Below, in pieces: positions 1-64,000 of a stretch of DNA of 64,000 bases (positions within the stretch are counted from its first letter, which is position 1; every line of letters starts with the position of its first letter). The notes beneath the pieces are model-generated. The model saw only the letters and a list, made by a program, of their open reading frames with translations, ran no database searches and had not been told where the DNA came from. The stretch covers positions 124,001 through 188,000 of the forward strand of contig NZ_OLMM01000004.1 of the NCBI RefSeq assembly GCF_900291475.1, in the 5' to 3' direction. Source of the stretch: Acidaminococcus hominis. GTDB lineage: Bacteria; Bacillota; Negativicutes; Acidaminococcales; Acidaminococcaceae. Made by a program: the position numbers and the translations under genes.

Positions 1-952
1 CGAAACCAACGTGGGTGTGTTCGCCGCTGCCGGCAACGCCCACAATGGGTTTGGCCAGGAAGGATACTTCCAGGCCGTTAGCACGGAAGATTTCCTTAAC
101 CAGGGTACGTACCAGAATTTCGTTATCGGCGCATTGCAGGCCGGTGGAGAATTTCCAGTCGATTTCCAGCTGTTCGTTAACGTGGGTCATGTTGCCGTTG
201 GCATCCAGTTGACCTCTTACGCCGCCCACTTCTTTGTGGCCCATTTCCGGTTCCAGGCCATAGTAGCCCAGCACTTCAACGGCTTGTTCCAAAGCGGTAC
301 GCACGTTGCCGCGGGTACGGGCCCAGTATTGTTCCTGCATGATCTGGGAGGAAGACAGGGCAGTTTTGTCCACGTCTTCGGTAGGAGTCTTGACCCAGAA
401 TTCCAATTCGGTAGCGCTGGTAAAGGTTACCTTTTCTACGTCCTTGGGATCAAAGGCCAGACCAGGAACCGTGCCGGCAGCCAGCATGGCTTTGTGGATT
501 TCGCTGGAAACGTATTCCAGGGATTTTTTCAGCAGGTAACGGGAATCCACGAATTCACCGTTGTGCAGCAGGAAGCAAGGTACACGCAGGGTGCCCACCA
601 GTTTGCCGGTTTCAGCATCCACGTGTTCAATATTGTAGTCAACGAACCAGTTTACGGACAGGTCAGCAACCATATCTACACGGGCATCGTTCAGGGAAGC
701 AACGCCGGGCAGTACTACGGAAGAACCGTCGGTTTGGGCCGTATGGCTGTACAGCATGGTTTCCATATCATCCAGCAGCAGGGAAATAGGCACCTTTTCA
801 TCCGTATCGTTGCCGGCAAAGTCAATGCCCATGAAAGATACGAATTTGATTTCAGGATGATTATTCAGCAGAATACGCAAAGTTTCCGGTGTCAATTCAC
901 TGTGTTTAATCACATAAAGCAGGTCGTCTTGATACATGTTGGTTTTATACAT
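1..952 (-). CDS. glnA: Glutamine synthetase, N-terminal part (gene runs off the left edge)
   Basis: Glutamine synthetase joins ammonia to glutamate using ATP in the cytoplasm. Only about 317 N-terminal residues lie in the window. The frame is open from the ATG at 952-950, which follows a GGGGA ribosome site, to the left edge. Residues 180-186 (ATELEFW) fit the glutamate-rich ligand strand, residues 261-267 (QLEIDWK) fit the next conserved block, and residues 301-314 (KPIVGVAGSGEHTH) fit the KP-x2-G-x2-GSG-x-H-x-H substrate/ATP signature. The order of blocks follows type I enzymes, but the class is not certain because the C-terminus is missing. It has its own promoter and leader to the right. 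Confidence 0.85.
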   Translation of the reverse strand, partial: MYKTNMYQDDLLYVIKHSELTPETLRILLNNHPEIKFVSFMGIDFAGNDTDEKVPISLLLDDMETMLYSHTAQTDGSSVVLPGVASLNDARVDMVADLSVNWFVDYNIEHVDAETGKLVGTLRVPCFLLHNGEFVDSRYLLKKSLEYVSSEIHKAMLAAGTVPGLAFDPKDVEKVTFTSATELEFWVKTPTEDVDKTALSSSQIMQEQYWARTRGNVRTALEQAVEVLGYYGLEPEMGHKEVGGVRGQLDANGNMTHVNEQLEIDWKFSTGLQCADNEILVRTLVKEIFRANGLEVSFLAKPIVGVAGSGEHTHVGF

Positions 953-1280
953 GTTTGATTTCCCCTTTCCCTCTTTGGCCCATTGGCTAGCATGCTCAGA
1001 TTCATTTGAGCGGGTTGAACGGGTGGTCCCGTCCTTTGTTATTTTCTTTTAAGTACTTCTGAATTACATGGCTTATTATAGCACACCGCTTTTCATTAAG
1101 CTAGTAAGAAAAGCAATTTTTTCGAACTTTTTTCTTTCTGATTTTCTCTATGTTCGTAAATTCTTGTCTATTTCCTGAATTTGTCGGTGTTTCAGAGTCA
1201 TTTGTCCTTCTAAAAATGAATTTTCCGAACAATACATGGTTTCCCATGGCTAACTATTCCCGTCTTCCGCCGTCAGCTCT
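953..1280 (-). promoter_or_regulatory. Promoter and leader of the glutamine synthetase gene
   Basis: This 328-base gap has no gene. On the minus strand a TATAAT -10 box lies at 1080-1075 and is preceded by TGC, giving an extended -10. The -35 is poor. Transcription would start near 1068 and leave a leader of about 115 bases. In the leader GCTCA/TGAGC and ACGGG/CCCGT can form two small hairpins before the start codon. Whether these regulate the gene cannot be told from sequence. Confidence 0.55.
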
Positions 1281-1616
1281 TCACTTTCCCTGGGCCTGGC
1301 GGTAATGGGCCAGGGCATCCCGGTAGGCGGCCAGGATGGCCCTGCTGGAAGAACCGTAGTACCGGTCCTGTATTTCTGCCTCCAGGAAGGCTGCATCTTT
1401 TTCCAGAAAATGGTGCATAAATATGTTTTTCACGAATTTCCGGGTCAGCTCCAGGGTGGCGTTGCAGTCCACATCCAGGATTTCCCCGGTACCGGCCGCT
1501 ACCTCAAAGGCCAGGTAGAAGGTCCCGTAGATCCGGGTAATGGCGTTGTCCGAGGTGGTCCGGGCTTCCCCGGTAAAGTACAGGGTGCGCTGCTTTGGCG
1601 CCGGTTTTTCTGCCAT
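1281..1616 (-). CDS. DUF3870 family protein
   Basis: A 111-residue soluble protein matching DUF3870 in length and pattern: an N-terminal strand with GEART, then the block SDNAITRIYGTFYLAF (residues 22-37) and DVDCNATLELTRKFV (48-62), which I recognise as the family core. No signal peptide or membrane segment is visible. Its biochemical role is not known to me. It is the last gene of a five-gene leftward cluster, starting only 3 bases beyond the serine hydrolase stop, so it is probably cotranscribed with the dipeptide-use genes upstream. Confidence 0.75.
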   Translation of the reverse strand: MAEKPAPKQRTLYFTGEARTTSDNAITRIYGTFYLAFEVAAGTGEILDVDCNATLELTRKFVKNIFMHHFLEKDAAFLEAEIQDRYYGSSSRAILAAYRDALAHYRQAQGK

Positions 1617-1619
1617 GGT

Positions 1620-2417
1620 CTAGGCCTCCCCTTCCGTAATGTGGTCATAGACCAGTTTGCCAAGGGTGCCCAGGGTCCGCTTGCCCGTCAGGCTGTCCGG
1701 TTGCTGCTGGGTCAGGACGGCCAGAATATAGGGATGGTCCGGCAGGAGAAAAATGCCGCAGTCATTTTCCACGCCCTTGAGGTCCCCGCATTTGTGGGCC
1801 AGGGGCACGTCTTCCGGCAGGTACCGCTGGAGCCGGTCCCCCTGCTGCTGCCGCTTGAGCATTTCCAGCATGGTTTTGCTTGCGTGGGGACTTACCAGAG
1901 TGCCTTCGTAGATGCCCCGGAGAAGAAGCACCAGGTCGTCGGCGCAGGTCCAGTTATCCCGGCCGGCGTCCCGGGCTGCGCTGTCCATCATTTTCCGGCC
2001 CAGGTGGGTAGCGGTGAGCCCCAGGTCCTCTCCCAGCTGGTTCACCTTGTCCATGCCCACCCGGTCAAGGAGCAGGTTTGCCGCCTCGTTGTCGCTAACG
2101 ATGATCATCAGGGTACAGAGCTCTTTCAGGGTAAAGGTATGGCCGGACAGGAGTTCCTTCAGGATACCGTCCCCGCCGGTGCGTTTTTCGGCAGTCAGGG
2201 TCACCCCTTCCGCCAGAGACAGGCTGCCTTCTTCCGCCTGACGAAAAACTTCTGCCAATACCAGCAGCTTAATGGTACTGGCAGACAAAACGGCACAGCT
2301 TCCCCCAACAGAGAAGCCGTGCCGCAATTTTTCGTCGTAGAAGCTAAGGGTAACCTGACCGCTGCTGTTTTGGCACAGGGCTTCCAAAGAAGCCTGCCAC
2401 TTGGTTTGCTGGTTCAA
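1620..2417 (-). CDS. Class A beta-lactamase-like serine hydrolase
   Basis: A 265-residue protein of the serine beta-lactamase/transpeptidase fold. The nucleophile motif SxxK is seen as STIK (about residues 46-49), the second motif as SDN in VSDNEAAN, and the third as KCG in HKCGDL, in place of the usual KTG or KSG. There is no signal peptide, unlike secreted beta-lactamases, so it may act in the cytoplasm. Its place behind a dipeptidase and an Ala-Glu epimerase suggests a substrate from murein peptides rather than a drug. Resistance is possible in principle but not supported by the missing export signal. Confidence 0.7.
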   Translation of the reverse strand: MNQQTKWQASLEALCQNSSGQVTLSFYDEKLRHGFSVGGSCAVLSASTIKLLVLAEVFRQAEEGSLSLAEGVTLTAEKRTGGDGILKELLSGHTFTLKELCTLMIIVSDNEAANLLLDRVGMDKVNQLGEDLGLTATHLGRKMMDSAARDAGRDNWTCADDLVLLLRGIYEGTLVSPHASKTMLEMLKRQQQGDRLQRYLPEDVPLAHKCGDLKGVENDCGIFLLPDHPYILAVLTQQQPDSLTGKRTLGTLGKLVYDHITEGEA

Positions 2418-2430
2418 GTTTCCTTCCTCC

Positions 2431-3612
2431 TTAGGACATCATTTTTAAAACATAACCGCAGAACAGACCGGCAAAGTTCCCGATGGCGGCCCCCAAAATG
2501 CCCATAAGCACGCCGATGCCTGCATAGGAAGCATCATAGGCAGAAGCCACAATGGGAGCAGACGCTGCCCCGCCGATATTGGCCAGGGAAGCGGTGGAAA
2601 CCATGCACAGATCCCAATGGAAGAGCTTGGACAGGCCAAACATCAGCACCACGTGAACCACCAGGATAAAGAAGCCGTACACCACCCACATGGGAGCGGC
2701 CAGCAGGTCCAGCACCGAAGCGGTGGAAGCCAAAAGGGAAACCACGGCGTACAGGTACACGCTGGACAGTTCTTCCACGGCGGGCACCTTGCCCAGCGGG
2801 GTCATGGCGCAGATCAGGCCCAACACCGTCACAAACAGGGTGGTCATGGTGCCTTTATCAAACATGGCAAGGCCCACACTCTTTAAAAGGGTGTTCAGGT
2901 TGGCGCCCACGGTTTGGGAAAGAGCAGAAACCAGCAGGGACACGCCAATCAGGAAAATCCAGTCGGCAGAGGTGGCCTTCTTCTTTTCCTTGGCGACTTC
3001 GGCAGCGGCAGCATCGGCCACAGCCTGGAGCTTGGAGGTGTCCGCCTGGGTGGCGGCGTTCCAGCGATTGGCATAGCGCACCCCCAGGAGCAGCAGGGCA
3101 ATCCACACGGAATAGCACACGGTATCCAGGGCCAGGGCGCAGCTGTAGGCGCCGGCGTCCACCGGCAGGGCTGCCTGCATGGCCGCCATATTGGCGGAAC
3201 CGCCCACCCAGGAAGCGTACAGGGCCGCTACCGCACCCCAGGTATCATTGCCCAGGAAGCCTTTAAAAATCGGATAGCCTACAATAAAACCCACAAACAG
3301 GGTCACCGAGCAGCCCAGGAAGATGGCTACCATCCGGCCGCCCAGTTTGGCCAGCTTCCGGAAGTCGCAGCGCAGCAGCATAACAAAGATCATGGCGTAC
3401 AGCAGGTTGTTCTTCAGCGCTTTGTAGGCTTCAGAAACGCCCTTGGAATTGTACAGGCCCATGGTGCAGAAGATCATGTTCAGCACGTAGATCCAGACCA
3501 GGGGAGGAACAATGGAGAAAATCTTCCACTTGGAATATTTTTCCAGGGCCAGCAAGGCGCCGGCCAGAAACATCAGAAAGGCAATATACGTAAAACCACT
3601 GGTGATTACCAT
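2431..3612 (-). CDS. DUF819 family integral membrane protein
   Basis: A 393-residue polytopic membrane protein with about ten hydrophobic segments and a charged loop near residues 195-215 (AAAEVAKEKKKATSADW). Sequence blocks such as ASWVGGSANMAAMQ and NIGGAASAPIV match the DUF819 (YjcL-like) family. Members often sit beside dipeptide epimerases and peptidases and are suspected transporters. That is inference from context; no substrate is shown by the sequence. It lies between the epimerase and the serine hydrolase with 13-27 base gaps, so it is very likely part of the same operon. Confidence 0.75.
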   Translation of the reverse strand: MVITSGFTYIAFLMFLAGALLALEKYSKWKIFSIVPPLVWIYVLNMIFCTMGLYNSKGVSEAYKALKNNLLYAMIFVMLLRCDFRKLAKLGGRMVAIFLGCSVTLFVGFIVGYPIFKGFLGNDTWGAVAALYASWVGGSANMAAMQAALPVDAGAYSCALALDTVCYSVWIALLLLGVRYANRWNAATQADTSKLQAVADAAAAEVAKEKKKATSADWIFLIGVSLLVSALSQTVGANLNTLLKSVGLAMFDKGTMTTLFVTVLGLICAMTPLGKVPAVEELSSVYLYAVVSLLASTASVLDLLAAPMWVVYGFFILVVHVVLMFGLSKLFHWDLCMVSTASLANIGGAASAPIVASAYDASYAGIGVLMGILGAAIGNFAGLFCGYVLKMMS

Positions 3613-3639
3613 ACAAATTCCCCCTTTTTCACACCCCTA

Positions 3640-4734
3640 TTAGTCGTCCAGATACTGGATACCTTCAATGCCCCGGATGCCCAGACCCGGTTCATCAGCC
3701 ACGGTAATTTCTTTTTCGTTAAATACGGCGCCGCCCAGCACCGGGTCCTCAGAGCACAGCACCGGCCCGTCCAGGTCCACCTTGGTGATAATTTGCCGGG
3801 CGCAGGCCAGATGCACGGCTGCGTTGACGCTGACCTTGGCTTCCAGCATACAGCCAATCATGCACTCCACCCCGCTGACCTCTGCCAGGGTGGCAATCTT
3901 CAGGGCATTGGTAAGCCCGCCGCATTTCATCAGTTTGATGTTGATCAGGTCCGCCGCCTGGAGCTGGACGATTTTCAGGGCATCTTCCACGGAGAAGACG
4001 CTTTCGTCAGCCAGGACAGGCACGTAGGACCGGTCAGTGACGTACTTCAAGCCTTCCAGGTCGTGGGCCTTTACCGGCTGTTCCACCAGCTCAATGTCCA
4101 GGCCCCGTTCCTGCATCTGGTTCAGCAGTTTCACTGCCTGCTTGGGAGACCAGGCCTGGTTGGCGTCAATGCGGATCCGGGGTTTGTCCCCCACCGCTGC
4201 CCGGATGGCGGAAAGCCGCTCCACGTCCAGGGACGGGTCGATGCCCACTTTTACCTTCAGGGTATCGTAGCCCCGCTCCACAGCGTTGACTGCGTCCCGG
4301 GCCATTTCTTCCGGGGGATTCACGCTGATGGTCAGGTCGGTGATAATCTGGTTCCGGCTGGCCCCCAGCATCCGGTACACGGGGATTCCGTATTTCTTGC
4401 CGTACAGGTCCCACAGAGCAATGTCCGCAGCCGCTTTGGCGCTGCTGTTTTTCACAATGCACTTCTGCACATCCCGGGTGAGATTCTCGAAATCCTCAAC
4501 GTCCCGGCCCACCAGGGTCTTAATGATGTGGTCCTGGAAAGCGCCGATAATGGCCCCGGTGGTATCCCCGGTAATGGCTCCTGTGGGAGGCGCTTCCCCG
4601 TAGCCTACCTCGCCGGTATCGGTGTGGATTTCCACGATGATATCTTCCACGCTGTTGACTTGCCGCAGGGCGGTTTTAAAGGGCACCCGCAGCGGTACAG
4701 AAATACGGCCCAGCCGTACTTTGGTGATTTTCAT
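3640..4734 (-). CDS. Dipeptide epimerase (L-Ala-D/L-Glu epimerase type, enolase superfamily)
   Basis: A 364-residue enolase-superfamily enzyme. The lysine pair is seen in TLKVKVG (about residue 158) and the metal ligand in RIRIDANQAW, followed by ELVEQPV and ADESVFS blocks with the other metal-binding acids. A second lysine lies in INIKLMKCGG. This pattern fits epimerases that turn L-Ala-D-Glu from murein into L-Ala-L-Glu so peptidases can use it. It lies directly downstream of a PepV-type dipeptidase, which supports that use. Exact dipeptide specificity cannot be read from sequence. Confidence 0.85.
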   Translation of the reverse strand: MKITKVRLGRISVPLRVPFKTALRQVNSVEDIIVEIHTDTGEVGYGEAPPTGAITGDTTGAIIGAFQDHIIKTLVGRDVEDFENLTRDVQKCIVKNSSAKAAADIALWDLYGKKYGIPVYRMLGASRNQIITDLTISVNPPEEMARDAVNAVERGYDTLKVKVGIDPSLDVERLSAIRAAVGDKPRIRIDANQAWSPKQAVKLLNQMQERGLDIELVEQPVKAHDLEGLKYVTDRSYVPVLADESVFSVEDALKIVQLQAADLINIKLMKCGGLTNALKIATLAEVSGVECMIGCMLEAKVSVNAAVHLACARQIITKVDLDGPVLCSEDPVLGGAVFNEKEITVADEPGLGIRGIEGIQYLDD

Positions 4735-4773
4735 ATTTCTCTACCCCCTTTTGCAGAACTTGCTTGCTGTTTT

Positions 4774-6153
4774 TTATTTGGCCAGCCGATACAGGGTTTC
4801 CGCGTAAATCTTGGCGTTCAGCACCAATTTGTCGATTTCCCAGCATTCGTTGGGCAGATGTTCCCGCACGGTGTCCCCTGGGAAAATAGGACCAAAGGCT
4901 ACAATGTGGGGGATGGATTTGGCGTAGGTGCCCCCGCCAATGCAGATGGTCTTGGGTTCAAAATCGGTCATTTCCCCGTACACGCCCAGCATGGTCTGGA
5001 TGTAGTCGGTTTTGGGATCCACGTACAGGGCCTGCTTGTGGAATTCAGAAACTTTGGTGAAGCCGTTCTTCCGGAATTTATTGTCCAGCTGGGGAGCGCA
5101 TTCGGCGTAGGTATGGGTTACCGGGTAACGGTAGTTGATTTTCACCGTCAGGCCCTTGTCGTCCCCATCAATGACACCCAGGTTAAAGGACAGCCGGCCA
5201 GAGGCATTGTCCCGCAGGTCGATGCCCATGGAAACCCCGTGAACCTCCAGGCCAATCTTTTCGCCCAGGAAGTTCATCACCTGGTGCAGTTCACCAATCA
5301 GGGGCAGCCGGGACAGGGATAGCAGCAGCCGGCCAATGGCGTTTTCGCCCTTTTCCGGAGAGGCGCCGTGGGCCTGTACGCCCTGGGCGGTGATAACCAG
5401 GCCCGGTTCTTTTAATTCATAGGTCACCTTGGGATCCAGGTGGCCAAAGCTTTCAATGACTTGTTTGCCCAGTTCCGGGGTGCAGGACAGCTCGGCCACA
5501 GCCAAGGCCGGCACTACGTTATAGGCAGAACCCCCGTGAATTTTCACCAGTTTCAGGGGACCGTACTGCTGATAGCCCACCTGGTATTCCACGTTGATGA
5601 TGCCTTTTTCCCCGTTGATGACCGGGTATTCCCCATCGGGCGTAAAGCCGCAGACAGGCACTTCCCCGCCTTTTTCCAGGTAATGGACCATATCCTGGCT
5701 GCCAGTTTCTTCGTTGGTGCCAAAGAGGATACGGATCCGGCGCTTCAGGGGCAGACCGCTTTCCTTCAGGGCCTTCAGGGCATACAGGGCGGAAGTGGTG
5801 GGGCCTTTGTCGTCCAGGGCGCCCCGGCCGTACACATTGCCGTCAGCCACCCGGCCGCTGAAGGGATCTTCGTCCCAGCCGTCACCGGCGGGTACCACGT
5901 CCAAATGGCCCAGCACCGCTACCATTTCCTTGCCGGTGCCGTATTCGCACCAGCCCATATAGTTGTCCACGTTTTGGGTCTTGAAGCCCATTTTTTCCGC
6001 TTCGCCCAGCATAAATTCCAGGGCCTTGGCGGGGCCTTCCCCAAAGGGTTTGCCGGGAGCGGCCTCACCTTGCACGCTGTTGATCTGTACTGCCTTGGAC
6101 AGCGTTTCCACCATTTCCTCTTTGTTTTTGTCTACCAGTTCTGCCAATTCCAT
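4774..6153 (-). CDS. pepV: Dipeptidase, PepV-like (M20 metallopeptidase)
   Basis: A 459-residue cytoplasmic M20-family zinc dipeptidase. The first metal ligand is in VLGHLDVVPAGDGW (about residues 80-93), the bridging Asp in YGRGALDDKGPT, the catalytic Glu in FGTNEETGS, and another ligand in FTPDGEYPV. Length and motifs fit the PepV/DapE-like dipeptidases. It would cut the L-Ala-L-Glu made by the next gene's epimerase, as well as other dipeptides. ATG at 6153 follows GGGGAGACCGCACA. It is the first gene of the five-gene operon and has a long leader with an intrinsic terminator. Confidence 0.88.
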   Translation of the reverse strand: MELAELVDKNKEEMVETLSKAVQINSVQGEAAPGKPFGEGPAKALEFMLGEAEKMGFKTQNVDNYMGWCEYGTGKEMVAVLGHLDVVPAGDGWDEDPFSGRVADGNVYGRGALDDKGPTTSALYALKALKESGLPLKRRIRILFGTNEETGSQDMVHYLEKGGEVPVCGFTPDGEYPVINGEKGIINVEYQVGYQQYGPLKLVKIHGGSAYNVVPALAVAELSCTPELGKQVIESFGHLDPKVTYELKEPGLVITAQGVQAHGASPEKGENAIGRLLLSLSRLPLIGELHQVMNFLGEKIGLEVHGVSMGIDLRDNASGRLSFNLGVIDGDDKGLTVKINYRYPVTHTYAECAPQLDNKFRKNGFTKVSEFHKQALYVDPKTDYIQTMLGVYGEMTDFEPKTICIGGGTYAKSIPHIVAFGPIFPGDTVREHLPNECWEIDKLVLNAKIYAETLYRLAK

Positions 6154-6200
6154 TGTGCGGTCTCCCCTTCACTGTGAAACTCGCTGCTGCATGAAAAAAG

Positions 6201-6241
6201 CCCAGCAAAAAATACGGGTTTCCCCTCCATTTCCTGCTGGG
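6201..6241 (-). terminator. Intrinsic terminator in the pepV leader (possible attenuator)
   Basis: On the minus strand CCCAGCA (6241-6235) pairs with TGCTGGG (6207-6201), enclosing a GGGG/CCC inner hairpin, and is followed by CTTTTTTC. It lies before the pepV start and after a plausible promoter, so it would stop transcription early unless opened. No known riboswitch or T-box consensus is visible in the 80 bases upstream of it. Confidence 0.6.
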
Positions 6242-6315
6242 TCTCCAGATGCTTCCTGCGCTATTGGCCATAGCCCACACACCAAGAAACAGCAACGGTT
6301 CTATACTATAGTATT

Positions 6316-6345
6316 AGTTTACTCTCCTGTTTCTTGCTCTGTCAA
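6316..6345 (-). promoter_or_regulatory. Promoter for the pepV operon
   Basis: On the minus strand TTGACA (6345-6340) and TAAACT (6321-6316) are separated by 18 bases. A perfect -35 with a 4/6 -10 gives a plausible sigma-70 type promoter. The leader to pepV would be roughly 155 bases. The remaining bases up to 6503 hold nothing else I can identify. Confidence 0.55.
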
Positions 6346-6503
6346 CGCACTTTTCCATTTTCGTTACATTTTTTCCCTACAGCGCTCTCAAACAAGGATT
6401 ATTGTGTATCGATTGAACACTTGCAGCCAAAAAGCCCCGCCTGCCTTCTCCCAACGGAGTGCAGAACGGGGCTTCTTTTCTTGCGATACAGTTGTGCAGG
6501 CGC

Positions 6504-6887
6504 TTACAGGCGTTCTTCGATAGCCACTACGGCAGCCCGGATGCAGTCGTCGCAGGGACACAGGACTTTGCCCGTGCCTACGCCTTTCAGGTCACAGCAG
6601 GCAGTGGCACCGGTTTCAGCCTTAAATTCATCTACTACGTCCTTCATGATGAATTTGGTGGGCTTGTCCGTATGGTTCAGCAGGCCCATAACAATGCCTG
6701 CGCCTACCAAAGCGCCGCAGGTAGCTTCCAAGCCGCCCATGCCGGAACCGAACCCGGAACCCAGGGCTTTCAGTTCTTCAGCGGACTTGCCGATTTCATC
6801 CTGGAAGGCCAGGAGAACGGCTTGGGCACAGTTGTTGGCAGTATGTTTGTAATTGACAGCCATTTCGGCTTTTTTACTGGTTTTCAT
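6504..6887 (-). CDS. C_GCAxxG_C_C family redox protein
   Basis: A 127-residue small cysteine-rich protein. Conserved features are NNCAQAV (residues ~18-24), a Gly-rich stretch GSGFGSGMGGLEATCGALVG ending in CGA, then CC in ATACCDL and the C-terminal CPCDDC. This matches the C_GCAxxG_C_C family, thought to carry redox-active or metal-binding cysteines. It has a separate promoter at 6949-6921 and stands alone between the pepV operon and the AbgT transporter. Function is otherwise unknown. Confidence 0.8.
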   Translation of the reverse strand: MKTSKKAEMAVNYKHTANNCAQAVLLAFQDEIGKSAEELKALGSGFGSGMGGLEATCGALVGAGIVMGLLNHTDKPTKFIMKDVVDEFKAETGATACCDLKGVGTGKVLCPCDDCIRAAVVAIEERL

Positions 6888-6920
6888 TGTGGTAAGACTC
6901 CCCTCTATATGGTGCCTATC

Positions 6921-6949
6921 ATTATAGACGCTTTGCCCCTAAAGCACAA
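6921..6949 (-). promoter_or_regulatory. Promoter of the C_GCAxxG_C_C gene
   Basis: Minus-strand TTGTGC (6949-6944), a 17-base spacer and a perfect TATAAT (6926-6921), 34 bases before the start codon. Confidence 0.6.
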
Positions 6950-7010
6950 GCAGGACGGAGAAAAGTTCCCCGTCCTGCCGCAAATACGCTTTTGTTGGTT
7001 AACACAAGTC

Positions 7011-8549
7011 TTACAGAATGCCAGGGGGCAGCGCCGTGCCTACGCCCGGCCCAATGGGAACGCCCAGCGCCATCCAGGCAATCATAAAGAGGATCCAGAT
7101 GAACTGCAGAATCACGGCCAAGGGAATCAGGTTGGAAATAAAGGTCCCCACGGTTACGTTGGGATCGTATTTTTCCTGGGCCACGCTGAGCATCATCCAC
7201 AGATAGGGCATCATGGGGGTGAAGCTGTTGCCCGGGGAGTCCCCCAGCCGGTACAGCAGCTGGGCAAAGCCCGGATGGTAGCCCAGCAGCATGAACATGG
7301 GCACAAAAATGGGAGCGAAAATAGCCCATTTGGCAGAACCCGAGGACATGAAAATATTAACGAAGGCGCACACCAGCACAAAGGTCACGCACAGGGGAAT
7401 GCCCGTAAAGCCGGCGCTTTTCAGGAAATCCGCTCCGGAAATGGCCAGCAGGGTACCCAGATGGGTCCAGTTGAACAACCCCTGGAACTGGCCGCAGAAG
7501 AAGCAGAACACCACGTAGGAACCCATGGCTGCCATCTGCTTGACCATGGCGTTGTTGATGCTGCGGACATCCTTGAATTTCCCTACCGTAATGCCGTAGG
7601 CAATCCCTGCCAGGCTCATGAGCCCAAAGAGAATGGGAATCATGCCCTTCAGCAGCAGGGAACCCACCAGGGAACCGTTCTTGGACAGCACGCCGCTGAA
7701 AAAGCCGGCCGCAATAAGGGCACAATAGGCCAGAGTCACCAGCCCGGCGTTGCGCATCCCCCGTTTTTCTTCCTGGGTAACTTCCTGAACCCCTTCCAGG
7801 TCCTTGGCTTCGTACTTGCCAAAGCGGGGTTCCACCAGCACCTTGGAGAAATAGCCCAACACCCAGGAAACCAGGAAGGTGGATACAAACATAAAATACC
7901 AGTTGCAGGTCACGTCCACCACAAAGGAGCTGTTGCCCAAAAAGGCTTCAATGGCCTGGTTGGTCATGCCCTGAAGCAGGGAATCCGTCCCGGCAATCAG
8001 CAGGTTGGCGGTAAAGCCGGCGTTGGAGCCGGCGTAGCCCACAATCATGCCCACCAGGGGATTCTTCCCCACCCCGATGTACACCAGGGCTGCCAGAGGC
8101 GGAATCACCACCGCTGCCGTATCGGAGGCGATGTTGCCCATAACCCCAACAAACGCCACCAGATAGGGTACAATGCCGGGCGGCACGTTGTGCATGCTCC
8201 GGCGCAGCAGGCTGATGAGCAGCCCGGATTCCTCACAAAAGCCAATGGCCAGGGTCATGGTGATCACAAGGCCCAGGGGCGCAAAGCCCGAGAAGTTGCT
8301 GACCAAATGGGTCAAAAGCCAGTTTACCCCGTCCTTGGAAAACAGGTTCTGGGACATGACCAGCTTCCCGGTTGCAGGGTTTTCCAGGGCCACTCCGGAA
8401 GCCGTAAGACCTGCGCCAATCAGTGCGGTAATCAAAAACAAAATGCAAAACAGGATGGCCGGCGGGGGCAGCTTGGCACAAACCCGCTCCACTCCATTCA
8501 AAAACCGGTCCACCCAAGGGGTCTTGGGTGACGCTTTTCCTTCTGCCAT
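7011..8549 (-). CDS. AbgT family transporter (p-aminobenzoyl-glutamate type)
   Basis: A 512-residue membrane protein with about a dozen hydrophobic segments. Blocks such as SNFSGFAPLGLVITMTLAIG, GVMGNIASDTAAVVIPPLAA and GSAKWAIFAPIFVPMFM match the AbgT family, which moves p-aminobenzoyl-glutamate or exports sulfonamide-like antimetabolites. Start ATG follows AAAGAGGAATGGGGT. It is a single gene, with a GCAGGACGG/CCGTCCTGC hairpin (6950-6978) between it and the next gene. Substrate in this organism is not shown. Confidence 0.88.
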   Translation of the reverse strand: MAEGKASPKTPWVDRFLNGVERVCAKLPPPAILFCILFLITALIGAGLTASGVALENPATGKLVMSQNLFSKDGVNWLLTHLVSNFSGFAPLGLVITMTLAIGFCEESGLLISLLRRSMHNVPPGIVPYLVAFVGVMGNIASDTAAVVIPPLAALVYIGVGKNPLVGMIVGYAGSNAGFTANLLIAGTDSLLQGMTNQAIEAFLGNSSFVVDVTCNWYFMFVSTFLVSWVLGYFSKVLVEPRFGKYEAKDLEGVQEVTQEEKRGMRNAGLVTLAYCALIAAGFFSGVLSKNGSLVGSLLLKGMIPILFGLMSLAGIAYGITVGKFKDVRSINNAMVKQMAAMGSYVVFCFFCGQFQGLFNWTHLGTLLAISGADFLKSAGFTGIPLCVTFVLVCAFVNIFMSSGSAKWAIFAPIFVPMFMLLGYHPGFAQLLYRLGDSPGNSFTPMMPYLWMMLSVAQEKYDPNVTVGTFISNLIPLAVILQFIWILFMIAWMALGVPIGPGVGTALPPGIL

Positions 8550-8630
8550 ACCCCATTCCTCTTTTCCCTGTAGATTTGCACTGCCGTGCTGCGTTACAAA
8601 TTATGGTGTAACCGTTTTTTACTACTGCTC

Positions 8631-9101
8631 CTAAAAATGCTTTCCTTGTTCCTCATCCCAGCTTTCCAAGGACCGGGGTTTGCCAAGGACCATCGCCCAG
8701 GCCATACCCTGGCGCAGGCCGCCGGCCAGCAGAGGATTCTGCGGTTTGGGTGCCTGGGGAGCTGCGTCCGCCAGGGGCACCTCCGGGGTTAAATCCCGGA
8801 TCTCGTCCTTCAGGTCTTCCTTTAGGGGCTGGATCGTGGGCTTTAGGTCCTCCACCTGCTCCTGCACCGTAGGCGTTACCCGGTGGCCTAAAGGCTCCGT
8901 GGCCGCAGCTTCTTCACAGGTAAAGGTACCGGGCTGGGCCGGCTGCCGCTTCACCGGCTGGGGCCCCTTGGGGAAACTGAGCTTGGGCAGCTTAGGCAGC
9001 TGCACGCCGCTTCCCGGCTTCTTGGGAGGCCGTTTTCTGGTCCACTGCCCCAAAATCAGAAACCCAATCCAGAGCAGCACAATAATCAGGCCGCTGTCCA
9101 T
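8631..9101 (-). CDS. Small membrane-anchored protein of the nfeD-floA operon
   Basis: A 156-residue protein with one N-terminal membrane segment (residues ~4-18, LIIVLLWIGFLILGQ) followed by a Pro/Lys-rich linker (PKKPGSGVQLPKLPKL) and an acidic, helical region with repeated EDLK/DEI. I do not recognise a family. It starts 9 bases after floA ends and shares its strand, so it is likely cotranscribed with nfeD and floA, and may be a partner of the FloA membrane scaffold. That role is only inferred from position. Confidence 0.55.
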   Translation of the reverse strand: MDSGLIIVLLWIGFLILGQWTRKRPPKKPGSGVQLPKLPKLSFPKGPQPVKRQPAQPGTFTCEEAAATEPLGHRVTPTVQEQVEDLKPTIQPLKEDLKDEIRDLTPEVPLADAAPQAPKPQNPLLAGGLRQGMAWAMVLGKPRSLESWDEEQGKHF

Positions 9102-9110
9102 AGGCGCCTC

Positions 9111-10109
9111 CTACTTCACCGGCTGGGAAGGTTTGGGAGCTGCTTCCTGGGAGCCAGCCGTCAGGCCTTCCCGCATTTTGGTATCGGCCAGCAGGTTGTT
9201 CAGCCGGTAATAATCCATCACTCCCAGATTCCCCTGCCGCAGGGCCTGGGCCAAAGCCTCGGGTACCTGCGCCTGGGCTTCCACCACCTTGGCCTGCATT
9301 TCCTGGGTATAGGCCCGCATTTCCTGCTCTTTGGCCACAGCCATGGCCCGGCGTTCTTCTGCCTTGGCCTGGGCAATATTCTTGTCGGCTTCGGCCTGGT
9401 CGGTCATCAGCTGGGCCCCAATGTTCCGGCCCACATCCACGTCGGCGATATCAATAGAGAGAATTTCAAAGGCAGACCCTGCATCCAGCCCTTTGCTGAG
9501 CACGGTCCGGGAAATATGGTCCGGATTTTCCAAAACGTCCGTATGCTCCTCGGAGGAACCTACGGTGGTAACAATCCCTTCGCCTACCCGGGCGATAATG
9601 GTGGATTCCCCGGCACCGCCTACCAGCCGGTCAATATTGGCCCGCACGGTAACCCGGGCCCGGACCTTCAGTTCAATACCATTTTTGGCCACAGCAGAAA
9701 TCAAGGGCGTTTCAATCACCTTGGGGTTAACGCTCATCTGTACGGCTTCCAGCACATCCCGGCCAGCCAGGTCGATGGCTGCGGCCCGTTCAAAGGTCAG
9801 GGGAATGGCAGCCCGTTCTGCGGCAATCAGGGCATCCACCACCCGGTCCACGTCACCGCCGGCCAGGTAATGGGCTTCCAGCTGGTCCACATTCACGTCA
9901 AGACCGGCCTTGTTGGCCTTCACCAGAGGCAGGATAATCTTGGAGGGAATAACCCGCCGCAGCCGCATCCCCACCAGGGTAAAGATGTGTACGTTGACCC
10001 CAGCCGCCATAGCAGAGATCCACAGTCCCAAAGGCACAAAGTGCAGGAACAGGACAATTACCACCAATAAAACAATCACAAAAAAGGAACTACCTAGTAA
10101 TGCCAGCAT
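9111..10109 (-). CDS. floA: Flotillin-like protein FloA
   Basis: A 332-residue SPFH-family protein. It has an N-terminal hydrophobic hairpin (residues ~4-45), the SPFH core with [20 protein letters not shown] and [14 protein letters not shown]-type sequence, then the charged [20 protein letters not shown] coiled coil near residues 240-270. These fit FloA, a scaffold of membrane microdomains. Its start lies directly beyond the nfeD stop at 10111, the usual partnership, which strongly supports the call. Confidence 0.92.
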
Positions 10110-10110
10110 C

Positions 10111-10575
10111 TCAGTTCTCCTTTCGTACTACCGTGCGGCCGCCGGTAACGGCCACCACTTTCACCCGGGTCCCCGGCTCGTAAAATTCTCCGTCGGTAAC
10201 GCAGTCCACCGGTTCCCCGTCAATCATTACCTTGCCTGCGGGCCGCAGCACCGTTTGGGCGATGCCCACCTTGCCCAGCAGGTCTTTCCGTTCCTCACTG
10301 CCCTGGTAGCCCCGTTCTGCGGTGGAACGCCAGCGCAGGGTCAGCCGCCGGCCCAGCCAGCTTTCCGGCATCAGCCGGATCAGCACGTAGGCGGCAAAAA
10401 GCAGCAGCACCAAAGCGATCAGCACCGCTACGGCAGCGGTAGTACCAGCGCCCAGGGAAAAATACAGGGCCCCCAAAAGGCACACCAGCCCTGCGGCTCC
10501 AAAGACCCCGAAGCCGGGAATCAGTGCTTCGATGCCCAGGAGGATGGCGCCAAAAACCAATAAATTGATTGCCAT
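10111..10575 (-). CDS. NfeD-like membrane protein
   Basis: A 154-residue protein with three to four membrane segments (residues ~1-75) and a C-terminal OB-fold-like soluble domain ([36 protein letters not shown]). This is the short NfeD form lacking the serine protease part. I start it at the ATG at 10575, which follows GGAGGGTGTT, rather than 36 bases upstream. It is the first gene of the nfeD-floA operon; NfeD proteins are thought to assist flotillin function. Confidence 0.85.
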
Positions 10576-10753
10576 AACACCCTCCGTTTCTGCCAGTTTT
10601 CTACCTGGCAACAGATTAGATACATTGTACCATATCCCTGTTGCAATGTAGAAGGAAAAACAAATAAAGGAAAGCGAAATTGTTCAGAATTTCCAGGCAT
10701 TGGCGAAAGTGAAAGGAAAAGAAGGACGGCAGGGCCAAAACTCGCCCCACATG

Positions 10754-10789
10754 AAAACGCCAGGTCAGGTTTCCCCAATCTGGCGTTTT
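10754..10789 (-). terminator. Terminator downstream of the binding-protein gene
   Basis: AACGCCAG (10756-10763) and CTGGCGTT (10780-10787) form an 8-bp stem with A- and T-runs on either side, so it can end transcription in both directions. It lies 47 bases after the stop of the leftward binding-protein gene. Confidence 0.7.
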
Positions 10790-10834
10790 CCCCTAGTTAG
10801 CAAACAATAGAAAGAAGTATGCAGTTTTTTAGGT

Positions 10835-12007
10835 TCAGGGATTAATCTTTTCCCTGAAGGTTTGGACACCATTCTTCAGTTCGATGATGGTGCCGCCGGT
10901 GATGGGATTGTGTTCCTTATCTACGGTGAATTTGCCTGTAGCAATGGGGAAATCCTTCATCTTGGCGATTTCTTCGGCAATCTTGGTGCCATCAGTGGTG
11001 CCGGCTCTCTTAATGGCTTCTGCCGCTACCAGTACGCAGTCATAGGCATGGATGGCGAAGCTGTCCGGTTCTGCGTTGTATTTGGCTTTGTAGTCTTTGA
11101 TGAACTTTTGGATGGTAGGGTCCTGGTCCTGGGCAGAATAGGCACTGCTGAAGTAGGTATTGTTCAGGGCATCGGCACCGGCAATTTCTACCAGTTTCGG
11201 AGAATCCCAACCATCGGAGCCCAGAATCGGGCAGGTCAGGCCCACTTCACGGGCTTGTTTCACAATCTTGGAAACTTCTTCATAATAGGCCGGCACGTAC
11301 AGGACGTCCGGATTGGAAGCCTTCAGTTTGGTCAGGGCTGCTTTGAAGTCCTGGTCCTTGGCCAGGAAGGCTTCTTTGGCAACCACTTTGCCGCCGCCTG
11401 CCTCGAAAGTCTTGGTGAACACGTCCACCAGGCCCTTGGAATAGTCACTGGAAGAATCAAAATAGATGGCTGCATTCTTCACGTTCAGGCTCTTCAGGGC
11501 GAAGGTTGCCATAACCTTGCCTTGGAAAGGATCGGTGAAGCAAGTCCGGAAGATATAGGGACGAACCTTGCCTTGTTCATCCACCGTAATGCCGGGAGCC
11601 GTTGCCGTAGGCGCAATCAGGGGGACCTTGGCGTTGGTCACCACCGGGGTAGCTGCCGCCACACAGCCGCTGGTAGCCGGGCCTACAATGACGGCCACCT
11701 TATCCTTGGAAATCAACTTGGTGGCCTGGTTGCCGGATTCGGAAGGCTCGGACTTGTTGTCGGCCTGAACAATGGTAATCTTTTTGCCGTTGATGCCGCC
11801 TTTGGCATTGATTTCGTCCACGGCCATGGTCATGCCGTTGTAGGCTGATTTGCCGTAGTTGGCCACGTTGCCCGTCATTTCGAACAGGGCGCCCATTTTC
11901 ACTTCGTTGCTGTTGGCGGCCTGCTTTTTATCGCCGCAGCCTGCAAACAGTGTGGCCAGCGCCGTGGTCATGGCCAGTGCACCCACTGCTTTTTTCCATC
12001 CTTTCAT
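10835..12007 (-). CDS. Branched-chain amino-acid-type ABC substrate-binding lipoprotein
   Basis: A 390-residue exported binding protein of the LivJ/LivK type. A lipoprotein signal ends at LFAGC-GDKK, so the protein is tethered to a membrane on the outside. The mature part begins with VKMGALFEMTGNVANYGK, the usual first strand of this family, and contains AVIVGPATSGCVAAATPV and DVLYVPAYYEE blocks. I use the ATG at 12007 preceded by GAAGGTG; an upstream GTG at 12022 is possible. No permease or ATPase gene is adjacent, so the transport partners must be elsewhere. Confidence 0.88.
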   Translation of the reverse strand: MKGWKKAVGALAMTTALATLFAGCGDKKQAANSNEVKMGALFEMTGNVANYGKSAYNGMTMAVDEINAKGGINGKKITIVQADNKSEPSESGNQATKLISKDKVAVIVGPATSGCVAAATPVVTNAKVPLIAPTATAPGITVDEQGKVRPYIFRTCFTDPFQGKVMATFALKSLNVKNAAIYFDSSSDYSKGLVDVFTKTFEAGGGKVVAKEAFLAKDQDFKAALTKLKASNPDVLYVPAYYEEVSKIVKQAREVGLTCPILGSDGWDSPKLVEIAGADALNNTYFSSAYSAQDQDPTIQKFIKDYKAKYNAEPDSFAIHAYDCVLVAAEAIKRAGTTDGTKIAEEIAKMKDFPIATGKFTVDKEHNPITGGTIIELKNGVQTFREKINP

Positions 12008-12338
12008 GCCCAACACCTTCACTTCATTTTGATTTCTTGCCAGGGACCAGTGCTAACGAAAGCCTGTCTAACAAGTTAATGCCTATTATAGCATGTGTTT
12101 CCGATTTTGCAACACTTTATTTTACAAGTTTCTTAAATATTACCCGTATTGTATACCGTATTTATGTATACTTTGTTCTTTATTTGCTGTTTTTATGTAC
12201 TTTTGTCCTTTATATAAATACTTTACCATTATTTTGTCCTGCTTGAATCTACTTCTTTAGTAGAACGATACCCTGTAAGTTCAATAAATCGTTTCCCATG
12301 AGTCTAAACAAATAAAATGAGGCAGAAAAAGAAAAATT
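12008..12338 (-). promoter_or_regulatory. AT-rich intergenic region with promoter for the binding-protein gene
   Basis: This non-coding stretch holds a minus-strand promoter: TTGCAA (12112-12107), a 16-base spacer and TATAAT (12090-12085) preceded by TGC, an extended -10. The leader would be about 70 bases. The rest (12115-12335) is AT-rich and I see no gene or known RNA in it. Confidence 0.55.
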
Positions 12339-12369
12339 CCGGCCAGAAAAACTGACCGGAGTTTTTTAT
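12333..12369 (-). terminator. Bidirectional terminator downstream of the MATE gene
   Basis: CCGGCCAG (12339-12346) pairs with CTGACCGG (12352-12359) with one mismatch, flanked by A-rich and T-rich runs. On the minus strand it ends the MATE transcript. Confidence 0.65.
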
Positions 12370-12448
12370 TCCAAACGATACAAAATTGTGAAGCACCAAA
12401 AACCGCGGACGGGAACAGCCTTTCCCAGCAGGCCCTGGATTCCCCGCC

Positions 12449-13705
12449 CTAAATCACCCGGCAGGTTTCCCAGCTGCCCTTTTTGTACCGCCAGATAAAA
12501 ATCAGCCCCCGAATGGTCCAGTCCAGGCACATGGCATAGGCAATGCCCAGGACCCCCTGGTGAAGCACCAGGGCAAAAAGGATGGAAAAACACAGCCGGA
12601 CCCCCAGGGTGGTAAACAGGGACGTGGCCATGGTAAAGTTCACGTCTCCGCAGGCCCGCAGGCCTTTGCCCAAGGGGTCGGCAAAGGGGAATACCAGGGC
12701 GCTGAAAATATTGTGGATCAGCACCAGAAGAAGGGTCAGGCTCTTGGTCTGGGGCTCCAGAGCATAAAAGCTCAGCAGCACCGGGGTGGCGGCAAAGACC
12801 AGGGCATTCCAGCCAATGGCAAAAAACAAGGTGATTTTCGTCAGCTTATGGAAGTAATAGTCAGCCTGGGCAATGTCCCCTGCACCCATGCACTGGCCAA
12901 TCACGGTAATGTACACCGGACCCATGGCAACACAGACCAGGGACGCCACGGACCAGATGCTTTGGGCCACGCCGTTGGCTGCAATCTGGTAGGTGCCAAA
13001 CAGGGCCACCACGCTGGACAGGGCCACTTTCACCAGCTGGAAGATACCGCTTTCCACCCCGTTGGGAATGGCAATCCGCAAGATGGTATGCTGCAGAGCA
13101 CCGTCCAACCGGAAGATCCAGTCTTTCACGTACCACACCGGGTTCACCCGGGAGAAACACAGGGCTGTCATCACCACTGCGGAAAAGCTCCGGGCCACCA
13201 GGGACGGCCAGGCCACCCCGGCAACCCCAGCGTGGAATACAAAGACGCCCAGACAGTTGCCCACCACGTTAATCAGGTTGGCCAAAATGGAAATGTACAT
13301 GGAGGGACGGGTTTTCCCCAAGCTCCGGTACAGTGCCGAGCCTGCATTATAAATGGCCAGGGCCGGGTAGGAATAGGCAGAAATCCGCAGGTAGGTCACG
13401 CAGGCCTCCATCACCGCGGGCTCCACCCGGCCAAAAAGCAAGAGCATCAGCCGCTGATTGAACGCCAGCACCAGGGCGGAGCTGACCACCGAAAACAGGA
13501 GGGAGGCGGTCAGCAGCTGGGACGCAGAGGCTCGTGCCTTGGGCAGGTCCTTCCGGCCAATGTACTGGCTGATGACCACGGCACCGCCGGCAGCTAGGGC
13601 CACAAACAAATTGATAAAAATAACGTTGAACGCATTCACCAGGGAAACCCCGGAAACGGCGGCCTCCCCTACGAACCCCACCACAAACACGTCGGCCAGG
13701 CCCAC
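12449..13705 (-). CDS. MATE family multidrug exporter, probable 5' frameshift
   Basis: A 418-residue open frame of the MATE antiporter family with about eleven membrane segments, for example GEAAVSGVSLVNAFNVIF and ISQYIGRKDLPKA. The GTG at 13705 is only a fallback start. Reading back in the same frame gives GVLPTLFSNKALRDLIIPLF, the normal first part of a MATE protein, but no start codon is found there. An ATG at 13802, behind AGG-rich sequence, would fit if one base were removed from the AAAGGG run near 13788-13793. So the gene is either frameshifted or carries an error in the read. Confidence 0.75.
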   Translation of the reverse strand: MGLADVFVVGFVGEAAVSGVSLVNAFNVIFINLFVALAAGGAVVISQYIGRKDLPKARASASQLLTASLLFSVVSSALVLAFNQRLMLLLFGRVEPAVMEACVTYLRISAYSYPALAIYNAGSALYRSLGKTRPSMYISILANLINVVGNCLGVFVFHAGVAGVAWPSLVARSFSAVVMTALCFSRVNPVWYVKDWIFRLDGALQHTILRIAIPNGVESGIFQLVKVALSSVVALFGTYQIAANGVAQSIWSVASLVCVAMGPVYITVIGQCMGAGDIAQADYYFHKLTKITLFFAIGWNALVFAATPVLLSFYALEPQTKSLTLLLVLIHNIFSALVFPFADPLGKGLRACGDVNFTMATSLFTTLGVRLCFSILFALVLHQGVLGIAYAMCLDWTIRGLIFIWRYKKGSWETCRVI

Positions 13706-13926
13706 CAGAGCCAGCAGCAGCTGTTCCAGGAATAAGGGAATAATCAGATCTCGTAAGGCTTTGTTGGAAAATAACGTGGGTAAGACTCCCTTTCTCCTGC
13801 ATTTTGGGGCTTGCAGGCCGGCCCGGGGCGGTCTGCGCCCTTATCCTATTGTAGCGGCTGGGAGAAACTATGTTAAATGCCTATCCGATATCTTCTTGCA
13901 TGCATTTTGCGCATAGAAAAAGCAGT

Positions 13927-14469
13927 TTATTTCTTTTCGTCCACGTACCGGATTTCCCCTACAAACACCACGTGGGGTTCCCATTCGCCCTGGGCATTTA
14001 CCGGATACGCCGCCGGGTTGGCCTTGTAATATTCCTGGATTTCCGGATCCAGGTCTTCCTTGGCAAACTGGTGCTGGTAAAGCTTATGGCACACAAAGGA
14101 AATCTTGGCTTCCTTGTAGCTGAGTCCCCCTTCCGGGAGTTCCACCGGCGTCAGGCCCGCTGCCGCCGCCTTGTCTTCCTTGCGGCCAGAGTGAGAGCCC
14201 ATATAGCCCAGGGCCTTCTTGTATTCCGGCGGAAAGAAGCTGATGGTAAAGGTATCGGCCTTTTTCAGCAGCTCGCAGGTATACCGGGCCGGATGCAGGT
14301 AGACCGTGGCCGTGGCGCCGCTTTTCCCTGGACGGGTCCACAGGGTACCAAAGCTGCCCCAGCCAATGGTGCAGCCATTATTCTTTTCCAGATTGCCTAC
14401 GGACACCAGCGCCCAGTTTTCCGGGAACATGTCCAAAATAGGGTATTGCTTACTCAGATAATCAGTCAT
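13927..14469 (-). CDS. Flavin reductase-like protein, copy A
   Basis: A 180-residue protein of the FMN-binding split-barrel type. The segment GNLEKNNGCTIGWGSFGTLW (residues ~26-45) and the PGKSGATATVYLHPARYT block (47-64) match flavin-reductase-like proteins that use FMN to reduce small substrates. No membrane segment. It is nearly identical to copy B immediately upstream, including the promoter-proximal sequence, and ATG follows AAGGAGTACATTTCA. The upstream region has a CTTACAAAA/TTTTGTAAG inverted repeat (14488-14518) that could be an operator or terminator-like hairpin. Confidence 0.75.
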   Translation of the reverse strand: MTDYLSKQYPILDMFPENWALVSVGNLEKNNGCTIGWGSFGTLWTRPGKSGATATVYLHPARYTCELLKKADTFTISFFPPEYKKALGYMGSHSGRKEDKAAAAGLTPVELPEGGLSYKEAKISFVCHKLYQHQFAKEDLDPEIQEYYKANPAAYPVNAQGEWEPHVVFVGEIRYVDEKK

Positions 14470-14608
14470 TGAAATGTACTCCTTTCGCTTACAAAAGATA
14501 TAATACTCTTTTTGTAAGAAAAGAGCCAGTACTCACTTTTGGGGAACTTGGTATGGAAGAAAATACCGCCCTGCGCTCTCCGCCGCAGCCCTGCCTGAAA
14601 AAAACAAT

Positions 14609-15151
14609 TTATTTCTTCTCGTCCACGTACCGGATTTCCCCTACAAACACCACATGGGGTTCCCATTCGCCCTGGGCGTTTACCGGCAGCACCGCCGGGT
14701 TGGCCTTATAGAATTCCTGGATTTCCGGATCCAGGTCTTCCTTGGCAAACTGGTGCTGGTAGAGCTTATGGCACACAAAGGAAACACTAGCTTCCTTGTA
14801 GCTGAGCCCCCCTTCCGGAAGTTCCACCGGCGTCAGGCCCGCTGCCGCCGCCTTGTTTTCATTCCGGCCAGAGTGGTAGCCCATATACCCCAGGGCCTTC
14901 TTGTATTCCGGCGGGAAAAAGCTGATGGTAAAGGTATCGGCTTTTTTTAACAGCTCGCAGGTATACCGGGACGGATGGAGATAGACCGTAGCCGTGGCGC
15001 CGCTTTTCCCTGGACGGGTCCACAGGGTGCCAAAGCTGCCCCAGCCAATGGTGCAGCCATTATTCTTTTCCAGATTGCCTACAGACACCAGCGCCCAATC
15101 TTTCGGGAACATATCCAAAATGGGGTATTGCTTACTCAGATAATCAGTCAT
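14609..15151 (-). CDS. Flavin reductase-like protein, copy B
   Basis: The 180-residue twin of copy A, differing at scattered positions (for example KDWALV for ENWALV and SRYTCEL for ARYTCEL). The start ATG at 15151 follows AAGGAGTATATTTCA; an upstream in-frame ATG at 15181 lacks a ribosome site. The coding region and about 90 bases of upstream DNA are duplicated, so each copy has its own control region. The inverted repeat seen before copy A is degraded here. Differences are spread out, which suggests the duplication is not very recent. Confidence 0.75.
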   Translation of the reverse strand: MTDYLSKQYPILDMFPKDWALVSVGNLEKNNGCTIGWGSFGTLWTRPGKSGATATVYLHPSRYTCELLKKADTFTISFFPPEYKKALGYMGYHSGRNENKAAAAGLTPVELPEGGLSYKEASVSFVCHKLYQHQFAKEDLDPEIQEFYKANPAVLPVNAQGEWEPHVVFVGEIRYVDEKK

Positions 15152-15299
15152 TGAAATATACTCCTTTCGCTTGCAACACATATAATACTCTTTTTATAGG
15201 AAAAGAGCCAGTACTCCCTTTCAAGGAATTTGGTATGGGAGAAGATCCCGCCCTAGAGATACTCTGCTCCTAGCTTAGACGCGCCTTGCCCAGCGCTTT

Positions 15300-15353
15300 C
15301 CCCCACAAAAAACGCCAGCCCCCGCTGCAATTGCTGGCAGGGGAGCTGGTGCT
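15300..15353 (-). terminator. Terminator downstream of the VWA gene
   Basis: On the minus strand a CCAGCTCCCC / GGGGGCTGG stem with an inner TGC/GCA pair is followed by CGTTTTTTG. It lies about 75 bases after the VWA stop. The rest of the 15152-15426 gap holds no other clear feature. Confidence 0.65.
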
Positions 15354-15426
15354 GGGTAAGGGAGCCCGCTAAAAGCTTGGAAAACGGTTTATTGATCGAT
15401 AGAGAACAATTTGGGGCCGTCCGGCA

Positions 15427-16119
15427 TTATAGTTTTTTGGTTTTCCCGGAGCTTTTCTTGGCGCTTCTCTTCGGTTTTCCAGAACGCTGAGCAGCATCCA
15501 GCCGGATGGATTCAAGGGCATCCTCCGGCACTTTGCCTACTGCGCGGAACTCGCTGACGGCCTCACTCATGGCCCTAAAGTTCAGTTCCGTACCGGCTTC
15601 GTCTGCCAGATAGTCCACCGCCCGGTCGGCACCAATGCCAAACTGGCTAGCCGTTTCCACCGCGTCCATATTGGCCCCCAGGAAGATGAACTCCCAGCCC
15701 TTGGCTTTCTGGGCCTCAATCAGGGCTTTGACTTTCTCCGTGGTGTACTCCCGGCTGGAATTTTCGTACCCGTCGGTGATAATCACAAACAGCACCTTTT
15801 CCGCCCGGTAATCCTCCGCCGTATTGGCCTGGACCTGTTTGATTTTCTGAATGGTTTTACCCAGGGCATCTAGCAGCGCCGTGCAGCCCCGCACATAGTA
15901 GTCCTTTTCCGTCAGGGGCGCTACCGCCTGGATATTGATCCGGTCGTGGAGCAGTTCGTACTGATCATCAAAGAGCACGGTGGTAAGCACGCATTCCCCC
16001 TCCACGGCTTTCTGCTTTTTCAGGAAGGAATTGTAGCCTCCCAGGGTGTCCGATTCCAGGCCTGCCATGGAGCCGCTGCGGTCCAAGATAAATACCAGTT
16101 CCGTTAAATTCTTTTTCAT
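15427..16119 (-). CDS. von Willebrand factor A domain protein
   Basis: A 230-residue cytoplasmic protein made of one VWA domain. The metal-ion site is seen as DRSGSM (residues ~13-18, DxSxS), with a conserved Thr in GCTALLDALG and the acid in IITDGYENS. The C-terminus is very basic (SGKPKRSAKKSSGKTKKL), which may bind nucleic acid or acidic partners. ATG follows AGGAGGGCTTTAGA. VWA proteins usually bind partner proteins through the metal site. No partner gene is obvious next to it; a macro-domain gene lies upstream. Confidence 0.8.
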   Translation of the reverse strand: MKKNLTELVFILDRSGSMAGLESDTLGGYNSFLKKQKAVEGECVLTTVLFDDQYELLHDRINIQAVAPLTEKDYYVRGCTALLDALGKTIQKIKQVQANTAEDYRAEKVLFVIITDGYENSSREYTTEKVKALIEAQKAKGWEFIFLGANMDAVETASQFGIGADRAVDYLADEAGTELNFRAMSEAVSEFRAVGKVPEDALESIRLDAAQRSGKPKRSAKKSSGKTKKL

Positions 16120-16236
16120 TCTAAAGCCCTCCTTTTGGGTTCTAAAAGCTTTTTCCGGGGTACCAGTTTGGGTACCTCCTTGTTGTCTTTAGCATACTCC
16201 CCATGGGAGGACTTTTGGTCGCTTGCCAGACGACAA

Positions 16237-17226
16237 CTACGCCGCTCCCCCTAATAGGGGCTGGTCATAATGGAACAGGACTTCGTTGATGGCGTAGATG
16301 TCGTACTGACCCTTCAGGATAAAATACTGGACGATCACATCGAATTTCTGGCTGGGAGACAGGGCGTAGCCGGCCCGGGCCAAAAGGTCATCGGTTTCGT
16401 CCAGGGTCAGCTCCAGGGCAATGGCCAGGGCCAGAATGGTCCGTTTGGTAGGGCTATAGCCCTTCCCCGTGCGGATTTTGGAAAACAGCCGCCGGTCCAG
16501 GTTGGCCCGATGGTACACCTGGGCATCGGTCAGCCCCTTGGCATCAATCAGCCGCAAAAGCGTCACATTAAAGGGTTCGTCCAGGTGGCCCAGCAGGTTC
16601 TCCAGGTCCTGGGGCGCCAGTTTCACATTCTCGCAATAGCCCTTGGGCGGCAAGCTGATTTCCGAGGCGCAAAGCATTTCCTCGGCCACGCTTTCGTCCC
16701 CGCGGCGGGCCAAATACTGGTCCAGTTCAGCCAGCAGGTCTTTCTCCACCACAAAGGCCCGTTTATCCGGAAAAGCCAGATACACGTCCAGCTCCTGGGT
16801 TTCCAGGAAGGACTGGATGGCGGAGACCGCCACCCTCAGGGCCTGATCCTTGGGATAGCCGAATATTCCCCCGGAAATCAGGGGAAAGGCCACGCTGGCA
16901 CAGTGGTTTTCCGCCGCCAGCCGCAGCGCGCTGGTATACGCCGACCGAAGCAGCCGCTCACTTTCTTCCGGATGCCGGGGGTTGTACACGGGCCCTGCGG
17001 CGTGAATCACGTACCTGGCCGGCAGGGCAAAGCCCGGGGTAAGGGCCGCTTCGCCAGTCCTGATGGGGGCCTTCTGGTCACAGGCCGCCTGGAGCTTTTG
17101 GGGCCCCGCCGCCCGAAAGATGGCGCCGCAAACCCCGGACCCCATCTGGAGCTGGGGATTGGCAGCGTTGACAATGGCGTCCACCGCCATTTGGGTAATA
17201 TCCTGCTGTACAAATAACAGAGGCAT
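16237..17226 (-). CDS. Macro-domain protein with C-terminal helical DNA-binding-like region
   Basis: A 329-residue two-part protein. Residues 1-170 form a macro domain: DITQMAVDAIVNAANPQLQM, a GSGVCGAIFRAAG loop, YVIHAAGPVY and SVAFPLISGGIFGYP are the ADP-ribose-binding signatures. Residues ~215-320 hold LRLIDAKGLTDAQVYHRAN and LDRRLFSKIRTGKGY, which resemble a Cro/CI-type helix-turn-helix. It may remove or sense ADP-ribose marks. ATG follows GGAGGAGAAA. Confidence 0.8.
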   Translation of the reverse strand: MPLLFVQQDITQMAVDAIVNAANPQLQMGSGVCGAIFRAAGPQKLQAACDQKAPIRTGEAALTPGFALPARYVIHAAGPVYNPRHPEESERLLRSAYTSALRLAAENHCASVAFPLISGGIFGYPKDQALRVAVSAIQSFLETQELDVYLAFPDKRAFVVEKDLLAELDQYLARRGDESVAEEMLCASEISLPPKGYCENVKLAPQDLENLLGHLDEPFNVTLLRLIDAKGLTDAQVYHRANLDRRLFSKIRTGKGYSPTKRTILALAIALELTLDETDDLLARAGYALSPSQKFDVIVQYFILKGQYDIYAINEVLFHYDQPLLGGAA

Positions 17227-17249
17227 TTTCTCCTCCTCCTTGCTTTCCG

Positions 17250-17780
17250 CTATTTTCCAACCTGGCTGCCGGCCGCATAGGCTTCTTTCATAGCCGGAGT
17301 GCCCAGCACCTCACCGGGCTGCCAGGCGTGTTCACCCCAGATGATTTTCCGTACCGGGCTGCCCAGCTCTGCCAAAATGGCTTCCAGGTCTTCCCCAGCC
17401 CTGCGCAGGCCGGCCTTTCCGTCGTGGCCAGTCACAATCACGTAGGCTTCCTTGCCTCCCAGGTCCTGCCATTTGGGCAGCAGCCGGTCAATCATCACCT
17501 TCAGCTGGCCGCTCATGGTAAGAAAATACGTAGGGGTAGCCCACACCAGCACCTGCGCCCCCTGGGTTTTCTCCAGGATTTCTGCCATAGCGTCCTTTTG
17601 GACGCAGCTGCCAGTGCGAAAGCAGGCGTAGCAGGCCTTGCAGGGGTGGATTACCTTCTCCCGCAAGGCGATTTCTTCCACCTGGTGCCCCGCTGCTTCG
17701 GCACCCCGGCGAAATTCCTGGCACAGCAGCTCCGAATTGCCCTGAGGCCGGGGACTGCCGTTAATCATCAGCACCTTCAT
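17250..17780 (-). CDS. Flavodoxin-like NAD(P)H-dependent FMN reductase
   Basis: A 176-residue flavodoxin-fold protein. The phosphate-binding loop is INGSPRPQGNSELL (residues ~5-18), followed by a cysteine motif CKACYACFRTGSC and the second flavin loop WATPTYFLTMSGQLK. It likely carries FMN and passes electrons to small substrates. ATG at 17780 follows AAAGGAGACAAAGC; the frame is open further upstream but without a ribosome site. It is one of three proteins of this family in the window and lies between the metallo-hydrolase and macro-domain genes. Confidence 0.82.
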   Translation of the reverse strand: MKVLMINGSPRPQGNSELLCQEFRRGAEAAGHQVEEIALREKVIHPCKACYACFRTGSCVQKDAMAEILEKTQGAQVLVWATPTYFLTMSGQLKVMIDRLLPKWQDLGGKEAYVIVTGHDGKAGLRRAGEDLEAILAELGSPVRKIIWGEHAWQPGEVLGTPAMKEAYAAGSQVGK

Positions 17781-17806
17781 GCTTTGTCTCCTTTCCGTCA
17801 CTGTCC

Positions 17807-18607
17807 TCAAAGTTCAAGAACTTCCAAATCTTCCGGCACGTACACCCTGCCGGAAAAGAACTTTTTCCCTTCCTGGGTGTACAGCTCCTTGCGCCGCTCC
17901 AGCTGGTTGTCCTCCGTATGGTACAACAGCACGTTTTGGACCCCCAGCTTTTCCGCCGCCTGGCAGGCATGCTTTACCGTGGAATGGTGCTTTTCGTAGG
18001 GATGGAACACCGCCGCTTCCTCTTCCAGGCAGAACGCCTCGTGGAGCAGCCAGGTGCAGCCCCGGGCGTAGGGCTCCTCCCGTTCCGTATAGGGCTCGTC
18101 CCCGCAGCACACCAGGCTCTTTCCCCCGTCCAGTTCCAGCCGGAAACCAAACTGCTTGGTCTTGGTGGAGCCAATGTCAAAGAAGGTCACCTGCCGGCCG
18201 TTCACCCTGCGCTGCTCCCCATCTGCCACAGGAATAAAATGCACCCGGTCATCCAAAAAGCGAGTATATTTGTTTAGGAGCAGCTTCACCGCCATGTCCC
18301 GGAGCAGGTCCAGCACTTCCCGGTGCCCGTAGACGTTCACCTCCCCCTGGTACTTTCCGTCGTTCATAAAATGGCAGATCATCCGCACCATCCAAAGGAC
18401 CCCCAGCAAATGGTCCACATGCTGATGGGTCACAAAGATTTCTTTGACGTCCTGCCAGTCATACCCCGCATGCTTCAGTTGGTGCAAAATCGTATTGCCC
18501 CCGCCGCCGTCCACCAGGAACAGCTTTCCCCCGTCATCCAGCAGAAAACAGGTATTGTAGCATTCCGTCACCAGGGCATTCCCCGTGCCCAGCATAATAA
18601 GCTTCAT
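17807..18607 (-). CDS. Metallo-beta-lactamase-fold hydrolase (RNase Z-like)
   Basis: A 266-residue MBL-fold protein. The zinc motif HxHxDH is seen as THQHVDHLLG (about residues 59-68), with DDGGKLFLVDGGGGNT upstream of it and further ligands in HEAFCLEEE and HHSTVKH. The layout and start (MKLIMLGTGNALVTECYNT) resemble RNase Z and its relatives, but the RNase Z flexible arm is not clear, so I call it only a metallo-hydrolase. ATG follows AGGGGGAATCTGCA. It starts 13 bases from the editing protein gene. Confidence 0.8.
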   Translation of the reverse strand: MKLIMLGTGNALVTECYNTCFLLDDGGKLFLVDGGGGNTILHQLKHAGYDWQDVKEIFVTHQHVDHLLGVLWMVRMICHFMNDGKYQGEVNVYGHREVLDLLRDMAVKLLLNKYTRFLDDRVHFIPVADGEQRRVNGRQVTFFDIGSTKTKQFGFRLELDGGKSLVCCGDEPYTEREEPYARGCTWLLHEAFCLEEEAAVFHPYEKHHSTVKHACQAAEKLGVQNVLLYHTEDNQLERRKELYTQEGKKFFSGRVYVPEDLEVLEL

Positions 18608-18619
18608 TGCAGATTCCCC

Positions 18620-19108
18620 CTATTCTCCTATTTTTACCCAGTGCACCTGCTTGCCCAATTTTTCCAGCAGCGCCATTAAAGCGTCCGCCGCCAGCCACAA
18701 AGTGGCCGTATTGTCGTTGGGGTGCACGCCGATTTTCTGATGCTGAAATTCTGCGTCCAAAAACAGGGTCACCCGGTGCTCCCGGTCGTTTAAAAGCCCC
18801 AGTGGCGTTACGGACCCGGGTTCCAGGTCCAAATACGCTTTCAGGTCTTCCGGCGAGGCAAAGGACAGCCGCCGGGTGCCGTTTGCCTCGCCAAAGGCCT
18901 TCAGGTCCACCCGCTTGTTTCCCCGGACAGTAAGCAGGTAATAATTCCGTTTTTTATCGTCCCGGACAAACAGGTTCTTGGCGTCCCATTCCGGGTAGGG
19001 CAGCGCCACGTCCCCCAGTTCTTCCATATTGTAGACGGCCTTGTGTTCCGTGAGTTCGTAGGGAATCCCCTGGGCCGTCAGGTAGGCCAAGGTTTCTTTT
19101 TTATCCAT
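18620..19108 (-). CDS. YbaK/ProX-type prolyl-tRNA editing protein
   Basis: A 162-residue stand-alone editing domain. Such proteins remove wrongly attached amino acids (Ala or Cys) from tRNA-Pro in the cytoplasm. The family pattern is seen in LAYLTAQGIPYELTEHKAVY, KNLFVRDDKKRNYYLL, the conserved Lys in this block, and VTPLGLLND. The ATG at 19108 follows GGGAGGTACCCT and replaces a longer frame. Length matches the PrdX/ProX subgroup. It is followed closely by the metallo-hydrolase gene. Confidence 0.85.
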   Translation of the reverse strand: MDKKETLAYLTAQGIPYELTEHKAVYNMEELGDVALPYPEWDAKNLFVRDDKKRNYYLLTVRGNKRVDLKAFGEANGTRRLSFASPEDLKAYLDLEPGSVTPLGLLNDREHRVTLFLDAEFQHQKIGVHPNDNTATLWLAADALMALLEKLGKQVHWVKIGE

Positions 19109-19216
19109 AGGGTACCTCCCAATCGCAGTTTTTTCTATTGTACCACGGCTCCTGGGTCGAAAAACCCCCAAGGAAAAGAAAAAGGACTTCCCGCCGCAGC
19201 AGGAAGTCCTCGTTTT

Positions 19217-20380
19217 TTATTTGTGGGGCAGAACTTTGTGAATCACCGCACTGGCCAGCATCACCAGCACAATCACCGGGAAGGTAATTCCCACCGGGGT
19301 CTGCACGTCCAAGAGCTCCCGGTACAGGGCGAAGCCGGCCAGCCACAGCACCAGGTTCAGCCAGTTGACGGCTTGGCTGCTGTGGTCCTGCTTCAGGATA
19401 AAGTAATCGGACAGCAGGATTGCGGTCATGGGTGCGAACACCGAACCGATGAAGTACAGGAAGTCTTCAAAGCTGCTGGCATCCACGGCGATGGCAATGG
19501 CAATTCCCCCAGCGCAGGCAATCAGGGCCAGGACCTTTTCCGAAATTCCGGGCAGCAGGCTCTTGCCGCTGACCCCGGCGGAGAAGGCGTCCAGGAAGGT
19601 AGTGGTCACCGTGGACAGCAGCACAATCAGAATGCCCACGACGCCCAGGCCGGCCTGAAGCAGGATTTTGGCAATGTCGTCCTGGCCGGTGTACAGGGCG
19701 GCACCCATGCCGATAATGAACATCCAGGTGCTGGCAGCAAAGTAGGCCAGACAGCTGGCCGCCGTAGCCTTAAAGGGCTTTGCGGCGTCCCGGGTGTAGT
19801 CGGAGATGACCGGCAGCCAGGAAAGGGGCATGGCCACCGTAAGTTCAATGGCTGCGCCCAGAGTCAGCTCCCCGGCAGCCTGGGGCACCCCGCTGCCCAT
19901 AAAGATCACGTCGCTGAGCACCAGGGTCAGCAGGAACAGGGCAGCAATGACCACCTCGTTCACCTTCCCCAGGGTCTTCAGCCCCAGGATAATCCACAGG
20001 GCGATGAAGGCACCGATAATCAGGCTCCAGGCCGAAAGCCCCAGACCCGCCAGGGTATTGCCGGCAGCAGCTGCACTGGCAATCATCACGGCCGTCCAGC
20101 CAATGAGCTGAATCACGTTCAGGCCGGCAAACAGCTTGGCACCCTGGTGCCCAAAGGAAATTTCCACCGTTTCCATGGCACTGCGCCCGGTCTGGCCGCC
20201 GATGAGCCCGGCCCCAAACATCACAAGCCCGCCAATCACGTGGCCCACCAGGATGGCCAGCAGCCCCTTGGCAAAACCCAGGGGAGCCAGCAGCATCCCC
20301 GTCAGAATCTCGGCAATGGAAATCCCCGCCCCGAACCACAGCAGGGCGTTTGCTGTAACTGATGTTTTCACTGAATCCAT
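19217..20380 (-). CDS. CytX-like NCS1 permease (purine, cytosine or thiamine-precursor)
   Basis: A 387-residue membrane permease with about twelve hydrophobic segments. The beginning (NALLWFGAGISIAEILTG) and GLAKGLLAILVGHVIGG-like block (here FAKGLLAILVGHVIGGL) are typical of CytX, a putative hydroxymethylpyrimidine transporter in the NCS1 family. DYFILKQ near residue 325 is another family block. I start at the ATG at 20380 after GGGGGAATTG. No thiamine genes are adjacent and no TPP riboswitch is seen upstream, so the substrate remains open. Confidence 0.78.
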   Translation of the reverse strand: MDSVKTSVTANALLWFGAGISIAEILTGMLLAPLGFAKGLLAILVGHVIGGLVMFGAGLIGGQTGRSAMETVEISFGHQGAKLFAGLNVIQLIGWTAVMIASAAAAGNTLAGLGLSAWSLIIGAFIALWIILGLKTLGKVNEVVIAALFLLTLVLSDVIFMGSGVPQAAGELTLGAAIELTVAMPLSWLPVISDYTRDAAKPFKATAASCLAYFAASTWMFIIGMGAALYTGQDDIAKILLQAGLGVVGILIVLLSTVTTTFLDAFSAGVSGKSLLPGISEKVLALIACAGGIAIAIAVDASSFEDFLYFIGSVFAPMTAILLSDYFILKQDHSSQAVNWLNLVLWLAGFALYRELLDVQTPVGITFPVIVLVMLASAVIHKVLPHK

Positions 20381-20573
20381 ATGTACAATTCCCCCACTTT
20401 CCCGCCGCAGACAAAAGCGCTGCCTGCGGCACACTTGCCTAAAAGTATAGTACAGGACAAGGGATTAGGCAAGAAAGGCAGCAGGAAAGGTCAACAATTC
20501 CTGAGAAAAAGGGAAAAATTGGGGCTGCTCCCCTTCCCCCCAGCTGGGGAGAAAAGCATTTTGGCAGCAGGGC

Positions 20574-21224
20574 TCAGGGGTTTTCCTGGACCATTTGGCG
20601 GCCCAACTGGCGTGCAGCTTCCAGTTCCTGGGGGAATACGGTCTCCCGGCGTTCCTTCCGCTGGGCCTCGTCAAAGACGCCCATGCTGTACCGCTTGTAA
20701 TCAGGAACCTGGAGGGTTTCGCAGGAAGCCAGGGTGGTGACGGCGCCATGGAGGACCAGGGTATGCATATCGGCCAGCTCCTGGAAGCGGGCTTTGTAAT
20801 GCTGGTTGTAGTAGGCTTCCGGGGCATTCATGGTGTAGATGAGCCCCAACGGCAGCTTCCCGGTAAAGTAGCTTTCCAGGGGCTTATCATAGGACAGACA
20901 GCAGAAAATCAGCCGCTCCCACAGGGCCCGGAACTGGGCGGTAGGTTCGCTGAGATAAATCGGAGAACCAATAAACAGCCCGTCTGCCTGGAAAATCCGG
21001 TCCAGCAGCGGGGACAGGTCGTCCTTCCAATAGCATTTGCAGCGTTGGGCTTCCACCCGCTTGCAGGCCATGCAGCTGCGGCAGCCGGTAAACTTCAGGT
21101 CAAACAGGTTGATCAGTTCCGTTTCCGCGCCGGCCTCCTGGGCCCCTTGTTGGGCAGCCTGCAGCAGCAGGGCCGTATTACCGTTTTTTCTGGGACTGGC
21201 GTTCAGCAAAATAATTTTTTTCAT
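20574..21224 (-). CDS. Flavodoxin family FMN reductase with Cys motif (gene 2 of pair)
   Basis: A 216-residue flavodoxin-fold protein. The FMN loop is LLNASPRKNGNTALLLQAA (residues ~5-23). A cluster CRSCMACKRVEAQRCKC (~48-64) has the spacing of an iron-sulfur or redox-active site. The second flavin loop is FIGSPIYLSEPTAQFRAL. ATG at 21224 follows GGAGGAGCAATC. It lies 12 bases after the related gene at 21236-21796 and is surely cotranscribed with it. The longer C-terminus (CYWKDDLSPLL onward) separates it from its neighbour. Confidence 0.8.
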   Translation of the reverse strand: MKKIILLNASPRKNGNTALLLQAAQQGAQEAGAETELINLFDLKFTGCRSCMACKRVEAQRCKCYWKDDLSPLLDRIFQADGLFIGSPIYLSEPTAQFRALWERLIFCCLSYDKPLESYFTGKLPLGLIYTMNAPEAYYNQHYKARFQELADMHTLVLHGAVTTLASCETLQVPDYKRYSMGVFDEAQRKERRETVFPQELEAARQLGRQMVQENP

Positions 21225-21235
21225 GATTGCTCCTC

Positions 21236-21796
21236 CTAACAAGTTTCGCCAATGGCTTCTCCAATTTTCCGGGCGGCAGCAGCGCTTTCCGGGTCCTCCA
21301 CCTTGCCTTTGCCGTACAGACTCCCGTGGCCGTAGACCACTCCCAAATCCTTCCAGCCCATAGCCTGGGTAAACAGCCGGTGATACCAGTTCACCGGGTC
21401 CGGACACCAACCAGGCTGATTGGCGGTAAGCAGCAGCACGGACTGCTTGCTCCGGAGCTGTTCTGGCGACAGGGTCTGCCACAGGGCAAACAGCCGGTTG
21501 ATGGCCGTCAGAAGGGGGCCGGTCACAAAAGCAAAGTACACCGGGGAGGCCAGGACAATGACCTCTGCCTTTTGGAAGGCCGGATAGATTTCCTCCATAG
21601 CGTCCTGTTGGACGCAGGGCCGGCCGTTTTTCCCGCACTGCCCGCAGCTTAGGCACCCGTGCAGCGGCAGGCTTTGCAGGTCAAATTCCTGGACGGTGTT
21701 CCCCTCTTTCCCGGCCCCTTCCCTAAAGGCCCGAATTAGTTCTGCGGTATTGCCGTTTTGCCGGGGCCCGCCGTTTAAGATCAAAATCTGGGACAT
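21236..21796 (-). CDS. Flavodoxin family NAD(P)H-FMN reductase (gene 1 of pair)
   Basis: A 186-residue relative of the next gene. The FMN loop is ILNGGPRQNGNTAELIRAF; the Cys motif is CLSCGQCGKNGRPC; the second loop is LASPVYFAFVTGPLL. The start at 21796 follows AAAGGAGCGAGAAGA. A divergent HxlR regulator begins 180 bases to the right. HxlR proteins often control reductase genes beside them, so a common redox or electrophile response is a reasonable inference. Confidence 0.8.
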   Translation of the reverse strand: MSQILILNGGPRQNGNTAELIRAFREGAGKEGNTVQEFDLQSLPLHGCLSCGQCGKNGRPCVQQDAMEEIYPAFQKAEVIVLASPVYFAFVTGPLLTAINRLFALWQTLSPEQLRSKQSVLLLTANQPGWCPDPVNWYHRLFTQAMGWKDLGVVYGHGSLYGKGKVEDPESAAAARKIGEAIGETC

Positions 21797-21977
21797 TCTT
21801 CTCGCTCCTTTTGTTCTGCCTTGCAATTCGGGCAGCCCTATGGTATTCTTTAGTTAGAAAATTAACATAGGATAATTTTTAGCGTAGGTTTATTTTATAG
21901 CGTGTAAAAAGCCTGCACAAGTACGATTTTTAACAATACCCAGTATAGCAAAACATACTGGAAAGGAAGTGGAAACC

Positions 21978-22331
21978 ATGTCTGAACCGGAGAGAAGCCT
22001 GGAAACGCCCCCGGAAGAAAAGGCCACCTGCCCCTGTATGGTCGCCCAGCGGCTGCTCCAGGGGAAATGGGCCATTGCCATTCTGTACCTGCTAAGCACC
22101 GGGCCGGTGCGATTCAACGAGCTTCAGCGGAAGCTCCAGAAAATCAACCACGCCACCCTGTCCACCCAGCTAAAGCAGCTGGAAACGGAGGGGCTCATTG
22201 TGCGCAAGGAATACGCCCAAATTCCCCCCAAGGTGGAATACTCCCTGACCCCCATTGGCCGGGAATTCCAGCCGGTGCTGGACAGCATTGGAGTCTGGGC
22301 CCAAAAGTACGTGGCTGCCCAAAAAAGTTAG
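21978..22331 (+). CDS. HxlR family transcriptional regulator
   Basis: A 117-residue winged helix-turn-helix protein. The helix-turn-helix region QRLLQGKWAIAILYLLSTGP RF-NELQRKLQ, KINHATLSTQLKQLETEGLI and the wing VEYSLTPIGRE fit HxlR (MarR-like). One Cys pair, CPCMV, sits just before it; some HxlR members sense oxidants through such a cysteine. ATG at 21978 follows AAGGAAG; a GTG at 21969 is in frame. It is divergent from the two FMN-reductase genes and may regulate them. Confidence 0.88.
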   Translation: MSEPERSLETPPEEKATCPCMVAQRLLQGKWAIAILYLLSTGPVRFNELQRKLQKINHATLSTQLKQLETEGLIVRKEYAQIPPKVEYSLTPIGREFQPVLDSIGVWAQKYVAAQKS

Positions 22332-22489
22332 TCTATAGTTGCCAAAGTCCCTGTCAGGCAAAATGTGCCGGGCAGGGGTTTTGTGCACTTGTGCAGCCAG
22401 GGGCCAGCAGCCCCGAAGCCCAGGGGAGACGGACCGCCTTGCGGCTCCATGCTATAATGGAAGTAACAGTAAAAGAAAGTGGTGATACT

Positions 22490-23436
22490 ATGCCTCAAGT
22501 GGTTGTGGTAAACGCAGAAAAATGAATTTTGACGGAAAACTGGATTTTTCGGTGTTGTCGGATTCTGTGGCTGTCTATCCCAGCAGCACCCCTGAAGAAC
22601 TGCTGCAGCGGATCCAGGGCGCCCAAGTGGTGGTCACCAAGGAACTGCCCGTGCCGGCAGCCCTGCTGGAGCAGTTTCCACGCAGCGTGCAGCTGCTTGT
22701 GGAAGCAGGCACCGGCTACAACAATATTGACCTGGCAGCCGCCAAAAAGCAGGGCATTACGGTGTGCAACATCCCCGCCTACAGCTCCCAGCGGGTGGCC
22801 CATACGGCCATTATGCTGCTGTTAAACCTGGCTTCCACCATGCAGGTCCAGCTGGCCATGCTGGCCAAGGGAGATCACCGGAACTTCACCCAGCACCTGT
22901 TGGTGCCCCATACGGAAGTCAACGGCAAAACCCTGGGCATCATTGGCGCCGGCCATATTGGGAAACAGGTCATCAAAATCGCCCAGGCCCTGGAAATGCA
23001 CATCTTGGTCCATACCCGGACGCCCCGGGAAGACGGGGACGGCATCCAGTATGTGGGGCTAAAGGAACTGCTGCAAAAAAGCGACTATGTATCCCTGCAC
23101 TGCCCCCTGACCCCTTCCACCCGGCATTTGCTGAACCGGGAAACCCTGGCTCTGATGAAACCCAGTGCATTCCTGATCAATACCTCCCGGGGTGCCCTGA
23201 TTGACGAACCCACCCTGATTGAAGCCCTGGAAAACCACCAAATTGCCGGGGCCGGACTAGACGTTCAGGAGCAGGAACCGCCGGCAGAGAATAATCCCCT
23301 GTACACCCTGCCCAACGTGATTCTTACGCCCCATATGGGCTGGAAAGGGCTGGAAACCCGCCAGCGCCTGGTCTCCATCATAGCCCAGGACATCCACCAG
23401 TTCCTGGCCGGCAGCCCCATTAACGTGGTAGGCTGA
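22490..23436 (+). pseudogene. D-2-hydroxyacid dehydrogenase, N-terminus out of frame
   Basis: The main frame 22522-23436 (304 residues) is a NAD-dependent D-2-hydroxyacid dehydrogenase: GAGHIGKQV is the dinucleotide loop, INTSRGALID holds the catalytic Arg, and TPHMGW the His. The family's first strand is missing from it. Immediately upstream, ATG at 22490 reads MPQVVVVNAEK and then hits TGA at 22523-22525, in the other frame. Adding one base after the A-run near 22518-22522 would join the two parts. So this is a one-base frameshift; reinitiation at ATG 22522 might still give a shorter protein. Promoter TATAAT at 22453-22458. Confidence 0.7.
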
Positions 23437-23458
23437 CCTGCTGGGCAGCAAAAAATTG

Positions 23459-23511
23459 AGAGGGTTCCACCTGGTCTCCGGGAAATTCCTGGGACCGTGG
23501 AACCCTCTTTC
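23459..23511 (+). terminator. Strong terminator after the dehydrogenase
   Basis: GAGGGTTCCAC pairs perfectly with GTGGAACCCTC over an inner partly paired loop and is followed by TTTCAC. It lies 23 bases after the stop codon. Confidence 0.75.
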
Positions 23512-23522
23512 ACAAACGGTCA

Positions 23523-23552
23523 TTGACAGCCGTTATATGAACATTCTATAAT
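23523..23552 (+). promoter_or_regulatory. Promoter of a candidate small RNA
   Basis: Perfect TTGACA (23523-23528) and TATAAT (23547-23552) with an 18-base spacer. Confidence 0.7.
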
Positions 23553-23558
23553 AACAGT

Positions 23559-23748
23559 GTTCATGTGACCCCGACCTGGGCATGAACGAAAAAAGCTTTT
23601 GGGTAAGCTTTTAGGACACCAGATGGGGTATCTGGTGCCATCGCTATCGTTTGTTTTTTTACTTGACCTAACTTATAGGATTGCATCGCCTTCCGGACGT
23701 CTATTGGCGATGACCGCTTAGCTACTGCGCAGCTGGGCGGTATTTTTT
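23559..23748 (+). ncRNA. Candidate structured RNA, possibly a type I toxin-like remnant
   Basis: Transcript of about 190 bases from the promoter to a strong terminator (ACCGC-AGCT ... AGCT-GCGGT then seven Ts, 23712-23749). It can form GTTCATG/CATGAAC, AAAGCTT/AAGCTTT, CACCAGAT/ATCTGGTG (8 bp) and CATCGCC/GGCGATG hairpins in order. The last two hairpins remind me of the 3' regions of small holin-like type I toxin genes, but the only frame inside is ten codons (MNEKSFWVSF), so no toxin is visible. Function unknown. Confidence 0.5.
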
Positions 23749-23845
23749 TGCCCTGAAACAGCCCGGGAAGCCAGCTGCAGCCCCTAAGCCCCTAGGCCCG
23801 TTAGCCGGGCAGTACTTTCCAAACCTCCCGGACATTTTCTGGAAC

Positions 23846-23872
23846 GACAAAAGACGAGCGTTCGCTCGTCTT
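23846..23872 (-). terminator. Terminator of the small-gene array
   Basis: AAGACGAGC (23851-23859) and GCTCGTCTT (23864-23872) form a perfect 9-bp stem; read on the minus strand it is followed by TTGTCG. It lies 44 bases after the last array gene. Confidence 0.6.
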
Positions 23873-23915
23873 GGGGTGGTGCTTTATTTTCTTTTTCGGG
23901 CCTGAGGAAGCTCGG

Positions 23916-24104
23916 CTATTCTTTTTTGTATTCCTTACATTTTTCCTTATTATGCATGACTCCCCAGGGTTTAAAAGGCTTATACTTTAAGCAATCTCCT
24001 ACTGTATAGTTTCTATCTCGTCTCCTATATACGCAATCTTTACATTGCTCTGGCTTCAGCAGAAAACCAACAAATGGTTGCGTTAAATTGCTATCTTTAC
24101 GCAT
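23916..24104 (-). CDS. Small four-cysteine protein, family A copy 1
   Basis: A 62-residue basic protein: SNLTQPF near the N-terminus, then CKDC (residues 21-24), YRRRDRNY, CLKYK, and a C-terminal KCKEYKKE. Four cysteines in C-x2-C ... C ... C order suggest a metal-binding fold. I recall similar hypothetical proteins in phages and mobile regions but no function. ATG follows GGGAGGAATTAGAG. It is the last gene of a five-gene leftward array and closest to copy 3 in sequence (both have KPWGVM). Spacing to copy 2 is 38 bases. Confidence 0.7.
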   Translation of the reverse strand: MRKDSNLTQPFVGFLLKPEQCKDCVYRRRDRNYTVGDCLKYKPFKPWGVMHNKEKCKEYKKE

Positions 24105-24142
24105 CTCTAATTCCTCCCATTTTAGGGTTTGGAGAAACTCGG

Positions 24143-24331
24143 TTATTCCTTTTTGTATTTCTTACATTTTCCCGTATTCTCCATAACTGCATCGGGTTTC
24201 GAAATTTTATACTTCAGGCAAGTACCTACGTCATAATCTCTATCAGGACGTTTGTAGGCGCAATCCTTGCATTGCTTAGGATCTAATGGATCTCCATAAA
24301 AAGGCTCTGTCAAATTACTATATTCTCGCAT
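24143..24331 (-). CDS. Small four-cysteine protein, family A copy 2
   Basis: A 62-residue paralogue of copies 1 and 3, with the same cysteine spacing (CKDCAYKRPDRDY, CLKYK, KCKKYKKE) but the most divergent middle, KISKPDAVMENTG. The basic C-terminal KKYKKE is kept. It follows family B copy 1 by 38 bases and has a good ribosome site, GGAGGAAATACAA. Conservation of all four cysteines despite clear sequence drift argues that the protein is still under selection. Confidence 0.7.
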   Translation of the reverse strand: MREYSNLTEPFYGDPLDPKQCKDCAYKRPDRDYDVGTCLKYKISKPDAVMENTGKCKKYKKE

Positions 24332-24369
24332 TTGTATTTCCTCCCTTTTTAAAGCCTCAGAAATCTCGT

Positions 24370-24741
24370 CTATTCGTCCAGATTGAAGGGGACGCCTGGA
24401 GAATTAACCATGGTTTCTTTATGATATTCCCACACTTTATTTTTCAGGTCTTCCTTAAAACCATCAGGTGGAAAACGACGTTTATCGCTTCCAATAGCAT
24501 ACTTTCCTGGAAACGTCTTCAATCCCTCCGCTATGGCTTTTCTTTTTTCCAAAGGAATATCAGTCGTTTTTTTCGGAACTATCACATAGGTAATGTGATT
24601 CAAGTAACTGTAAGGTTGCCGAAAAACCCTGATTTCCCGAAAAAACAAACGCACCAAGTAATACCAATGGTTGTCCATTTCCACCATATAGTCGTCTCCG
24701 TCTGACGTATAGAAAAGGATTTTGTTAGGTTTCGCCTTCAT
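24370..24741 (-). CDS. Small soluble protein, family B copy 1
   Basis: A 123-residue soluble protein with no signal peptide. Its N-terminus (ILFYTSDGDDYMVEMDNHWY), the core VPKKTTDIPLEKRKAI and the C-terminal PGVPFNLDE are shared with family B copy 2, while residues ~80-105 differ (YAIGSDKRRFPPDGF). It ends in an acidic tail. I do not recognise a domain. Size, solubility and a variable middle in a duplicated array fit an immunity-type protein, but that is inference. ATG follows AAGGAGGGCTGGCGC. Confidence 0.65.
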   Translation of the reverse strand: MKAKPNKILFYTSDGDDYMVEMDNHWYYLVRLFFREIRVFRQPYSYLNHITYVIVPKKTTDIPLEKRKAIAEGLKTFPGKYAIGSDKRRFPPDGFKEDLKNKVWEYHKETMVNSPGVPFNLDE

Positions 24742-24803
24742 GCGCCAGCCCTCCTTATTTGACTTGCAAACATGCTGTATTTTTTGAGTCTCGGGATTCT
24801 CGG

Positions 24804-24992
24804 CTATTCTTTTTTGTATTCTTTACATTTCTCTTTGTTTTCCATAACTCCCCAGGGTTTTATGGTTTTATACTTTAAGCAGTCTTTGACATCATAATCT
24901 CGATCAGGCCGTCTAAAAATGCAATCTTTGCATTGCTGTGGGCTCACTGGGACTCCAATAAACGGTTGAGTCAAATTGCTATTTTTACGCAT
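24804..24992 (-). CDS. Small four-cysteine protein, family A copy 3
   Basis: A 62-residue family A protein (SNLTQPFIGVPVSPQQCKDC, then RRPDRDYDVKDCLKYK and KCKEYKKE). The start ATG at 24992 follows GGGAGGAAGCAAAG; the frame is open further upstream into the B gene but has no start signal there. It lies 38 bases after family B copy 2, the same gap as between B copy 1 and A copy 2, showing that a B-A unit was duplicated as a block. Confidence 0.7.
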   Translation of the reverse strand: MRKNSNLTQPFIGVPVSPQQCKDCIFRRPDRDYDVKDCLKYKTIKPWGVMENKEKCKEYKKE

Positions 24993-25030
24993 CTTTGCTT
25001 CCTCCCTTTTTAGGGCTTGGGGAAGTTCGG

Positions 25031-25390
25031 CTATTCGTCCAGATTGAAGGGGACGCCTGGTAATTCTTCGAGAATTTTTCTTCCCATTGCAAGCCATGGG
25101 TTAGAGAAATTTTCGTTGAATTTTCCATCAAGGATAGCAGGCAAACCTACATGGTAAGGGAATGTTTTAATCCCTTCTAACAGATTTTTCCTTACTTCCA
25201 GCGGAATATCACTGGTCTTTTTGGGCACTTCAATATAAGGCTGGTGATTAACATAGCTTAAAGGCTGCTCATAAACAAGTATTCTTTTTGCACCCAGCAT
25301 GACTAAATAATACCAATGGTTGTCCATTTCCACCATATAGTCCGTTTTATCGGAATCGTAAAACAGAATCCGTTTAGGTTTCGCCTTCAT
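25031..25390 (-). CDS. Small soluble protein, family B copy 2
   Basis: A 119-residue paralogue of the gene at 24370-24741, first in the array. ILFYDSDKTDYMVEMDNHWY, VPKKTSDIPLEVRK and PGVPFNLDE are conserved; the region between (YHVGLPAILDGKFNENFSNP) is different in sequence and length. ATG follows GGGGGAGGGATGGGCTG. A weak promoter (TTTACT, 17 bases, TATTCT) lies about 30 bases upstream. Because it heads the array, this may be the main promoter for all five genes. Confidence 0.65.
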   Translation of the reverse strand: MKAKPKRILFYDSDKTDYMVEMDNHWYYLVMLGAKRILVYEQPLSYVNHQPYIEVPKKTSDIPLEVRKNLLEGIKTFPYHVGLPAILDGKFNENFSNPWLAMGRKILEELPGVPFNLDE

Positions 25391-25579
25391 CAGCCCATCC
25401 CTCCCCCATCTGCTTTCTTACTTCAGAATACACCGTTTTTCTTCCAAAGTAAAGGACGACCCGTTGCAGGAAAGTCGGGAAAAATGGACAGTCTATACAT
25501 GAGGCCACGGTTCCCCGTGTATCCTTTCTACAAATTTTGAATTACCAGGCTCCGTGGAAACACACCCCACCATCGGTGA

Positions 25580-25609
25580 TTGACGAAGGGCCGCAGCAGC
25601 CTTTATAAT
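25580..25609 (+). promoter_or_regulatory. Promoter of a candidate small RNA
   Basis: TTGACG (25580-25585), an 18-base spacer and a perfect TATAAT (25604-25609). Confidence 0.65.
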
Positions 25610-25615
25610 CAAGGT

Positions 25616-25757
25616 ATCACAAACCCCTTCTGACTGTAGAAGGCGGCTGTGTCAAATCGGGGAAACCCCTGCAGCCTGCAACCCTCGTCAGGCGCAGGTT
25701 CCCCAGCTTCCTTCGTGGCCGCACTGCTCTTATTGCCCAGGCAGTGCGGCTTTTGTT
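25616..25757 (+). ncRNA. Candidate structured small RNA of about 140 bases
   Basis: Runs from the promoter to a perfect 10-bp terminator stem, GCCGCACTGC (25718-25727) with GCAGTGCGGC (25741-25750), then TTTTGTTT. Inside are CCTTCT/AGAAGG, and a longer stacked hairpin GGGGAA-CCTGC-GCCTG closed by CAGGC-GCAGG-TTCCCC. There is no useful reading frame. I compared it by eye with SRP RNA, tmRNA, RNase P and 6S RNA and saw no match. Confidence 0.6.
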
Positions 25758-25785
25758 TGTCCGCACAAGCGTTTTTGCGCATCAA

Positions 25786-25824
25786 AAAACCAGGTACATT
25801 CTTTGGGAATGTACCTGGTTTTGG
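25786..25824. terminator. Bidirectional terminator hairpin
   Basis: AACCAGGTACATTC (25788-25801) and GAATGTACCTGGTT (25807-25820) form a perfect 14-bp stem with a five-base loop, flanked by an A-run and TTTTGG. Confidence 0.7.
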
Positions 25825-25980
25825 ATAGGTCCGCAGGGGACCCAAAAATTATCTTTTAGAAAATAGGAATATCCCTTTATCCCCTGTATTGCCGGGGCTT
25901 TCTTTATTTTTTGTACCCTGCAAATGCCCTTTGGATTTATAGTGGTAGTTGCTGTCCGAGTCGTATGGTGTTCATCCCAA

Positions 25981-26010
25981 TTGCGGAGCACCGGAAATCT
26001 GTAGTATAAT
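25981..26010 (+). promoter_or_regulatory. Possible promoter of a candidate small RNA
   Basis: Weak TTGCGG (25981-25986), an 18-base spacer and perfect TATAAT (26005-26010). Confidence 0.45.
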
Positions 26011-26016
26011 GACATA

Positions 26017-26133
26017 TGAGACTATGCCATTATAGATGGTACTCAGATTTACCGGTCATGGAAAATAAAATGGCGGTTTTATCCTCCATGGCAACAGCCC
26101 TTTATGGATTCACCCCGTATTGGGCTGTTTTTT
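26017..26133 (+). ncRNA. Candidate small RNA with terminator
   Basis: About 117 bases, ending in AACAGCCC (26093-26100) paired with GGGCTGTT (26122-26129) and a T-run. Two more hairpins precede it: GCCAT/ATGGT extended by GAG/CTC, and CATGGA-ATAAAA closed by TTTTAT-TCCATG. A 102-codon frame begins at 26016 but starts only six bases after the -10 and runs through the terminator, so I do not accept it as a gene. Confidence 0.45.
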
Positions 26134-26419
26134 ATGCTCATTTTCTCGTTTTCCCCTTGATGCCATTCTACGCTTCCGCATTTGCCCTGACATCGTTTTT
26201 TGCATTTCCTCGATTACTTATTACTTGCTTGCGCGGAAAAATAAAAACGCTCATAGGGCAACCTCGCGAGTGTATTTTATCCTCTTTTTCCATGAACATC
26301 ATTTTCCTCGTTTTTTGGGGCTAAATAGCAGAATAATCAATATTCTATTTGCATTTTTGAAACACTAGAGGTAATATCGACACAATAAAAGAAGAACTAT
26401 TATCAAGGAGGAATAAATC
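26134..26419 (+). promoter_or_regulatory. AT-rich region with promoter for the DUF4314 gene
   Basis: TTGCAT (26349-26354), a 17-base spacer and TAATAT (26372-26377), followed by AAGGAGGAATAAATC before the ATG. The rest of the stretch shows nothing I can name. Confidence 0.5.
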
Positions 26420-26695
26420 ATGGAACGGTATCCTAATCTGAAAATCATTGAAGCGCTGCAGAGAAAGTATCCCGCCGGTACGCGGATCCGTCTTGTGCAG
26501 ATGGATGATCCCCAGGCGCCTCCCATCGGAACGATGGGAACGGTGATCTGTGTGGACGACATCGGGTCCCTGCTGGTAGCCTGGGATAACGGCTCCACAC
26601 TCAGTGTGGTGTACGGGGCCGATACAGTCCACATCCCCTGGACCAATGCATACGAAAAGATTCCGGCCTTCCTGCTTGCGGTGCCTGACAAATAA
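26420..26695 (+). CDS. DUF4314 family protein
   Basis: A 91-residue soluble protein matching DUF4314: a KYPAGTRIRLVQMDDPQAPP strand pair, GTMGTVICVDDIGSLLVAWD, NGSTLSVVYGADTV. The fold is probably a small beta barrel like SH3 or KOW domains. Family members are common on conjugative and phage elements of Firmicutes and have no known role. It is the only plus-strand protein gene at this end and is transcribed toward the prophage lysis cassette; a shared terminator separates them. Confidence 0.85.
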   Translation: MERYPNLKIIEALQRKYPAGTRIRLVQMDDPQAPPIGTMGTVICVDDIGSLLVAWDNGSTLSVVYGADTVHIPWTNAYEKIPAFLLAVPDK

Positions 26696-26704
26696 ATAAA
26701 AACG

Positions 26705-26737
26705 ACCCCCGCCCGGACGAATCCGGACGGGGTGTTT
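26705..26737. terminator. Bidirectional terminator between DUF4314 gene and prophage
   Basis: CCCCGCCCGGA (26707-26717) pairs with TCCGGACGGGG (26722-26732) with one mismatch, then TGTTTT on the plus strand and GTCGTTTTT on the minus strand. Confidence 0.75.
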
Positions 26738-26739
26738 TG

Positions 26740-27192
26740 TCATTTGGCAGCCCAGGCCACTAAGAGACCGGCAGCTACTACTTCCCAGGTGTTCCGCTGC
26801 GCCTTAATCCGTAGCCGGGTCCTTTTCTCCTCTTTCGCGGATTCCATCAAGGACCTGTTGACAGTCTCTAATGAGTTCTCCTGATTTTTGGAGGCCATCG
26901 TCAACAGATCCAGCTGCTTCTTCAGCTCGCTGGACTGCTTCCTGGCCTCGTTCAATTCTGTTTTCGACGTCGCCAGCTCTTTGCGCAGCGCTCTCACTTC
27001 CTGCTGTGATTGCTCGTTGCTGTCCTTGAGCTCGTTCAAGTTGCTGCTGAGCCGTTCCAGTTCGCTCTGCGTCATCATATACACCGGCTCCCGTGTGGTA
27101 GCCGATGCCGAAGCCGAGGCCGAAAATGAGCAAAGCAGCAGCAATCCGGCGGTACCAATCAGGGAGGCAAGGAGCCTTGATTGTATCATCAT
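26740..27192 (-). CDS. Candidate spanin: signal peptide, coiled coil and C-terminal membrane segment
   Basis: A 150-residue protein with a signal-like N-terminus (SLLASLIGTAGLLLLC-type; residues ~5-22, with Cys at 22), a long coiled coil (SELERLSSNLNELKDSNEQS to LMESAKEEKR) and a C-terminal hydrophobic end (VVAAGLLVAWAAK). A lipid-modified N-terminus with a C-terminal membrane anchor is the plan of one-piece spanins, which join inner and outer membranes at lysis; the lipobox (LLLC) is poor. ATG follows GAGGAATAAAG, within the amidase stop. It overlaps another convincing frame by 389 bases. Confidence 0.5.
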   Translation of the reverse strand: MMIQSRLLASLIGTAGLLLLCSFSASASASATTREPVYMMTQSELERLSSNLNELKDSNEQSQQEVRALRKELATSKTELNEARKQSSELKKQLDLLTMASKNQENSLETVNRSLMESAKEEKRTRLRIKAQRNTWEVVAAGLLVAWAAK

Positions 27193-27205
27193 CTTTATTC
27201 CTCAT
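26804..27205 (-). CDS. Candidate inner-membrane spanin (Rz-like), overlapping frame
   Basis: A 133-residue frame, one base out of register with the gene above. It has a short cytoplasmic start (MRNKDDDTIKAPC), one membrane segment (RIAAALLIFGLGFGIGY, residues ~20-36), then a hydrophilic helical domain (TAQQQLERAQGQQRAIT, EAVQRAEEAAGSVDDGL) ending in GELIRDCQQVLDGIRERG. This end resembles Rz-like phage proteins. Start ATG 27205 has only a weak ribosome site. Either this is the true i-spanin with the other frame embedded, as in Rz/Rz1, or one of the two is a shadow. Confidence 0.5.
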   Translation of the reverse strand: MRNKDDDTIKAPCLPDWYRRIAAALLIFGLGFGIGYHTGAGVYDDAERTGTAQQQLERAQGQQRAITAGSESAAQRAGDVENRIERGQEAVQRAEEAAGSVDDGLQKSGELIRDCQQVLDGIRERGEKDPATD

Positions 27206-27776
27206 TTCCCATTGCTTGAGCATAGTCTGTCACCCCACGGGCGATGGCCCGAGCGAAATCATCATACCCTGTCCGCAGAAGTTCCGAATCTTCACCGTTA
27301 TCGATGAATGCAGTCTCCACCAGGCAGGCCGGCATATCGGTATGCTTTAATACCATGAGCCCCGGCATGACCTTGACCCCTCTATCTGTGGTGTTGATGC
27401 TGGCCACCATCTGCGCCTGGATTTTTTCGGCCAGTCTGGCCCCGTCCGTACCCTCTGCAAAGCACCAGGTCTCAGTTCCCCGGGCATCATGTCCGGCGCA
27501 GGCATTGCAGTGGATGGACACAAAAACGTCGGCGCCCCATCCATTGGCATCGTCGCAGACAGCCACCGGGCGGTCAGAGTACTCGCTATCATTGCACAAG
27601 TTGTCGCTCTGGAGCATCCGGACCTGGCACCCGGCGGCTTCCAGGTACTGTTTAGCCAGGGCTCCGATCCGGGCAGCTACGTCGCACTCCCGCAGGTCCA
27701 CATCCCCATTTCCATCTGTATGGATAGCGCCGCTGTCATATTCCAGGTCATGGCCTGGGTTGATGTATACTTTCAT
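27195..27776 (-). CDS. N-acetylmuramoyl-L-alanine amidase (Amidase_3), phage endolysin
   Basis: A 193-residue zinc amidase that cuts the bond between MurNAc and L-Ala of peptidoglycan. Zinc ligands are visible: His in YINPGHD (residues ~4-10), Glu in DLRECD, His in VSIHCNA, and the catalytic Glu in LVETAFIDN. No signal peptide, as usual for a holin-released endolysin. I start at the ATG at 27776, which follows AAGGAGAAGAAA, not at the upstream ATG at 27830. It overlaps the holin-like gene by 29 bases and its last codons carry the ribosome site for the spanin-like gene. Confidence 0.9.
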   Translation of the reverse strand: MKVYINPGHDLEYDSGAIHTDGNGDVDLRECDVAARIGALAKQYLEAAGCQVRMLQSDNLCNDSEYSDRPVAVCDDANGWGADVFVSIHCNACAGHDARGTETWCFAEGTDGARLAEKIQAQMVASINTTDRGVKVMPGLMVLKHTDMPACLVETAFIDNGEDSELLRTGYDDFARAIARGVTDYAQAMGNEE

Positions 27777-28086
27777 TTTCTTCTCCTTCTTTCTTTTCCC
27801 ATTCATCGGGAACGCCGTCTTCATCTTCATCCACCAGGCTCTTCCCGATGAAGCCTATGGCTGCGATGAAGGACACACCGGTCAGAGTCTGGAGCAGCAT
27901 GTTCAGGGCCGGGAGGTCCACCCGCCCCAGGGCTGCCCACAGCCAGATCCAGCCGGCCCAGTATAAAAGGATGCTGCCGATAATCAGAAGCATCAGCACG
28001 ATTACCAGGGCACGGGGCAGGCCTCGGACCTTCATGCGGCCCAGGGAGCCCATAAGGCTCAGCAGCACCCCGTGGATGCCTTTCAT
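27748..28086 (-). CDS. Holin-like membrane protein
   Basis: A 112-residue protein with two strong membrane segments (residues ~24-53, LPRALVIVLMLLIIGSILLY onward, and ~62-82) joined by a short loop, a basic N-terminus and a very acidic C-terminus (VDEDEDGVPDEWEKKEGEE). Size, topology and place directly before the endolysin fit a holin that opens the inner membrane for lysis. I cannot place it in a named holin family. It overlaps the neighbouring small membrane gene by four bases. Confidence 0.65.
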   Translation of the reverse strand: MKGIHGVLLSLMGSLGRMKVRGLPRALVIVLMLLIIGSILLYWAGWIWLWAALGRVDLPALNMLLQTLTGVSFIAAIGFIGKSLVDEDEDGVPDEWEKKEGEENESIHQPRP

Positions 28087-28379
28087 TCCCGTACCTCTTC
28101 CGGCATGTGGAGAACGGCTTCATGCTTGGCGCTCATGACGCCGTTGTCCGCCAGGTGTTCGTAAACTCCGTACATTTCCTGCCAGACCTGCTTTTCTTCC
28201 GCCGTGGGGGCGGACCTCTGGAACCGGATATACATATCGTTGAGGGACGCCCTCAGAATCAGCTGCATCCCCTTTCTCACGGCCTGCAGTCCGGTTACGT
28301 AGGCAATCACATAACCCGCCAGCCCGCCCAGCAGCAGGCTCACCAGCGTGCTCATTCCTTCAATCACAATTGCATCCAA
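28083..28379 (-). CDS. Small membrane protein of the lysis cassette
   Basis: A 98-residue protein with one N-terminal membrane segment (STLVSLLLGGLAGYVIAYV, residues ~10-28) and a soluble helical tail ending EHLADNGVMSAKHEAVLHMP. Proteins of this shape lie beside holins in many Firmicute phages and may be a second holin or an antiholin. Translation is probably coupled to the next gene through the ATGA overlap at 28083-28086. Function is inferred from position only. Confidence 0.6.
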   Translation of the reverse strand: MDAIVIEGMSTLVSLLLGGLAGYVIAYVTGLQAVRKGMQLILRASLNDMYIRFQRSAPTAEEKQVWQEMYGVYEHLADNGVMSAKHEAVLHMPEEVRE

Positions 28380-28400
28380 AATATCACTCCCTTTTTCGCA

Positions 28401-28434
28401 TCAAAAAAGCCCATCCCCAAATAGGAATGAGCTT
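28401..28434 (-). terminator. Terminator after the tail-fibre gene
   Basis: On the minus strand GCTCATTCC pairs with GGGGATGGGC (some G-U pairs) and is followed by six Ts. It separates fibre genes from the lysis cassette. Confidence 0.6.
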
Positions 28435-28463
28435 AGAAATATGAAGCTGTTTCAGCCATTAAA

Positions 28464-29768
28464 TTAGGCCGTTCGTTTCCAATAGGCTACAACGATATAA
28501 GGCTGACGGTTTTCGTGATAGCCATTGCCACCTGCACTACTAGTGGTAAAAGTATGCGTATGGGCTCCAGACAAGCTCGTGGTGCGATTCTGCGTCTCCT
28601 TTAAATATCCGGAGTAGTTGTTTCCGTCGATATTGGCCGTCCTAGCATATGATGTATAGGTGTGGTTATGTTCCCCTGCAGAGCTTGTGGTCCCAGAGTG
28701 AGTATGGCCCGGGGCTTCCTGCAAAGATAACTTATGTTTTGCTTCACCGCCTGTCTCTCCGTTATTGTAGGTATAATTAGTCCCGTTTTCAGAATATGTT
28801 CCTGCTCCTACAAGAGTACGCCCTTGAGCAAACTGTACCCACGTCATCCCTGACCATTTTGTATTGGGGTCAGTATCATCAGCAAATGCAAGTACGGAAC
28901 CTACTGGGTGCACAATCTTAGCGATGTCGGATTCAGTAAAAAGAGTTTTCCATGTTCCATCTCCGGCCAGAGCTTTATTCTGGTCTCCGACCGCTGGGGC
29001 CGGTACTAACCCCGCGGTCCCATTTGCATCTGAGGTCGCTCCTGTAAATGCTACCGAAGTTTCCAAAATCTGGTTAATAGACTGCTGTGCAGCCGCAGCA
29101 CTGGCTTCAGACGCCTTTGCCGCAGCCTGGCTTTCTGCCGCTGCAGTTGCGCTCTTACCTGCATTCGTTTCTGCAGTCTGTGCCGCCGTTGCAGAGCTGC
29201 CAGCACTGGAAGCAGAAGACGCCGCTTCTGTTGCGCTCTTCCCGGCTGCTGTAGCAGAACTTGATGCAGCATCACGGGCTGCTTCAGCAGACGTTTGCGC
29301 AGTAGCCGCGCTGGCCGCTGATGCAGCCGCATTACCTGCCTGCGTTGTAGCAGTGCTGGCCGAGTTCGCGGCTGCAGTTGCTGATTTCTGAGCACTTGTC
29401 GCATTCGCAGCAACACTGGTTTCAGACGCCTTTGCAGCCACTTGAGAGTCGGCAGCCTGTGAAGCGCTGGCAGCAGCTGCGGCAGCATTAGAAGCTGTTG
29501 CGGCATTAGACGCTTCAGCAGTTTCAGCTGCACCTTGCGCGCTGCTCACGGCTTCATTCATAGCAGTGACTTTAGCTTCGGCGTCCTCTTCGTCCCAAAC
29601 AGTGGTGGAAGCACTGTACCTAGTGCCTCCGGCCCCGCCCAGGACCATTTTATATTTCCCAGATGTTTTCTTGGCGAAAACCATTTCCCCCTCACGCAGA
29701 GTAGGGTCTACCGTTGACCAGTTCGTATCAGTATCTGTAGAAAACTGGATTCTTGCATTTGTTTCCAT
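28464..29768 (-). CDS. Tail fibre with Ala/Ser-rich stalk and His-rich tip
   Basis: A 434-residue fibre in three parts. Residues ~1-65 (ARIQFSTDTDTNWSTVDPTL onward) form a baseplate-attachment domain like those of other phage fibres. Residues ~70-240 are a low-complexity Ala/Ser/Thr stretch with an AAxSAxxA rhythm, probably a trimeric coiled stalk. The C-terminus has VGSVLAFADDTDPNTKWSG and clustered HxH motifs (GHTHSG, EHNHTY, AHTHTF), as in T4 gp12-like tips that bind metal. It likely recognises the host surface. The repeated DNA makes this region prone to recombination. Confidence 0.8.
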   Translation of the reverse strand: METNARIQFSTDTDTNWSTVDPTLREGEMVFAKKTSGKYKMVLGGAGGTRYSASTTVWDEEDAEAKVTAMNEAVSSAQGAAETAEASNAATASNAAAAAASASQAADSQVAAKASETSVAANATSAQKSATAAANSASTATTQAGNAAASAASAATAQTSAEAARDAASSSATAAGKSATEAASSASSAGSSATAAQTAETNAGKSATAAAESQAAAKASEASAAAAQQSINQILETSVAFTGATSDANGTAGLVPAPAVGDQNKALAGDGTWKTLFTESDIAKIVHPVGSVLAFADDTDPNTKWSGMTWVQFAQGRTLVGAGTYSENGTNYTYNNGETGGEAKHKLSLQEAPGHTHSGTTSSAGEHNHTYTSYARTANIDGNNYSGYLKETQNRTTSLSGAHTHTFTTSSAGGNGYHENRQPYIVVAYWKRTA

Positions 29769-29780
29769 TTCGTTTCCCCC

Positions 29781-30659
29781 TTATGCAGTGCGGACCCACA
29801 TATACACTGCCAGATATTGCGGCCGGCAGTCCCAGGCTTTTCCTTCGCCAGTACTTTTAACTGTTACCGTGTGGCCGTGCCCGCCTTCCCATGAAGTTCT
29901 GCCAGACCAGGATCGAGAGGCGTCAAAGTTAGCAGGAGTGATATCGTGCCACTTGCTGCTTTCGTTAAAGTCTGCACCCTCGATGTTTGAATTGGTACCC
30001 TCATTGGCAAAAGCGCCATAGACATTTCCGTTCCATCGGCCCGTGTGTGTTGGCAGCATAAGGTGGCCGGTGATATTCATCGAGCCTCGGCCGTGATCAT
30101 GGTAGCCATTCGTAGAGCACGTAACTTCATGGTCGTGTACTGGCATTTCGGCTTTGGTGTTTGTATGTGTGTTGCTGCCACCCGTAGCCCCAGCTGCCAC
30201 TGTTTTCCCGGCACTCATAAGGAACGTTTCTTCTTTCAGTAATTTCCACGTGGTCCCAGCATATTTTTCAGCCGGGTTGGTTGAACTCTTTGTAAGAATG
30301 ATTTCCCCCACCTCTGGAGTGGCAAATGCTTTGAGGGTCTTGACCAGTTCAGTAAGGTCAATGTTCCCCTTTTCATCCGGTTTTATATTATTGACGCTGC
30401 CCGCAAAAGTGTGCCGCATATTTGCCACCAGTTTGCTGTAGTCAGAATCCAGGGCATCGAACCCAGCCTGCACGATTACTTGGGCCATAGCAGCCGCCAT
30501 AATGGACACTTGCTTATAGAGCTTGTTATGCAGAGCTGGTTCGGCGATACCCGGAACCACCCCGTTGATACGCTGGGTGTCTGTTTGATATACGCTGTCG
30601 GCTTCAATGTCGCTTGCCGCGACAGATTCACCGAAAACAAGAAAATTGGAATTCGCCAT
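29781..30659 (-). CDS. Tail fibre / collar-domain protein
   Basis: A 292-residue fibre protein. The N-terminal half (NFLVFGESVAASDIEADSVY, then NGVVPGIAEPALHNKLYKQ) attaches to the tail; the C-terminal half has the same VGEIILTKSSTNPAEKYAGT and HxH tip plan (PVHDHEV, GYHDHGRG, GGHGHTV) as the next gene and ends YMWVRTA, close to YWKRTA there. The two fibres therefore share a tip type but have different stalks. It lies between the DUF2612-like baseplate gene and the longer fibre. Confidence 0.78.
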   Translation of the reverse strand: MANSNFLVFGESVAASDIEADSVYQTDTQRINGVVPGIAEPALHNKLYKQVSIMAAAMAQVIVQAGFDALDSDYSKLVANMRHTFAGSVNNIKPDEKGNIDLTELVKTLKAFATPEVGEIILTKSSTNPAEKYAGTTWKLLKEETFLMSAGKTVAAGATGGSNTHTNTKAEMPVHDHEVTCSTNGYHDHGRGSMNITGHLMLPTHTGRWNGNVYGAFANEGTNSNIEGADFNESSKWHDITPANFDASRSWSGRTSWEGGHGHTVTVKSTGEGKAWDCRPQYLAVYMWVRTA

Positions 30660-30671
30660 TTATTTCCCTCC

Positions 30672-31454
30672 TCAGGTTCCGGACCCGCTGCTGTTAGAGC
30701 CGGAAGTATCAGTTTTAGTAGTTTCAATCCAGTGAGAGTTATACCCATTGTAATTGAGCGTATTATACTTGTATGCAAAAATCGGAAGCCCTTCCGTGGA
30801 AATGAAGCTCATCAGATTAATCCGGACCCCTTCCGGTTTCGGGACAATGTATCCATGGGCAATCAGCTCCTGCATAAGCTGACTATAGTCGCCTAAAAGT
30901 ACAATGTTATAGCTCATATCCTGAAGGTCCTGGATCTGCAGTTTCTGATTTGCTGGGAATAGTACATTCCACATTTCGTACAGATCTGCAACCGATCCTT
31001 TCCAGATATTCTGGATGATCTTACATTTGATCATAGTCCGATAAACATCATCCGTGATAAAATGATCTGCCTCAAGGTATTGTGCTACCCAGCCAACAAC
31101 TATGGTTTTCGCGTCAGAAGATTTAACTGCGACTGGAGTTTCAATAGTATCATAAATACTAGTTGCCCCTGTATCAGCTACCATTTCCGATGGAGACGGG
31201 CATTTAACATCACTGGTGGCAATAGCTGAAGGCGAGAAATTCAGATTACGAGACACCCCCACGATAGCCCCCAGGATATCTAACTGTGCATCAGCCGCCG
31301 TATCAATATCGAACTGGTCGATCATTTTTAAAATTGCTATATCCAACTTGCAGCCATAATCCACCATTCCGCGGACCATATCGTTAAATTTAGGGCTCCC
31401 CCTGTATTCAGAGGTCATTAACCCCCTATAGTATTCTTTTTCGTTCGTCCGCAT
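30672..31454 (-). CDS. DUF2612-like baseplate/tail protein
   Basis: A 260-residue protein. The conserved region KMIDQFDIDTAADAQLDILG AIVG followed by a DDVYRTMIKCKIIQNIWKG block matches the DUF2612 group, thought to take the place of tail protein I and link the baseplate wedge to fibres. The last 15 residues are Ser/Gly-rich (SGSNSSGSGT). It follows baseplate J by 2 bases, the standard order in contractile-tail phages, and precedes the fibre genes. Confidence 0.75.
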   Translation of the reverse strand: MRTNEKEYYRGLMTSEYRGSPKFNDMVRGMVDYGCKLDIAILKMIDQFDIDTAADAQLDILGAIVGVSRNLNFSPSAIATSDVKCPSPSEMVADTGATSIYDTIETPVAVKSSDAKTIVVGWVAQYLEADHFITDDVYRTMIKCKIIQNIWKGSVADLYEMWNVLFPANQKLQIQDLQDMSYNIVLLGDYSQLMQELIAHGYIVPKPEGVRINLMSFISTEGLPIFAYKYNTLNYNGYNSHWIETTKTDTSGSNSSGSGT

Positions 31455-31456
31455 GA

Positions 31457-32647
31457 TTACACCTCTACCGTGATGTTGTCATATACCGGCTGGGCAACCT
31501 CATTATAGGTGATAGCCATATCCACCGCAGACTTGCTGTCCGCAGTTCGCCCAATCAGCAGCTCTGATACCCCAAAGGTAGGTTTATAGACATTGGTGTT
31601 GCAGTCCGTAATGACCCCCATGAGGAGAGAATAGGATAGAGTCTGCCCGATTTCCAAAGACTTGATATAGCCGTAAACAGCAGCCTGGATTTTGGCCTTG
31701 GTCCCGCCCACATAACCAGTGTACTTTGCCACTTTTACCGATACGAAAACAGGGACGTAGGTGGGCCGGCTGAATCTGACTTTATTGGGATAATCATTTA
31801 CATCAACGACTTCCACCTCTGTAGTTCCGTTGGTATAACAACCAAGTCCCTTATGGTAGAGGATACTCTCTGCAATCTCCGTGTCAGTGCCTCCTTCAAC
31901 AACGCAGGTAACTGAATGAGGCGGCAGCCCGTACGGGTTATTGTCAGCATCCACCTCAGAGATATTCGTATCATTCTCATAGCAGGCTACCCGGGTAACG
32001 TTGTCCAGAGCAATCAGTGCGCCACGAGTTCCCGCTAACATGCTTTGGGAAGGATTGGCTACCGAAATTTCCTGCCGTTCTCTCAGCTCTGCATCAGTTT
32101 CTTCTGCAACGCCGGGGACCGCCGTAGAGTTATTGGTCACACTGACCCAGCCGTATGTAGGGGTATTGATTTGGGAGATATCTCCTACGCCAGCTGTCTT
32201 TGCACCGGCTGTTTCGCAGGTTACTGTGGTCGTAAGAGTCCCATTAGAACCGATAACCACCGACGCCGGCAAGTCCCAGATCAGTCCGGATGTATCTTTA
32301 ACGGATCCCTTTTTGATTTCTGTAAAAGGAGTCCCCGTAAGCGTAACCTCACACGTACTGTAGCCTGCCGCCTTCCTCTCCAGCCCGTTCAGTTTTACAA
32401 TGGAATCAAGGGTTGCCCCGATTGCCGTTTGTGGGCTCCTGGCGTTATAGGCGTACTGTACAGCCTGGTAAGAATCCGCGATCTTCAGTGCCAGGATCGA
32501 AAGAAACTGGTAATCCGCCGCGTCGTTTCCCAAGTATATATCCTGGCCATAAATGGACTTCATCAGGTCGATCATATCTTCAAGGATATCCTGGTACGTC
32601 GGCAGATGCAGACCGGACGAATCAATAAATGGAGTAAAATAACTCAC
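31457..32647 (-). CDS. Baseplate J family protein
   Basis: A 396-residue baseplate wedge protein. The start SSGLHLPTYQDILEDMIDLM, the NDAADYQFLSILALKIADSY block and the central GTRGALIALDNVTRVACYEN are typical of the BaseplateJ/gp47 family, as is the C-terminal VDMAITYNEVAQPVYDNITV. It forms the baseplate ring together with the gp25-like protein encoded just upstream, which overlaps it by four bases (32644-32647). Confidence 0.88.
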   Translation of the reverse strand: MSYFTPFIDSSGLHLPTYQDILEDMIDLMKSIYGQDIYLGNDAADYQFLSILALKIADSYQAVQYAYNARSPQTAIGATLDSIVKLNGLERKAAGYSTCEVTLTGTPFTEIKKGSVKDTSGLIWDLPASVVIGSNGTLTTTVTCETAGAKTAGVGDISQINTPTYGWVSVTNNSTAVPGVAEETDAELRERQEISVANPSQSMLAGTRGALIALDNVTRVACYENDTNISEVDADNNPYGLPPHSVTCVVEGGTDTEIAESILYHKGLGCYTNGTTEVEVVDVNDYPNKVRFSRPTYVPVFVSVKVAKYTGYVGGTKAKIQAAVYGYIKSLEIGQTLSYSLLMGVITDCNTNVYKPTFGVSELLIGRTADSKSAVDMAITYNEVAQPVYDNITVEV

Positions 32648-33012
32648 GCTGCTTTCACCTCCTCATTAGTTACACTGAGCGTCCCGTATTTCGTTTCAAC
32701 CAGAGCTCGGAAACCATAGTTCCGGTTTTCAAAGCTGGAAGTCCAGGCGGTAATGGCCAACACTCCTTCTGTTTCTGAGATCCGGTCCCGGATAATGAGG
32801 TCGACCGCCTGCTGGTTTTCCGGTCTGCCAGAAGTTCCCATAATCTTCTGCCACAAGGGCAGCCCGTCTTCCTGGTCTTCCCACCATTCCCCATAAAGAA
32901 GGAGCAGCCGGCTTTTGATGGCCTGGGCTACAGCTTCTGCTCCGCTCAAATAGTTGGATGTGCCATTTCCAAACGTATAATCCCAGTCTTTGCTGAGTCT
33001 TCGGTAAATCAT
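32644..33012 (-). CDS. gp25/DUF2634-like baseplate wedge protein
   Basis: A 122-residue protein. A Gly-Trp segment (LLYGEWWEDQEDGLPLWQKI) and VDLIIRDRISETEGVLAIT fit small gp25-like wedge proteins of contractile tails, which connect sheath and baseplate. It is placed between spike and baseplate J and overlaps both by four bases, so the four genes are translationally coupled. Confidence 0.75.
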   Translation of the reverse strand: MIYRRLSKDWDYTFGNGTSNYLSGAEAVAQAIKSRLLLLYGEWWEDQEDGLPLWQKIMGTSGRPENQQAVDLIIRDRISETEGVLAITAWTSSFENRNYGFRALVETKYGTLSVTNEEVKAA

Positions 33013-33641
33013 GCCACGCCTCCTGTATTTCCACCACCGGTCTCGACTCCACTATGTTTGTGGCCGATGAAGTTCTTTCCATCAATCATAGTGGAACCTC
33101 CAATAACAACAGAGCTTCCCAGGATAGAAACAGTCCCGCCCACAATGTTAATGGAGTTCCCGGACAGCTCAATGTATGCCTCGCCGCTTTCTGTTCGAAG
33201 CTGTGCGGATTTCGTGCTGTAGTTCGGGACTATCCGCGGCTGGCTCCAGGGGCCCGGGATTGCATACCCATCAGATAGATCATGCCGCCTGCAGTCAATT
33301 TGGTTCTGAACCCCGCCAGACTGCCACCAGGCATCCATGCAGTTGTCACCGAACACAACCAGGCACTCATCTCCTTTTTGCACCGGAAGCGTAAGCAGGT
33401 ATCCGCCGGCCCTTGGAAACACAATCGGTACATCCACTAAAAGTGGAACCTCTTCCCAGGTCTCTTCGCCATCGTTGTAGCGTTTTTCCCGGATAGCCAG
33501 CTGCACACTGACGGTCTGGGTTTCAGGGTCAAAAGACTGGATAATGCCAGGAGAAGCTACCCGTGTCTTGATAGCCCGGCTTCTCGCCTTGTTTTTTTCA
33601 TTTACGCTGCGGGAAGGATCCCGTTCGTTCATAGGAATCAC
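33009..33641 (-). CDS. Baseplate spike protein (Gp138 N-terminal/phage V type)
   Basis: A ~210-residue spike. It has an OB-fold-like N-terminal part (VASPGIIQSFDPETQTVSVQ, VLVDVPIVFPRAGGYLLTL-like) and GDECLVVFGDNCMDAWWQSG, matching the Gp138 N-terminal group, then a short beta-helix-like C-terminus (NSINIVGGTVSILGSSVVIG) and a Gly-rich end. The start is not certain: GTG at 33641 has GGGGGT 8 bases upstream; ATG at 33632 and frames reaching back to 33707 are other options. Confidence 0.78.
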   Translation of the reverse strand: MIPMNERDPSRSVNEKNKARSRAIKTRVASPGIIQSFDPETQTVSVQLAIREKRYNDGEETWEEVPLLVDVPIVFPRAGGYLLTLPVQKGDECLVVFGDNCMDAWWQSGGVQNQIDCRRHDLSDGYAIPGPWSQPRIVPNYSTKSAQLRTESGEAYIELSGNSINIVGGTVSILGSSVVIGGSTMIDGKNFIGHKHSGVETGGGNTGGVA

Positions 33642-33645
33642 AACG

Positions 33646-34695
33646 TCATACCCCCATCCCATTGTTCTTCGTATTTGCCAGCATAGCCGGCAGCGTTCCC
33701 TTGCCATATCGGGAAATTCCCTGGCAAGACGTATACCAGTTTGTTCCTCGGGTGTCGCCCGAATGCGTCAGTGCTGTTACCCTGTAGATCCATTCGTCAT
33801 CCAGAGGTGCCTGCTGCTGCCCTGGCGAAACCTGAGCTTCGTTGACTTCACTGTTCTTCAGCTTAACCAAGGTGCCCAGATGAATAGCAGGATTCAGGAG
33901 CAGCTTGAAGGATACCCCGAACTGCGTTTGCTGGGGCATTCCGACAAGGCCCGTATCGGGCGTCACAACTAGAGCTTCATCGTTTGATATATCCTGCAGA
34001 CGGGTAACATGCAGGGTCCCATCTTCCACATAGTAATCTGCAGCATTTCCCCTGCAGATATCTGCGATGTAGTCCGTCGGGTCCCCAAAGAACACCTTTC
34101 CTCTGGGAAGGGCCTGCAGAGACAGCCCGTCAGTAATTGTCCCCGTGCTTGCTGGGATCTTCTTTTCCGCACTGTCACACACGGTCTGCAGGGCTTGCCG
34201 CTGGTTCAACCCCTTGTTCACGGTTTTCTTGATGAAGTTCAGATGCAAGGGACTGTCACCATCAATGGCTGTAAGGGTCAGGACATAGTCTACGTTGGAT
34301 TCTTTGGAACGGCTGGACCAGATGATCTGCCCATCAAAGATTTTCCCGTACTGAAGTTCTACGTCAACCGTTTGAGAAGTGACCGTCTGTCCGCTGGCTT
34401 TAGCCGCACTGGCCTGCTCATCTGTAAGTACATTCCCAGAACTATCTACGTTGGCATTTTCCTGAACCGTCGTAGAATAGCCGGCTTCGATGATGAGCCG
34501 GTCCCCTTCGTCAATCAGCTGCTTTTCCGTAGCCGCAGTCAGATTATAGATTTTGCAGGTAGCATAGAACCCGTTCTTGTCCCGACTCTTGTGGACTTCA
34601 AAAGTACAATGCAGTTCTGACACGTTCAGGGCTTCATTGTCGTTTTTATCTGCAATGAGGATTTTCCATTTCCGAAGCCATAATTTCCCGTTCAA
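33646..34695 (-). CDS. Baseplate hub protein (gpD/gp27-like)
   Basis: A 349-residue protein. The N-terminal part (KLWLRKWKILIADKNDNEAL, VHKSRDKNGFYATCKIYNLT) forms a hub-like beta domain, followed by KIFDGQIIWSSRSKESNVDY and an insertion of polar residues. The C-terminus holds PGQQQAPLDDEWIYRVTALT, common in hub proteins of Pam3-like and related phages. It would form the central trimer between tube and spike. It overlaps the plug gene by four bases. Confidence 0.72.
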   Translation of the reverse strand: MNGKLWLRKWKILIADKNDNEALNVSELHCTFEVHKSRDKNGFYATCKIYNLTAATEKQLIDEGDRLIIEAGYSTTVQENANVDSSGNVLTDEQASAAKASGQTVTSQTVDVELQYGKIFDGQIIWSSRSKESNVDYVLTLTAIDGDSPLHLNFIKKTVNKGLNQRQALQTVCDSAEKKIPASTGTITDGLSLQALPRGKVFFGDPTDYIADICRGNAADYYVEDGTLHVTRLQDISNDEALVVTPDTGLVGMPQQTQFGVSFKLLLNPAIHLGTLVKLKNSEVNEAQVSPGQQQAPLDDEWIYRVTALTHSGDTRGTNWYTSCQGISRYGKGTLPAMLANTKNNGMGV

Positions 34696-35027
34696 GAATC
34701 ATCACCCCACACCAGAATAAACGTCGACCCCAAGGTAGTGTTGTCTGGCTGCTGCAGATCGCTGGCCTCATTTTTTACTACATATGCGCTGCCAATATCC
34801 AAATATTTGAACTGTCCCAGTAAATCAATACCGCAGACCAGTGGCAGCATATCAATCAGGGTTTTCCCTGTCGCATAGTCAATGACCGTCGCAGTCCAGT
34901 AATCGCACAGATCATGGTACCTGAGGCACAGCTTGATATGAATGTTTCTTGCCCCGCCGTCCAAGGTCAGTTTGAACGTTTGTTCACTAAAAGGTACGTT
35001 GGTAAGCGGGATTTCTGACCATGCCAT
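34692..35027 (-). CDS. Baseplate plug protein (Pam3 gp18-like)
   Basis: A 111-residue protein matching the small baseplate plug of phage Pam3 and its relatives: SEIPLTNVPFSEQTFKLTLD at the start, then LRYHDLCDYWTATVIDYATG and LVCGIDLLGQFKYLDIGSAY. It likely sits at the tube/hub junction. Order (Dit-like, plug, hub, spike) agrees with this role. Confidence 0.75.
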   Translation of the reverse strand: MAWSEIPLTNVPFSEQTFKLTLDGGARNIHIKLCLRYHDLCDYWTATVIDYATGKTLIDMLPLVCGIDLLGQFKYLDIGSAYVVKNEASDLQQPDNTTLGSTFILVWGDDS

Positions 35028-35036
35028 TTAATCACC

Positions 35037-35699
35037 TCAATTCATGCCGGCTGCAATCTCGCCCTGGCGCATAACAGAAGTCGGGGTCTCTTTGGGCTGG
35101 GCTTCACCGCGTTTCGCTGTACCTGCGGAAGTCCAGTTCCTGGCCGAGACCTTTTCCGTGGCCACGCTGGCCATAATGATCTGCTGCATGTTCACATTGG
35201 CCCGCAGCCCCGTCAGTGTGTTGGGGCCATCCTCTACAGTAATTCCCTGGATAACCATATTCGGAAACTGGTTCATCCGGGTAAGAACCGTAATAGGCTG
35301 GTGGGACTGCATCAATTTGACGAGTTCCCTGTAGGCCGAAACAGATTTGGTATACGCACTGCAAAACTGGCCGGAGACCATGGTGGCCATGGCATCGCTC
35401 ATGCCAATTTCCATCGAAATACTTACCGGGTTATCATACATATGATCTGAGATATTGGCCCCGTTTTGGACCGGGTGGGATGTTACTGTAGCCGTATGAC
35501 TGGTAGTCGTAGAAAACACTGCGTCAAAGAATAGCCCGCCAATATTGGTTTTGCAATAGACCAGTTCTTCCACCCCAGCAGCAGGCCATTGCGGCGGCCG
35601 GTACCCTCCCTGGATTGCCTGCAAGAAAGCAGCCGTCTGGCTGCTGTCATTGATCAAAGATACAGCCAGATCAGACAGCCCGTTTAAAGATAGATTCAT
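35037..35699 (-). CDS. Dit-like distal tail protein
   Basis: A 220-residue protein. GGLFFDAVFSTTTSHTATVT, NGANISDHMYDNPVSISMEI and the ITVLTRMNQFPNMVIQGITV strand fit the N-terminal domain of Dit-like tail proteins of myoviruses, which join the tail tube to the hub. It follows the second tape-measure gene directly and precedes the plug gene. Confidence 0.75.
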   Translation of the reverse strand: MNLSLNGLSDLAVSLINDSSQTAAFLQAIQGGYRPPQWPAAGVEELVYCKTNIGGLFFDAVFSTTTSHTATVTSHPVQNGANISDHMYDNPVSISMEIGMSDAMATMVSGQFCSAYTKSVSAYRELVKLMQSHQPITVLTRMNQFPNMVIQGITVEDGPNTLTGLRANVNMQQIIMASVATEKVSARNWTSAGTAKRGEAQPKETPTSVMRQGEIAAGMN

Positions 35700-37814
35700 T
35701 TATACAAGCACCCCTCTTCCTGCGCGCGCTGCTATACGCTCGCTAATGTCTTCAAAGTTGCTTCCCCCTTCCTGAGCCGGAGCCTTGGATACATTGATCT
35801 GGATCGCCCCGATAGAAACTTCTGTTCCGGCCTGGCTGCCAACACCTTCCGGAGCCACCATAGGTGTGTACCCGCTGGACGCAGCAGCATAGGAATTGCT
35901 GTTAAAGAAGCTGCTTCCATTCCCGACAAGGCTGTTCCCAGCCCCGCCATAGCCACCTCCAGCAGTTCCCTGGCCGGCAGCTTGGATATAAGCATTGGTA
36001 GAACCATACCCGGTAATATTCCCAAACCACTCCTGAGCGGTATCCAGGTCAATGGTCTTGATCCCGCCGTCAGACTGGCGGTTAATCATCATATTTCCAC
36101 CAAGGGAAATCCCTACATGAGAGGGGAAGAATACAGCGTCCCCTGCATCAGGGGTGTATCCTGGGCCTCTCATGGCATTGCCGTATGCTGTCTGCATCGA
36201 GCCGATATCATCCACAGCCGGAAAATTTACGCCCAGATTGCGGAGATAAGCGGAAGCAAAACTGGCACATTGTACAGCAGGATCTGTATTGCTCCCGTCC
36301 GGGTCCATCCATTGATACCCCTGCTGCAAGCTTCCAGCCAGGCCCGTTACCGAACCAGCAGAAAGATTCCCGTTATCATCCAGATTAGCGCTCAGGTTGC
36401 CAATATCATTAGAGGCCATACCACCATTAGCACCACCGGAAAAAGAGCTTCCAAAGCGGAATCCTCCAAGATTATCATACTTTACATGGGTTTGAGCTTT
36501 ACCAAATCCGCCAAGGCCCCCGGCTAATTGGCTAGCCGCTCCCAACAGGCTTTTCCCTGCTTCCTGGAATCTTCCCTGTGCCACGAGAGCCAAAGCTTCG
36601 ATAATTTTTGCAAAGACACCGACAAAAGAAATTCCCGACTTAATGCCTGTGGTAATAGCTTCCCCGATCACTTTCCAGTAGGAAGTCCCCTTCGACAACC
36701 GGGATGGGCTCTGGTTTTCATCCAGGGAACGATAGAGTTCTGAAATGGATTTTTTCAGATCCCGGAAAGCCTTCGTCAGTTCATCAACAGTTTTGACCCA
36801 GGTGTTCTCAATTTCGCCCCAGTCGATACTGTCATTGATTTCCTTGGCAATATTCCCTAACACTCTGAAAATGGTATCCAGAGCCCCGGAGATCTTCCCC
36901 AGAATATATTGGATCACACCGCCAATGGTTTTCACCGTATCACTGCGCATGAACTTCAAAACAGTTTCCCACATAGGGGCCAGAGTCTTAGAAGAATTCC
37001 ATCCCTTTATGCAGTAAACAAAATCCTGAATAAGCAGCATTGCAGTACCCAGGATCATTACCAGCCGGCCAAAGGGGCCAGCGGTAATTGCAGCTCCTAC
37101 AACTGCGAAAATCCCCGCCCACTTTTTCACACTGGCCGGAAGGTCTTCGACAAAATCGTATACCACGCCCAGCACAGATTTAATGGCATAGAACGCAGAA
37201 TAGGCAACACCTACGATAGAGGACAAGCCGTTCGCTATTTTCTTTGCCACCTCCGGCAGATTCCGTCTAAGCCGTTCATTCAGCCACTGGATGAACCCCT
37301 GGAAGCGTCTTATGAACGGGTCCATGTATTTGATCAGGTAGTAAGCGATCCATTCCCGCAGTGCTTTCATCTTGACCTGCAGGCTCTGGATATCGTACCC
37401 GATTTCACGGATCCATTTAAACTGCTGTTCAGCGTCTACCGGCGTGGCCAGCTCATTCATCTCCTGCCGAAGCCGGAAAAACTGTTCACGCAGTTCAGGA
37501 ACCCAGGCAATATCCTGTTCTGAGACGCCCATGGTCTTCATGGCTACAGACAGTGCTTTAGCGCTATCTCCAGTAATCCACATCTGGGTTCCCAGACGCT
37601 TGTACTGCATTTCAGCATCGGCCGTGCTCTTAATCAGGCCCGTAGTTACCTTAACCACTGCCGCGAGGCTAATACCAACGCCTACTGGGATTGCCATCCT
37701 GGCCATCCCTTTGAGTGCGTGTACCAGGTCATTAATGGCCGTCTTCGCGGTTTCAAAAGAACCTGTGTCTAAATCCGCACTTAATTTGATCACATATTGT
37801 TCCAATAGCGTCAT
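35700..37814 (-). CDS. Tape-measure-like protein 2 with NlpC/P60-type domain
   Basis: A 704-residue protein. Residues 1-330 are clearly paralogous to the neighbouring gene (shared GTQMW, SAKALSVAMKTMGVSEQDIA, WVPELR, EIGYD-QSLQV, GFIQWLN, GWNSSKTLAPMWE). It has several membrane-like helices. Near residues 505-605 it holds an NlpC/P60- or CHAP-like peptidase with Cys ~516 (VQCASFASAYL) and His ~566 (PSHVGIS). The C-terminus is Gly/Ser-rich. It would measure tail length and cut murein during infection. Starts inside the stop of tape-measure 1 (ATGA). Confidence 0.8.
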   Translation of the reverse strand: MTLLEQYVIKLSADLDTGSFETAKTAINDLVHALKGMARMAIPVGVGISLAAVVKVTTGLIKSTADAEMQYKRLGTQMWITGDSAKALSVAMKTMGVSEQDIAWVPELREQFFRLRQEMNELATPVDAEQQFKWIREIGYDIQSLQVKMKALREWIAYYLIKYMDPFIRRFQGFIQWLNERLRRNLPEVAKKIANGLSSIVGVAYSAFYAIKSVLGVVYDFVEDLPASVKKWAGIFAVVGAAITAGPFGRLVMILGTAMLLIQDFVYCIKGWNSSKTLAPMWETVLKFMRSDTVKTIGGVIQYILGKISGALDTIFRVLGNIAKEINDSIDWGEIENTWVKTVDELTKAFRDLKKSISELYRSLDENQSPSRLSKGTSYWKVIGEAITTGIKSGISFVGVFAKIIEALALVAQGRFQEAGKSLLGAASQLAGGLGGFGKAQTHVKYDNLGGFRFGSSFSGGANGGMASNDIGNLSANLDDNGNLSAGSVTGLAGSLQQGYQWMDPDGSNTDPAVQCASFASAYLRNLGVNFPAVDDIGSMQTAYGNAMRGPGYTPDAGDAVFFPSHVGISLGGNMMINRQSDGGIKTIDLDTAQEWFGNITGYGSTNAYIQAAGQGTAGGGYGGAGNSLVGNGSSFFNSNSYAAASSGYTPMVAPEGVGSQAGTEVSIGAIQINVSKAPAQEGGSNFEDISERIAARAGRGVLV

Positions 37815-39982
37815 ACAATCACCTCACGCTGGGCCCTGGCATTGAGTCCACGTCTAAAAGCCTCATAGATTTCCTGAGGAGTAGCATTGGTACCGGATAC
37901 ATCAACCCGAATAATCCCAAAGCTGATACTGCTGCTTGAAGAGTTGTTCCAATTCGGGTTGGATATAGCAGCAGCGGCGTAACTCGTAGGGGAAACAGCC
38001 GGCATAGAAAAAGCTGCCGTATTCCCTGCAAAACCCATCGCCCCGCTTCGGGCACTAATACCGCCACCTGCGGAAGCCATAGCAGCCAAACCATTGGCCG
38101 CCCGCTCTTCTTCCACTGCAGCAGACTGATCAGCCGGGCTTTCAAAATCATGGAGGACCGCATCAGAGGCTTCCTTTACGCTGTCCGTAGAGGCTAATAC
38201 CTGGTAAACGCTGGAATAGCTTTCCTTCAGTTCATTCAGCAGGAATTCCAGCTGCATGCCCAAATCCGCAATGCTCCGTCCGGTCGATTTCGCATACCGG
38301 TACAGTGCCCGCTTCCGGTTTTCTGAAGTCCACTGAGCCAGGCCAAAGCCAATACCGTCGCCGGCAAATTCATCCTCACTGATTGAACCATTATCCACCC
38401 CGGCCACATAGGCTGCATCGTCAACTCCGCTGCTGTCTTCCGCATTTCCCGGGTTCAGGCCGCTTTCAGCCTGGAGGTTCCCAACAAGGCCGGCGGCACC
38501 AGCAGGAGTAAGGCCAGCCTGTACCAAAGCCCCAATAAGCTGACCAGCACCGGCCCCGATTGACCCCATACCAGAATTACCAAAATTGCCTCCTATACCG
38601 AAATTGCCATATTCGTTTTCCAGGCTGTTATCACCCATAGCGCTCTGGATCCCTGCGAAAAACGGTATCCCCCACCGGTTGATTGAAAACTGGTGGGCAA
38701 ACTGGTGCATGGTATTGGCCGCACCTTTGAAGTCTCCGCTGAACACCTGCGACGTTGCTTTCGCCAGCTTTGCAAACAGGCTGACGAATACCGCTAAGGT
38801 ATTGACCCCGCCTTGAATAGCCCCGCCCAAGAGTTTCCAGAACACCAGATATCTTTGTGCGTCTAACCATCCGGATTTCTTAGCCAGCATAGTAAAGAAA
38901 CTGTCGGCTGCTTCGTTCAGATCCCAAAAGGCTTTGCCCAGTTCCCCAGCTGCTTTCTGGGCCTCCTGCGCCACGCTATCCCAGTCAATTGCTTCACTGA
39001 TTTCCGTTATGATTCCTACGACAGTTTTGAGAATCTTTTCCAGGATATTTGCGACTGCCGTTAAAAGCTTTGTAATGATTTCTCCCAGCTTCTTCAGGGT
39101 TTCGCTGTTCAGGAACTTCAAGACTTTTTCCCACATAGGGGCTAAGGTCTTTGAGCTGTTCCATCCGTTCGCATAGTACACAAAGTCCTGTACCAGAGTC
39201 AGAATAGCCGTAATGGCAATCAGGAAATACCCCATAGGGCCGGAACGGATTGCCGCGAACACAAGGCCAAAGATTGCTGTCCATTTCTTTACCTGGCCGG
39301 GGAGATCACCCACAAAATCTAAAATTTCCCCAATGACCGACTTCAAAAGCGAAATCGCCGAATAAGCAATGCCTACTATGGTCGATAAGGCTTTTGCTAT
39401 CTTCCTGGCAATGGCTGGCATATTTTGCCCAAGTTGGGCATTCAGCCACTGGATGAATCCCTGGAACTCTTTAATCATGGGGCCCAAATACTTGATCAGA
39501 AAATAAGCTACCCACTCAGAGAGCATCTTTACGCGCACTTGTAAGGATTGAACATCATAGCCGATCTCCCGGATCCACTGAAATTGTGCTTCCGTGTCTA
39601 CAGGAGCCGCCATAGCATCCATCTCTGCCCGGAGCCTAAAGAACTGACCCCGCAGTTCCGGTACCCATGCAATGTCTTGCTCAGAAACGCCCATGGTTTT
39701 CATTGCAACAGATAAAGCCTTGGCACTTTCAACGGTAGTCCACATTTGTGTGCCAAGGCGCTTATATTGCACTTCAGCGTCAGCAGCGTTTTTGATAATT
39801 CCGGCCGTTGCTTTGGTAATAGCTAAAATGCCACCGAACAAGGCAGCAGGTACAGCCACCGATTCGACGCTGCCAATGATCTGTTTGAGTTCCTTGAGGC
39901 AACTAATAGCCTGGTTGAAAGACCCTCGGTCAATCCCCGCTCCCAGCTTATATAAATACTCTTCAATCGGTGTAGTTGCCAT
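37811..39982 (-). CDS. Tape-measure-like protein 1 with tail-lysozyme domain
   Basis: A 723-residue protein sharing its N-terminal ~330 residues with tape-measure 2. It has several hydrophobic helices (residues ~45-75, 225-290). At ~480-630 lies a phage tail lysozyme (Phage_lysozyme2-like): GNLQAESGLNPG with likely catalytic Glu ~506, then GFGLAQWTSENRKRAL. The C-terminal ~35 residues (GIIRVDVSGTN-PQEIYEAF) also resemble those of the other copy. ATG overlaps the stop of the chaperone frameshift product (TAATG). Confidence 0.82.
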   Translation of the reverse strand: MATTPIEEYLYKLGAGIDRGSFNQAISCLKELKQIIGSVESVAVPAALFGGILAITKATAGIIKNAADAEVQYKRLGTQMWTTVESAKALSVAMKTMGVSEQDIAWVPELRGQFFRLRAEMDAMAAPVDTEAQFQWIREIGYDVQSLQVRVKMLSEWVAYFLIKYLGPMIKEFQGFIQWLNAQLGQNMPAIARKIAKALSTIVGIAYSAISLLKSVIGEILDFVGDLPGQVKKWTAIFGLVFAAIRSGPMGYFLIAITAILTLVQDFVYYANGWNSSKTLAPMWEKVLKFLNSETLKKLGEIITKLLTAVANILEKILKTVVGIITEISEAIDWDSVAQEAQKAAGELGKAFWDLNEAADSFFTMLAKKSGWLDAQRYLVFWKLLGGAIQGGVNTLAVFVSLFAKLAKATSQVFSGDFKGAANTMHQFAHQFSINRWGIPFFAGIQSAMGDNSLENEYGNFGIGGNFGNSGMGSIGAGAGQLIGALVQAGLTPAGAAGLVGNLQAESGLNPGNAEDSSGVDDAAYVAGVDNGSISEDEFAGDGIGFGLAQWTSENRKRALYRYAKSTGRSIADLGMQLEFLLNELKESYSSVYQVLASTDSVKEASDAVLHDFESPADQSAAVEEERAANGLAAMASAGGGISARSGAMGFAGNTAAFSMPAVSPTSYAAAAISNPNWNNSSSSSISFGIIRVDVSGTNATPQEIYEAFRRGLNARAQREVIV

Positions 39983-40197
39983 TACTTATTCACCTCGCTA
40001 CGGGCCGCCTCCTGAGCGCGGATTTTATTGATCGCATTGGTGTCCAGAAGTTCGTGGGCATCCAGCAAATCATCCAGATCATACGTCCCGTCAAACGTCT
40101 CGTGCTGCTTCCACAGTCCAGCTGTTACCGGGGCCATTAAAAAGGCATCCAAATTGGGATATGGAAGCGGGTCAAACCCAATCAGTCTTTCTTTTTG
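39982..40197 (-). CDS. Tail assembly chaperone, -1 frame extension
   Basis: This 71-codon frame (QKERLIGFDPLPYPNLDAF onward to RAQEAARSEVNK) has no proper start of its own but is entered by a -1 shift at C-AAA-AAG (40197-40191), just before the stop of the main chaperone gene. It ends exactly at the start of the tape-measure gene. This is the usual G/GT layout by which a few chaperones carry an extra domain that binds the tape measure. ATG at codon 21 (LMAPVTAG) is an alternative start but lacks a ribosome site. Confidence 0.75.
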   Translation of the reverse strand, partial: QKERLIGFDPLPYPNLDAFLMAPVTAGLWKQHETFDGTYDLDDLLDAHELLDTNAINKIRAQEAARSEVNK

Positions 40198-40616
40198 CCT
40201 TCCAAGATCGCCGGAGATAACCCGGCTTCTCCGAAAAAATCTCCTACGTTAAAAATTAATGCCTGTACCGTGAGCCCCATGACTGTAAGTACATCGTAGT
40301 TCAGTTCCGGGTCTACAAACCGGCCATCTTCCCTCAGCAGTGGTACCGGAAGGAGTTTGCCATCAACGTCGTCCAGCTTAACCACAGTTCGCAGAATCAT
40401 GGTCTGGATCTCATCAAATTCCTTTCTGGGGAGGGACGGCAAGGTGGTAGTGAGCATTCCCACGATTTCCTTATCATTCCGTGCGGTCATCGCCGGTGCG
40501 AGTACCGCCGCAGCTTTCACAGCCAGATAGGAAGCAGACCGGGCGTCCAGTTTGCCCAGTCTGTATTTCACTCCTTTGATTTCAGTGATTTTTGTTTTCG
40601 TTTTTGGAGCCTGCAT
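40182..40616 (-). CDS. Tail assembly chaperone
   Basis: A 144-residue soluble protein that helps assemble the tail around the tape measure. ITEIKGVKYRLGKLDARSA and SLPRKEFDEIQTMILRTVVK are in keeping with the chaperone group. The ATG at 40616 follows AAAGGAGAAAGAAAT; an upstream frame reaching 40640 lacks a better site. It lies between tube and tape measure, as is normal, and ends with a slippery run that feeds the downstream frame. Confidence 0.75.
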   Translation of the reverse strand: MQAPKTKTKITEIKGVKYRLGKLDARSASYLAVKAAAVLAPAMTARNDKEIVGMLTTTLPSLPRKEFDEIQTMILRTVVKLDDVDGKLLPVPLLREDGRFVDPELNYDVLTVMGLTVQALIFNVGDFFGEAGLSPAILEGKKKD

Positions 40617-40636
40617 ATTTCTTTCTCCTTTCATGC

Positions 40637-41074
40637 TCAAATGGCATTATTAGTAATGTCAGCACACATCAGTGTCCAGGTCACACGCTGCCCCTGGGAC
40701 TGGTACGGTACGTCCGCTTCTTTCTGCGGGCTGACGCCGGAGCAAACATGGGAGCCGCCGGTACTGGTGTTTTTCAGCAGCATGGTGGTCGTTGCCCAGT
40801 TAGTCGTATTAGCCGCCCAATGAGCGTTGAACCAGTTCAGAAGCCAGAAATGCAGAGGGCTGGTCTGCTGGACTTCAATCGTAACCGTGCCATTATTCCC
40901 GGCCACCTTAGAAACCATCACAGAGCCATCCGCAGCCACATCATGCGCGCTGCGTTCGGTAGACTTGGACACCGAAACGGATCCGGCACCTTCGCCGGTA
41001 AAAATATAATCACCTACAAGATCGCTGTGGATAGAACCCACAAGATCAGTAAAGCTATAGGTCGTAGTTGCCAT
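40637..41074 (-). CDS. Tail tube protein (DUF3277 type)
   Basis: A 145-residue tube protein. TYSFTDLVGSIHSDLVGDYI, GAGSVSVSKSTERSAHDVAA and NGTVTIEVQQTSPLHFWLLN follow the DUF3277 pattern of contractile tails. It stacks as hexamers inside the sheath. ATG follows AGGGGGGAAGATAA. It is placed between sheath and chaperone. Confidence 0.82.
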   Translation of the reverse strand: MATTTYSFTDLVGSIHSDLVGDYIFTGEGAGSVSVSKSTERSAHDVAADGSVMVSKVAGNNGTVTIEVQQTSPLHFWLLNWFNAHWAANTTNWATTTMLLKNTSTGGSHVCSGVSPQKEADVPYQSQGQRVTWTLMCADITNNAI

Positions 41075-41087
41075 TTATCTTCCCCCC

Positions 41088-42236
41088 TTAGCGGTTGACA
41101 TAGACTTCAATGGTCACAAATTCGATAGCGCCGGCCAGTTTAACAGATACATAGATAGGCGGCGCCTTGCGGGCGTCTCTATCGGCCTGAGACTGATCGT
41201 CCACGTCTTCGGCCTGTACCAGATAGCCATTCGTCAAATAGGTGCCGTTTGCCAATTCCAGGACGGTCCCGCCGTTCCACTTACCCGGCGCGATAAAGCC
41301 AGTGTTTACGTACTTGTTGCAGGCCGTATTAATGACGTTCACAATGGAAGCCACCCCTGCATTGGTCTGAGGGATCTTGCGGTTATTGGCCAGCAGGTCC
41401 ATGACGTTCAGCTTGATGTCATTCTTCAGCATATCCAGGTTTAGGATTTCGTCGAAGGCGGTCCCGTCAGCCATACGCCCGTACTGCAGCAGATTATAGT
41501 CCTCATCCCGGGTGACATACACGTTCCCGTTTGCACCGGTGGAATCGCGTCCACCTGCGATTTGTTCAACCTGGTTTTCCGTCAGGCTGTCAGTTGTCAC
41601 TCCCGGCAGTTTCTTATAAGCCAGTGTAAAAGCGGAATTGCTGGTCCCGCGATTGGCACCCATAGCATACCCGGCCGTTGCGGCTACCGCATCCAGAGTG
41701 TCTGCCTGGCCGCAGTATTGTCCGAAAGTACGCCGGTACGCTTTCTGCTTCATAGCATAGAAAATGGCGTCCTTACTGGAGGTGTCAGAAGCCGGGGATA
41801 CACTGGAATCATCAGTCGTGTAGAACAATACTGTGTCCGGAGTCGCTGTTTCTACCCATGCCGCGAGAGCCACCAGGTCGTCATACGCCGCTCCCAGAGG
41901 AACCAGGATATACCATTCGCTGTTAGCGGCCCTGCAGGCCTGTGCAGCAGCCAGGAGGCTTTCGTCGTCAGAGCTCTTTACACCCACAGCCAGCTTGGTA
42001 GGCGTAATGGTCGCGGAGAAATACAGCAGTGCAGCCTTATACTCTGCGCTGTCCGTAGTGAAGCCATCAGCCAGGAGTGCGTCCACAGAAGTGTAGGTTC
42101 TCACCCTTTCATCTTTCGGGATTACCGAACTCGTCCCAAGGATCAGGGCAACGTTGAAGCCCCGTCTTGCGGCAGCTCTAGCTGCCAGGCTGACGGAAAT
42201 ATCAACAATGGGATTCAAAGTTAATTTATTAGCCAT
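41088..42236 (-). CDS. Contractile tail sheath protein (DUF3383 type)
   Basis: A 382-residue sheath protein. VDISVSLAARAAARRGFNVA, LILGTSSVIPKDERVRTYTS and AVDDQSQADRDA-like ends (here AEDVDDQSQADRDARKAPPI) fit DUF3383, the sheath of Pam3-like and similar myophages. This gene is the main proof that the tail contracts. ATG follows GAAAGGACCATAAT. Confidence 0.88.
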   Translation of the reverse strand: MANKLTLNPIVDISVSLAARAAARRGFNVALILGTSSVIPKDERVRTYTSVDALLADGFTTDSAEYKAALLYFSATITPTKLAVGVKSSDDESLLAAAQACRAANSEWYILVPLGAAYDDLVALAAWVETATPDTVLFYTTDDSSVSPASDTSSKDAIFYAMKQKAYRRTFGQYCGQADTLDAVAATAGYAMGANRGTSNSAFTLAYKKLPGVTTDSLTENQVEQIAGGRDSTGANGNVYVTRDEDYNLLQYGRMADGTAFDEILNLDMLKNDIKLNVMDLLANNRKIPQTNAGVASIVNVINTACNKYVNTGFIAPGKWNGGTVLELANGTYLTNGYLVQAEDVDDQSQADRDARKAPPIYVSVKLAGAIEFVTIEVYVNR

Positions 42237-42252
42237 ATTATGGTCCTTTCAT

Positions 42253-42855
42253 TCAAGATTTATTGATTGTCAGACTGCCCAGCTGGGTGATCGTCCCCGC
42301 GGTTTTGCCTGGCAAAGTCTTGTCGGTGTTAACATGGACATCCACAGTAGCAATGGAACGCACGTCTTCATCAAATTCAACCGTAGAGTTGAATGTCATC
42401 TGAAGGTCGGCCCTTTGCCACCACAGCCCCTGAAAGATTTCCGGAGCATAGGTAACTGCATTTCCGCTGGGAACTACGTTAATCCCCTTTTCCTTCAGCT
42501 GCTTTGGGTTATCCATGAGCTTATGCCGGAGCGTCACCAGGTTGTCGTATCCGTTGGGCCCATATGCTACGAAGGACATTTGAAGGACCCGGTTTACCTT
42601 ATGATGGCGGACAAGGTCATCTCCAGAGTTCTCCCAGGTCTCATCTACAGTCTGCGTTGAGTCGTCGTCCGCATCCCCAAAGAGAATGAATACCACGTCA
42701 TCATTTACACCCCAGTCCGGTTGGCCCTGGGCCGGATAGGTTAGGCGAACAGGAGGCTTTTTAGAGCCATAGTCTTTATTCTGGTCGTAGCCAAGGGAGG
42801 CCATGACCGCTTCATAGAAAGCTGCTTCGATTTCTTCTCGTTTCAACGTCGCCAC
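42253..42855 (-). CDS. Phage neck/tail terminator protein (LIC_12616 type)
   Basis: A 200-residue protein. VRLTYPAQGQPDWGVNDDVV and FVAYGPNGYDNLVTLRHKLM are typical of the neck/tail terminator group that caps the sheath and tube. It is located between the stopper-like gene and the sheath, as expected. Start ATG overlaps the stop of the previous gene. Confidence 0.75.
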   Translation of the reverse strand: MATLKREEIEAAFYEAVMASLGYDQNKDYGSKKPPVRLTYPAQGQPDWGVNDDVVFILFGDADDDSTQTVDETWENSGDDLVRHHKVNRVLQMSFVAYGPNGYDNLVTLRHKLMDNPKQLKEKGINVVPSGNAVTYAPEIFQGLWWQRADLQMTFNSTVEFDEDVRSIATVDVHVNTDKTLPGKTAGTITQLGSLTINKS

Positions 42856-43223
42856 TAACTTTCACCTCCAGGAATTCGAACACAGATAGCCCGGTAAAAG
42901 CCATATTTCTGATCAGGGTCCACACTGACGATTTTATAGGTATCACCTTCCCAGGAAACAGTATCTGCCAGGTTCTCTCCTTCATTCTGCCCGGTCACAT
43001 AAACCGGGATTGTGGTAAGAACGCGGATCCCGCCACCTTGACGATCCCCTTCGGGAACGACCGACAAGTCTCGCGTATTTGCTTTGGTGACGATACCCGT
43101 TGTCGTAATGGTTTCTTTTTCCCCAGCGAGAAAGCGACCCTTTACCCAAGTCCCACTTTGCCGGTTAATGACGACCTGCTGGGAAAGCATGGGGGAAAGG
43201 ACAACCGAAGACAGATTGATCAT
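42855..43223 (-). CDS. Head-tail stopper-like protein
   Basis: A 122-residue beta-rich protein (VINRQSGTWVKGRFLAGEKE, GDRQGGGIRVLTTIPVYVTG, DTVSWEGDTYKIVSVDPDQK). Position after the gp10-like gene and before the tail terminator, together with size, suggests a head-tail stopper. No strong family motif is recognised by eye. Confidence 0.6.
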   Translation of the reverse strand: MINLSSVVLSPMLSQQVVINRQSGTWVKGRFLAGEKETITTTGIVTKANTRDLSVVPEGDRQGGGIRVLTTIPVYVTGQNEGENLADTVSWEGDTYKIVSVDPDQKYGFYRAICVRIPGGES

Positions 43224-43226
43224 GGC

Positions 43227-43829
43227 TTATTCCTCCCGCACGACATAGATAATACTGTTCCGCAAGCTCCCTGTATCGATCAGGGGACGCTCGCTGCCCT
43301 TTGCCTTAATGGTTTTCGGGGCATTTTTAGGCCAGTTGTTCCTGGGGTCATAGAACCAGCTCCTGCAGGCGTTCTGGGCCTTTAATCCAGTCCACGCCAT
43401 GGCAGATTGCACGGCTGGTTCATTTCCGTCCAGCGTGGCTTTATAGATCCGCTGAAACCCTTTCCCAATTTCGTTCCTATGCGCTTTCAGTGCGGGGCCG
43501 ATAACTGGCCGGGGCGGGACGGCATACAGGGCGGACCCGTTAGAATGGATATACATTTGGTAGGCTTCAGAATAGGTGCTGCCAGATTTCATCATTAGCT
43601 TCATGGCTTTTCGCATAGCAATTTTTCTGACGCCATGTGTGTGCATGAACAGCAGTTCTGCGTTTGTAAGTTCCGGGGCATCCCCATTTCGGTTTGTAGC
43701 CGTAGATTTAGGGACCCCTACATACAGAGCCCTTTTCTCTAAGCCCTCAAGTCTCTTCAACAGCCCCTCGATCCCGCCGTTCACTTCAATATGAGATACT
43801 TGGGCCTTTACTTTTCCAGCATCTACCAT
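43227..43829 (-). CDS. gp10/Mu gpG-like virion morphogenesis protein
   Basis: A 200-residue protein. It opens with a helical KVKAQVSHIEVNGGIEGLLK, then ALYVGVPKS and AELLFMHTHGVRKIAMRKAM, and closes LIDTGSLRNSIIYVVREE. The last block (DTGxLRxSI) is typical of Mu gpG/HK97 gp10-like head-tail proteins. It overlaps the DUF4054 gene by 7 bases. Confidence 0.75.
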   Translation of the reverse strand: MVDAGKVKAQVSHIEVNGGIEGLLKRLEGLEKRALYVGVPKSTATNRNGDAPELTNAELLFMHTHGVRKIAMRKAMKLMMKSGSTYSEAYQMYIHSNGSALYAVPPRPVIGPALKAHRNEIGKGFQRIYKATLDGNEPAVQSAMAWTGLKAQNACRSWFYDPRNNWPKNAPKTIKAKGSERPLIDTGSLRNSIIYVVREE

Positions 43830-44284
43830 ACGTACATCCCGCCTTTGCCCGCCATCTTGGCAAGAGTTGCAAACTGTACCCCATAAGAAGTCAGCTTGAA
43901 GCCAGCCCAGCCAGCAAGATCACTGGTAATGGAACCAATTTCTCGAGAATAGGAAACCCCGTCGGCGCTTTCGCCAGAAAGCAGTCCCGCATTTGTGGCC
44001 GCTGCCAAAACGGAATTGGCATCACTGCCAGCTTCTGTCTGAGACTGCAGATATAGAGCGCAGAAATGAGCGATGAACAAGCCAATAGCTGTTTTCCACA
44101 TAGCCCCATACCGGCGCTTGTTAACACAAGCATTGCCCATTTCCACGTACTGGGAAATAGCGGCATCCGGGACCAGTCCCTTGAACTGTGGGTAAAGTTC
44201 CTCGAAATCTGCGACCGTGTAAGACGGATTACCGTAGGTTGGCTTCACATTGGACGCCTGGGCCAATAGCCCATTGATGAACAT
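43823..44284 (-). CDS. DUF4054 head-tail connector protein
   Basis: A 153-residue helical protein. YTVADFEELYPQFKGLVPDA, the Trp/Lys segment GAMWKTAIGLFIAHFCALYL, and a Gly-rich C-terminus (MAGKGGMYVW) match DUF4054, which works as an adaptor below the portal. It precedes the gpG-like gene in the head-tail module. Confidence 0.82.
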   Translation of the reverse strand: MFINGLLAQASNVKPTYGNPSYTVADFEELYPQFKGLVPDAAISQYVEMGNACVNKRRYGAMWKTAIGLFIAHFCALYLQSQTEAGSDANSVLAAATNAGLLSGESADGVSYSREIGSITSDLAGWAGFKLTSYGVQFATLAKMAGKGGMYVW

Positions 44285-44299
44285 CAGCCGCCCTCCTTG

Positions 44300-44548
44300 T
44301 TAAGCCTTGATTTTAGCGGTAGTTGCTTTTGCTGCTGTTTTAGTTTCAGCTGCTGTAACCGCCTGGGTAGCCGCTTTTTCCGTAGGTGCGGTTGCTACGA
44401 TGATATCGCCATCAGATTCTGCGGCCTTGAAGAAGTCATTATTAGCGCACCAGTCCGGGGCTTCTTCCATAGCCATACCGCCCTTGGTGGTAAAAGTTTC
44501 ATTGTTTGCATTGCGGAATTCAAAGCGTTTTTTGCTCAGAATAAACAT
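44300..44548 (-). CDS. Small head-region protein
   Basis: An 82-residue protein between the capsid and connector genes. The first half (SKKRFEFRNANNETFTTKGG, MEEAPDWCANNDFFKAAESD) resembles small proteins found at this place in many Firmicute phages; the second half is Ala/Thr/Lys-rich (TEKAATQAVTAAETKTAAKA). ATG at 44548 follows TAGGAGGAAATGAC. It has no assigned function; an accessory head or head-tail role is inferred from location. Confidence 0.65.
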   Translation of the reverse strand: MFILSKKRFEFRNANNETFTTKGGMAMEEAPDWCANNDFFKAAESDGDIIVATAPTEKAATQAVTAAETKTAAKATTAKIKA

Positions 44549-44605
44549 GTCATTTCCTCCTAATAAAACAAGGAGCTGCAATTAAGCAGCTCCCCATATG
44601 CTGGA

Positions 44606-45649
44606 TCAGATTCCGTCGATATAGCGGACCGGCTGATAGTAGTTGAATTTAACCTGACCGATCTGAGCAGCGTAGAGGGTCAGATAAGCACCACGTTCTA
44701 CAGACGGCTGCGTCATGGCCCGGGTAATAGGCACCGTAATATCAAAGTTCACTTTGTCTTCATCATTTACGTATACCATCATGCGGTCGGTTTTACCGGT
44801 TCCTGCTTCCTTGCACCAGCGGCAGGGCTCGATAGAGATTTTGCCACCCTGGTTACGGGCAATGTTGTTCTGCAGCAAATATTCCAGAATAGAGATGTTG
44901 CCAGCGTCGGATACCTTTTGAGTCACCAGGTAAGCGTACTGTTTGGAGGGGATCAGGATGTGGTTGGGCATACCGTCCAGATCATATTCGGCGGCAGTCC
45001 AGGCTGCTACCAGTGCATCATTGATATCATGCAGGATTTCATCCGGGGTCTTGGTCACCCAGGTTGCGGTCCCAGCCGCGCCATTAGCTGCGGTAGCGGC
45101 TACCACATTGGCGTCGTTCAGCAGGCCCGTAGTCCCAAACTTAGTCATGCCCTGGTACACGTTCTGGTCCAGAGTCTTGTTGTAGTTCAGTCGGATACCT
45201 TTATCCAGCAGATCTTCCAGGGAACGGCCGATCTGCTGCAGTTTTGCCTGATCAACAAAAGGAACCTGCATAGCGTGCATCCAGGTGAACACACGGAACA
45301 GATTCTTGTTGGTGTTGACCTGCATCACAGGGATAGCGGTAGTACCCGTACCCACAATAGACAGATCATTAGGGCCAGTGGTGCCATAATCCATGTCAAA
45401 GGTACTGGTGAAATCCACCCAGCCGCCACCAGTACGAGCTACAATATCCCGCTGCCAGGTTACAGAAGACAGCGGTTCTCTAATTTTAGTGTCCGTCTTT
45501 TCCAGTTCGCCCATCAAATAGGCCATACCGGAAGCAACTGCGTCGTTTGCACCACCGTAGAAGGCTTGCCGGCCGCCCTGTTTCATAGCAAAAGCAGCGC
45601 TGCCAGCCATGTTCCCGTTGGGTGCGCCAAATTGTACATTATCGTTCAT
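44606..45649 (-). CDS. Major capsid protein (DUF2184 type)
   Basis: A 347-residue HK97-fold capsid protein. ASGMAYLMGELEKTDTKIRE, VAWQRDIVARTGGGWVD-like (here VTWQRDIVARTGGGWVDFTS) and SIEPCRWCKEAGTGKTDRMM fit the DUF2184 family. It is the main head shell protein. ATG follows GAGGGGAAACA. The order scaffold/protease-like, decoration, capsid is usual. Confidence 0.85.
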   Translation of the reverse strand: MNDNVQFGAPNGNMAGSAAFAMKQGGRQAFYGGANDAVASGMAYLMGELEKTDTKIREPLSSVTWQRDIVARTGGGWVDFTSTFDMDYGTTGPNDLSIVGTGTTAIPVMQVNTNKNLFRVFTWMHAMQVPFVDQAKLQQIGRSLEDLLDKGIRLNYNKTLDQNVYQGMTKFGTTGLLNDANVVAATAANGAAGTATWVTKTPDEILHDINDALVAAWTAAEYDLDGMPNHILIPSKQYAYLVTQKVSDAGNISILEYLLQNNIARNQGGKISIEPCRWCKEAGTGKTDRMMVYVNDEDKVNFDITVPITRAMTQPSVERGAYLTLYAAQIGQVKFNYYQPVRYIDGI

Positions 45650-45665
45650 TGTTTCCCCTCCTCAA

Positions 45666-46181
45666 TCATGCGTTCAGCCGAGTCAGAATAGTGATTTCAG
45701 CAACACCATTGGCATCCACATAGCCATTAGTCCACTGTACATTAGTCAGCTGAACGGTATTCGTGCTATCCGCTTCTGCTTCAAAGCCACCTACAACCCC
45801 GGCAGGGATGGAGGAATTTTCCTTGATTCGTACATACACAGAACCACCTGCAGTCGGAGTCCCATGGTTGCAAGTCACAACCACAGCCCCGCGGTTGATG
45901 GCGTTTACCAGGTCTTTTGCGTGGTATGCGGTCGCGGTCTGATCGTCATATGCAGTTGCCTGCTTTACCACACGCAGTGCCACGCCGCCGAATTTAGCTG
46001 CAGTGAAATCATCCCCCACAGGGCTATACGTATTGTCCCCATTGGCGCACAGTGCCATACCAAAAGGAACATCAGCGGAGCCCTCTTTCAGCTGCCGGCT
46101 GGTTACAATATCGTCCGGAGTTCTTGCGTAGGTACCCGGAAAACCATAGTTCATAGAAATGCCAATTGCTTTTCCACTCAT
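45666..46181 (-). CDS. Capsid decoration-like protein
   Basis: A 171-residue beta-rich protein (GISMNYGFPGTYARTPDDIV, VPFGMALCANGDNTYSPVGD, GAVVVTCNHGTPTAGGSVYV). The pattern and position before the capsid gene match structural proteins of the DUF2190-like or decoration type. It probably coats the capsid. Confidence 0.7.
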   Translation of the reverse strand: MSGKAIGISMNYGFPGTYARTPDDIVTSRQLKEGSADVPFGMALCANGDNTYSPVGDDFTAAKFGGVALRVVKQATAYDDQTATAYHAKDLVNAINRGAVVVTCNHGTPTAGGSVYVRIKENSSIPAGVVGGFEAEADSTNTVQLTNVQWTNGYVDANGVAEITILTRLNA

Positions 46182-46196
46182 TGTATTGACCTCCTG

Positions 46197-47432
46197 TTAT
46201 TTCTTCATGTAATGGGGATTGTATTTGTCTCTGATAGCGCGTCCCAGAGCTCTGTCATCTTCAGCGGTATCTCGTGCACCAGCATAGCCGTTCTTTTTAG
46301 CTTTTGCCAGCGTACCATAGCCATGATCATTGGCATTGCCACGAACCAGATAGGCCAGAGAATCCGCCACTTTCTTGCGCTTTTCCTGAGGCAGGTTTGC
46401 AATAATCGGTTTAATGCCCCGAATTACTTCCAGTGCTGCGTCACGCGCCTGCTTGCTGTTTTCGTCGCAATCACTGGAGACCACACCAGGGGCGCCCTCA
46501 TCTTCCGTCTTTTTCGGGGGTTCGCCAACCTGGCCAGCCGGTGCCTGCACGTTGCTTTCGTCAGAAGGGTTCGCCGGAGCACCTTTTTCCAGTTCATTTT
46601 CCAGAGCGTCCAGCACATCCGGTTCTTCCTGGGCACCGGGTTCCCCATCATCCTGGGTTTCAGTACCTGCTCGCATCATTTTGGCCAGTTCAGCCACTGC
46701 ATTTTCCAGACGGTCAAGGCGCTCACCGATATCGGTGCCGCCGGCCAGCCCCTCATCTTTTGCCGGTGTTTCCTCTTTCTTTTCATTCTCAGGGTTCAAT
46801 TTGGACGCCTGTTCCAGATCATCCGGCGTGGTGTCCTCGTCTCTGGCAAAGCTTTTCAGCATTCTGCCAAACAGTCCTTGTTTCTTTTCCATCTTTTTCC
46901 CTCCATTTTTGGAATCTCGGATTGATACTTTATGCCCCGCGCGCCCCTGGTTCACTACCGCCACATGGTTACCTCTGATTTCTTTTTGGGTATACCCATT
47001 TTCACCACTTGGTACCCACAGGCAATTGTAGCCGCAGGATATATCGCGCTTGCCATTTTTAATTTCCTGGATCAGCTGTTTATCGTAGACGATCAGATCA
47101 GCCACCATACATTCGCTAAGCTCTCCGTCACCTCGTCTTACATCCCGGCACACACCTTTGGTATAGCGGGAATAATTCGTCGATGTAACATCTTCATTTG
47201 GGTGTTCATCGACTACCGGTTTTCCCTCGAAGGAAGCCAATGCCGCAGCGCTGAACACTTCCTCTTCAGGCCGTTCTACCTGGTAGATCTGCTGAGGCTC
47301 TGGGGCCCCGAATTCAATGCCCCTGTATTCCTGCACGCCAGTTCTTGCAATGGGAACCGACTTACAAATCAGATACCCTTCTGGGGTCTCGATCATGTGA
47401 TCGGAAATCTTGCTGCCGTAAAACGCTCTCAA
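46197..47432 (-). CDS. DUF2213 protein, probable prohead protease/scaffold, TTG start
   Basis: A 411-residue protein. The N-terminal ~180 residues (FYGSKISDHMIETPEGYLIC, GKPVVDEHPNEDVTSTNYSR, GNHVAVVNQGRAGHKV) match DUF2213, thought to be a prohead protease. The rest is a charged, coiled scaffold (residues ~200-370, with EKKEETPAKDE and many acids). I choose the TTG at 47432: it follows GGGAGGTGG by 7 bases and overlaps the muF stop (ATTTGA), whereas an upstream frame to 47516 lies inside muF. Confidence 0.75.
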   Translation of the reverse strand: MRAFYGSKISDHMIETPEGYLICKSVPIARTGVQEYRGIEFGAPEPQQIYQVERPEEEVFSAAALASFEGKPVVDEHPNEDVTSTNYSRYTKGVCRDVRRGDGELSECMVADLIVYDKQLIQEIKNGKRDISCGYNCLWVPSGENGYTQKEIRGNHVAVVNQGRAGHKVSIRDSKNGGKKMEKKQGLFGRMLKSFARDEDTTPDDLEQASKLNPENEKKEETPAKDEGLAGGTDIGERLDRLENAVAELAKMMRAGTETQDDGEPGAQEEPDVLDALENELEKGAPANPSDESNVQAPAGQVGEPPKKTEDEGAPGVVSSDCDENSKQARDAALEVIRGIKPIIANLPQEKRKKVADSLAYLVRGNANDHGYGTLAKAKKNGYAGARDTAEDDRALGRAIRDKYNPHYMKK

Positions 47433-48265
47433 ATAGCACCACCTCCCGTTATTTTCTTGAAGCCGGCCAATGTCATACTGGTAATTCGGCCGCCACGGTA
47501 AACCTTGTGGGGCCACTTCACATCGTCATAGTCAAGCAGGGGTTCAGCATAACACCGGCAGTTTGGGAATTCCCCCGCGTGGTAGGATCCATAATCTTTC
47601 ATCCCGATCAGCTTTTCCGGGCTGGGCGGGTCACTCCAGTTAACCAGTACCCCGTCCATATGCGCATGGGAGCTGCGGACCCTTGCGTCTTCGCTGGTCC
47701 TCCACACATACCACTCTGCGCCAATACGCTGTGCCCGTACCCGGGTTAGTGCCGTGGCTGCCTTTGAGGTTTCCGTCCTGGCAATCAGCCGGGCTTTTGC
47801 CTCGGTCAGGTCTGAGAACCGGTTCATGATGTCTGCTTTCAGGTCTTCCGGCCGCACACCGGCTTCATAGCCTTCGGCCATCGCTCTGGCAAGGGCCTGG
47901 GTCGCGTCAGCCGGTACCGACTTTATAAGTTCTGCATTCCGGTCTATGATCTCTCGGAATGCATTGGACTTATTCAATTCCTTAGTAAGTGCATAATAGA
48001 TTTCGGTTCCCTTGGATCCAGCTGCAGCCGCTTCTCTCCAGGTTCTGTAGCCATTCTGCATAACCTGGGTAGCCATGGCCATAGCGGCCATTCTTGCAGC
48101 AGCATCCATAGTAGGTGACCGTGCCATCTCTCGCAGCATCGTAATAGCCTGGGTGGGGGTAGAAGCTGTTTCCAGCTTCCTCCGCATCCGCCTCACGATA
48201 CCTTTGATAGCAGCCTGGTAGCGCTTTTCTACAACGCGCCTGGGCTTGAATTTCTCCTTGTTCAT
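47429..48265 (-). CDS. MuF-like minor head protein
   Basis: A 278-residue protein of the Mu gpF/SPP1 gp7 family. The family core is ARTETSKAATALTRVRAQRI followed by EWYVWRTSEDARVRSSHAHM-DGVLV, and GEFPNCRCYAEPLL, a known signature with Cys residues. It binds portal and genome during packaging. Unlike many MuF proteins it has no C-terminal toxin; that kind of domain lies on the portal here. It starts 400 bases after the portal stop, in contrast to the usual small gap. Confidence 0.85.
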   Translation of the reverse strand: MNKEKFKPRRVVEKRYQAAIKGIVRRMRRKLETASTPTQAITMLREMARSPTMDAAARMAAMAMATQVMQNGYRTWREAAAAGSKGTEIYYALTKELNKSNAFREIIDRNAELIKSVPADATQALARAMAEGYEAGVRPEDLKADIMNRFSDLTEAKARLIARTETSKAATALTRVRAQRIGAEWYVWRTSEDARVRSSHAHMDGVLVNWSDPPSPEKLIGMKDYGSYHAGEFPNCRCYAEPLLDYDDVKWPHKVYRGGRITSMTLAGFKKITGGGAI

Positions 48266-48280
48266 AATCGTATCTCCGCT

Positions 48281-48308
48281 TTGACTTTCAACATAAAAGC
48301 GTTATAAT
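48281..48308 (+). promoter_or_regulatory. Promoter of small RNA 1
   Basis: TTGACT (48281-48286), a 16-base spacer and TATAAT (48303-48308) on the plus strand, opposite to the late operon. Confidence 0.75.
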
Positions 48309-48314
48309 GTGGCT

Positions 48315-48412
48315 ACAAGAGCTTTAAGGTGGGCAAAAGAAACGGTCTGTTTGCTCGGTAACCCCAGATTAGTGAATCGTCTTTCTGGGATCTTAAAGCT
48401 CTTTATCATTTT
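48315..48412 (+). ncRNA. Small RNA 1 of a three-RNA array
   Basis: About 98 bases. A perfect 12-bp closing stem, AAGAGCTTTAAG (48317-48328) with CTTAAAGCTCTT (48392-48403), encloses two hairpins: P2, GGGCAAA (48331-48337) with TTTGCTC (48350-48356) around a 12-base loop ending GGTCTG; and P3, CCCAGA (48363-48368) with TCTGGG (48384-48389) around a loop beginning TTAGT. The stem is followed by a T-rich stretch that overlaps the -35 of the next promoter. No useful reading frame. I do not recognise the family. Confidence 0.75.
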
Positions 48413-48439
48413 GACTTTTTAACGAAAAAATAGTATATT
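48411..48439 (+). promoter_or_regulatory. Promoter of small RNA 2
   Basis: TTGACT (48411-48416), a 17-base spacer and TATATT (48434-48439). Confidence 0.7.
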
Positions 48440-48445
48440 GAAAAC

Positions 48446-48555
48446 ATCAAGAATAGCTAATTGACAACAGAAAGTCGCCACTGCTGTTAAAGAATGATGA
48501 GGACCGGGTTTCGACCCCGGAGGACGTTCATCCAATTAGCCATTCTTATTTTTTT
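48446..48555 (+). ncRNA. Small RNA 2 of a three-RNA array
   Basis: About 110 bases. The closing stem is AAGAATAGCTAATTG (48449-48463) with CAATTAGCCATTCTT (48533-48547), 14 pairs with one A/C mismatch, followed by ATTTTTTT, a good terminator. Inside are AACAG/CTGTT (48466-48470, 48484-48488) and a longer arm GATGA/TCATC (48496-48500, 48528-48532) carrying CCGGG/CCCGG (48504-48508, 48516-48520). The plan is again a closing stem with two arms, but loops and arms differ from RNAs 1 and 3. Confidence 0.75.
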
Positions 48556-48581
48556 GACTTTTAGCTGGAAAATGTTATAAT
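48554..48581 (+). promoter_or_regulatory. Promoter of small RNA 3
   Basis: TTGACT (48554-48559), a 16-base spacer and TATAAT (48576-48581). It begins inside the T-tract of RNA 2. Confidence 0.75.
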
Positions 48582-48587
48582 TTAAAT

Positions 48588-48683
48588 AGAAAGAGCTTTG
48601 AAGTTGGTAACGCAAGTGGTCTGGTTACCAAGCAATGTCCAATTAGTTTACATGCTTTGGACGCTTCAAGGCTCTTTATTTTT
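48588..48683 (+). ncRNA. Small RNA 3 of a three-RNA array
   Basis: About 96 bases. The closing stem is AAGAGCTTTGAAG (48591-48603) with CTTCAAGGCTCTT (48664-48676), all paired including one G-U, then TATTTTT. P2 is TTGGTAAC (48604-48611) with GTTACCAA (48624-48631), perfect, around a 12-base loop ending GGTCTG; P3 is GTCCAA (48637-48642) with TTGGAC (48657-48662) around a loop beginning TTAGT. The 3' end is antisense to the last codons and stop of the portal gene (48666). Confidence 0.78.
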
Positions 48684-50591
48684 GGAATAATTTTCGTCCC
48701 ATCCGGTAAGCAGGAAGGTAAATTTATCATCAAAGAAAGTTGGTGAAACAACTGCAGTATAATTGTCTTTTCTTATATACCACCTACCTCGATCTGTCTT
48801 CAGCTGCCCTGTTTCTATCACATTCGGAAGATTTGAAAGGAACTTATCTACATCAACCCCTTGTTCAGACCGTTCTTTAATTATATGTTTTAGCCCCATC
48901 CAATTATCGCCCCATGGAAGGGCAATCCCTCCGATATCCTCACGGGTAAAAGCATCAGGCACATATCCGCTTTGTAGTTTTCTTAAGAGATTAATAGCTT
49001 CAAGGCCTTTATGTTCCCCAGCTATAGGTTCCCCAATCTGGTTCTTATATGCTTCTCCTTTGGAATATCTAGGGGCTTTTTCTTTATGCTTAGGTTTTTC
49101 AGCACTTCCGTTGCCAAACTGTCCATTATCGGCCCTGGGGTGCTTACTTTCATCCCAGTTCTCGTCGCTGTCCCTACCGGGCAGTTCCTGGGGCTCCTGC
49201 TGCGGCAAACCCAACAGGCTGCCGAGCTCTCCTTCATTCTCCAGGTCTTCAGGGGCCTTCATGATATCGGCTTCCGTAATGTTCGTCCAAACGCCGGTAC
49301 GTTCAGACTGCTGCTTCAGCTCCTTAAGGGCGGTCCGTTTGGATACCAGGCCGGCATTAAGTGCCGTGACTACGTTCTCAGTCCCGGATTTCGCCAGCTC
49401 TGCTCGTTCCTTGTCATTGGGCTCAGAAACAGGGTCAAAGTCGTAGTCCAGATCATCCGGCACAGCGCCGAATGCACTCATGCACACCACTGGCAAAAGC
49501 TTGTCCAGAATCGGCCGGAGCTTGGACTCCTGTTCTTCGGCAATCATATCGTAGTAGTTCTGAAGGTCCGATTCACCAGTAGCGTTCATTCCGGCAGGAG
49601 ACCGCCCGAACAGCTTAGTAACCGGGATACGGGCAGCACCAGCAACGTCCATCATGAACTGAGAATAAACATCGGCCAGTCCGCCAAAAGTGTACTGGTG
49701 GGTTTCCATGCTGTCGTCCTTATCCATGATCTGCAGCCCCATATTGCTCATCAGCCAGTTCTGGGCCTGTACCGTGTGGTATAGCTCAGCCTTGGACTGT
49801 TCGTCTGCTGAACCGAGCATCTCCCCTAAATCAGCCATTTTCAGGATCCTCAAGTTTGCTACAAACGTTAGCTGCGCAATATTCCAGGAAACATTATCCC
49901 GCTTCTTCAAATCGTCAAAGACCGCCTCAACAACAGAGGCTCCCCATTGATTTTCTGCCAGGCTTTCCCAGTATGGCAGATCATCCCCAATAAACCGCAG
50001 TACGCGGCTATGGTGGACATTGCAAACAGTTCCACTTGCAGGATCTGAAATCTGGTAGTACTTGGGAAGCCCGTATTCCGGGTCCCCGATATCAGTAATC
50101 AGTTCTCCAGAGGGACTTACCCCGTTCCAGCGGTCAAAGTTCAGAATGCCGCAGAAATCACCAGGAAAGATTCTCTCTAGGTCCAGGGGCTGATCCAGCA
50201 TATCTCCCTGGCCCTTGATCATGAGAACACCGATGGCCCCTCCAAAGAGGCGCCCCCACTCCATCCCCTCTTTCAAAGAATTAATTACGCGGGTTTGCCG
50301 GAGAGCCCTTTCAAACCGCTTCATCGTTGCCGGAGCCACTTCTGTGCTTAGCGTAATCCAGTTTTTCAACATATCCGAGGGAATCGTGTCCACAATGCGG
50401 CGGACAATCCACTGTTCCCGGTACAGCGTATTCAGCAGCGCATAATTCCTTGTGATCCGCTGCGGGATGTACTCAGTTGCTTCCAGCAGATTAGGGGTCC
50501 CTACGCCCAGCCTGGCCAGCGCATTAGAAAAGCCATCCTGGGCTTTCCCCCGGATGGCGCTATTTTGTCTTTTTTTCTTGTATCTAGGCAT
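48666..50591 (-). CDS. Portal protein (DUF1073 type) with C-terminal BECR-nuclease-like domain
   Basis: A 641-residue protein. Residues ~1-440 are a DUF1073/phage portal 3-type portal: NYALLNTLYREQWIVRRIVD, VTKLFGRSPAGMNATGESDL and the C-terminal clip region fit. After a polar linker with WDESKHPRADNGQFG (~488-502), residues ~540-635 form an extra domain: IALPWGDNWMGLKHIIKERS with His ~569, then VIETGQLKTDRGRWYIRKDN and FTFLLTGWDENY. This resembles phage nucleases of the Barnase/EndoU/ColicinE5-D/RelE type found on MuF proteins. ATG follows GGAGGCTGGCAA. Confidence 0.8.
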   Translation of the reverse strand: MPRYKKKRQNSAIRGKAQDGFSNALARLGVGTPNLLEATEYIPQRITRNYALLNTLYREQWIVRRIVDTIPSDMLKNWITLSTEVAPATMKRFERALRQTRVINSLKEGMEWGRLFGGAIGVLMIKGQGDMLDQPLDLERIFPGDFCGILNFDRWNGVSPSGELITDIGDPEYGLPKYYQISDPASGTVCNVHHSRVLRFIGDDLPYWESLAENQWGASVVEAVFDDLKKRDNVSWNIAQLTFVANLRILKMADLGEMLGSADEQSKAELYHTVQAQNWLMSNMGLQIMDKDDSMETHQYTFGGLADVYSQFMMDVAGAARIPVTKLFGRSPAGMNATGESDLQNYYDMIAEEQESKLRPILDKLLPVVCMSAFGAVPDDLDYDFDPVSEPNDKERAELAKSGTENVVTALNAGLVSKRTALKELKQQSERTGVWTNITEADIMKAPEDLENEGELGSLLGLPQQEPQELPGRDSDENWDESKHPRADNGQFGNGSAEKPKHKEKAPRYSKGEAYKNQIGEPIAGEHKGLEAINLLRKLQSGYVPDAFTREDIGGIALPWGDNWMGLKHIIKERSEQGVDVDKFLSNLPNVIETGQLKTDRGRWYIRKDNYTAVVSPTFFDDKFTFLLTGWDENYSKNKEP

Positions 50592-51906
50592 TTGCCAGCC
50601 TCCTTGGCCTTACAATCGTCATAACCCCATACCGCAGGGCATCCACCGTATGGTCCCTTGCTTTTATAGGCCGTTCCCTTCCGCCATTCTGGATGGCTTT
50701 CTCATCCCAGCAGTAGGATGTCATTTCTTGAATCAGCATAGGACAGCCTTCCTTGTAGATCCGTATCTTGCGCCGGGTCAGCATCTTGTTGACTGCCCGG
50801 ATTCCTTCCAGTACTTTGTTGTCTGCATTAATGGTTTCTACAGTTTCTTTGGCGCGAAAGCCTCGGTTCTTCATCTCAATCTTGAAAGACTCAGCTGACG
50901 GGTCAATGATCACCGCAGTTACCGGCTGATCAATTGCTTTAATAAAATCCATCAAATCATCGCCATACTGGCTGTTGTCTTTTTCGTGATTTCCTGCAGC
51001 CCTGCTGTCCCAGTAATATTCCCTTGTGATCCACAACACATCTCCATCATCCCATATGTCAAGGAAAGCCATAGGGTTGACCGTCCCATAGTCGATTGCG
51101 ATGTATCTGCGATACATGCGCGGGTTCAAGTAGATTAGATCCAACTGGGCTTTGCCAAAATAGAGATCTTCGCTCCAGGCGTCTTTATAAACAGCCCCTT
51201 GGGCCATGACCCACAGCCCCTGGATAAAACGCTGGTAGAAAACACCGCTGTATGTGGTCTTGTACCGCTCCCGTACTGAATCGCTAAGCGATGGATTGTC
51301 ATCCATTGTAAAATGCAGATGCAGCAGCTTCTTTTCGGCCTGCTTCTTTATCCAGTTATTCAGAAACCAATGCATGGGGCTTTCGGGGTTGCAGTTGAAC
51401 CACATTTTCGCACCGGCTACGCTGCAGCGGCCGGTCGCCTGGTTGACGAATGATTCTGGCATCAGGGCAACTTCATCACAGTACAGCCCCGCCAGAGTCA
51501 AGCCCTGGATCAGATCCTGGGAAGATTCATCTCTTCCGCCGAAAATGTAAAAATAATTAGTGCGTATCCCATCGCTAACTATAATAGTGTTCGATGTCCG
51601 GCTTTCTTTCACTTCCCACTTTCTTGCATAAATTACCGGCCGGAGCCAGTTCCACACGTTCCGTCTAAAAGCCCCAACTGTTTTCCCGCACATAGCAAAA
51701 TTCTGATGATCATATGACGCCATTGCCCACAGAATGAAAGATACAGCCATTGCCACAGTTTTCCCGGCGCGAATGGATCCATCAGCAATGATTCCATTGT
51801 AGTTGCTATACGGAGACTCAGGCATCCACCAGGTGAAAACCTGCAGTTGTTTTTTAGAAAACTCCTGGAAACGTATTACCGGTTCAATCAGGTTGATCAT
51901 CCTCAT
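50584..51906 (-). CDS. Terminase large subunit
   Basis: A ~440-residue packaging motor. Walker A is GSIRAGKTVAM (residues ~50), Walker B is LYCDEVALMP, and the nuclease domain has AIDYGTVNPMAFLD and VIIDPSAESFK acids. It cuts and pumps phage DNA into the head through the portal. The frame is open from GTG at 51930, but ATG at 51906 or 51900 within the TerS stop region is more likely, since translation is probably coupled. It overlaps the portal start by 8 bases. Confidence 0.9.
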   Translation of the reverse strand: MRMINLIEPVIRFQEFSKKQLQVFTWWMPESPYSNYNGIIADGSIRAGKTVAMAVSFILWAMASYDHQNFAMCGKTVGAFRRNVWNWLRPVIYARKWEVKESRTSNTIIVSDGIRTNYFYIFGGRDESSQDLIQGLTLAGLYCDEVALMPESFVNQATGRCSVAGAKMWFNCNPESPMHWFLNNWIKKQAEKKLLHLHFTMDDNPSLSDSVRERYKTTYSGVFYQRFIQGLWVMAQGAVYKDAWSEDLYFGKAQLDLIYLNPRMYRRYIAIDYGTVNPMAFLDIWDDGDVLWITREYYWDSRAAGNHEKDNSQYGDDLMDFIKAIDQPVTAVIIDPSAESFKIEMKNRGFRAKETVETINADNKVLEGIRAVNKMLTRRKIRIYKEGCPMLIQEMTSYCWDEKAIQNGGRERPIKARDHTVDALRYGVMTIVRPRRLANA

Positions 51907-52273
51907 CCCACGCTTTCTTGGCGGCTCCACTCAAAGCCGCAGTCAGCCCGTCATCTGCAAGCTGCATTTCAAGCTGTTCATTCTTATCGCGATCCGACTG
52001 GCCCAGATAGTTTTTACCAAGAAAAATGGCCATGGCTGCAGACTTCTGAGCTAACTGCCACTGGGCCCTTCTAAGGGATATTTTCCCTATTCCGCGTTTT
52101 ACCTTAAAAACTTCGGAAAAACTCAGCTTATAAGTTCTCTTGCACCATCGGTTCAGCGTCTTGTCCGTCACTCCAAAGAAAGCACATACTTCTTGTTCTG
52201 TACACTGCAGCCCGCAGAGGCGCTCAAAATTTTTCTGATCAATCACAGCCATCGGGCGCCCTGTTTTCCGCAT
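51884..52273 (-). CDS. Terminase small subunit-like protein
   Basis: A 129-residue DNA-binding protein. A helix-turn-helix is seen in LCGLQCTEQEVCAFFGVTDK TLNRW (residues ~15-40), followed by KRGIGKISLRRAQWQLAQKS and KNYLGQSD, common in small terminase proteins, and an acidic end that overlaps the start of TerL. It picks the packaging site. ATG at 52273 is preceded by AAGGATGTGATGAG. Confidence 0.78.
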   Translation of the reverse strand: MRKTGRPMAVIDQKNFERLCGLQCTEQEVCAFFGVTDKTLNRWCKRTYKLSFSEVFKVKRGIGKISLRRAQWQLAQKSAAMAIFLGKNYLGQSDRDKNEQLEMQLADDGLTAALSGAAKKAWDEDDQPD

Positions 52274-52291
52274 CTCATCACATCCTTGCAT

Positions 52292-52319
52292 TAAAAAAGC
52301 ACAGCCATTATAGACTGTG
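52292..52319. terminator. Hairpin with terminator features
   Basis: AAGCACAG (52297-52304) and CTGTGCTT form an 8-bp stem after an A-run; on the minus strand it is followed by TTTTTTAATG, just before the TerS start. It may lower read-through into the late genes from upstream. Confidence 0.55.
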
Positions 52320-52320
52320 C

Positions 52321-52488
52321 TTACTTTATCCCCTTATCAAATTTTCTTTTGCATTTGTAGGAACAAAAAATATAATTCCGTCCCCGATAATTGGTTTTCC
52401 ATGGCCATGGAGTGCCAAATGGTAGGTAAAACTTTTCCCCGCACCTTTTGCAAACCTTAAAATTCCCCAATACAGGCATGTCTTTCAT
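52321..52488 (-). CDS. Small zinc-finger-like protein, 55 residues
   Basis: A 55-residue basic protein with CKRCGEKF (residues 13-20) and FCSYKCKRKF (41-50), a C-x2-C and C-x3-C pair that would bind one zinc. Between them is an aromatic stretch, FGTPWPWKTNYRGRNYIF. I read it from the sequence because it is short. The strong Cys pairing makes chance unlikely. It lies just upstream of the terminase genes, where small HNH or zinc proteins are common, but it has no His-Asn-His site. Ribosome site is weak. Confidence 0.6.
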   Translation of the reverse strand: MKDMPVLGNFKVCKRCGEKFYLPFGTPWPWKTNYRGRNYIFCSYKCKRKFDKGIK

Positions 52489-52614
52489 AAACGCTTCCAA
52501 TCTCTTCGTGTTTCAAAGCGAAGCATAATTTATAATTTCTTTATTTTAACATAAATTCTTTATTTAAAGTCGAATAATCTCGAATTTGAGAAAATATAGA
52601 AACATTTTTATTAA

Positions 52615-52643
52615 TTGACTAACAGCTTAAGTTGAGGTATATT
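52615..52643 (+). promoter_or_regulatory. Promoter of small RNA 4
   Basis: TTGACT (52615-52620), a 17-base spacer and TATATT (52638-52643); the same -35 as the 48-kb RNA array. Confidence 0.65.
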
Positions 52644-52649
52644 ATAGGC

Positions 52650-52775
52650 GGCTTATGTTTGGTTCACAGAACAATCTAAATGACTTCGCGAATCATTTGG
52701 CCAAGGACAATTTTTACTTCAATATCCAGTTGCCCCCCCGAAAAAAGGCCCTAGATTTATCTGGGGTCTTTTTTC
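52650..52775 (+). ncRNA. Small RNA 4
   Basis: About 125 bases. It has an AAATGA-C-TTC / GAATCATTT hairpin (52678-52698) with one bulged C, and ends in GGCCCTAGAT / ATCTGGGGTC (52747-52768, with G-U pairs) and six Ts. It is not obviously a member of the RNA 1/3 family because a long closing stem is lacking. No sizeable frame begins inside it after a ribosome site. Confidence 0.55.
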
Positions 52776-52792
52776 GTATTTACTATATATGC

Positions 52793-52818
52793 TATAATAT
52801 ATTCGCACGGGGCGCCCC
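52793..52818 (+). promoter_or_regulatory. Promoter and palindrome for the 53-codon gene
   Basis: Extended -10 TGCTATAAT (TATAAT at 52793-52798) without a good -35. The palindrome GGGGCGCCCC (52809-52818) lies at the likely start site and could be an operator. Confidence 0.5.
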
Positions 52819-52850
52819 GCCTCAATTCTTTACGAAAAGAGGTGGCAGCT

Positions 52851-53012
52851 GTGAACAAAAAACATAAGTCTAACGTCATCTTCAGGACTTGGCTCAAAGA
52901 TCCTCGTACTGGAAAAATCTTATACGCCCGTAGCTACGGCTTGCGTGCTTGGCCCATCCCTGTTGATGACCTAAAAGATGACTCACAGTCTCGTGCAACT
53001 AAGTCTGAATAG
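52851..53012 (+). CDS. Small conserved-looking basic protein, 53 residues
   Basis: Starts with GTG after AGAGGTGGCAGCT and reads 53 codons to TAG. The sequence NVIFRTWLKDPRTGKILYAR, then SYGLRAWPIPV and an acidic DDLKDDS tail, is compact and ordered; I recall similar short hypothetical proteins in Firmicute phages. It lies on the plus strand, against all other genes in the prophage visible here, with its own promoter and terminator. This suggests expression in the lysogen. Function unknown. Confidence 0.65.
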   Translation: MNKKHKSNVIFRTWLKDPRTGKILYARSYGLRAWPIPVDDLKDDSQSRATKSE

Positions 53013-53032
53013 GATTGCAACCTGTTCAGCAG

Positions 53033-53064
53033 ACTCTCCTGGCTAATGTAAGGAGAGTTTTTTA
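53033..53064 (+). terminator. Terminator of the 53-codon gene
   Basis: ACTCTCCT and AGGAGAGT form a perfect 8-bp stem followed by TTTTTTATTTT. Confidence 0.75.
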
Positions 53065-53162
53065 TTTTGGCGTGAGGAAAATACATATTCTCTCATTGGC
53101 TGCCCCCCTTTCCCACCTCCGCGATAGCCATAAAAAACAAACACATCCAACTTTTCGGGAAC

Positions 53163-53192
53163 GAAAAAAGCACCCCATCAGGGTGCCTTTTC
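53163..53192. terminator. Bidirectional terminator before the late genes
   Basis: GCACCC (53170-53175) and GGGTGC (53181-53186) with A-run before and TTTTCC after; on the minus strand it follows the regulator gene and is followed by TTTTTTCG. Confidence 0.65.
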
Positions 53193-53269
53193 CGTACTGC
53201 CATATCTTAGAAAGGAGGTTCCGCAATCGGTTCGGGCTTGCCCTTTTCCCTTACCTTTTGCAGTCTACA

Positions 53270-53713
53270 CTATATCACGTCAAGATAGGGAATTTCTAGG
53301 AACTCTTTGAACTGAATCTCAAACTGCTGCAGTGCTTTCCCATGAATCTTGATTACATTGCGGTAAGTGTAGTTCATGTCCACTGCAATCTGCTCCCACC
53401 GCTTGTTGTTTAGATATCGTTCCGTCAGTACCGCCCGGAAACGGCCATCTTCCAACTGCATGATTCGTTCCCTGGCTTCCTTTCGCAAATCCAGAAGCTG
53501 ATCCCATTCCTTATTTATTACAATCTGCATATCCCGGATCCGCGCCACCTTATCGGCCATGGATACCGGTATCCCTCCGTCAATCCGTTCTCGGCTGGTG
53601 TCCACGGAATGGATAGTATAAAGATCTGACTCTAGCTGCTGTAGTTCCTGTTCCTTAACCCGGAGTCCAACTGAAATAAAACGGATCCGGTTCAAATATT
53701 CTTTTGCTGTCAT
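53270..53713 (-). CDS. Late-transcription regulator (DUF1492/sigma-70 region 4-like)
   Basis: A 147-residue protein. The N-terminal half is a coiled coil (LRVKEQELQQLESDLYTI). The C-terminal half has AVLTERYLNNKRWEQIAVDM and YRNVIKIHGKALQQFE, a sigma region-4-like helix-turn-helix as in DUF1492/ArpU-type regulators, which often turn on phage late genes. It is the last gene before the terminase block, as expected for such a factor. Confidence 0.78.
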   Translation of the reverse strand: MTAKEYLNRIRFISVGLRVKEQELQQLESDLYTIHSVDTSRERIDGGIPVSMADKVARIRDMQIVINKEWDQLLDLRKEARERIMQLEDGRFRAVLTERYLNNKRWEQIAVDMNYTYRNVIKIHGKALQQFEIQFKEFLEIPYLDVI

Positions 53714-53722
53714 TAGCTCCTC

Positions 53723-53953
53723 CTATTTCTGACTGCTAGCTTCAATCTTCCGCAGCATGGTCAGGCATTCGATGGCTTTGTCCAGATCTTGTAGGCCGTT
53801 TTTCTTTGGGTAACGGTAGATGTACTTAACGGTACATCCGATTAGATACGCCCGTACGCCATCCGATCCCTGGCACAGCTCCTTAGCTATATCAATACAT
53901 TCCATACCACCTCGCCAAGTGTAATGGTTCGGCCGGTGGATCATATCACTCAT
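53723..53953 (-). CDS. DUF3310 protein
   Basis: A 76-residue protein. RPNHYTWRGGMECIDIAKEL, YLIGCTVKYIYRYPKKNGLQ-DLDKA match DUF3310, described in phages as a small protein linked to nucleotide kinases. Start ATG at 53953 follows AAGGAGGAACCTC; the frame extends to 53977 without a ribosome site. It overlaps the preceding small gene by 8 bases. Confidence 0.85.
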   Translation of the reverse strand: MSDMIHRPNHYTWRGGMECIDIAKELCQGSDGVRAYLIGCTVKYIYRYPKKNGLQDLDKAIECLTMLRKIEASSQK

Positions 53954-54119
53954 GAGGTTCCTCCTTTGCATGATCATTGTTCTTTTTCATCCAGTTAAAA
54001 AAGGCTTCTGTAGATTTTTGATCCTGATATCGTCCGTAGATTTTTCGAATTTGTTCGTAAGCAAAAAGCGCAAGATCAATGGTAGCTAAAATAATTAAAG
54101 CGTTAAAAATAATCTGCAT
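53946..54119 (-). CDS. Small membrane protein, 57 residues
   Basis: A 57-residue protein read directly from the sequence. It has one N-terminal membrane segment (MQIIFNALIILATIDLALFA) and a hydrophilic helical tail (YEQIRKIYGRYQDQKSTEAF). GGAGGAATAAGGT gives it a strong ribosome site that overlaps the dUTPase stop, and its end overlaps DUF3310, so it sits in the translation chain. No family is recognised. Confidence 0.65.
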   Translation of the reverse strand: MQIIFNALIILATIDLALFAYEQIRKIYGRYQDQKSTEAFFNWMKKNNDHAKEEPHE

Positions 54120-54122
54120 ACC

Positions 54123-54602
54123 TTATTCCTCCTGTCTGTCGCGTCTGCCTGTGCTACCGAATCCGCCTGTGCCCCGTTCGGTTTCGCTGAGCTTTTCTGC
54201 CTGAACTAGTTCCACGTCCGGATCCTTCACAATGAGCATCTGGGCGATCCGATCGCCGTCTTTGATGCATGCCCTTTTCACCAGGCTTATGTTGTCCAGG
54301 ATAATGCACACTTCCCCACGGTAATCAGAATCAATGATCCCGGTGCTGTTGGAAACCCGGAATTTGGTCTTAACTCCTATGGAGCTTCTGGGAAGGATTT
54401 CCGCATGATAGCCTTTGGGAAGCTCCATGGCAAATCCCAGGGGAACTTTGGCCCCCATGTCCATTGCTGAAAGGACCAGTTGATCCGTCGGGCTGTATTT
54501 TTCATGGATCCGTGCATAGCAGTCCCAGGCCGCAGCTCCAGCCGTCTTCTTTTTTGGCATACGTCCGCCGGGCATCAGTTTGATTTTTACCTGTTCCGTC
54601 AT
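54123..54602 (-). CDS. dut: dUTPase
   Basis: A 159-residue trimeric dUTP pyrophosphatase, which hydrolyses dUTP to dUMP and keeps uracil out of phage DNA. All five motifs are visible: AAAWDCYA (~23-30), PRSSIG (~70-75), GIIDSDYRGE (~89-98), GDRIAQML (~115-122) and the P-loop-like C-terminal RGTGGFGSTG (~144-153). ATG overlaps the stop of the preceding gene by four bases. Confidence 0.93.
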   Translation of the reverse strand: MTEQVKIKLMPGGRMPKKKTAGAAAWDCYARIHEKYSPTDQLVLSAMDMGAKVPLGFAMELPKGYHAEILPRSSIGVKTKFRVSNSTGIIDSDYRGEVCIILDNISLVKRACIKDGDRIAQMLIVKDPDVELVQAEKLSETERGTGGFGSTGRRDRQEE

Positions 54603-55030
54603 TTTCCCTTCTCCTTTCCATAGGCCATAACTTCTTCGATGGCAGCTTCTACAAATTTGCAGGCCGGTTCATCAAGATGGTTATCGCCGCTCCAGTGGTA
54701 CCAGCCCCTTTTATACCTATGGACTGCTTCGTCCATAAGATTGCTGATCTCCTCAAGGTTCGCCAGCTCCGCAAGTTCTACTACACCCTCGCTTTCCAGC
54801 TCTTCCCGGATGTATCCGTTAATAATAACGTCTGGATCCACCTGGAAATTTTGCTCCCGGATCAGATCGATGAATGCCAGTTTGTCCTGGCCCCGGTAGT
54901 CCTCAGCCGTCCCTGCGGTATAATCGCGGAACGAGTTTCGGATCTGCTGCCTGAATTCGTCAGTCACCTCAGAACGCGGTGTGATCTTTACTTCGACCCC
55001 TCTGGGGAAATATAAAATCGATTCCATCAT
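54599..55030 (-). CDS. Hypothetical phage protein
   Basis: A 143-residue soluble, acidic, helical protein (RQQIRNSFRDYTAGTAEDYR, VVELAELANLEEISNLMDEA, HRYKRGWYHWSGDN). I start at the ATG at 55030 behind GGAGGACGGAAA. I do not recognise a family. It lies in the replication and nucleotide gene block between helicase and dUTPase; no motif shows a function. Confidence 0.6.
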   Translation of the reverse strand: MMESILYFPRGVEVKITPRSEVTDEFRQQIRNSFRDYTAGTAEDYRGQDKLAFIDLIREQNFQVDPDVIINGYIREELESEGVVELAELANLEEISNLMDEAVHRYKRGWYHWSGDNHLDEPACKFVEAAIEEVMAYGKEKGK

Positions 55031-55095
55031 TTTCCGTCCTCCTCTATTACACTCAAATTTTCGTTTTAAAGCATTTTGTCTTTCAGGGTATGTAG

Positions 55096-55218
55096 TTATA
55101 CCACCATCAGCACAAAACGCCAAATAGCCAGGATTCCGCCGATGTACATGGCTAATCCTGTTAAGACTCCGACTGCTATTACTACTTTCACGAAGGTTTT
55201 CATTCTTGTCGTTTCCAT
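55096..55218 (-). CDS. Small membrane protein, 40 residues
   Basis: A 40-residue protein with a basic start (METTRMKTFVK) and one membrane segment (VVIAVGVLTGLAMYIGGILA, then IWRFVLMVV). ATG at 55218 lies in the helicase 3' end after AGGATCAAGAA; ATG at 55203 is an alternative. Short membrane genes like this are common in phages and rarely assigned. Supported by ribosome site and a clean hydrophobic profile only. Confidence 0.5.
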   Translation of the reverse strand: METTRMKTFVKVVIAVGVLTGLAMYIGGILAIWRFVLMVV

Positions 55219-56576
55219 TTCTTGATCCTCGCTTTCAAACTTTCCAGGACATAATCTTGGGCCTTGTCCTTCCAATCCAATGCGTCCACCAGGTCATCGT
55301 CCCGAGTTCCCCGGCAAACCAACTGATGGATAATGACAGGTTCCGGCTGCCCCTGCCGATGCAGCCGCTTGTTGGCCTGTTGGTATAGCTCCAAAGACCA
55401 ATTGAGGCCAAACCAAATGATGTGATGCCCGCCGTTCTGAAGATTGAGTCCATAGGCGGTGCTGGCGGGATGGGCCAGAAGAACATCAATTTTACCGCTA
55501 TTCCAGTCTTTTTCCTCTTCTGCGCCCTGGAATACCCGTACCCGCAGTTTCGATGTTTTGAGGGCATCCTGTATGCGCGAAAGATCATGCTTGAAATTGT
55601 AGAACACCAAGGCATGCTGCCCGTTCAATTTCTCAAGCAGCTCTAGGAACGCTTCCAGCTTACAGTTATGGACTTCATGGACGCCATGTTCATCATCATA
55701 CACCGCTCCGTTGGCCAACTGCTGCAGCTTGTTTGACAGTCCTGCCGCGCTGGCCACGTCGATATCCCCATCAGGCAGCGCCAGGACCATATCACGTTCC
55801 AGTTGATTATAGGCTTTCTTAGCTTTCGCGTCTAATTCAACCGGGATATCATCTATGATACAGTCGGGCAACTGCAGATAATCCGATGCTTTCATGCTGA
55901 CGCAAATATCGGAGATCCGGCCCATGATGGACTGCTGGGCGCCGTCCTTGGGATCGTAGGAGTAAATCACTTCCCGCGTCCGCTTCCCCGGATCAAAGAA
56001 TCTATCGCGGAAATGGGTGTAATACTTCCCCAGGCGCGCCCCGCCATCCAGGAGATACAGCTGGCTCCACAGGTCCATCAGGCTGTTAGGAGACGGCGTA
56101 CCCGTCAGTTCCACGATCCGGTGGATATGCGGCCGGATAGAAGCCAAGGCTTTGAACCGTTTGGCCCGGTGAGACTTGAAACTGGAAGATTCATCCACGA
56201 CTACCATGTCAAAGGGCCAGTCATTTTTATAGTAATCCACCAGCCAATCCACATTCTCACGGTTGATCACGTAAATATCGGCTGGCCGGTAAAGCTCCTT
56301 GATCCGATTCTTCGCGCTGCCCAGGACTGTAGCAAACCGGAGATTCCGGAGGAAGTCCCACTTGGAAGCCTCCTGCTGCCAAGTCGCTTCGGCTACTTTC
56401 TTCGGGGCAATCACCAAAACTTTGTTGACTGCAAATCTCCCGTACTTTAGCTCCATAATGGCGGACAGAGTGATCACTGTCTTACCGAGGCCCATGTCAA
56501 GGAACAATCCGATTGCCTGGTCTTTTACCACCCGATCAATACAATACCGTTGATAGGGATGCGGGGTAAATATCAC
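55200..56576 (-). CDS. SNF2-type DEAD/DEAH helicase
   Basis: A 458-residue ATP-dependent DNA translocase. Motif I is LDMGLGKTVI (residues ~27-36), motif II is VVDESSSFK, motif III is ELTGTPSPNSL, and the C-terminal half holds ALVFYNFKHD and the VI-type QQANKRLHRQGQ. This is the short phage SNF2 form near replication genes; it probably remodels or unwinds DNA during replication or recombination. It overlaps the VRR-NUC gene by four bases. Confidence 0.9.
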   Translation of the reverse strand: MIFTPHPYQRYCIDRVVKDQAIGLFLDMGLGKTVITLSAIMELKYGRFAVNKVLVIAPKKVAEATWQQEASKWDFLRNLRFATVLGSAKNRIKELYRPADIYVINRENVDWLVDYYKNDWPFDMVVVDESSSFKSHRAKRFKALASIRPHIHRIVELTGTPSPNSLMDLWSQLYLLDGGARLGKYYTHFRDRFFDPGKRTREVIYSYDPKDGAQQSIMGRISDICVSMKASDYLQLPDCIIDDIPVELDAKAKKAYNQLERDMVLALPDGDIDVASAAGLSNKLQQLANGAVYDDEHGVHEVHNCKLEAFLELLEKLNGQHALVFYNFKHDLSRIQDALKTSKLRVRVFQGAEEEKDWNSGKIDVLLAHPASTAYGLNLQNGGHHIIWFGLNWSLELYQQANKRLHRQGQPEPVIIHQLVCRGTRDDDLVDALDWKDKAQDYVLESLKARIKKWKRQE

Positions 56577-56869
56577 GCTGCATCATCTCCTCCCGAATGA
56601 TCCTCCATCAGATAGTCCACAACACTCTTCAGGCCATACAGCACCCGGGTGTAACATCCCAGCTTCAGAAGTCGGCAGATCTGCACCGACTGCAGCTTGC
56701 TCAATCGTCCGTTATCAGTCTTCAGTTCGATGAACTCGACTTTGCCGCCTGGCCACACCACGATTCTGTCCGGCACACCGACATTGCCAGGGCTCACCCA
56801 CTTATAGGCTTTACCGCCCTGCGCTTTCACCCCGTTCACTAAATGACGTTCAACATCTCGTTCCAGCAT
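56573..56869 (-). CDS. VRR-NUC domain nuclease
   Basis: A 98-residue stand-alone PD-(D/E)XK nuclease. Catalytic signatures are GNVGVPDRIVVWPGGKVEFI (~30-49, Asp) with EFIELKTDNGRLSKLQ (Glu and Lys). Such small phage proteins act on branched or flap DNA and are often encoded by SNF2 helicase genes, as here. ATG follows AAAGGAGGTAGGACCAAT. Confidence 0.9.
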   Translation of the reverse strand: MLERDVERHLVNGVKAQGGKAYKWVSPGNVGVPDRIVVWPGGKVEFIELKTDNGRLSKLQSVQICRLLKLGCYTRVLYGLKSVVDYLMEDHSGGDDAA

Positions 56870-56883
56870 ATTGGTCCTACCTC

Positions 56884-57162
56884 CTTTGCATATTTATTTA
56901 ATGCGACGGATATTTATACTTTTAAAATTTTTACCCAAGAAAAACCTTAAATCCAACTGATTCAACTGAAATTCAACTGCTTTCAACTGGTTATTTCAGT
57001 TGATTCAGTCGGTTTTAATATATTTCTTAGATAGAAGGTTCCGGGTACCCGTTAACCCATAAACCTAGAGATAATGCGGTTTAACGCCGGAACTTTAAGC
57101 GGAACTTTCTATTTTTGAGGTTCCAGCTATTTTTAGGGTGGAACTTTCGAAAGTTCCGTCTT
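56884..57162. other. Candidate phage replication origin: iteron-like repeats and palindrome
   Basis: A non-coding, AT-rich 279-base stretch next to the primase-helicase gene. CAACTG occurs four times as direct repeats (56954, 56963, 56974, 56984; about one helical turn apart) and once inverted (56997). GGAACTTT occurs at 57089 and 57101, and GGAACTTTCGAAAGTTCC (57140-57157) is an 18-base perfect palindrome. Such clusters are typical of initiator or repressor sites. Which protein binds is unknown. Confidence 0.55.
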
Positions 57163-59637
57163 TTATACACCGATATTCATGACCCTCTCAAATCCTTTTT
57201 GTTTTCCTGCATATCCAAATCTGCGCGAAGTAACATTTCTCCGCCACCCAGGTGTGTTCACCAGCACCTGGTTGATTTCGTTGGCATCGCTCCGCCGCAT
57301 ATGCTTTGGATCGCCCATGAAGAGTTCGCACCAGATTTCTGCGGCGCATACCTTCTCCCGGGGGACCAAATCTCCCGTTCCCGCCATCCCGCCATTCCAG
57401 AAGATCCGCCGCGCCGATAGACTCAGGCTGGTATAATTAGGCGGCACCGGCTTTTCGATCCAGTCCCGGATCATCCCTTCCCGGATGCTGTTCTCCCGGT
57501 GGGCTTCCTGGGCTTCCCGGGTAGCCGCATCCAGTTCCGGGGTATCCATGAAGAGTTGTTCCCCTTTCGTATACCGTACAGCCGCTTCGGCCCATAGTTG
57601 GTCTACTTCGTCAGGAAGCTGGACCCAGATATTTTTAGCCGGCTTATGCAGGCCCACATCGACGGGCCAGAAGCGGCGGTTTCCAGTCGGATCTTTCAGG
57701 AAGTCATGATTATTGCAAGTCCCGAAAAATACACCCTTCCGAGGGAACCGGACGGCGTGCTTGCCGTAGGGCTGCCGGTACACATCATCGCACCGGGACA
57801 GGAACTGCTTGACGATATCCATTTCGGACCGGTTGTACCCGGACATTTCGCCGATTTCGTTGATCCAGATGCCCTGGATCATTTCGCTGGCCTCTTTTCC
57901 GTTGAAGTTCTGCAGACTGTCGCTGTACCAGTTCTTCCCAATCGTCTTCAGGAAAGTCGTCTTACCGATCCCCTGGGGCCCGTTGAATACGGGTACATAG
58001 TCGTACTTGCAGCCAGGGCGCATCACCCGGGCTACGGCCGCGGTAAAGCTCTTGCGGGCCACCGCACGGGTATACGGTGTATCTTCGGCCGCCAGGTAAT
58101 CGATGAACACTCTATCGAGCCTTTCCGTGCCATCCCAAACCAGGGCTTCCAGATAATCCTTGACCTCGTTGTATTTCTGCTGGTTGCTCACCAACATGAC
58201 GGCTGCCAAGGCTTTATCCCTGCCGGTGATATCGTACCGGTACTCCAGCCACCACAGGAGACCTGCATCATCAGTATCCGTCCAAAGGCGTTTATCTGGG
58301 CAGGCATTCCAGGGCAGTTCCCCCAGGGCCATCCCTTGATTACTGAAATCGTCGATGGCGATTTTCCCTTTAAGCAGCGGGTCGAACCGGAGGATCCGCA
58401 GGATGTTGTCCATTGTCTTCTTCGGGTTACCGGTATCCGGGTTATAGTCCAACTTGGCTTCCCGCATCCAATCTACATTAAGCACGGTTTCAGTTGGTTT
58501 TTCTCCGATTTCCAGTTGATTATCTTCTGTTTTCACTTGATTATCTTCGTTTTTCAGATCAGTGAAAACTGACATCGTTTGCTGTGCTTTTTCTAAGTTA
58601 AGTTCCCGGAGGACCACTTCATCTTCCATGGCCAACTTACGCATGGCTTTGAAGGACGGCCTGGCATTACCGCCAGTATGCGGCTTTATATCAACATCCA
58701 GCTCGTTGAACAGATGGATCCGCACCAGGTCGAAGGCGTTCACCAGCTGATCGCAGCAGGGGTCCGTAGCATGGTGACTGTAAAGGAACTTACCATCCTC
58801 GTATAGCACTGCCCCGGCGGTTGTTGTGCCGCCTGTGTAGGTCATCCGATCGGCCTTGCCTTCCACATCTTCGTAAGCATTCGGGAGATACTTTAGAAGG
58901 GCGCCCCTGATGTCGTACACCCTGCAGAATGCACCAACGAGGCCTTCCTTTTTCGTAGGATCGGACTGCCGCGCCAGAAGTACCTTTGCCCTGGGGGCCG
59001 CTCCGGGCACCTGTGGCCACGCTGTCATATCCCGCCAGTCGTCATATTGGGCCAGAATCCCATCCGCACTGGCAAACGGCTTATCCTCGAATTGGAACAC
59101 GTACTCGCTGTCTTTGCTGCAACCGGGCCAGTACATCAGCCGGGAGGCTTCAAAGGTTGTAGGGTCACAATATTCGATGCCGATCACAGCCGCCAATTTT
59201 CGTGCTACAGGCTCGTATTCGTCCGGCGTGACCGTTTTATCCAGCGGGATGATAATACGCAACCTGGGCCGGTATGGCGCATGGGAACGGGTACTGTAAA
59301 TGCAGTAAGCGATGTCTAAAGAGGATACGCGCTTTAAGACCGCATCCGTGCCCCCCGATGGGATATTATCGAAATCCAGAGTCACAAGGTCCCGGCCGGT
59401 CACGGCTTCCGCTTTGCGCCGGAGCCCGTTAAGGGTCCCCCCAACGAATCCTCCGATATCCTTCAGGATTCCTTGCTGGGCCTTCTGCATCCGGATGTAC
59501 TCGTCGAAAGTTTCCTGGCTGCGGATTGGTACTTTGACCCGGCGGATGAAGTCGGACCAGAGTATTTCAGTGAGCTGCCAGTTGAGAGAATTGCGGCTGG
59601 AGCCGACTGAGATTTTGAGTAATCTGTCGTTTAACAT
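57163..59637 (-). CDS. VirE-type primase-helicase
   Basis: An 824-residue replication protein. The N-terminal ~300 residues look like a primase/polymerase domain (GRDLVTLDFDNIPSGGTDAV, YRPRLRIIIPLDKT). The C-terminal half is a VirE-family ATPase: Walker A NGPQGIGKTTFLKTI (~565), Walker B-like GIWINEIGEMSG, then GVFFGTCNNHDFLKDPTGNR RFWP. A Glu/Asn/Gln-rich linker (KNEDNQVKTEDNQLEIGEK) separates the halves. It probably starts phage DNA replication at the repeats just downstream. Confidence 0.88.
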   Translation of the reverse strand: MLNDRLLKISVGSSRNSLNWQLTEILWSDFIRRVKVPIRSQETFDEYIRMQKAQQGILKDIGGFVGGTLNGLRRKAEAVTGRDLVTLDFDNIPSGGTDAVLKRVSSLDIAYCIYSTRSHAPYRPRLRIIIPLDKTVTPDEYEPVARKLAAVIGIEYCDPTTFEASRLMYWPGCSKDSEYVFQFEDKPFASADGILAQYDDWRDMTAWPQVPGAAPRAKVLLARQSDPTKKEGLVGAFCRVYDIRGALLKYLPNAYEDVEGKADRMTYTGGTTTAGAVLYEDGKFLYSHHATDPCCDQLVNAFDLVRIHLFNELDVDIKPHTGGNARPSFKAMRKLAMEDEVVLRELNLEKAQQTMSVFTDLKNEDNQVKTEDNQLEIGEKPTETVLNVDWMREAKLDYNPDTGNPKKTMDNILRILRFDPLLKGKIAIDDFSNQGMALGELPWNACPDKRLWTDTDDAGLLWWLEYRYDITGRDKALAAVMLVSNQQKYNEVKDYLEALVWDGTERLDRVFIDYLAAEDTPYTRAVARKSFTAAVARVMRPGCKYDYVPVFNGPQGIGKTTFLKTIGKNWYSDSLQNFNGKEASEMIQGIWINEIGEMSGYNRSEMDIVKQFLSRCDDVYRQPYGKHAVRFPRKGVFFGTCNNHDFLKDPTGNRRFWPVDVGLHKPAKNIWVQLPDEVDQLWAEAAVRYTKGEQLFMDTPELDAATREAQEAHRENSIREGMIRDWIEKPVPPNYTSLSLSARRIFWNGGMAGTGDLVPREKVCAAEIWCELFMGDPKHMRRSDANEINQVLVNTPGWRRNVTSRRFGYAGKQKGFERVMNIGV

Positions 59638-59639
59638 GG

Positions 59640-61610
59640 CTAATCCTTCTTATAGAATGGGTTGATAAAGCCGTCAGCATTGAGCAAGAGCCCGGGGGCC
59701 CAAGAAATCGGCTTACACATGAGCGCAATCACCCGCTGGAGTTCGTCTGGGTGCATCTGCGCCTCGGGGACTTCCAGCACTACTTCATCATGGATGTGCA
59801 TCACAGGATCATATCCGGCAGCTACTAGGTTCCGGATTGCTTCACAAAGACAGTCTCTGGCGATTGCTTGGATACAATTTTCTGTGATTTTTCCGCCGTA
59901 GGTTTCTGTATACGTCCATTGGGATCCCAGTTGTGTCCGATACTGGATGCTGGAAAAGCCGAAACGGTTCTTGCACAGTCCCGGCTGTGGATAGAAAAGC
60001 TGCCGGCCGTTTGGCAGCGTCATCACCAGGTAGTCATACCCATAGAGCATGTTTGCCTTATGCTGGAAACTGACGCCTTTTGTCACGGGAACGGGTTCTG
60101 CAGTGCCCAGCGCCTTGATGGCCGCTTCCTCCATCTGCCCCCAGAGCCGGACAATGCTGGGGGACGCCGTGCGCCACTGGCTGACCACCTGCCGCAGTTC
60201 GTCATCGTTGAGGCCCATCTTATCCGCGCCCATGGCCTTAAGGGCGTTGACGCCGCCGCCATAACCACAGGCCAGCGTTGCCACCTTACCCTTCGCCCTC
60301 AGTTCACCGTTAATGCCGTGTTTCACAACCGGTACACCGAACATGGCAGAAGCTGTAGCACAGTAGATATCCTTGCCAGCTGCAAAAGCTTCCATTTCCC
60401 ATTTTTCGTCCGCAAGCCAGGCAAGGACCCTGGCTTCGATGCTAGAGAAGTCGGCTACCACATACTGGCAGCCGGGCTTAGCCACTAAAGCAGTACGGAT
60501 GAGCTGGCTCAGGATAGCAGATACGTTTCCGTATAGCAGCTCTAGTTTTGGCAGGTTGCCCTCCTTAACTAACTTTCTGGCCGTGTCCACGGCAGTTGGC
60601 ACATCGTGGGGCAGGTTCTGGGGCTGCAGGATCCGGCCAGCAAATCTTCCGGTCCGGCTGGCTCCGTAATATTGCATCACGCCGCGGATCCGTCCGTCAT
60701 CGCAGACGGCCCGTTCCATAGCGGCATATTTAGCTACTGAGCTTTTGGCCAGGTACTGCCGGATTTGCAGGACTTCTTTGGGGGTTCCTTTCGTTGTGCC
60801 CAAGGTATCTTTAACCGTGTCTTTGGTCAGCTTCTCAAGATCTGGAAGTCCGTTCTGGTTGAGCCAGTCCAGCAGCTGGCTGCGGCTGTTAGGGTTTTCG
60901 ATTCCGGTGAGCGTTTGTACTTGCGCAATAAGTTTCTCTCGGTATTCGGTATCGATGGCAAGTGCTCCATGCATAAGATCCAAGTCGATGCCAACACCCC
61001 GACAGTTGAGATGATAGTTGATTTCCCGATCCCGCCATACTTCCTTCGGAACCGGGAAAGCTGCCAACCGTTTGTAGTCTTCCATTTCTGTGACAACATC
61101 CTGCCGGTTATATTCCTTGAAAAGGTCCCATTTTTCCGGATCTCCGTAGGGCTTGTTCCGTGTCCGGCCTCCGTTTTTCTGGGTCGGCTTGCAGGGTACG
61201 CAGAAGTACCGGATCAGAGCTTTGCCGATGGACATTTTCTGCTTATCCGCAGGAAGCCCTAATACTTTTCCCAGGGTGGCCAGCCCTGCCGGATAGCCCA
61301 GATACATGCTGTGGATCATCGTGCAGCGCCATTGCTCAATCGGCGTCTTATATCCGGCATGGTTCAGACAGGTCACTTCGAACTGATCATTGTAGGCGTG
61401 TTTGATTACATCTGGATCCTGGAGGTCTTGAATAATACTGTCCGGAATTGTTTCACCCTGGGCCAGATCGATGACATGGACTGCGCCAAAATCGTAAGCA
61501 TAGGCGAACAGAAGGATTTCAAAAGCTGGTGTATCGCAATACCGCCATACCCCAGTTTTCCCGATATCCTGATCGCTAAATGTTTCGATATCTATACTGA
61601 GATGTCGCAT
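59640..61610 (-). CDS. Family A DNA polymerase with 3'-5' exonuclease domain
   Basis: A 656-residue polymerase. The exonuclease part begins HLSIDIETFSDQDIG (DxE motif), with NDQFEVTCLNHAG further on. The polymerase part has YVVADFSSIEARVLAWLADE (motif A), TLACGYGGGVNALKAMG (finger region) and MHIHDEVVLEVPE (motif C). It replicates phage DNA. Its length and order match phage PolA-like enzymes without a 5'-3' exonuclease domain. Confidence 0.93.
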   Translation of the reverse strand: MRHLSIDIETFSDQDIGKTGVWRYCDTPAFEILLFAYAYDFGAVHVIDLAQGETIPDSIIQDLQDPDVIKHAYNDQFEVTCLNHAGYKTPIEQWRCTMIHSMYLGYPAGLATLGKVLGLPADKQKMSIGKALIRYFCVPCKPTQKNGGRTRNKPYGDPEKWDLFKEYNRQDVVTEMEDYKRLAAFPVPKEVWRDREINYHLNCRGVGIDLDLMHGALAIDTEYREKLIAQVQTLTGIENPNSRSQLLDWLNQNGLPDLEKLTKDTVKDTLGTTKGTPKEVLQIRQYLAKSSVAKYAAMERAVCDDGRIRGVMQYYGASRTGRFAGRILQPQNLPHDVPTAVDTARKLVKEGNLPKLELLYGNVSAILSQLIRTALVAKPGCQYVVADFSSIEARVLAWLADEKWEMEAFAAGKDIYCATASAMFGVPVVKHGINGELRAKGKVATLACGYGGGVNALKAMGADKMGLNDDELRQVVSQWRTASPSIVRLWGQMEEAAIKALGTAEPVPVTKGVSFQHKANMLYGYDYLVMTLPNGRQLFYPQPGLCKNRFGFSSIQYRTQLGSQWTYTETYGGKITENCIQAIARDCLCEAIRNLVAAGYDPVMHIHDEVVLEVPEAQMHPDELQRVIALMCKPISWAPGLLLNADGFINPFYKKD

Positions 61611-61667
61611 GTTTCCCTCCTTTCTTCAGATAAAAAGAGCGGGGCCAATTAAGCCCCGCGATAAGCC

Positions 61668-62252
61668 TTACATCGGTTTGCCGGTCAGCGGGTTGATTCT
61701 TTGGGTATTGGCGGCCATGCTGGTGAATACGCTGGCCGCGGTCGGTGCGCCTCCGCCAAAAGCTTCCCCATCGGCTGTCTTCTGGACCGGGCCCAGGCCG
61801 CAGCCAATTCCCTTCTTACCGTTGTACAGGTAAGGATACATATTGACACATACGTTAGCATACATCCCGCTGTAAATCTGGGTAGGATCTAGGATCTTGT
61901 TCAGATGGCGGTCAACAATTTCAATCGGATAATCTGCTTTTGCACCGGCGGTCATAACCCAGTGCCCTTTGCATTCAGGGCCGAACTCTGTCCCATCCTG
62001 CTTTACACCATCTCCGTCATGCACCGGCGTCGGGCATACGGGAGGGATGATCCCGCCCCATTGGCTTTCTGCGCCACGTGCCTTGGCAGCTTCGATGGCC
62101 GCATCTAGTTTTGCTTTTCCCGCTACATCAGTCTTAGGCAGCAGGATCGTGCAGGAATATTTGGCCGGTTGATCCGGATGGTTTGCAAAAGGTTTTACCA
62201 GGTGGACATAACTCAGTCTGACATTCTCCAGTACGCATTGTGTGTTGTTCAT
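61668..62252 (-). CDS. DUF2815 protein (ssDNA-binding-like)
   Basis: A 194-residue protein matching DUF2815: ENVRLSYVHLVKPFANHPDQ, YSCTILLPKTDVAGKAKLDA, LDPTQIYSGMYANVCVNMYP. Distant relatives are single-strand DNA-binding OB folds, consistent with a place between the polymerase and DUF2800 nuclease. Gly/Ala-rich at the C-terminus. Confidence 0.85.
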   Translation of the reverse strand: MNNTQCVLENVRLSYVHLVKPFANHPDQPAKYSCTILLPKTDVAGKAKLDAAIEAAKARGAESQWGGIIPPVCPTPVHDGDGVKQDGTEFGPECKGHWVMTAGAKADYPIEIVDRHLNKILDPTQIYSGMYANVCVNMYPYLYNGKKGIGCGLGPVQKTADGEAFGGGAPTAASVFTSMAANTQRINPLTGKPM

Positions 62253-62254
62253 AA

Positions 62255-63421
62255 TTACGCCTCCATATCTTTAAATACATTTTCAGCCTTGGCCACGTTG
62301 CTGATGGCCGGCCGTTTATCTGAATCGGGCACCAGGGTAGGTTTTCCCGGATTCTTAACGATAAAGTCTTGCATCCATTCTTCGAATTCTTTCTTGCCTA
62401 CGGCTTTCTCGGTCTGTGCCAGTGTAAGCGGCACCCGGTTGTACAGAATGGATTCAGGGATACCATGCTGCAGAAGTACTGCAAACGCTTTTTCCTGGTC
62501 AGTCCACCCCCGGCTGCCACGCCCTTCTACCGCTTTCCATCCAGGGATCTCCGCGCCGTTGAGGGCGGAGGTAAGTGCGTAATCCTGCAGATCCTCGATC
62601 CATTGTTTCAGCCCCTTGGCCAGTTCCAAATACTGGGAAAGGCTGCTTGGCTTCAGTAGTTTTGGATCTCCGGCTTCTTGAGCTTTTAGGCCAACGTTTT
62701 TGTAGTAGTCTGCCCGGGCTTTGCACTGCTGCCGGGCCCGGCAAAACCGGCACCATTCTCCGGGCTGAGCTTCTCCCTCGCCTTTCATGGCCTTATCGGC
62801 TGCAGGTTTGACCACGTTCGTTCCCCAGTCCCGCAATTCGGCGACCGAAATGGAATCGGTACTGTAGTTGTTGATCCGGGGCTGGATGATGGTCATAGTA
62901 ACCTGCTTCAGAGGATACAGGATTGCGTACCGCTCCAGGGCGCCCAACGCATATAGCCGCAGCTGCGGGTTGTTTTTGGCGTCAACTTCCACGCCTTTGC
63001 CGTGTTTATAATCCACGATATTAAGGGTATCACCGCCCAAAATGAGGCAATCGGCTGTACCGAAACCATCCGGCACATACTTGGAAAAATCTACTTTCTG
63101 TTCGGCTACCACATGAGGTAAATTCGGGTAGGAAAGCATGATGCTTTTAATCCGATCCAGGTACTCTTCGCTGCATTCGTCCATTTCTTTTTGATACCCA
63201 GTCTCTTTCTGGAGTTTGTGCAACTGCCGGGTATAAGTACTGCTGGACATAGGCTCCACCGCATATTTCCGAAGCTTCAGTTCACAGAACTTATGCGCCA
63301 GGGTCCCCTCAGCCGCATATGGGCTGAGGGTATCCGGAAATTTTGCCTCCAGAGAAGGGGCGATGGGGCAGTGCAGCCAACGGTGTGCGCTGGATGCTGA
63401 AAGGAATGCATGGGCGGTCAT
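62255..63421 (-). CDS. DUF2800 nuclease-like protein (Cas4/PD-(D/E)XK type)
   Basis: A 388-residue protein. The core GTADCLILGGDTLNIVDYKHG (residues ~122-142) gives the D-x(n)-DYK catalytic pattern of Cas4/AddB-like exonucleases, and GEWCRFCRARQQCK (~230) fits an Fe-S cluster site. SASSAHRWLHCPIAPSLEAK at the start is the other conserved Cys region. It most likely degrades or resects DNA ends for recombination together with DUF2815. Confidence 0.87.
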   Translation of the reverse strand: MTAHAFLSASSAHRWLHCPIAPSLEAKFPDTLSPYAAEGTLAHKFCELKLRKYAVEPMSSSTYTRQLHKLQKETGYQKEMDECSEEYLDRIKSIMLSYPNLPHVVAEQKVDFSKYVPDGFGTADCLILGGDTLNIVDYKHGKGVEVDAKNNPQLRLYALGALERYAILYPLKQVTMTIIQPRINNYSTDSISVAELRDWGTNVVKPAADKAMKGEGEAQPGEWCRFCRARQQCKARADYYKNVGLKAQEAGDPKLLKPSSLSQYLELAKGLKQWIEDLQDYALTSALNGAEIPGWKAVEGRGSRGWTDQEKAFAVLLQHGIPESILYNRVPLTLAQTEKAVGKKEFEEWMQDFIVKNPGKPTLVPDSDKRPAISNVAKAENVFKDMEA

Positions 63422-63846
63422 AATTTAGCCCCCAGGGCCCGAAGGTCCGCAGCTACCGATCCGAAATCGGATTCCTTGATTGCCATGAAGCTATCCGCGC
63501 CATATTTCCGGGTAAGCGCAGTCATTTCATCGAACTTCCCGGCATCGAGTAAAGGAGCTGCCGCTGTGATCAGATCATCCAGGGTATAGGTTTTGGCAGG
63601 TGCTGTGGGAACCACGGGAGTTGCTGTTGGGATGTGCGCCGCGGGATTGTTGTTTTGGATGACCACGGTGGAACCCGGAGCCAGCTTGATGGACTCATCC
63701 TTCGCTGGGATTTTTTCGGCTACATAGTCTGGATGGGCCGGTTCGGTTCCGGGTACTTCCACCAGTACTGGTTCATCTTTGAAGCCTAGCAGTGCAGCCG
63801 CTTCCTGTCTGATTTGCTTCGGTGTGCCCTCAAAAATAACTTTCAT
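63418..63846 (-). CDS. Hypothetical phage protein
   Basis: A 142-residue protein with a conserved-looking N-terminal (KVIFEGTPKQIRQEAAALLG), a Pro/Thr/Val-rich linker (ATPVVPTAPAKTYTLDDLI) and a helical C-terminal (ALTRKYGADSFMAIKESDFG). The two ends resemble small phage proteins next to DUF2800, but no function is known to me. It overlaps the DUF2800 start by four bases and is the first gene of the visible block. ATG follows GCGAGGTTTTTATT. Confidence 0.6.
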   Translation of the reverse strand: MKVIFEGTPKQIRQEAAALLGFKDEPVLVEVPGTEPAHPDYVAEKIPAKDESIKLAPGSTVVIQNNNPAAHIPTATPVVPTAPAKTYTLDDLITAAAPLLDAGKFDEMTALTRKYGADSFMAIKESDFGSVAADLRALGAKL

Positions 63847-64000
63847 AATAAAAACCTCGCTTTCTTTTTAATCAGTTTCGCGGTATAATCAGTGTTGTAT
63901 ATTTTTATGCGCTCATCAGTATGGCTGTGCTGATGAGCTTTTTTTTGCGTTCAATTGACCTCACCTCCCTTCAGCAGTAAGCGGCCATCCCGGCTAGAAT
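63847..64000. terminator. Leader/terminator region at the right edge
   Basis: GCTCATCAG and CTGATGAGC (63911-63937) form a perfect 9-bp stem followed by eight Ts on the plus strand and a run of As on the other. A TATAAT (63884-63889) on the plus strand has no good -35. The window ends before the rest of the prophage, so the full role cannot be judged. Confidence 0.55.

Follow-up and report, generated by a model that had tools for sequence, protein, structure and literature searches.

What purpose could an array of small RNAs serve between the muF and portal genes of a phage late module? In the window analysed here (the whole stretch of DNA, 64,000 nt of Acidaminococcus hominis), a gap of 400 bases runs from the muF start at 48265 to the portal stop at 48666. 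Both genes are on the minus strand, and an earlier note, made from the sequence alone, had placed three tandem units on the plus strand of the gap and suggested an RNA system expressed in the lysogen. The data presented confirm the three units from gene coordinates, promoters and folds (Table 1) and indicate that they are probably cognate antidotes, i.e. RNA antitoxins or immunity RNAs, for PBECR1, a predicted RNase domain fused to the portal protein.

Three folded units in the muF-portal gap

All three promoters are present, good matches to the sigma-70 type with the spacers of 16, 17 and 16 bases first described, and the T-rich ends of the first two units can be seen in the sequence to extend into the -35 of the following promoter, as had also been observed. 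The sequence likewise supports an array that lies inside the late module with opposite-strand promoters of its own. The further claim, that each unit has a closing stem and a T-rich end, held for the folds, all three of which were found, but a terminator scan of the plus strand flagged unit 3 alone; unit 3 overlaps the portal end by 12 bases. Promoters 1 and 3 have the top two scores among the 22 promoter-like sites in the 18 kb scanned, a count that is not above chance (shuffle mean 18.3, sd 4.6).

Table 1. Position of the array and of its neighbouring genes in the window
Feature	Position	Strand	Remarks
muF gene (PF04233)	47429..48265	-	next gene of late module
promoter 1, TTGACT-16-TATAAT	48281..48308	+	11/12
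RNA unit 1, three-way junction	48317..48403	+	P1 14/14, P2 7/7, P3 6/6 paired; homologue in L021
promoter 2, TTGACT-17-TATATT	48411..48439	+	10/12; -35 within unit 1 T-rich tail
RNA unit 2, three-way junction, second type	48449..48547	+	P1 14/15, P2 5/5, P3 5/5; relatives in L063, L078, L080
promoter 3, TTGACT-16-TATAAT, TG ahead of -10	48554..48581	+	11/12
RNA unit 3, unit 1 paralogue	48590..48677	+	P1 15/15, P2 7/7, P3 6/6; then T-rich stretch
portal gene (PF06381, Phage_portal_3; PHROG portal) with C-terminal PBECR1	48666..50591	-
PBECR1 match (PF18809), portal residues 547-617; DNA at portal 3' end	48735..48953	-

The array contains two RNA types, one represented by units 1 and 3 and the other by unit 2, which differs in sequence. 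A strict junction finder written for the purpose recovers all three, and the shuffle z-scores of the trimmed units are -5.3, -3.3 and -5.8 for units 1, 2 and 3, respectively. When the gap was subjected to 1000 dinucleotide shuffles, three junctions were found in none, at least two in 6 and at least one in 94. Among approximately 100 junctions on both strands of the 64 kb, only units 1 (14 pairs) and 3 (15 pairs) have an outer helix of at least 12 pairs, the next longest having 11. Kissing of P2 and P3, apparent by eye in several of the PBECR1-associated RNAs described below, was unsupported by shuffles (p 0.37, 0.88 and 0.06 for the window units and 0.08-0.87 for ten other RNAs) and no claim is made for it.

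No Rfam family was matched at gathering threshold anywhere in the window, and a search of the gap at E values up to 10 gave unrelated weak matches only, with RF02924 not among them. BLASTN of the gap against phage records, PADLOC, and ARAGORN searches for tRNA in the window and six loci were all without a match. Elsewhere in the window, a fourth plus-strand TTGACT-17-TATATT site (52615-52643) is followed downstream by an inverted repeat of 17 pairs (52739-52776), and a 70-codon plus-strand ORF (52655-52867) covers the same stretch; 52600-52780 is possibly a further small RNA or small gene.

RNAs linked to one PBECR1 subgroup

The portal gene itself points to the likely purpose of the array. 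Its C-terminal domain matches PBECR1 at 34.6 bits against a Pfam cut-off of 27.6, and a Pfam search at E values up to 0.1 found Phage_portal_3 and PBECR1 only in the portal, with no toxin of the ToxN/CptN/TenpN group. PMC5512222 describes PBECR domains as a group of predicted RNases that occur fused to MuF and to portal (in the window, to portal) and are carried by polyvalent proteins predicted to be packaged and injected; no RNA partner is described in the covered passages of that paper. A structure model of the domain (pLDDT 85.2, pTM 0.77) gave a best Z of 6.5 in a fold search, to a contact-dependent-inhibition (CDI) toxin, followed by BrnT, ParE, CDI and RelE chains at Z values of about 4-5.3, while Foldseek gave no match at E 0.001. 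These fold matches of the model are weak, though compatible with a BECR fold.

A viral-contig scan yielded 37 portal loci, 34 of which have a readable portal ORF, some of the others being truncated where the contig or stretch ends. A PBECR1 profile run over all ORFs of the 37 loci matched only the window's own contig (L020) and one other (L021), and when Pfam was applied to nine portals besides that of the window, PBECR1 was found in L021 alone (38.8 bits). Near the gap, three promoter-like sites on the opposite strand were counted in L020 and likewise in L021; in six other portal loci one or two were found in the 2.1 kb examined. Alignment of the L021 RNA to units 1 and 3, three sequences only, gives 28 pairs with 97.6% of cells paired, and both sides have changed in 14 of the 28 pairs, a result obtained in 0 of 500 shuffles. 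The RNA fold is conserved between the two loci.

A model built from these three sequences (R1) and run over 25 sources found real units in the window and L021 only, its four remaining matches being one at E 3.3 and three echoes on the reverse strand. R1 with stricter filters recovered only the window's own genome among 380 genomes of the class, a pattern search with the motif of units 1 and 3 recovered only the own and L021 contigs, and in portal loci without PBECR1 the model found nothing convincing. So far the unit 1/3 type has been seen in just two phages.

Further RNAs were found when PBECR1 relatives were collected from genome contigs and viral contigs. The close group of PBECR1 loci comprises the window, L021 and six carriers that are not portals (L063, L074, L076, L078, L080 and L081; 129 to 204 residues), and in all eight a candidate opposite-strand three-helix RNA lies behind the domain. 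L074, L076 and L080 (at a contig edge) have one RNA each and L063 has two, one segmented and the other only folded, whereas the L081 candidate is the weakest, with P2 at 6/9 and a negative promoter search. In L078 a single PBECR1 gene is followed by four different junction RNAs (3340-3771, minus strand) that come after one promoter of perfect consensus sequence (TTGACA-17-TATAAT), possibly a polycistronic RNA array. L075, L077 and L079 are duplicate stretches of L074, L076 and L078. The junction finder misses the RNAs of L021, L063, L074 and L081 and one of the four in L078, and these were segmented by hand. Unit 2 and eight RNAs of the non-portal carriers have a core in common, in which 12 columns are invariant and AGAAA marks the first loop; the alignment of these nine sequences is good in the core only, so no model was built from it.

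The carriers in L063 and L081 lie near Baseplate_J genes, which shows that the RNA tracks PBECR1 and not the portal. More precisely, it goes with a single subgroup of PBECR1 and with neither portal nor muF: no such RNA was found, by eye and by promoter scan, at the divergent PBECR1 loci L064 and L082-L085. That survey covered L057 by R1 only; L087 lay outside it, and PBECR1 matches in Helicobacter, Campylobacter and other phage records lay outside the RNA survey. The matches to a unit 2 pattern outside the own contig (L067-L071) look like chance, being without PBECR1 and without a promoter into the motif. Taken together, the L021 homologue with its compensatory changes and the recurrence behind PBECR1 elsewhere support the view that the units are real RNAs. 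The earlier expectation that the same array would be found at the portal-muF junction of other phages was borne out by L021, with one unit, but the position that recurs elsewhere is behind PBECR1.

The position behind such a domain has a known significance. In polymorphic toxins the immunity gene sits in the slot behind the toxin, and for MuF toxins of temperate phages a small ORF was proposed as the protective gene in 89.4% of 191 muf toxin genes (both as described in PMC5576092). Like the portal considered here, the MuF toxins in that description are phage head proteins with a variable C-terminal toxin domain and a proposed protective gene behind it, although their protective gene is a small ORF and the window has RNA. 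Portal tails also vary: PBECR1 is present in the window and L021 and other tails in L023-L027, and PBECR1 is the only recognised toxin-type domain among them. A slot survey was made of ten PBECR1-less portal loci with a gap, leaving out loci in which the portal overlaps the next gene, and all ten have a same-strand small ORF in the slot. In six of them (L023-L027 and L031) this ORF has 59-89 codons and a Shine-Dalgarno motif, L023 and L024 giving the same product, and in four (L036, L037, L047 and L054) it is without the motif. The products of these six ORFs may be immunity proteins against the unnamed tail domains of their portals. The slot products of L023 and L027 are alike by eye. The L021 gap has no same-strand ORF of 35 codons, and the window gap holds same-strand ORFs of 35-58 codons, none with a Shine-Dalgarno motif, i.e. 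no such candidate for an immunity-protein gene was found right behind the portal.

Skipping-rope RNA beside PBECR2 and PBECR3 genes

One of the L078 RNAs has a sub-threshold match to RF02924 (24.1 bits where the cut-off is 36.7; E 0.0025 in 461 bases and 0.15 in 28 kb). It is the nearest formal link of the junction RNAs to that family and drew attention to it. RF02924 is the skipping-rope RNA, for which no function is given in the descriptions covered. A search of 379 genomes of the class gave 100 matches in 73 genomes, above the cut-off in 70, and Pfam PBECR2 gave 61 matches in 45 of 379 class genomes, 11 of the 61 being under the curated cut-off. A skipping-rope RNA lies within 500 bases of 54 of the 61 PBECR2 matches. 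Conversely, 60 of the 100 RNAs are within 1.5 kb of PBECR2, 59 of these within 180 bases, and all 60 are downstream of the gene, 54 on the same strand and 6 on the opposite strand; the remaining 40 have no PBECR2 match nearby. By genome, 41 have both RNA and PBECR2, 32 the RNA alone and 4 PBECR2 alone (Fisher p 3e-30, in a test that treats two draws of 379 genomes as one set).

A closer view of 30 skipping-rope loci gave a similar picture. A PBECR2/3-type ORF was found by profile in 18 of the 30, within 170 bases of the RNA in 16 (L104 was not judged), a count that is not independent because 13 of these ORFs went into the profile; the Pfam-based count of 54 out of 61 is independent. When ten ORFs neighbouring skipping-rope RNAs were taken to Pfam, eight matched PBECR2 or PBECR3, six of them above a cut-off, while L103 proved to be ThiC and L102 was without a match. 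The 434-codon gene of L102 (1501-3060), with a skipping-rope RNA 160 bases behind it, looks MuF-like by eye and is possibly another MuF toxin with RNA immunity. The RNAs of L142 and L145 that lie on the opposite strand reach 48.0 and 47.6 bits there, and group II intron matches (661-962, minus strand) lie near the RNA/PBECR pair of L142.

Skipping-rope RNAs are also found beside genes that look damaged or on their own. In L089, L093 and L105 the RNA is above the cut-off beside PBECR2/3 ORFs that seem truncated or split, possibly through sequencing error. L109-L112 have an RNA (around 1501-1583) and no PBECR-type ORF in the stretch examined, and these RNAs differ at only 2-3 of 83 bases from the L115 RNA, whose distance to a PBECR2-like gene that scores just under the cut-off is 20 bases. 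Such cases are expected of an antidote that is useful by itself.

The likeness to the window units is one of size, shape and position: the skipping-rope RNA is about 85 bases long with a closing helix and inner hairpins, and it lies directly behind a PBECR-type nuclease gene, in 6 cases on the opposite strand. The two differ in that the skipping-rope RNA has an extra hairpin between the inner stems (Rfam structure line) where the window units have 6-7 bases, and in that its partner is PBECR2/3, mostly on the same strand, and theirs is PBECR1. It is reported to have a pseudoknot in an Rfam 14 figure legend (PMC7779021), which by our own reading of that legend joins its two loops. The PBECR1 profile had no match in the 30 skipping-rope loci, and a comparison of the PBECR1 and PBECR2/3 profiles, made with shallow alignments, also had none. 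Given these results and the absence of any RF02924 match to the window units, at gathering threshold in the window or at E up to 10 in the gap, support for the parallel comes from the published grouping of PBECR domains.

Candidate RNA antidotes for a predicted virion-borne nuclease

The idea of an RNA system carried in the late module is partly supported, and the system may be expressed in the lysogen; two things escaped the earlier note, the PBECR1 domain of the portal and the similarity to skipping-rope RNA, which lies beside PBECR2/3. Since similar RNAs lie behind PBECR1 in other phages, the units are probably RNA antidotes. While the late genes of the prophage are silent, each unit would be read by host RNA polymerase from its own promoter on the other strand, and this plus-strand transcription would keep up a constant supply of folded RNA. 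On synthesis of the portal, or on delivery of the nuclease by a related virion, the RNA would bind and block the PBECR1 domain, perhaps by substrate mimicry in which it occupies the RNA-binding site, and RNA would be cleaved in cells that lack the antidote. The slot usual for an immunity-protein gene behind a swappable C-terminal toxin domain would here hold RNA genes. This antidote reading explains the position of the units, their own promoters, their movement with PBECR1, the slot ORFs of sister portals and the RNAs that lack a nuclease.

RNA antidotes against toxins are already known. In type III toxin-antitoxin systems, whose RNA neutralises the protein toxin directly, the RNA repeats precede the toxin gene within the same operon and the toxins belong to the ToxN/CptN/TenpN group. 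AbiF and the RNA antitoxin RCd22 are described in PMC12373285 as a prophage-encoded pair in which the RNA neutralises by direct binding. The window units share with both the placement of a small structured RNA beside a toxic protein, here a predicted one, but the predicted nuclease of the window, a PBECR1 domain, is part of a virion portal protein. Unlike type III RNAs, the units are downstream of the portal, on the opposite strand and with a promoter each, rather than upstream in a toxin operon. An RNA in the immunity-gene slot of virion-borne polymorphic toxins was not found in searches of the openly licensed literature.

Alternatively, convergent or antisense transcription from the plus strand might lower portal-nuclease or muF expression in the lysogen, with the folds merely stabilising the transcripts. 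The units are indeed on the opposite strand and convergent with the portal, the stop region of which unit 3 overlaps, but that overlap is so short, and interference so little in need of folded, covarying RNAs, that expression control is unlikely; moreover, most skipping-rope RNAs near PBECR2 (54 of 60) are on the gene's own strand and copies of the RNA occur without the gene. It is also rather improbable that the RNA directs or activates the nuclease, or is its natural substrate, instead of protecting against it. Nuclease and RNA adjoin, and several RNAs per locus, such as the four in L078, could mean several targets; however, RNAs beside broken-looking nuclease ORFs or without any nuclease fit an antidote better, and small ORFs occupy the slot where the tail differs.

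The phi29 packaging RNA is a structural RNA of the portal, and the window units are three-way-junction RNAs that adjoin a portal gene, but a packaging role is most improbable given that related RNAs lie away from the portal, beside other PBECR1 carriers and in some cases near baseplate genes, that R1 found nothing convincing in PBECR1-less portal loci, and that no Rfam family matched at gathering threshold. Functionless chance repeats and promoter-like sequence are just as improbable, for although promoter-like sites are common in the region, shuffling never produced three junctions, and the covariation with L021 and the recurrence behind PBECR1 both speak against chance.

With the antidote reading preferred for the window, a broader proposal can be made, towards which we lean on balance: that phage PBECR nucleases are generally paired with folded immunity RNAs, PBECR1 with junction RNAs and PBECR2/PBECR3 with skipping-rope RNA. 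Portal, baseplate-module and other proteins would carry the nuclease, the RNA of the prophage or host would protect the cell, and nuclease and RNA genes would travel together. If true, such a group-wide pairing would provide a function for skipping-rope RNA and an RNA-based form of polymorphic-toxin immunity. A widespread Rfam family would gain a testable partner, PBECR nucleases would gain a cognate RNA that may mirror the target of the nuclease, and a compact RNA-protein pair would become available for structural work.
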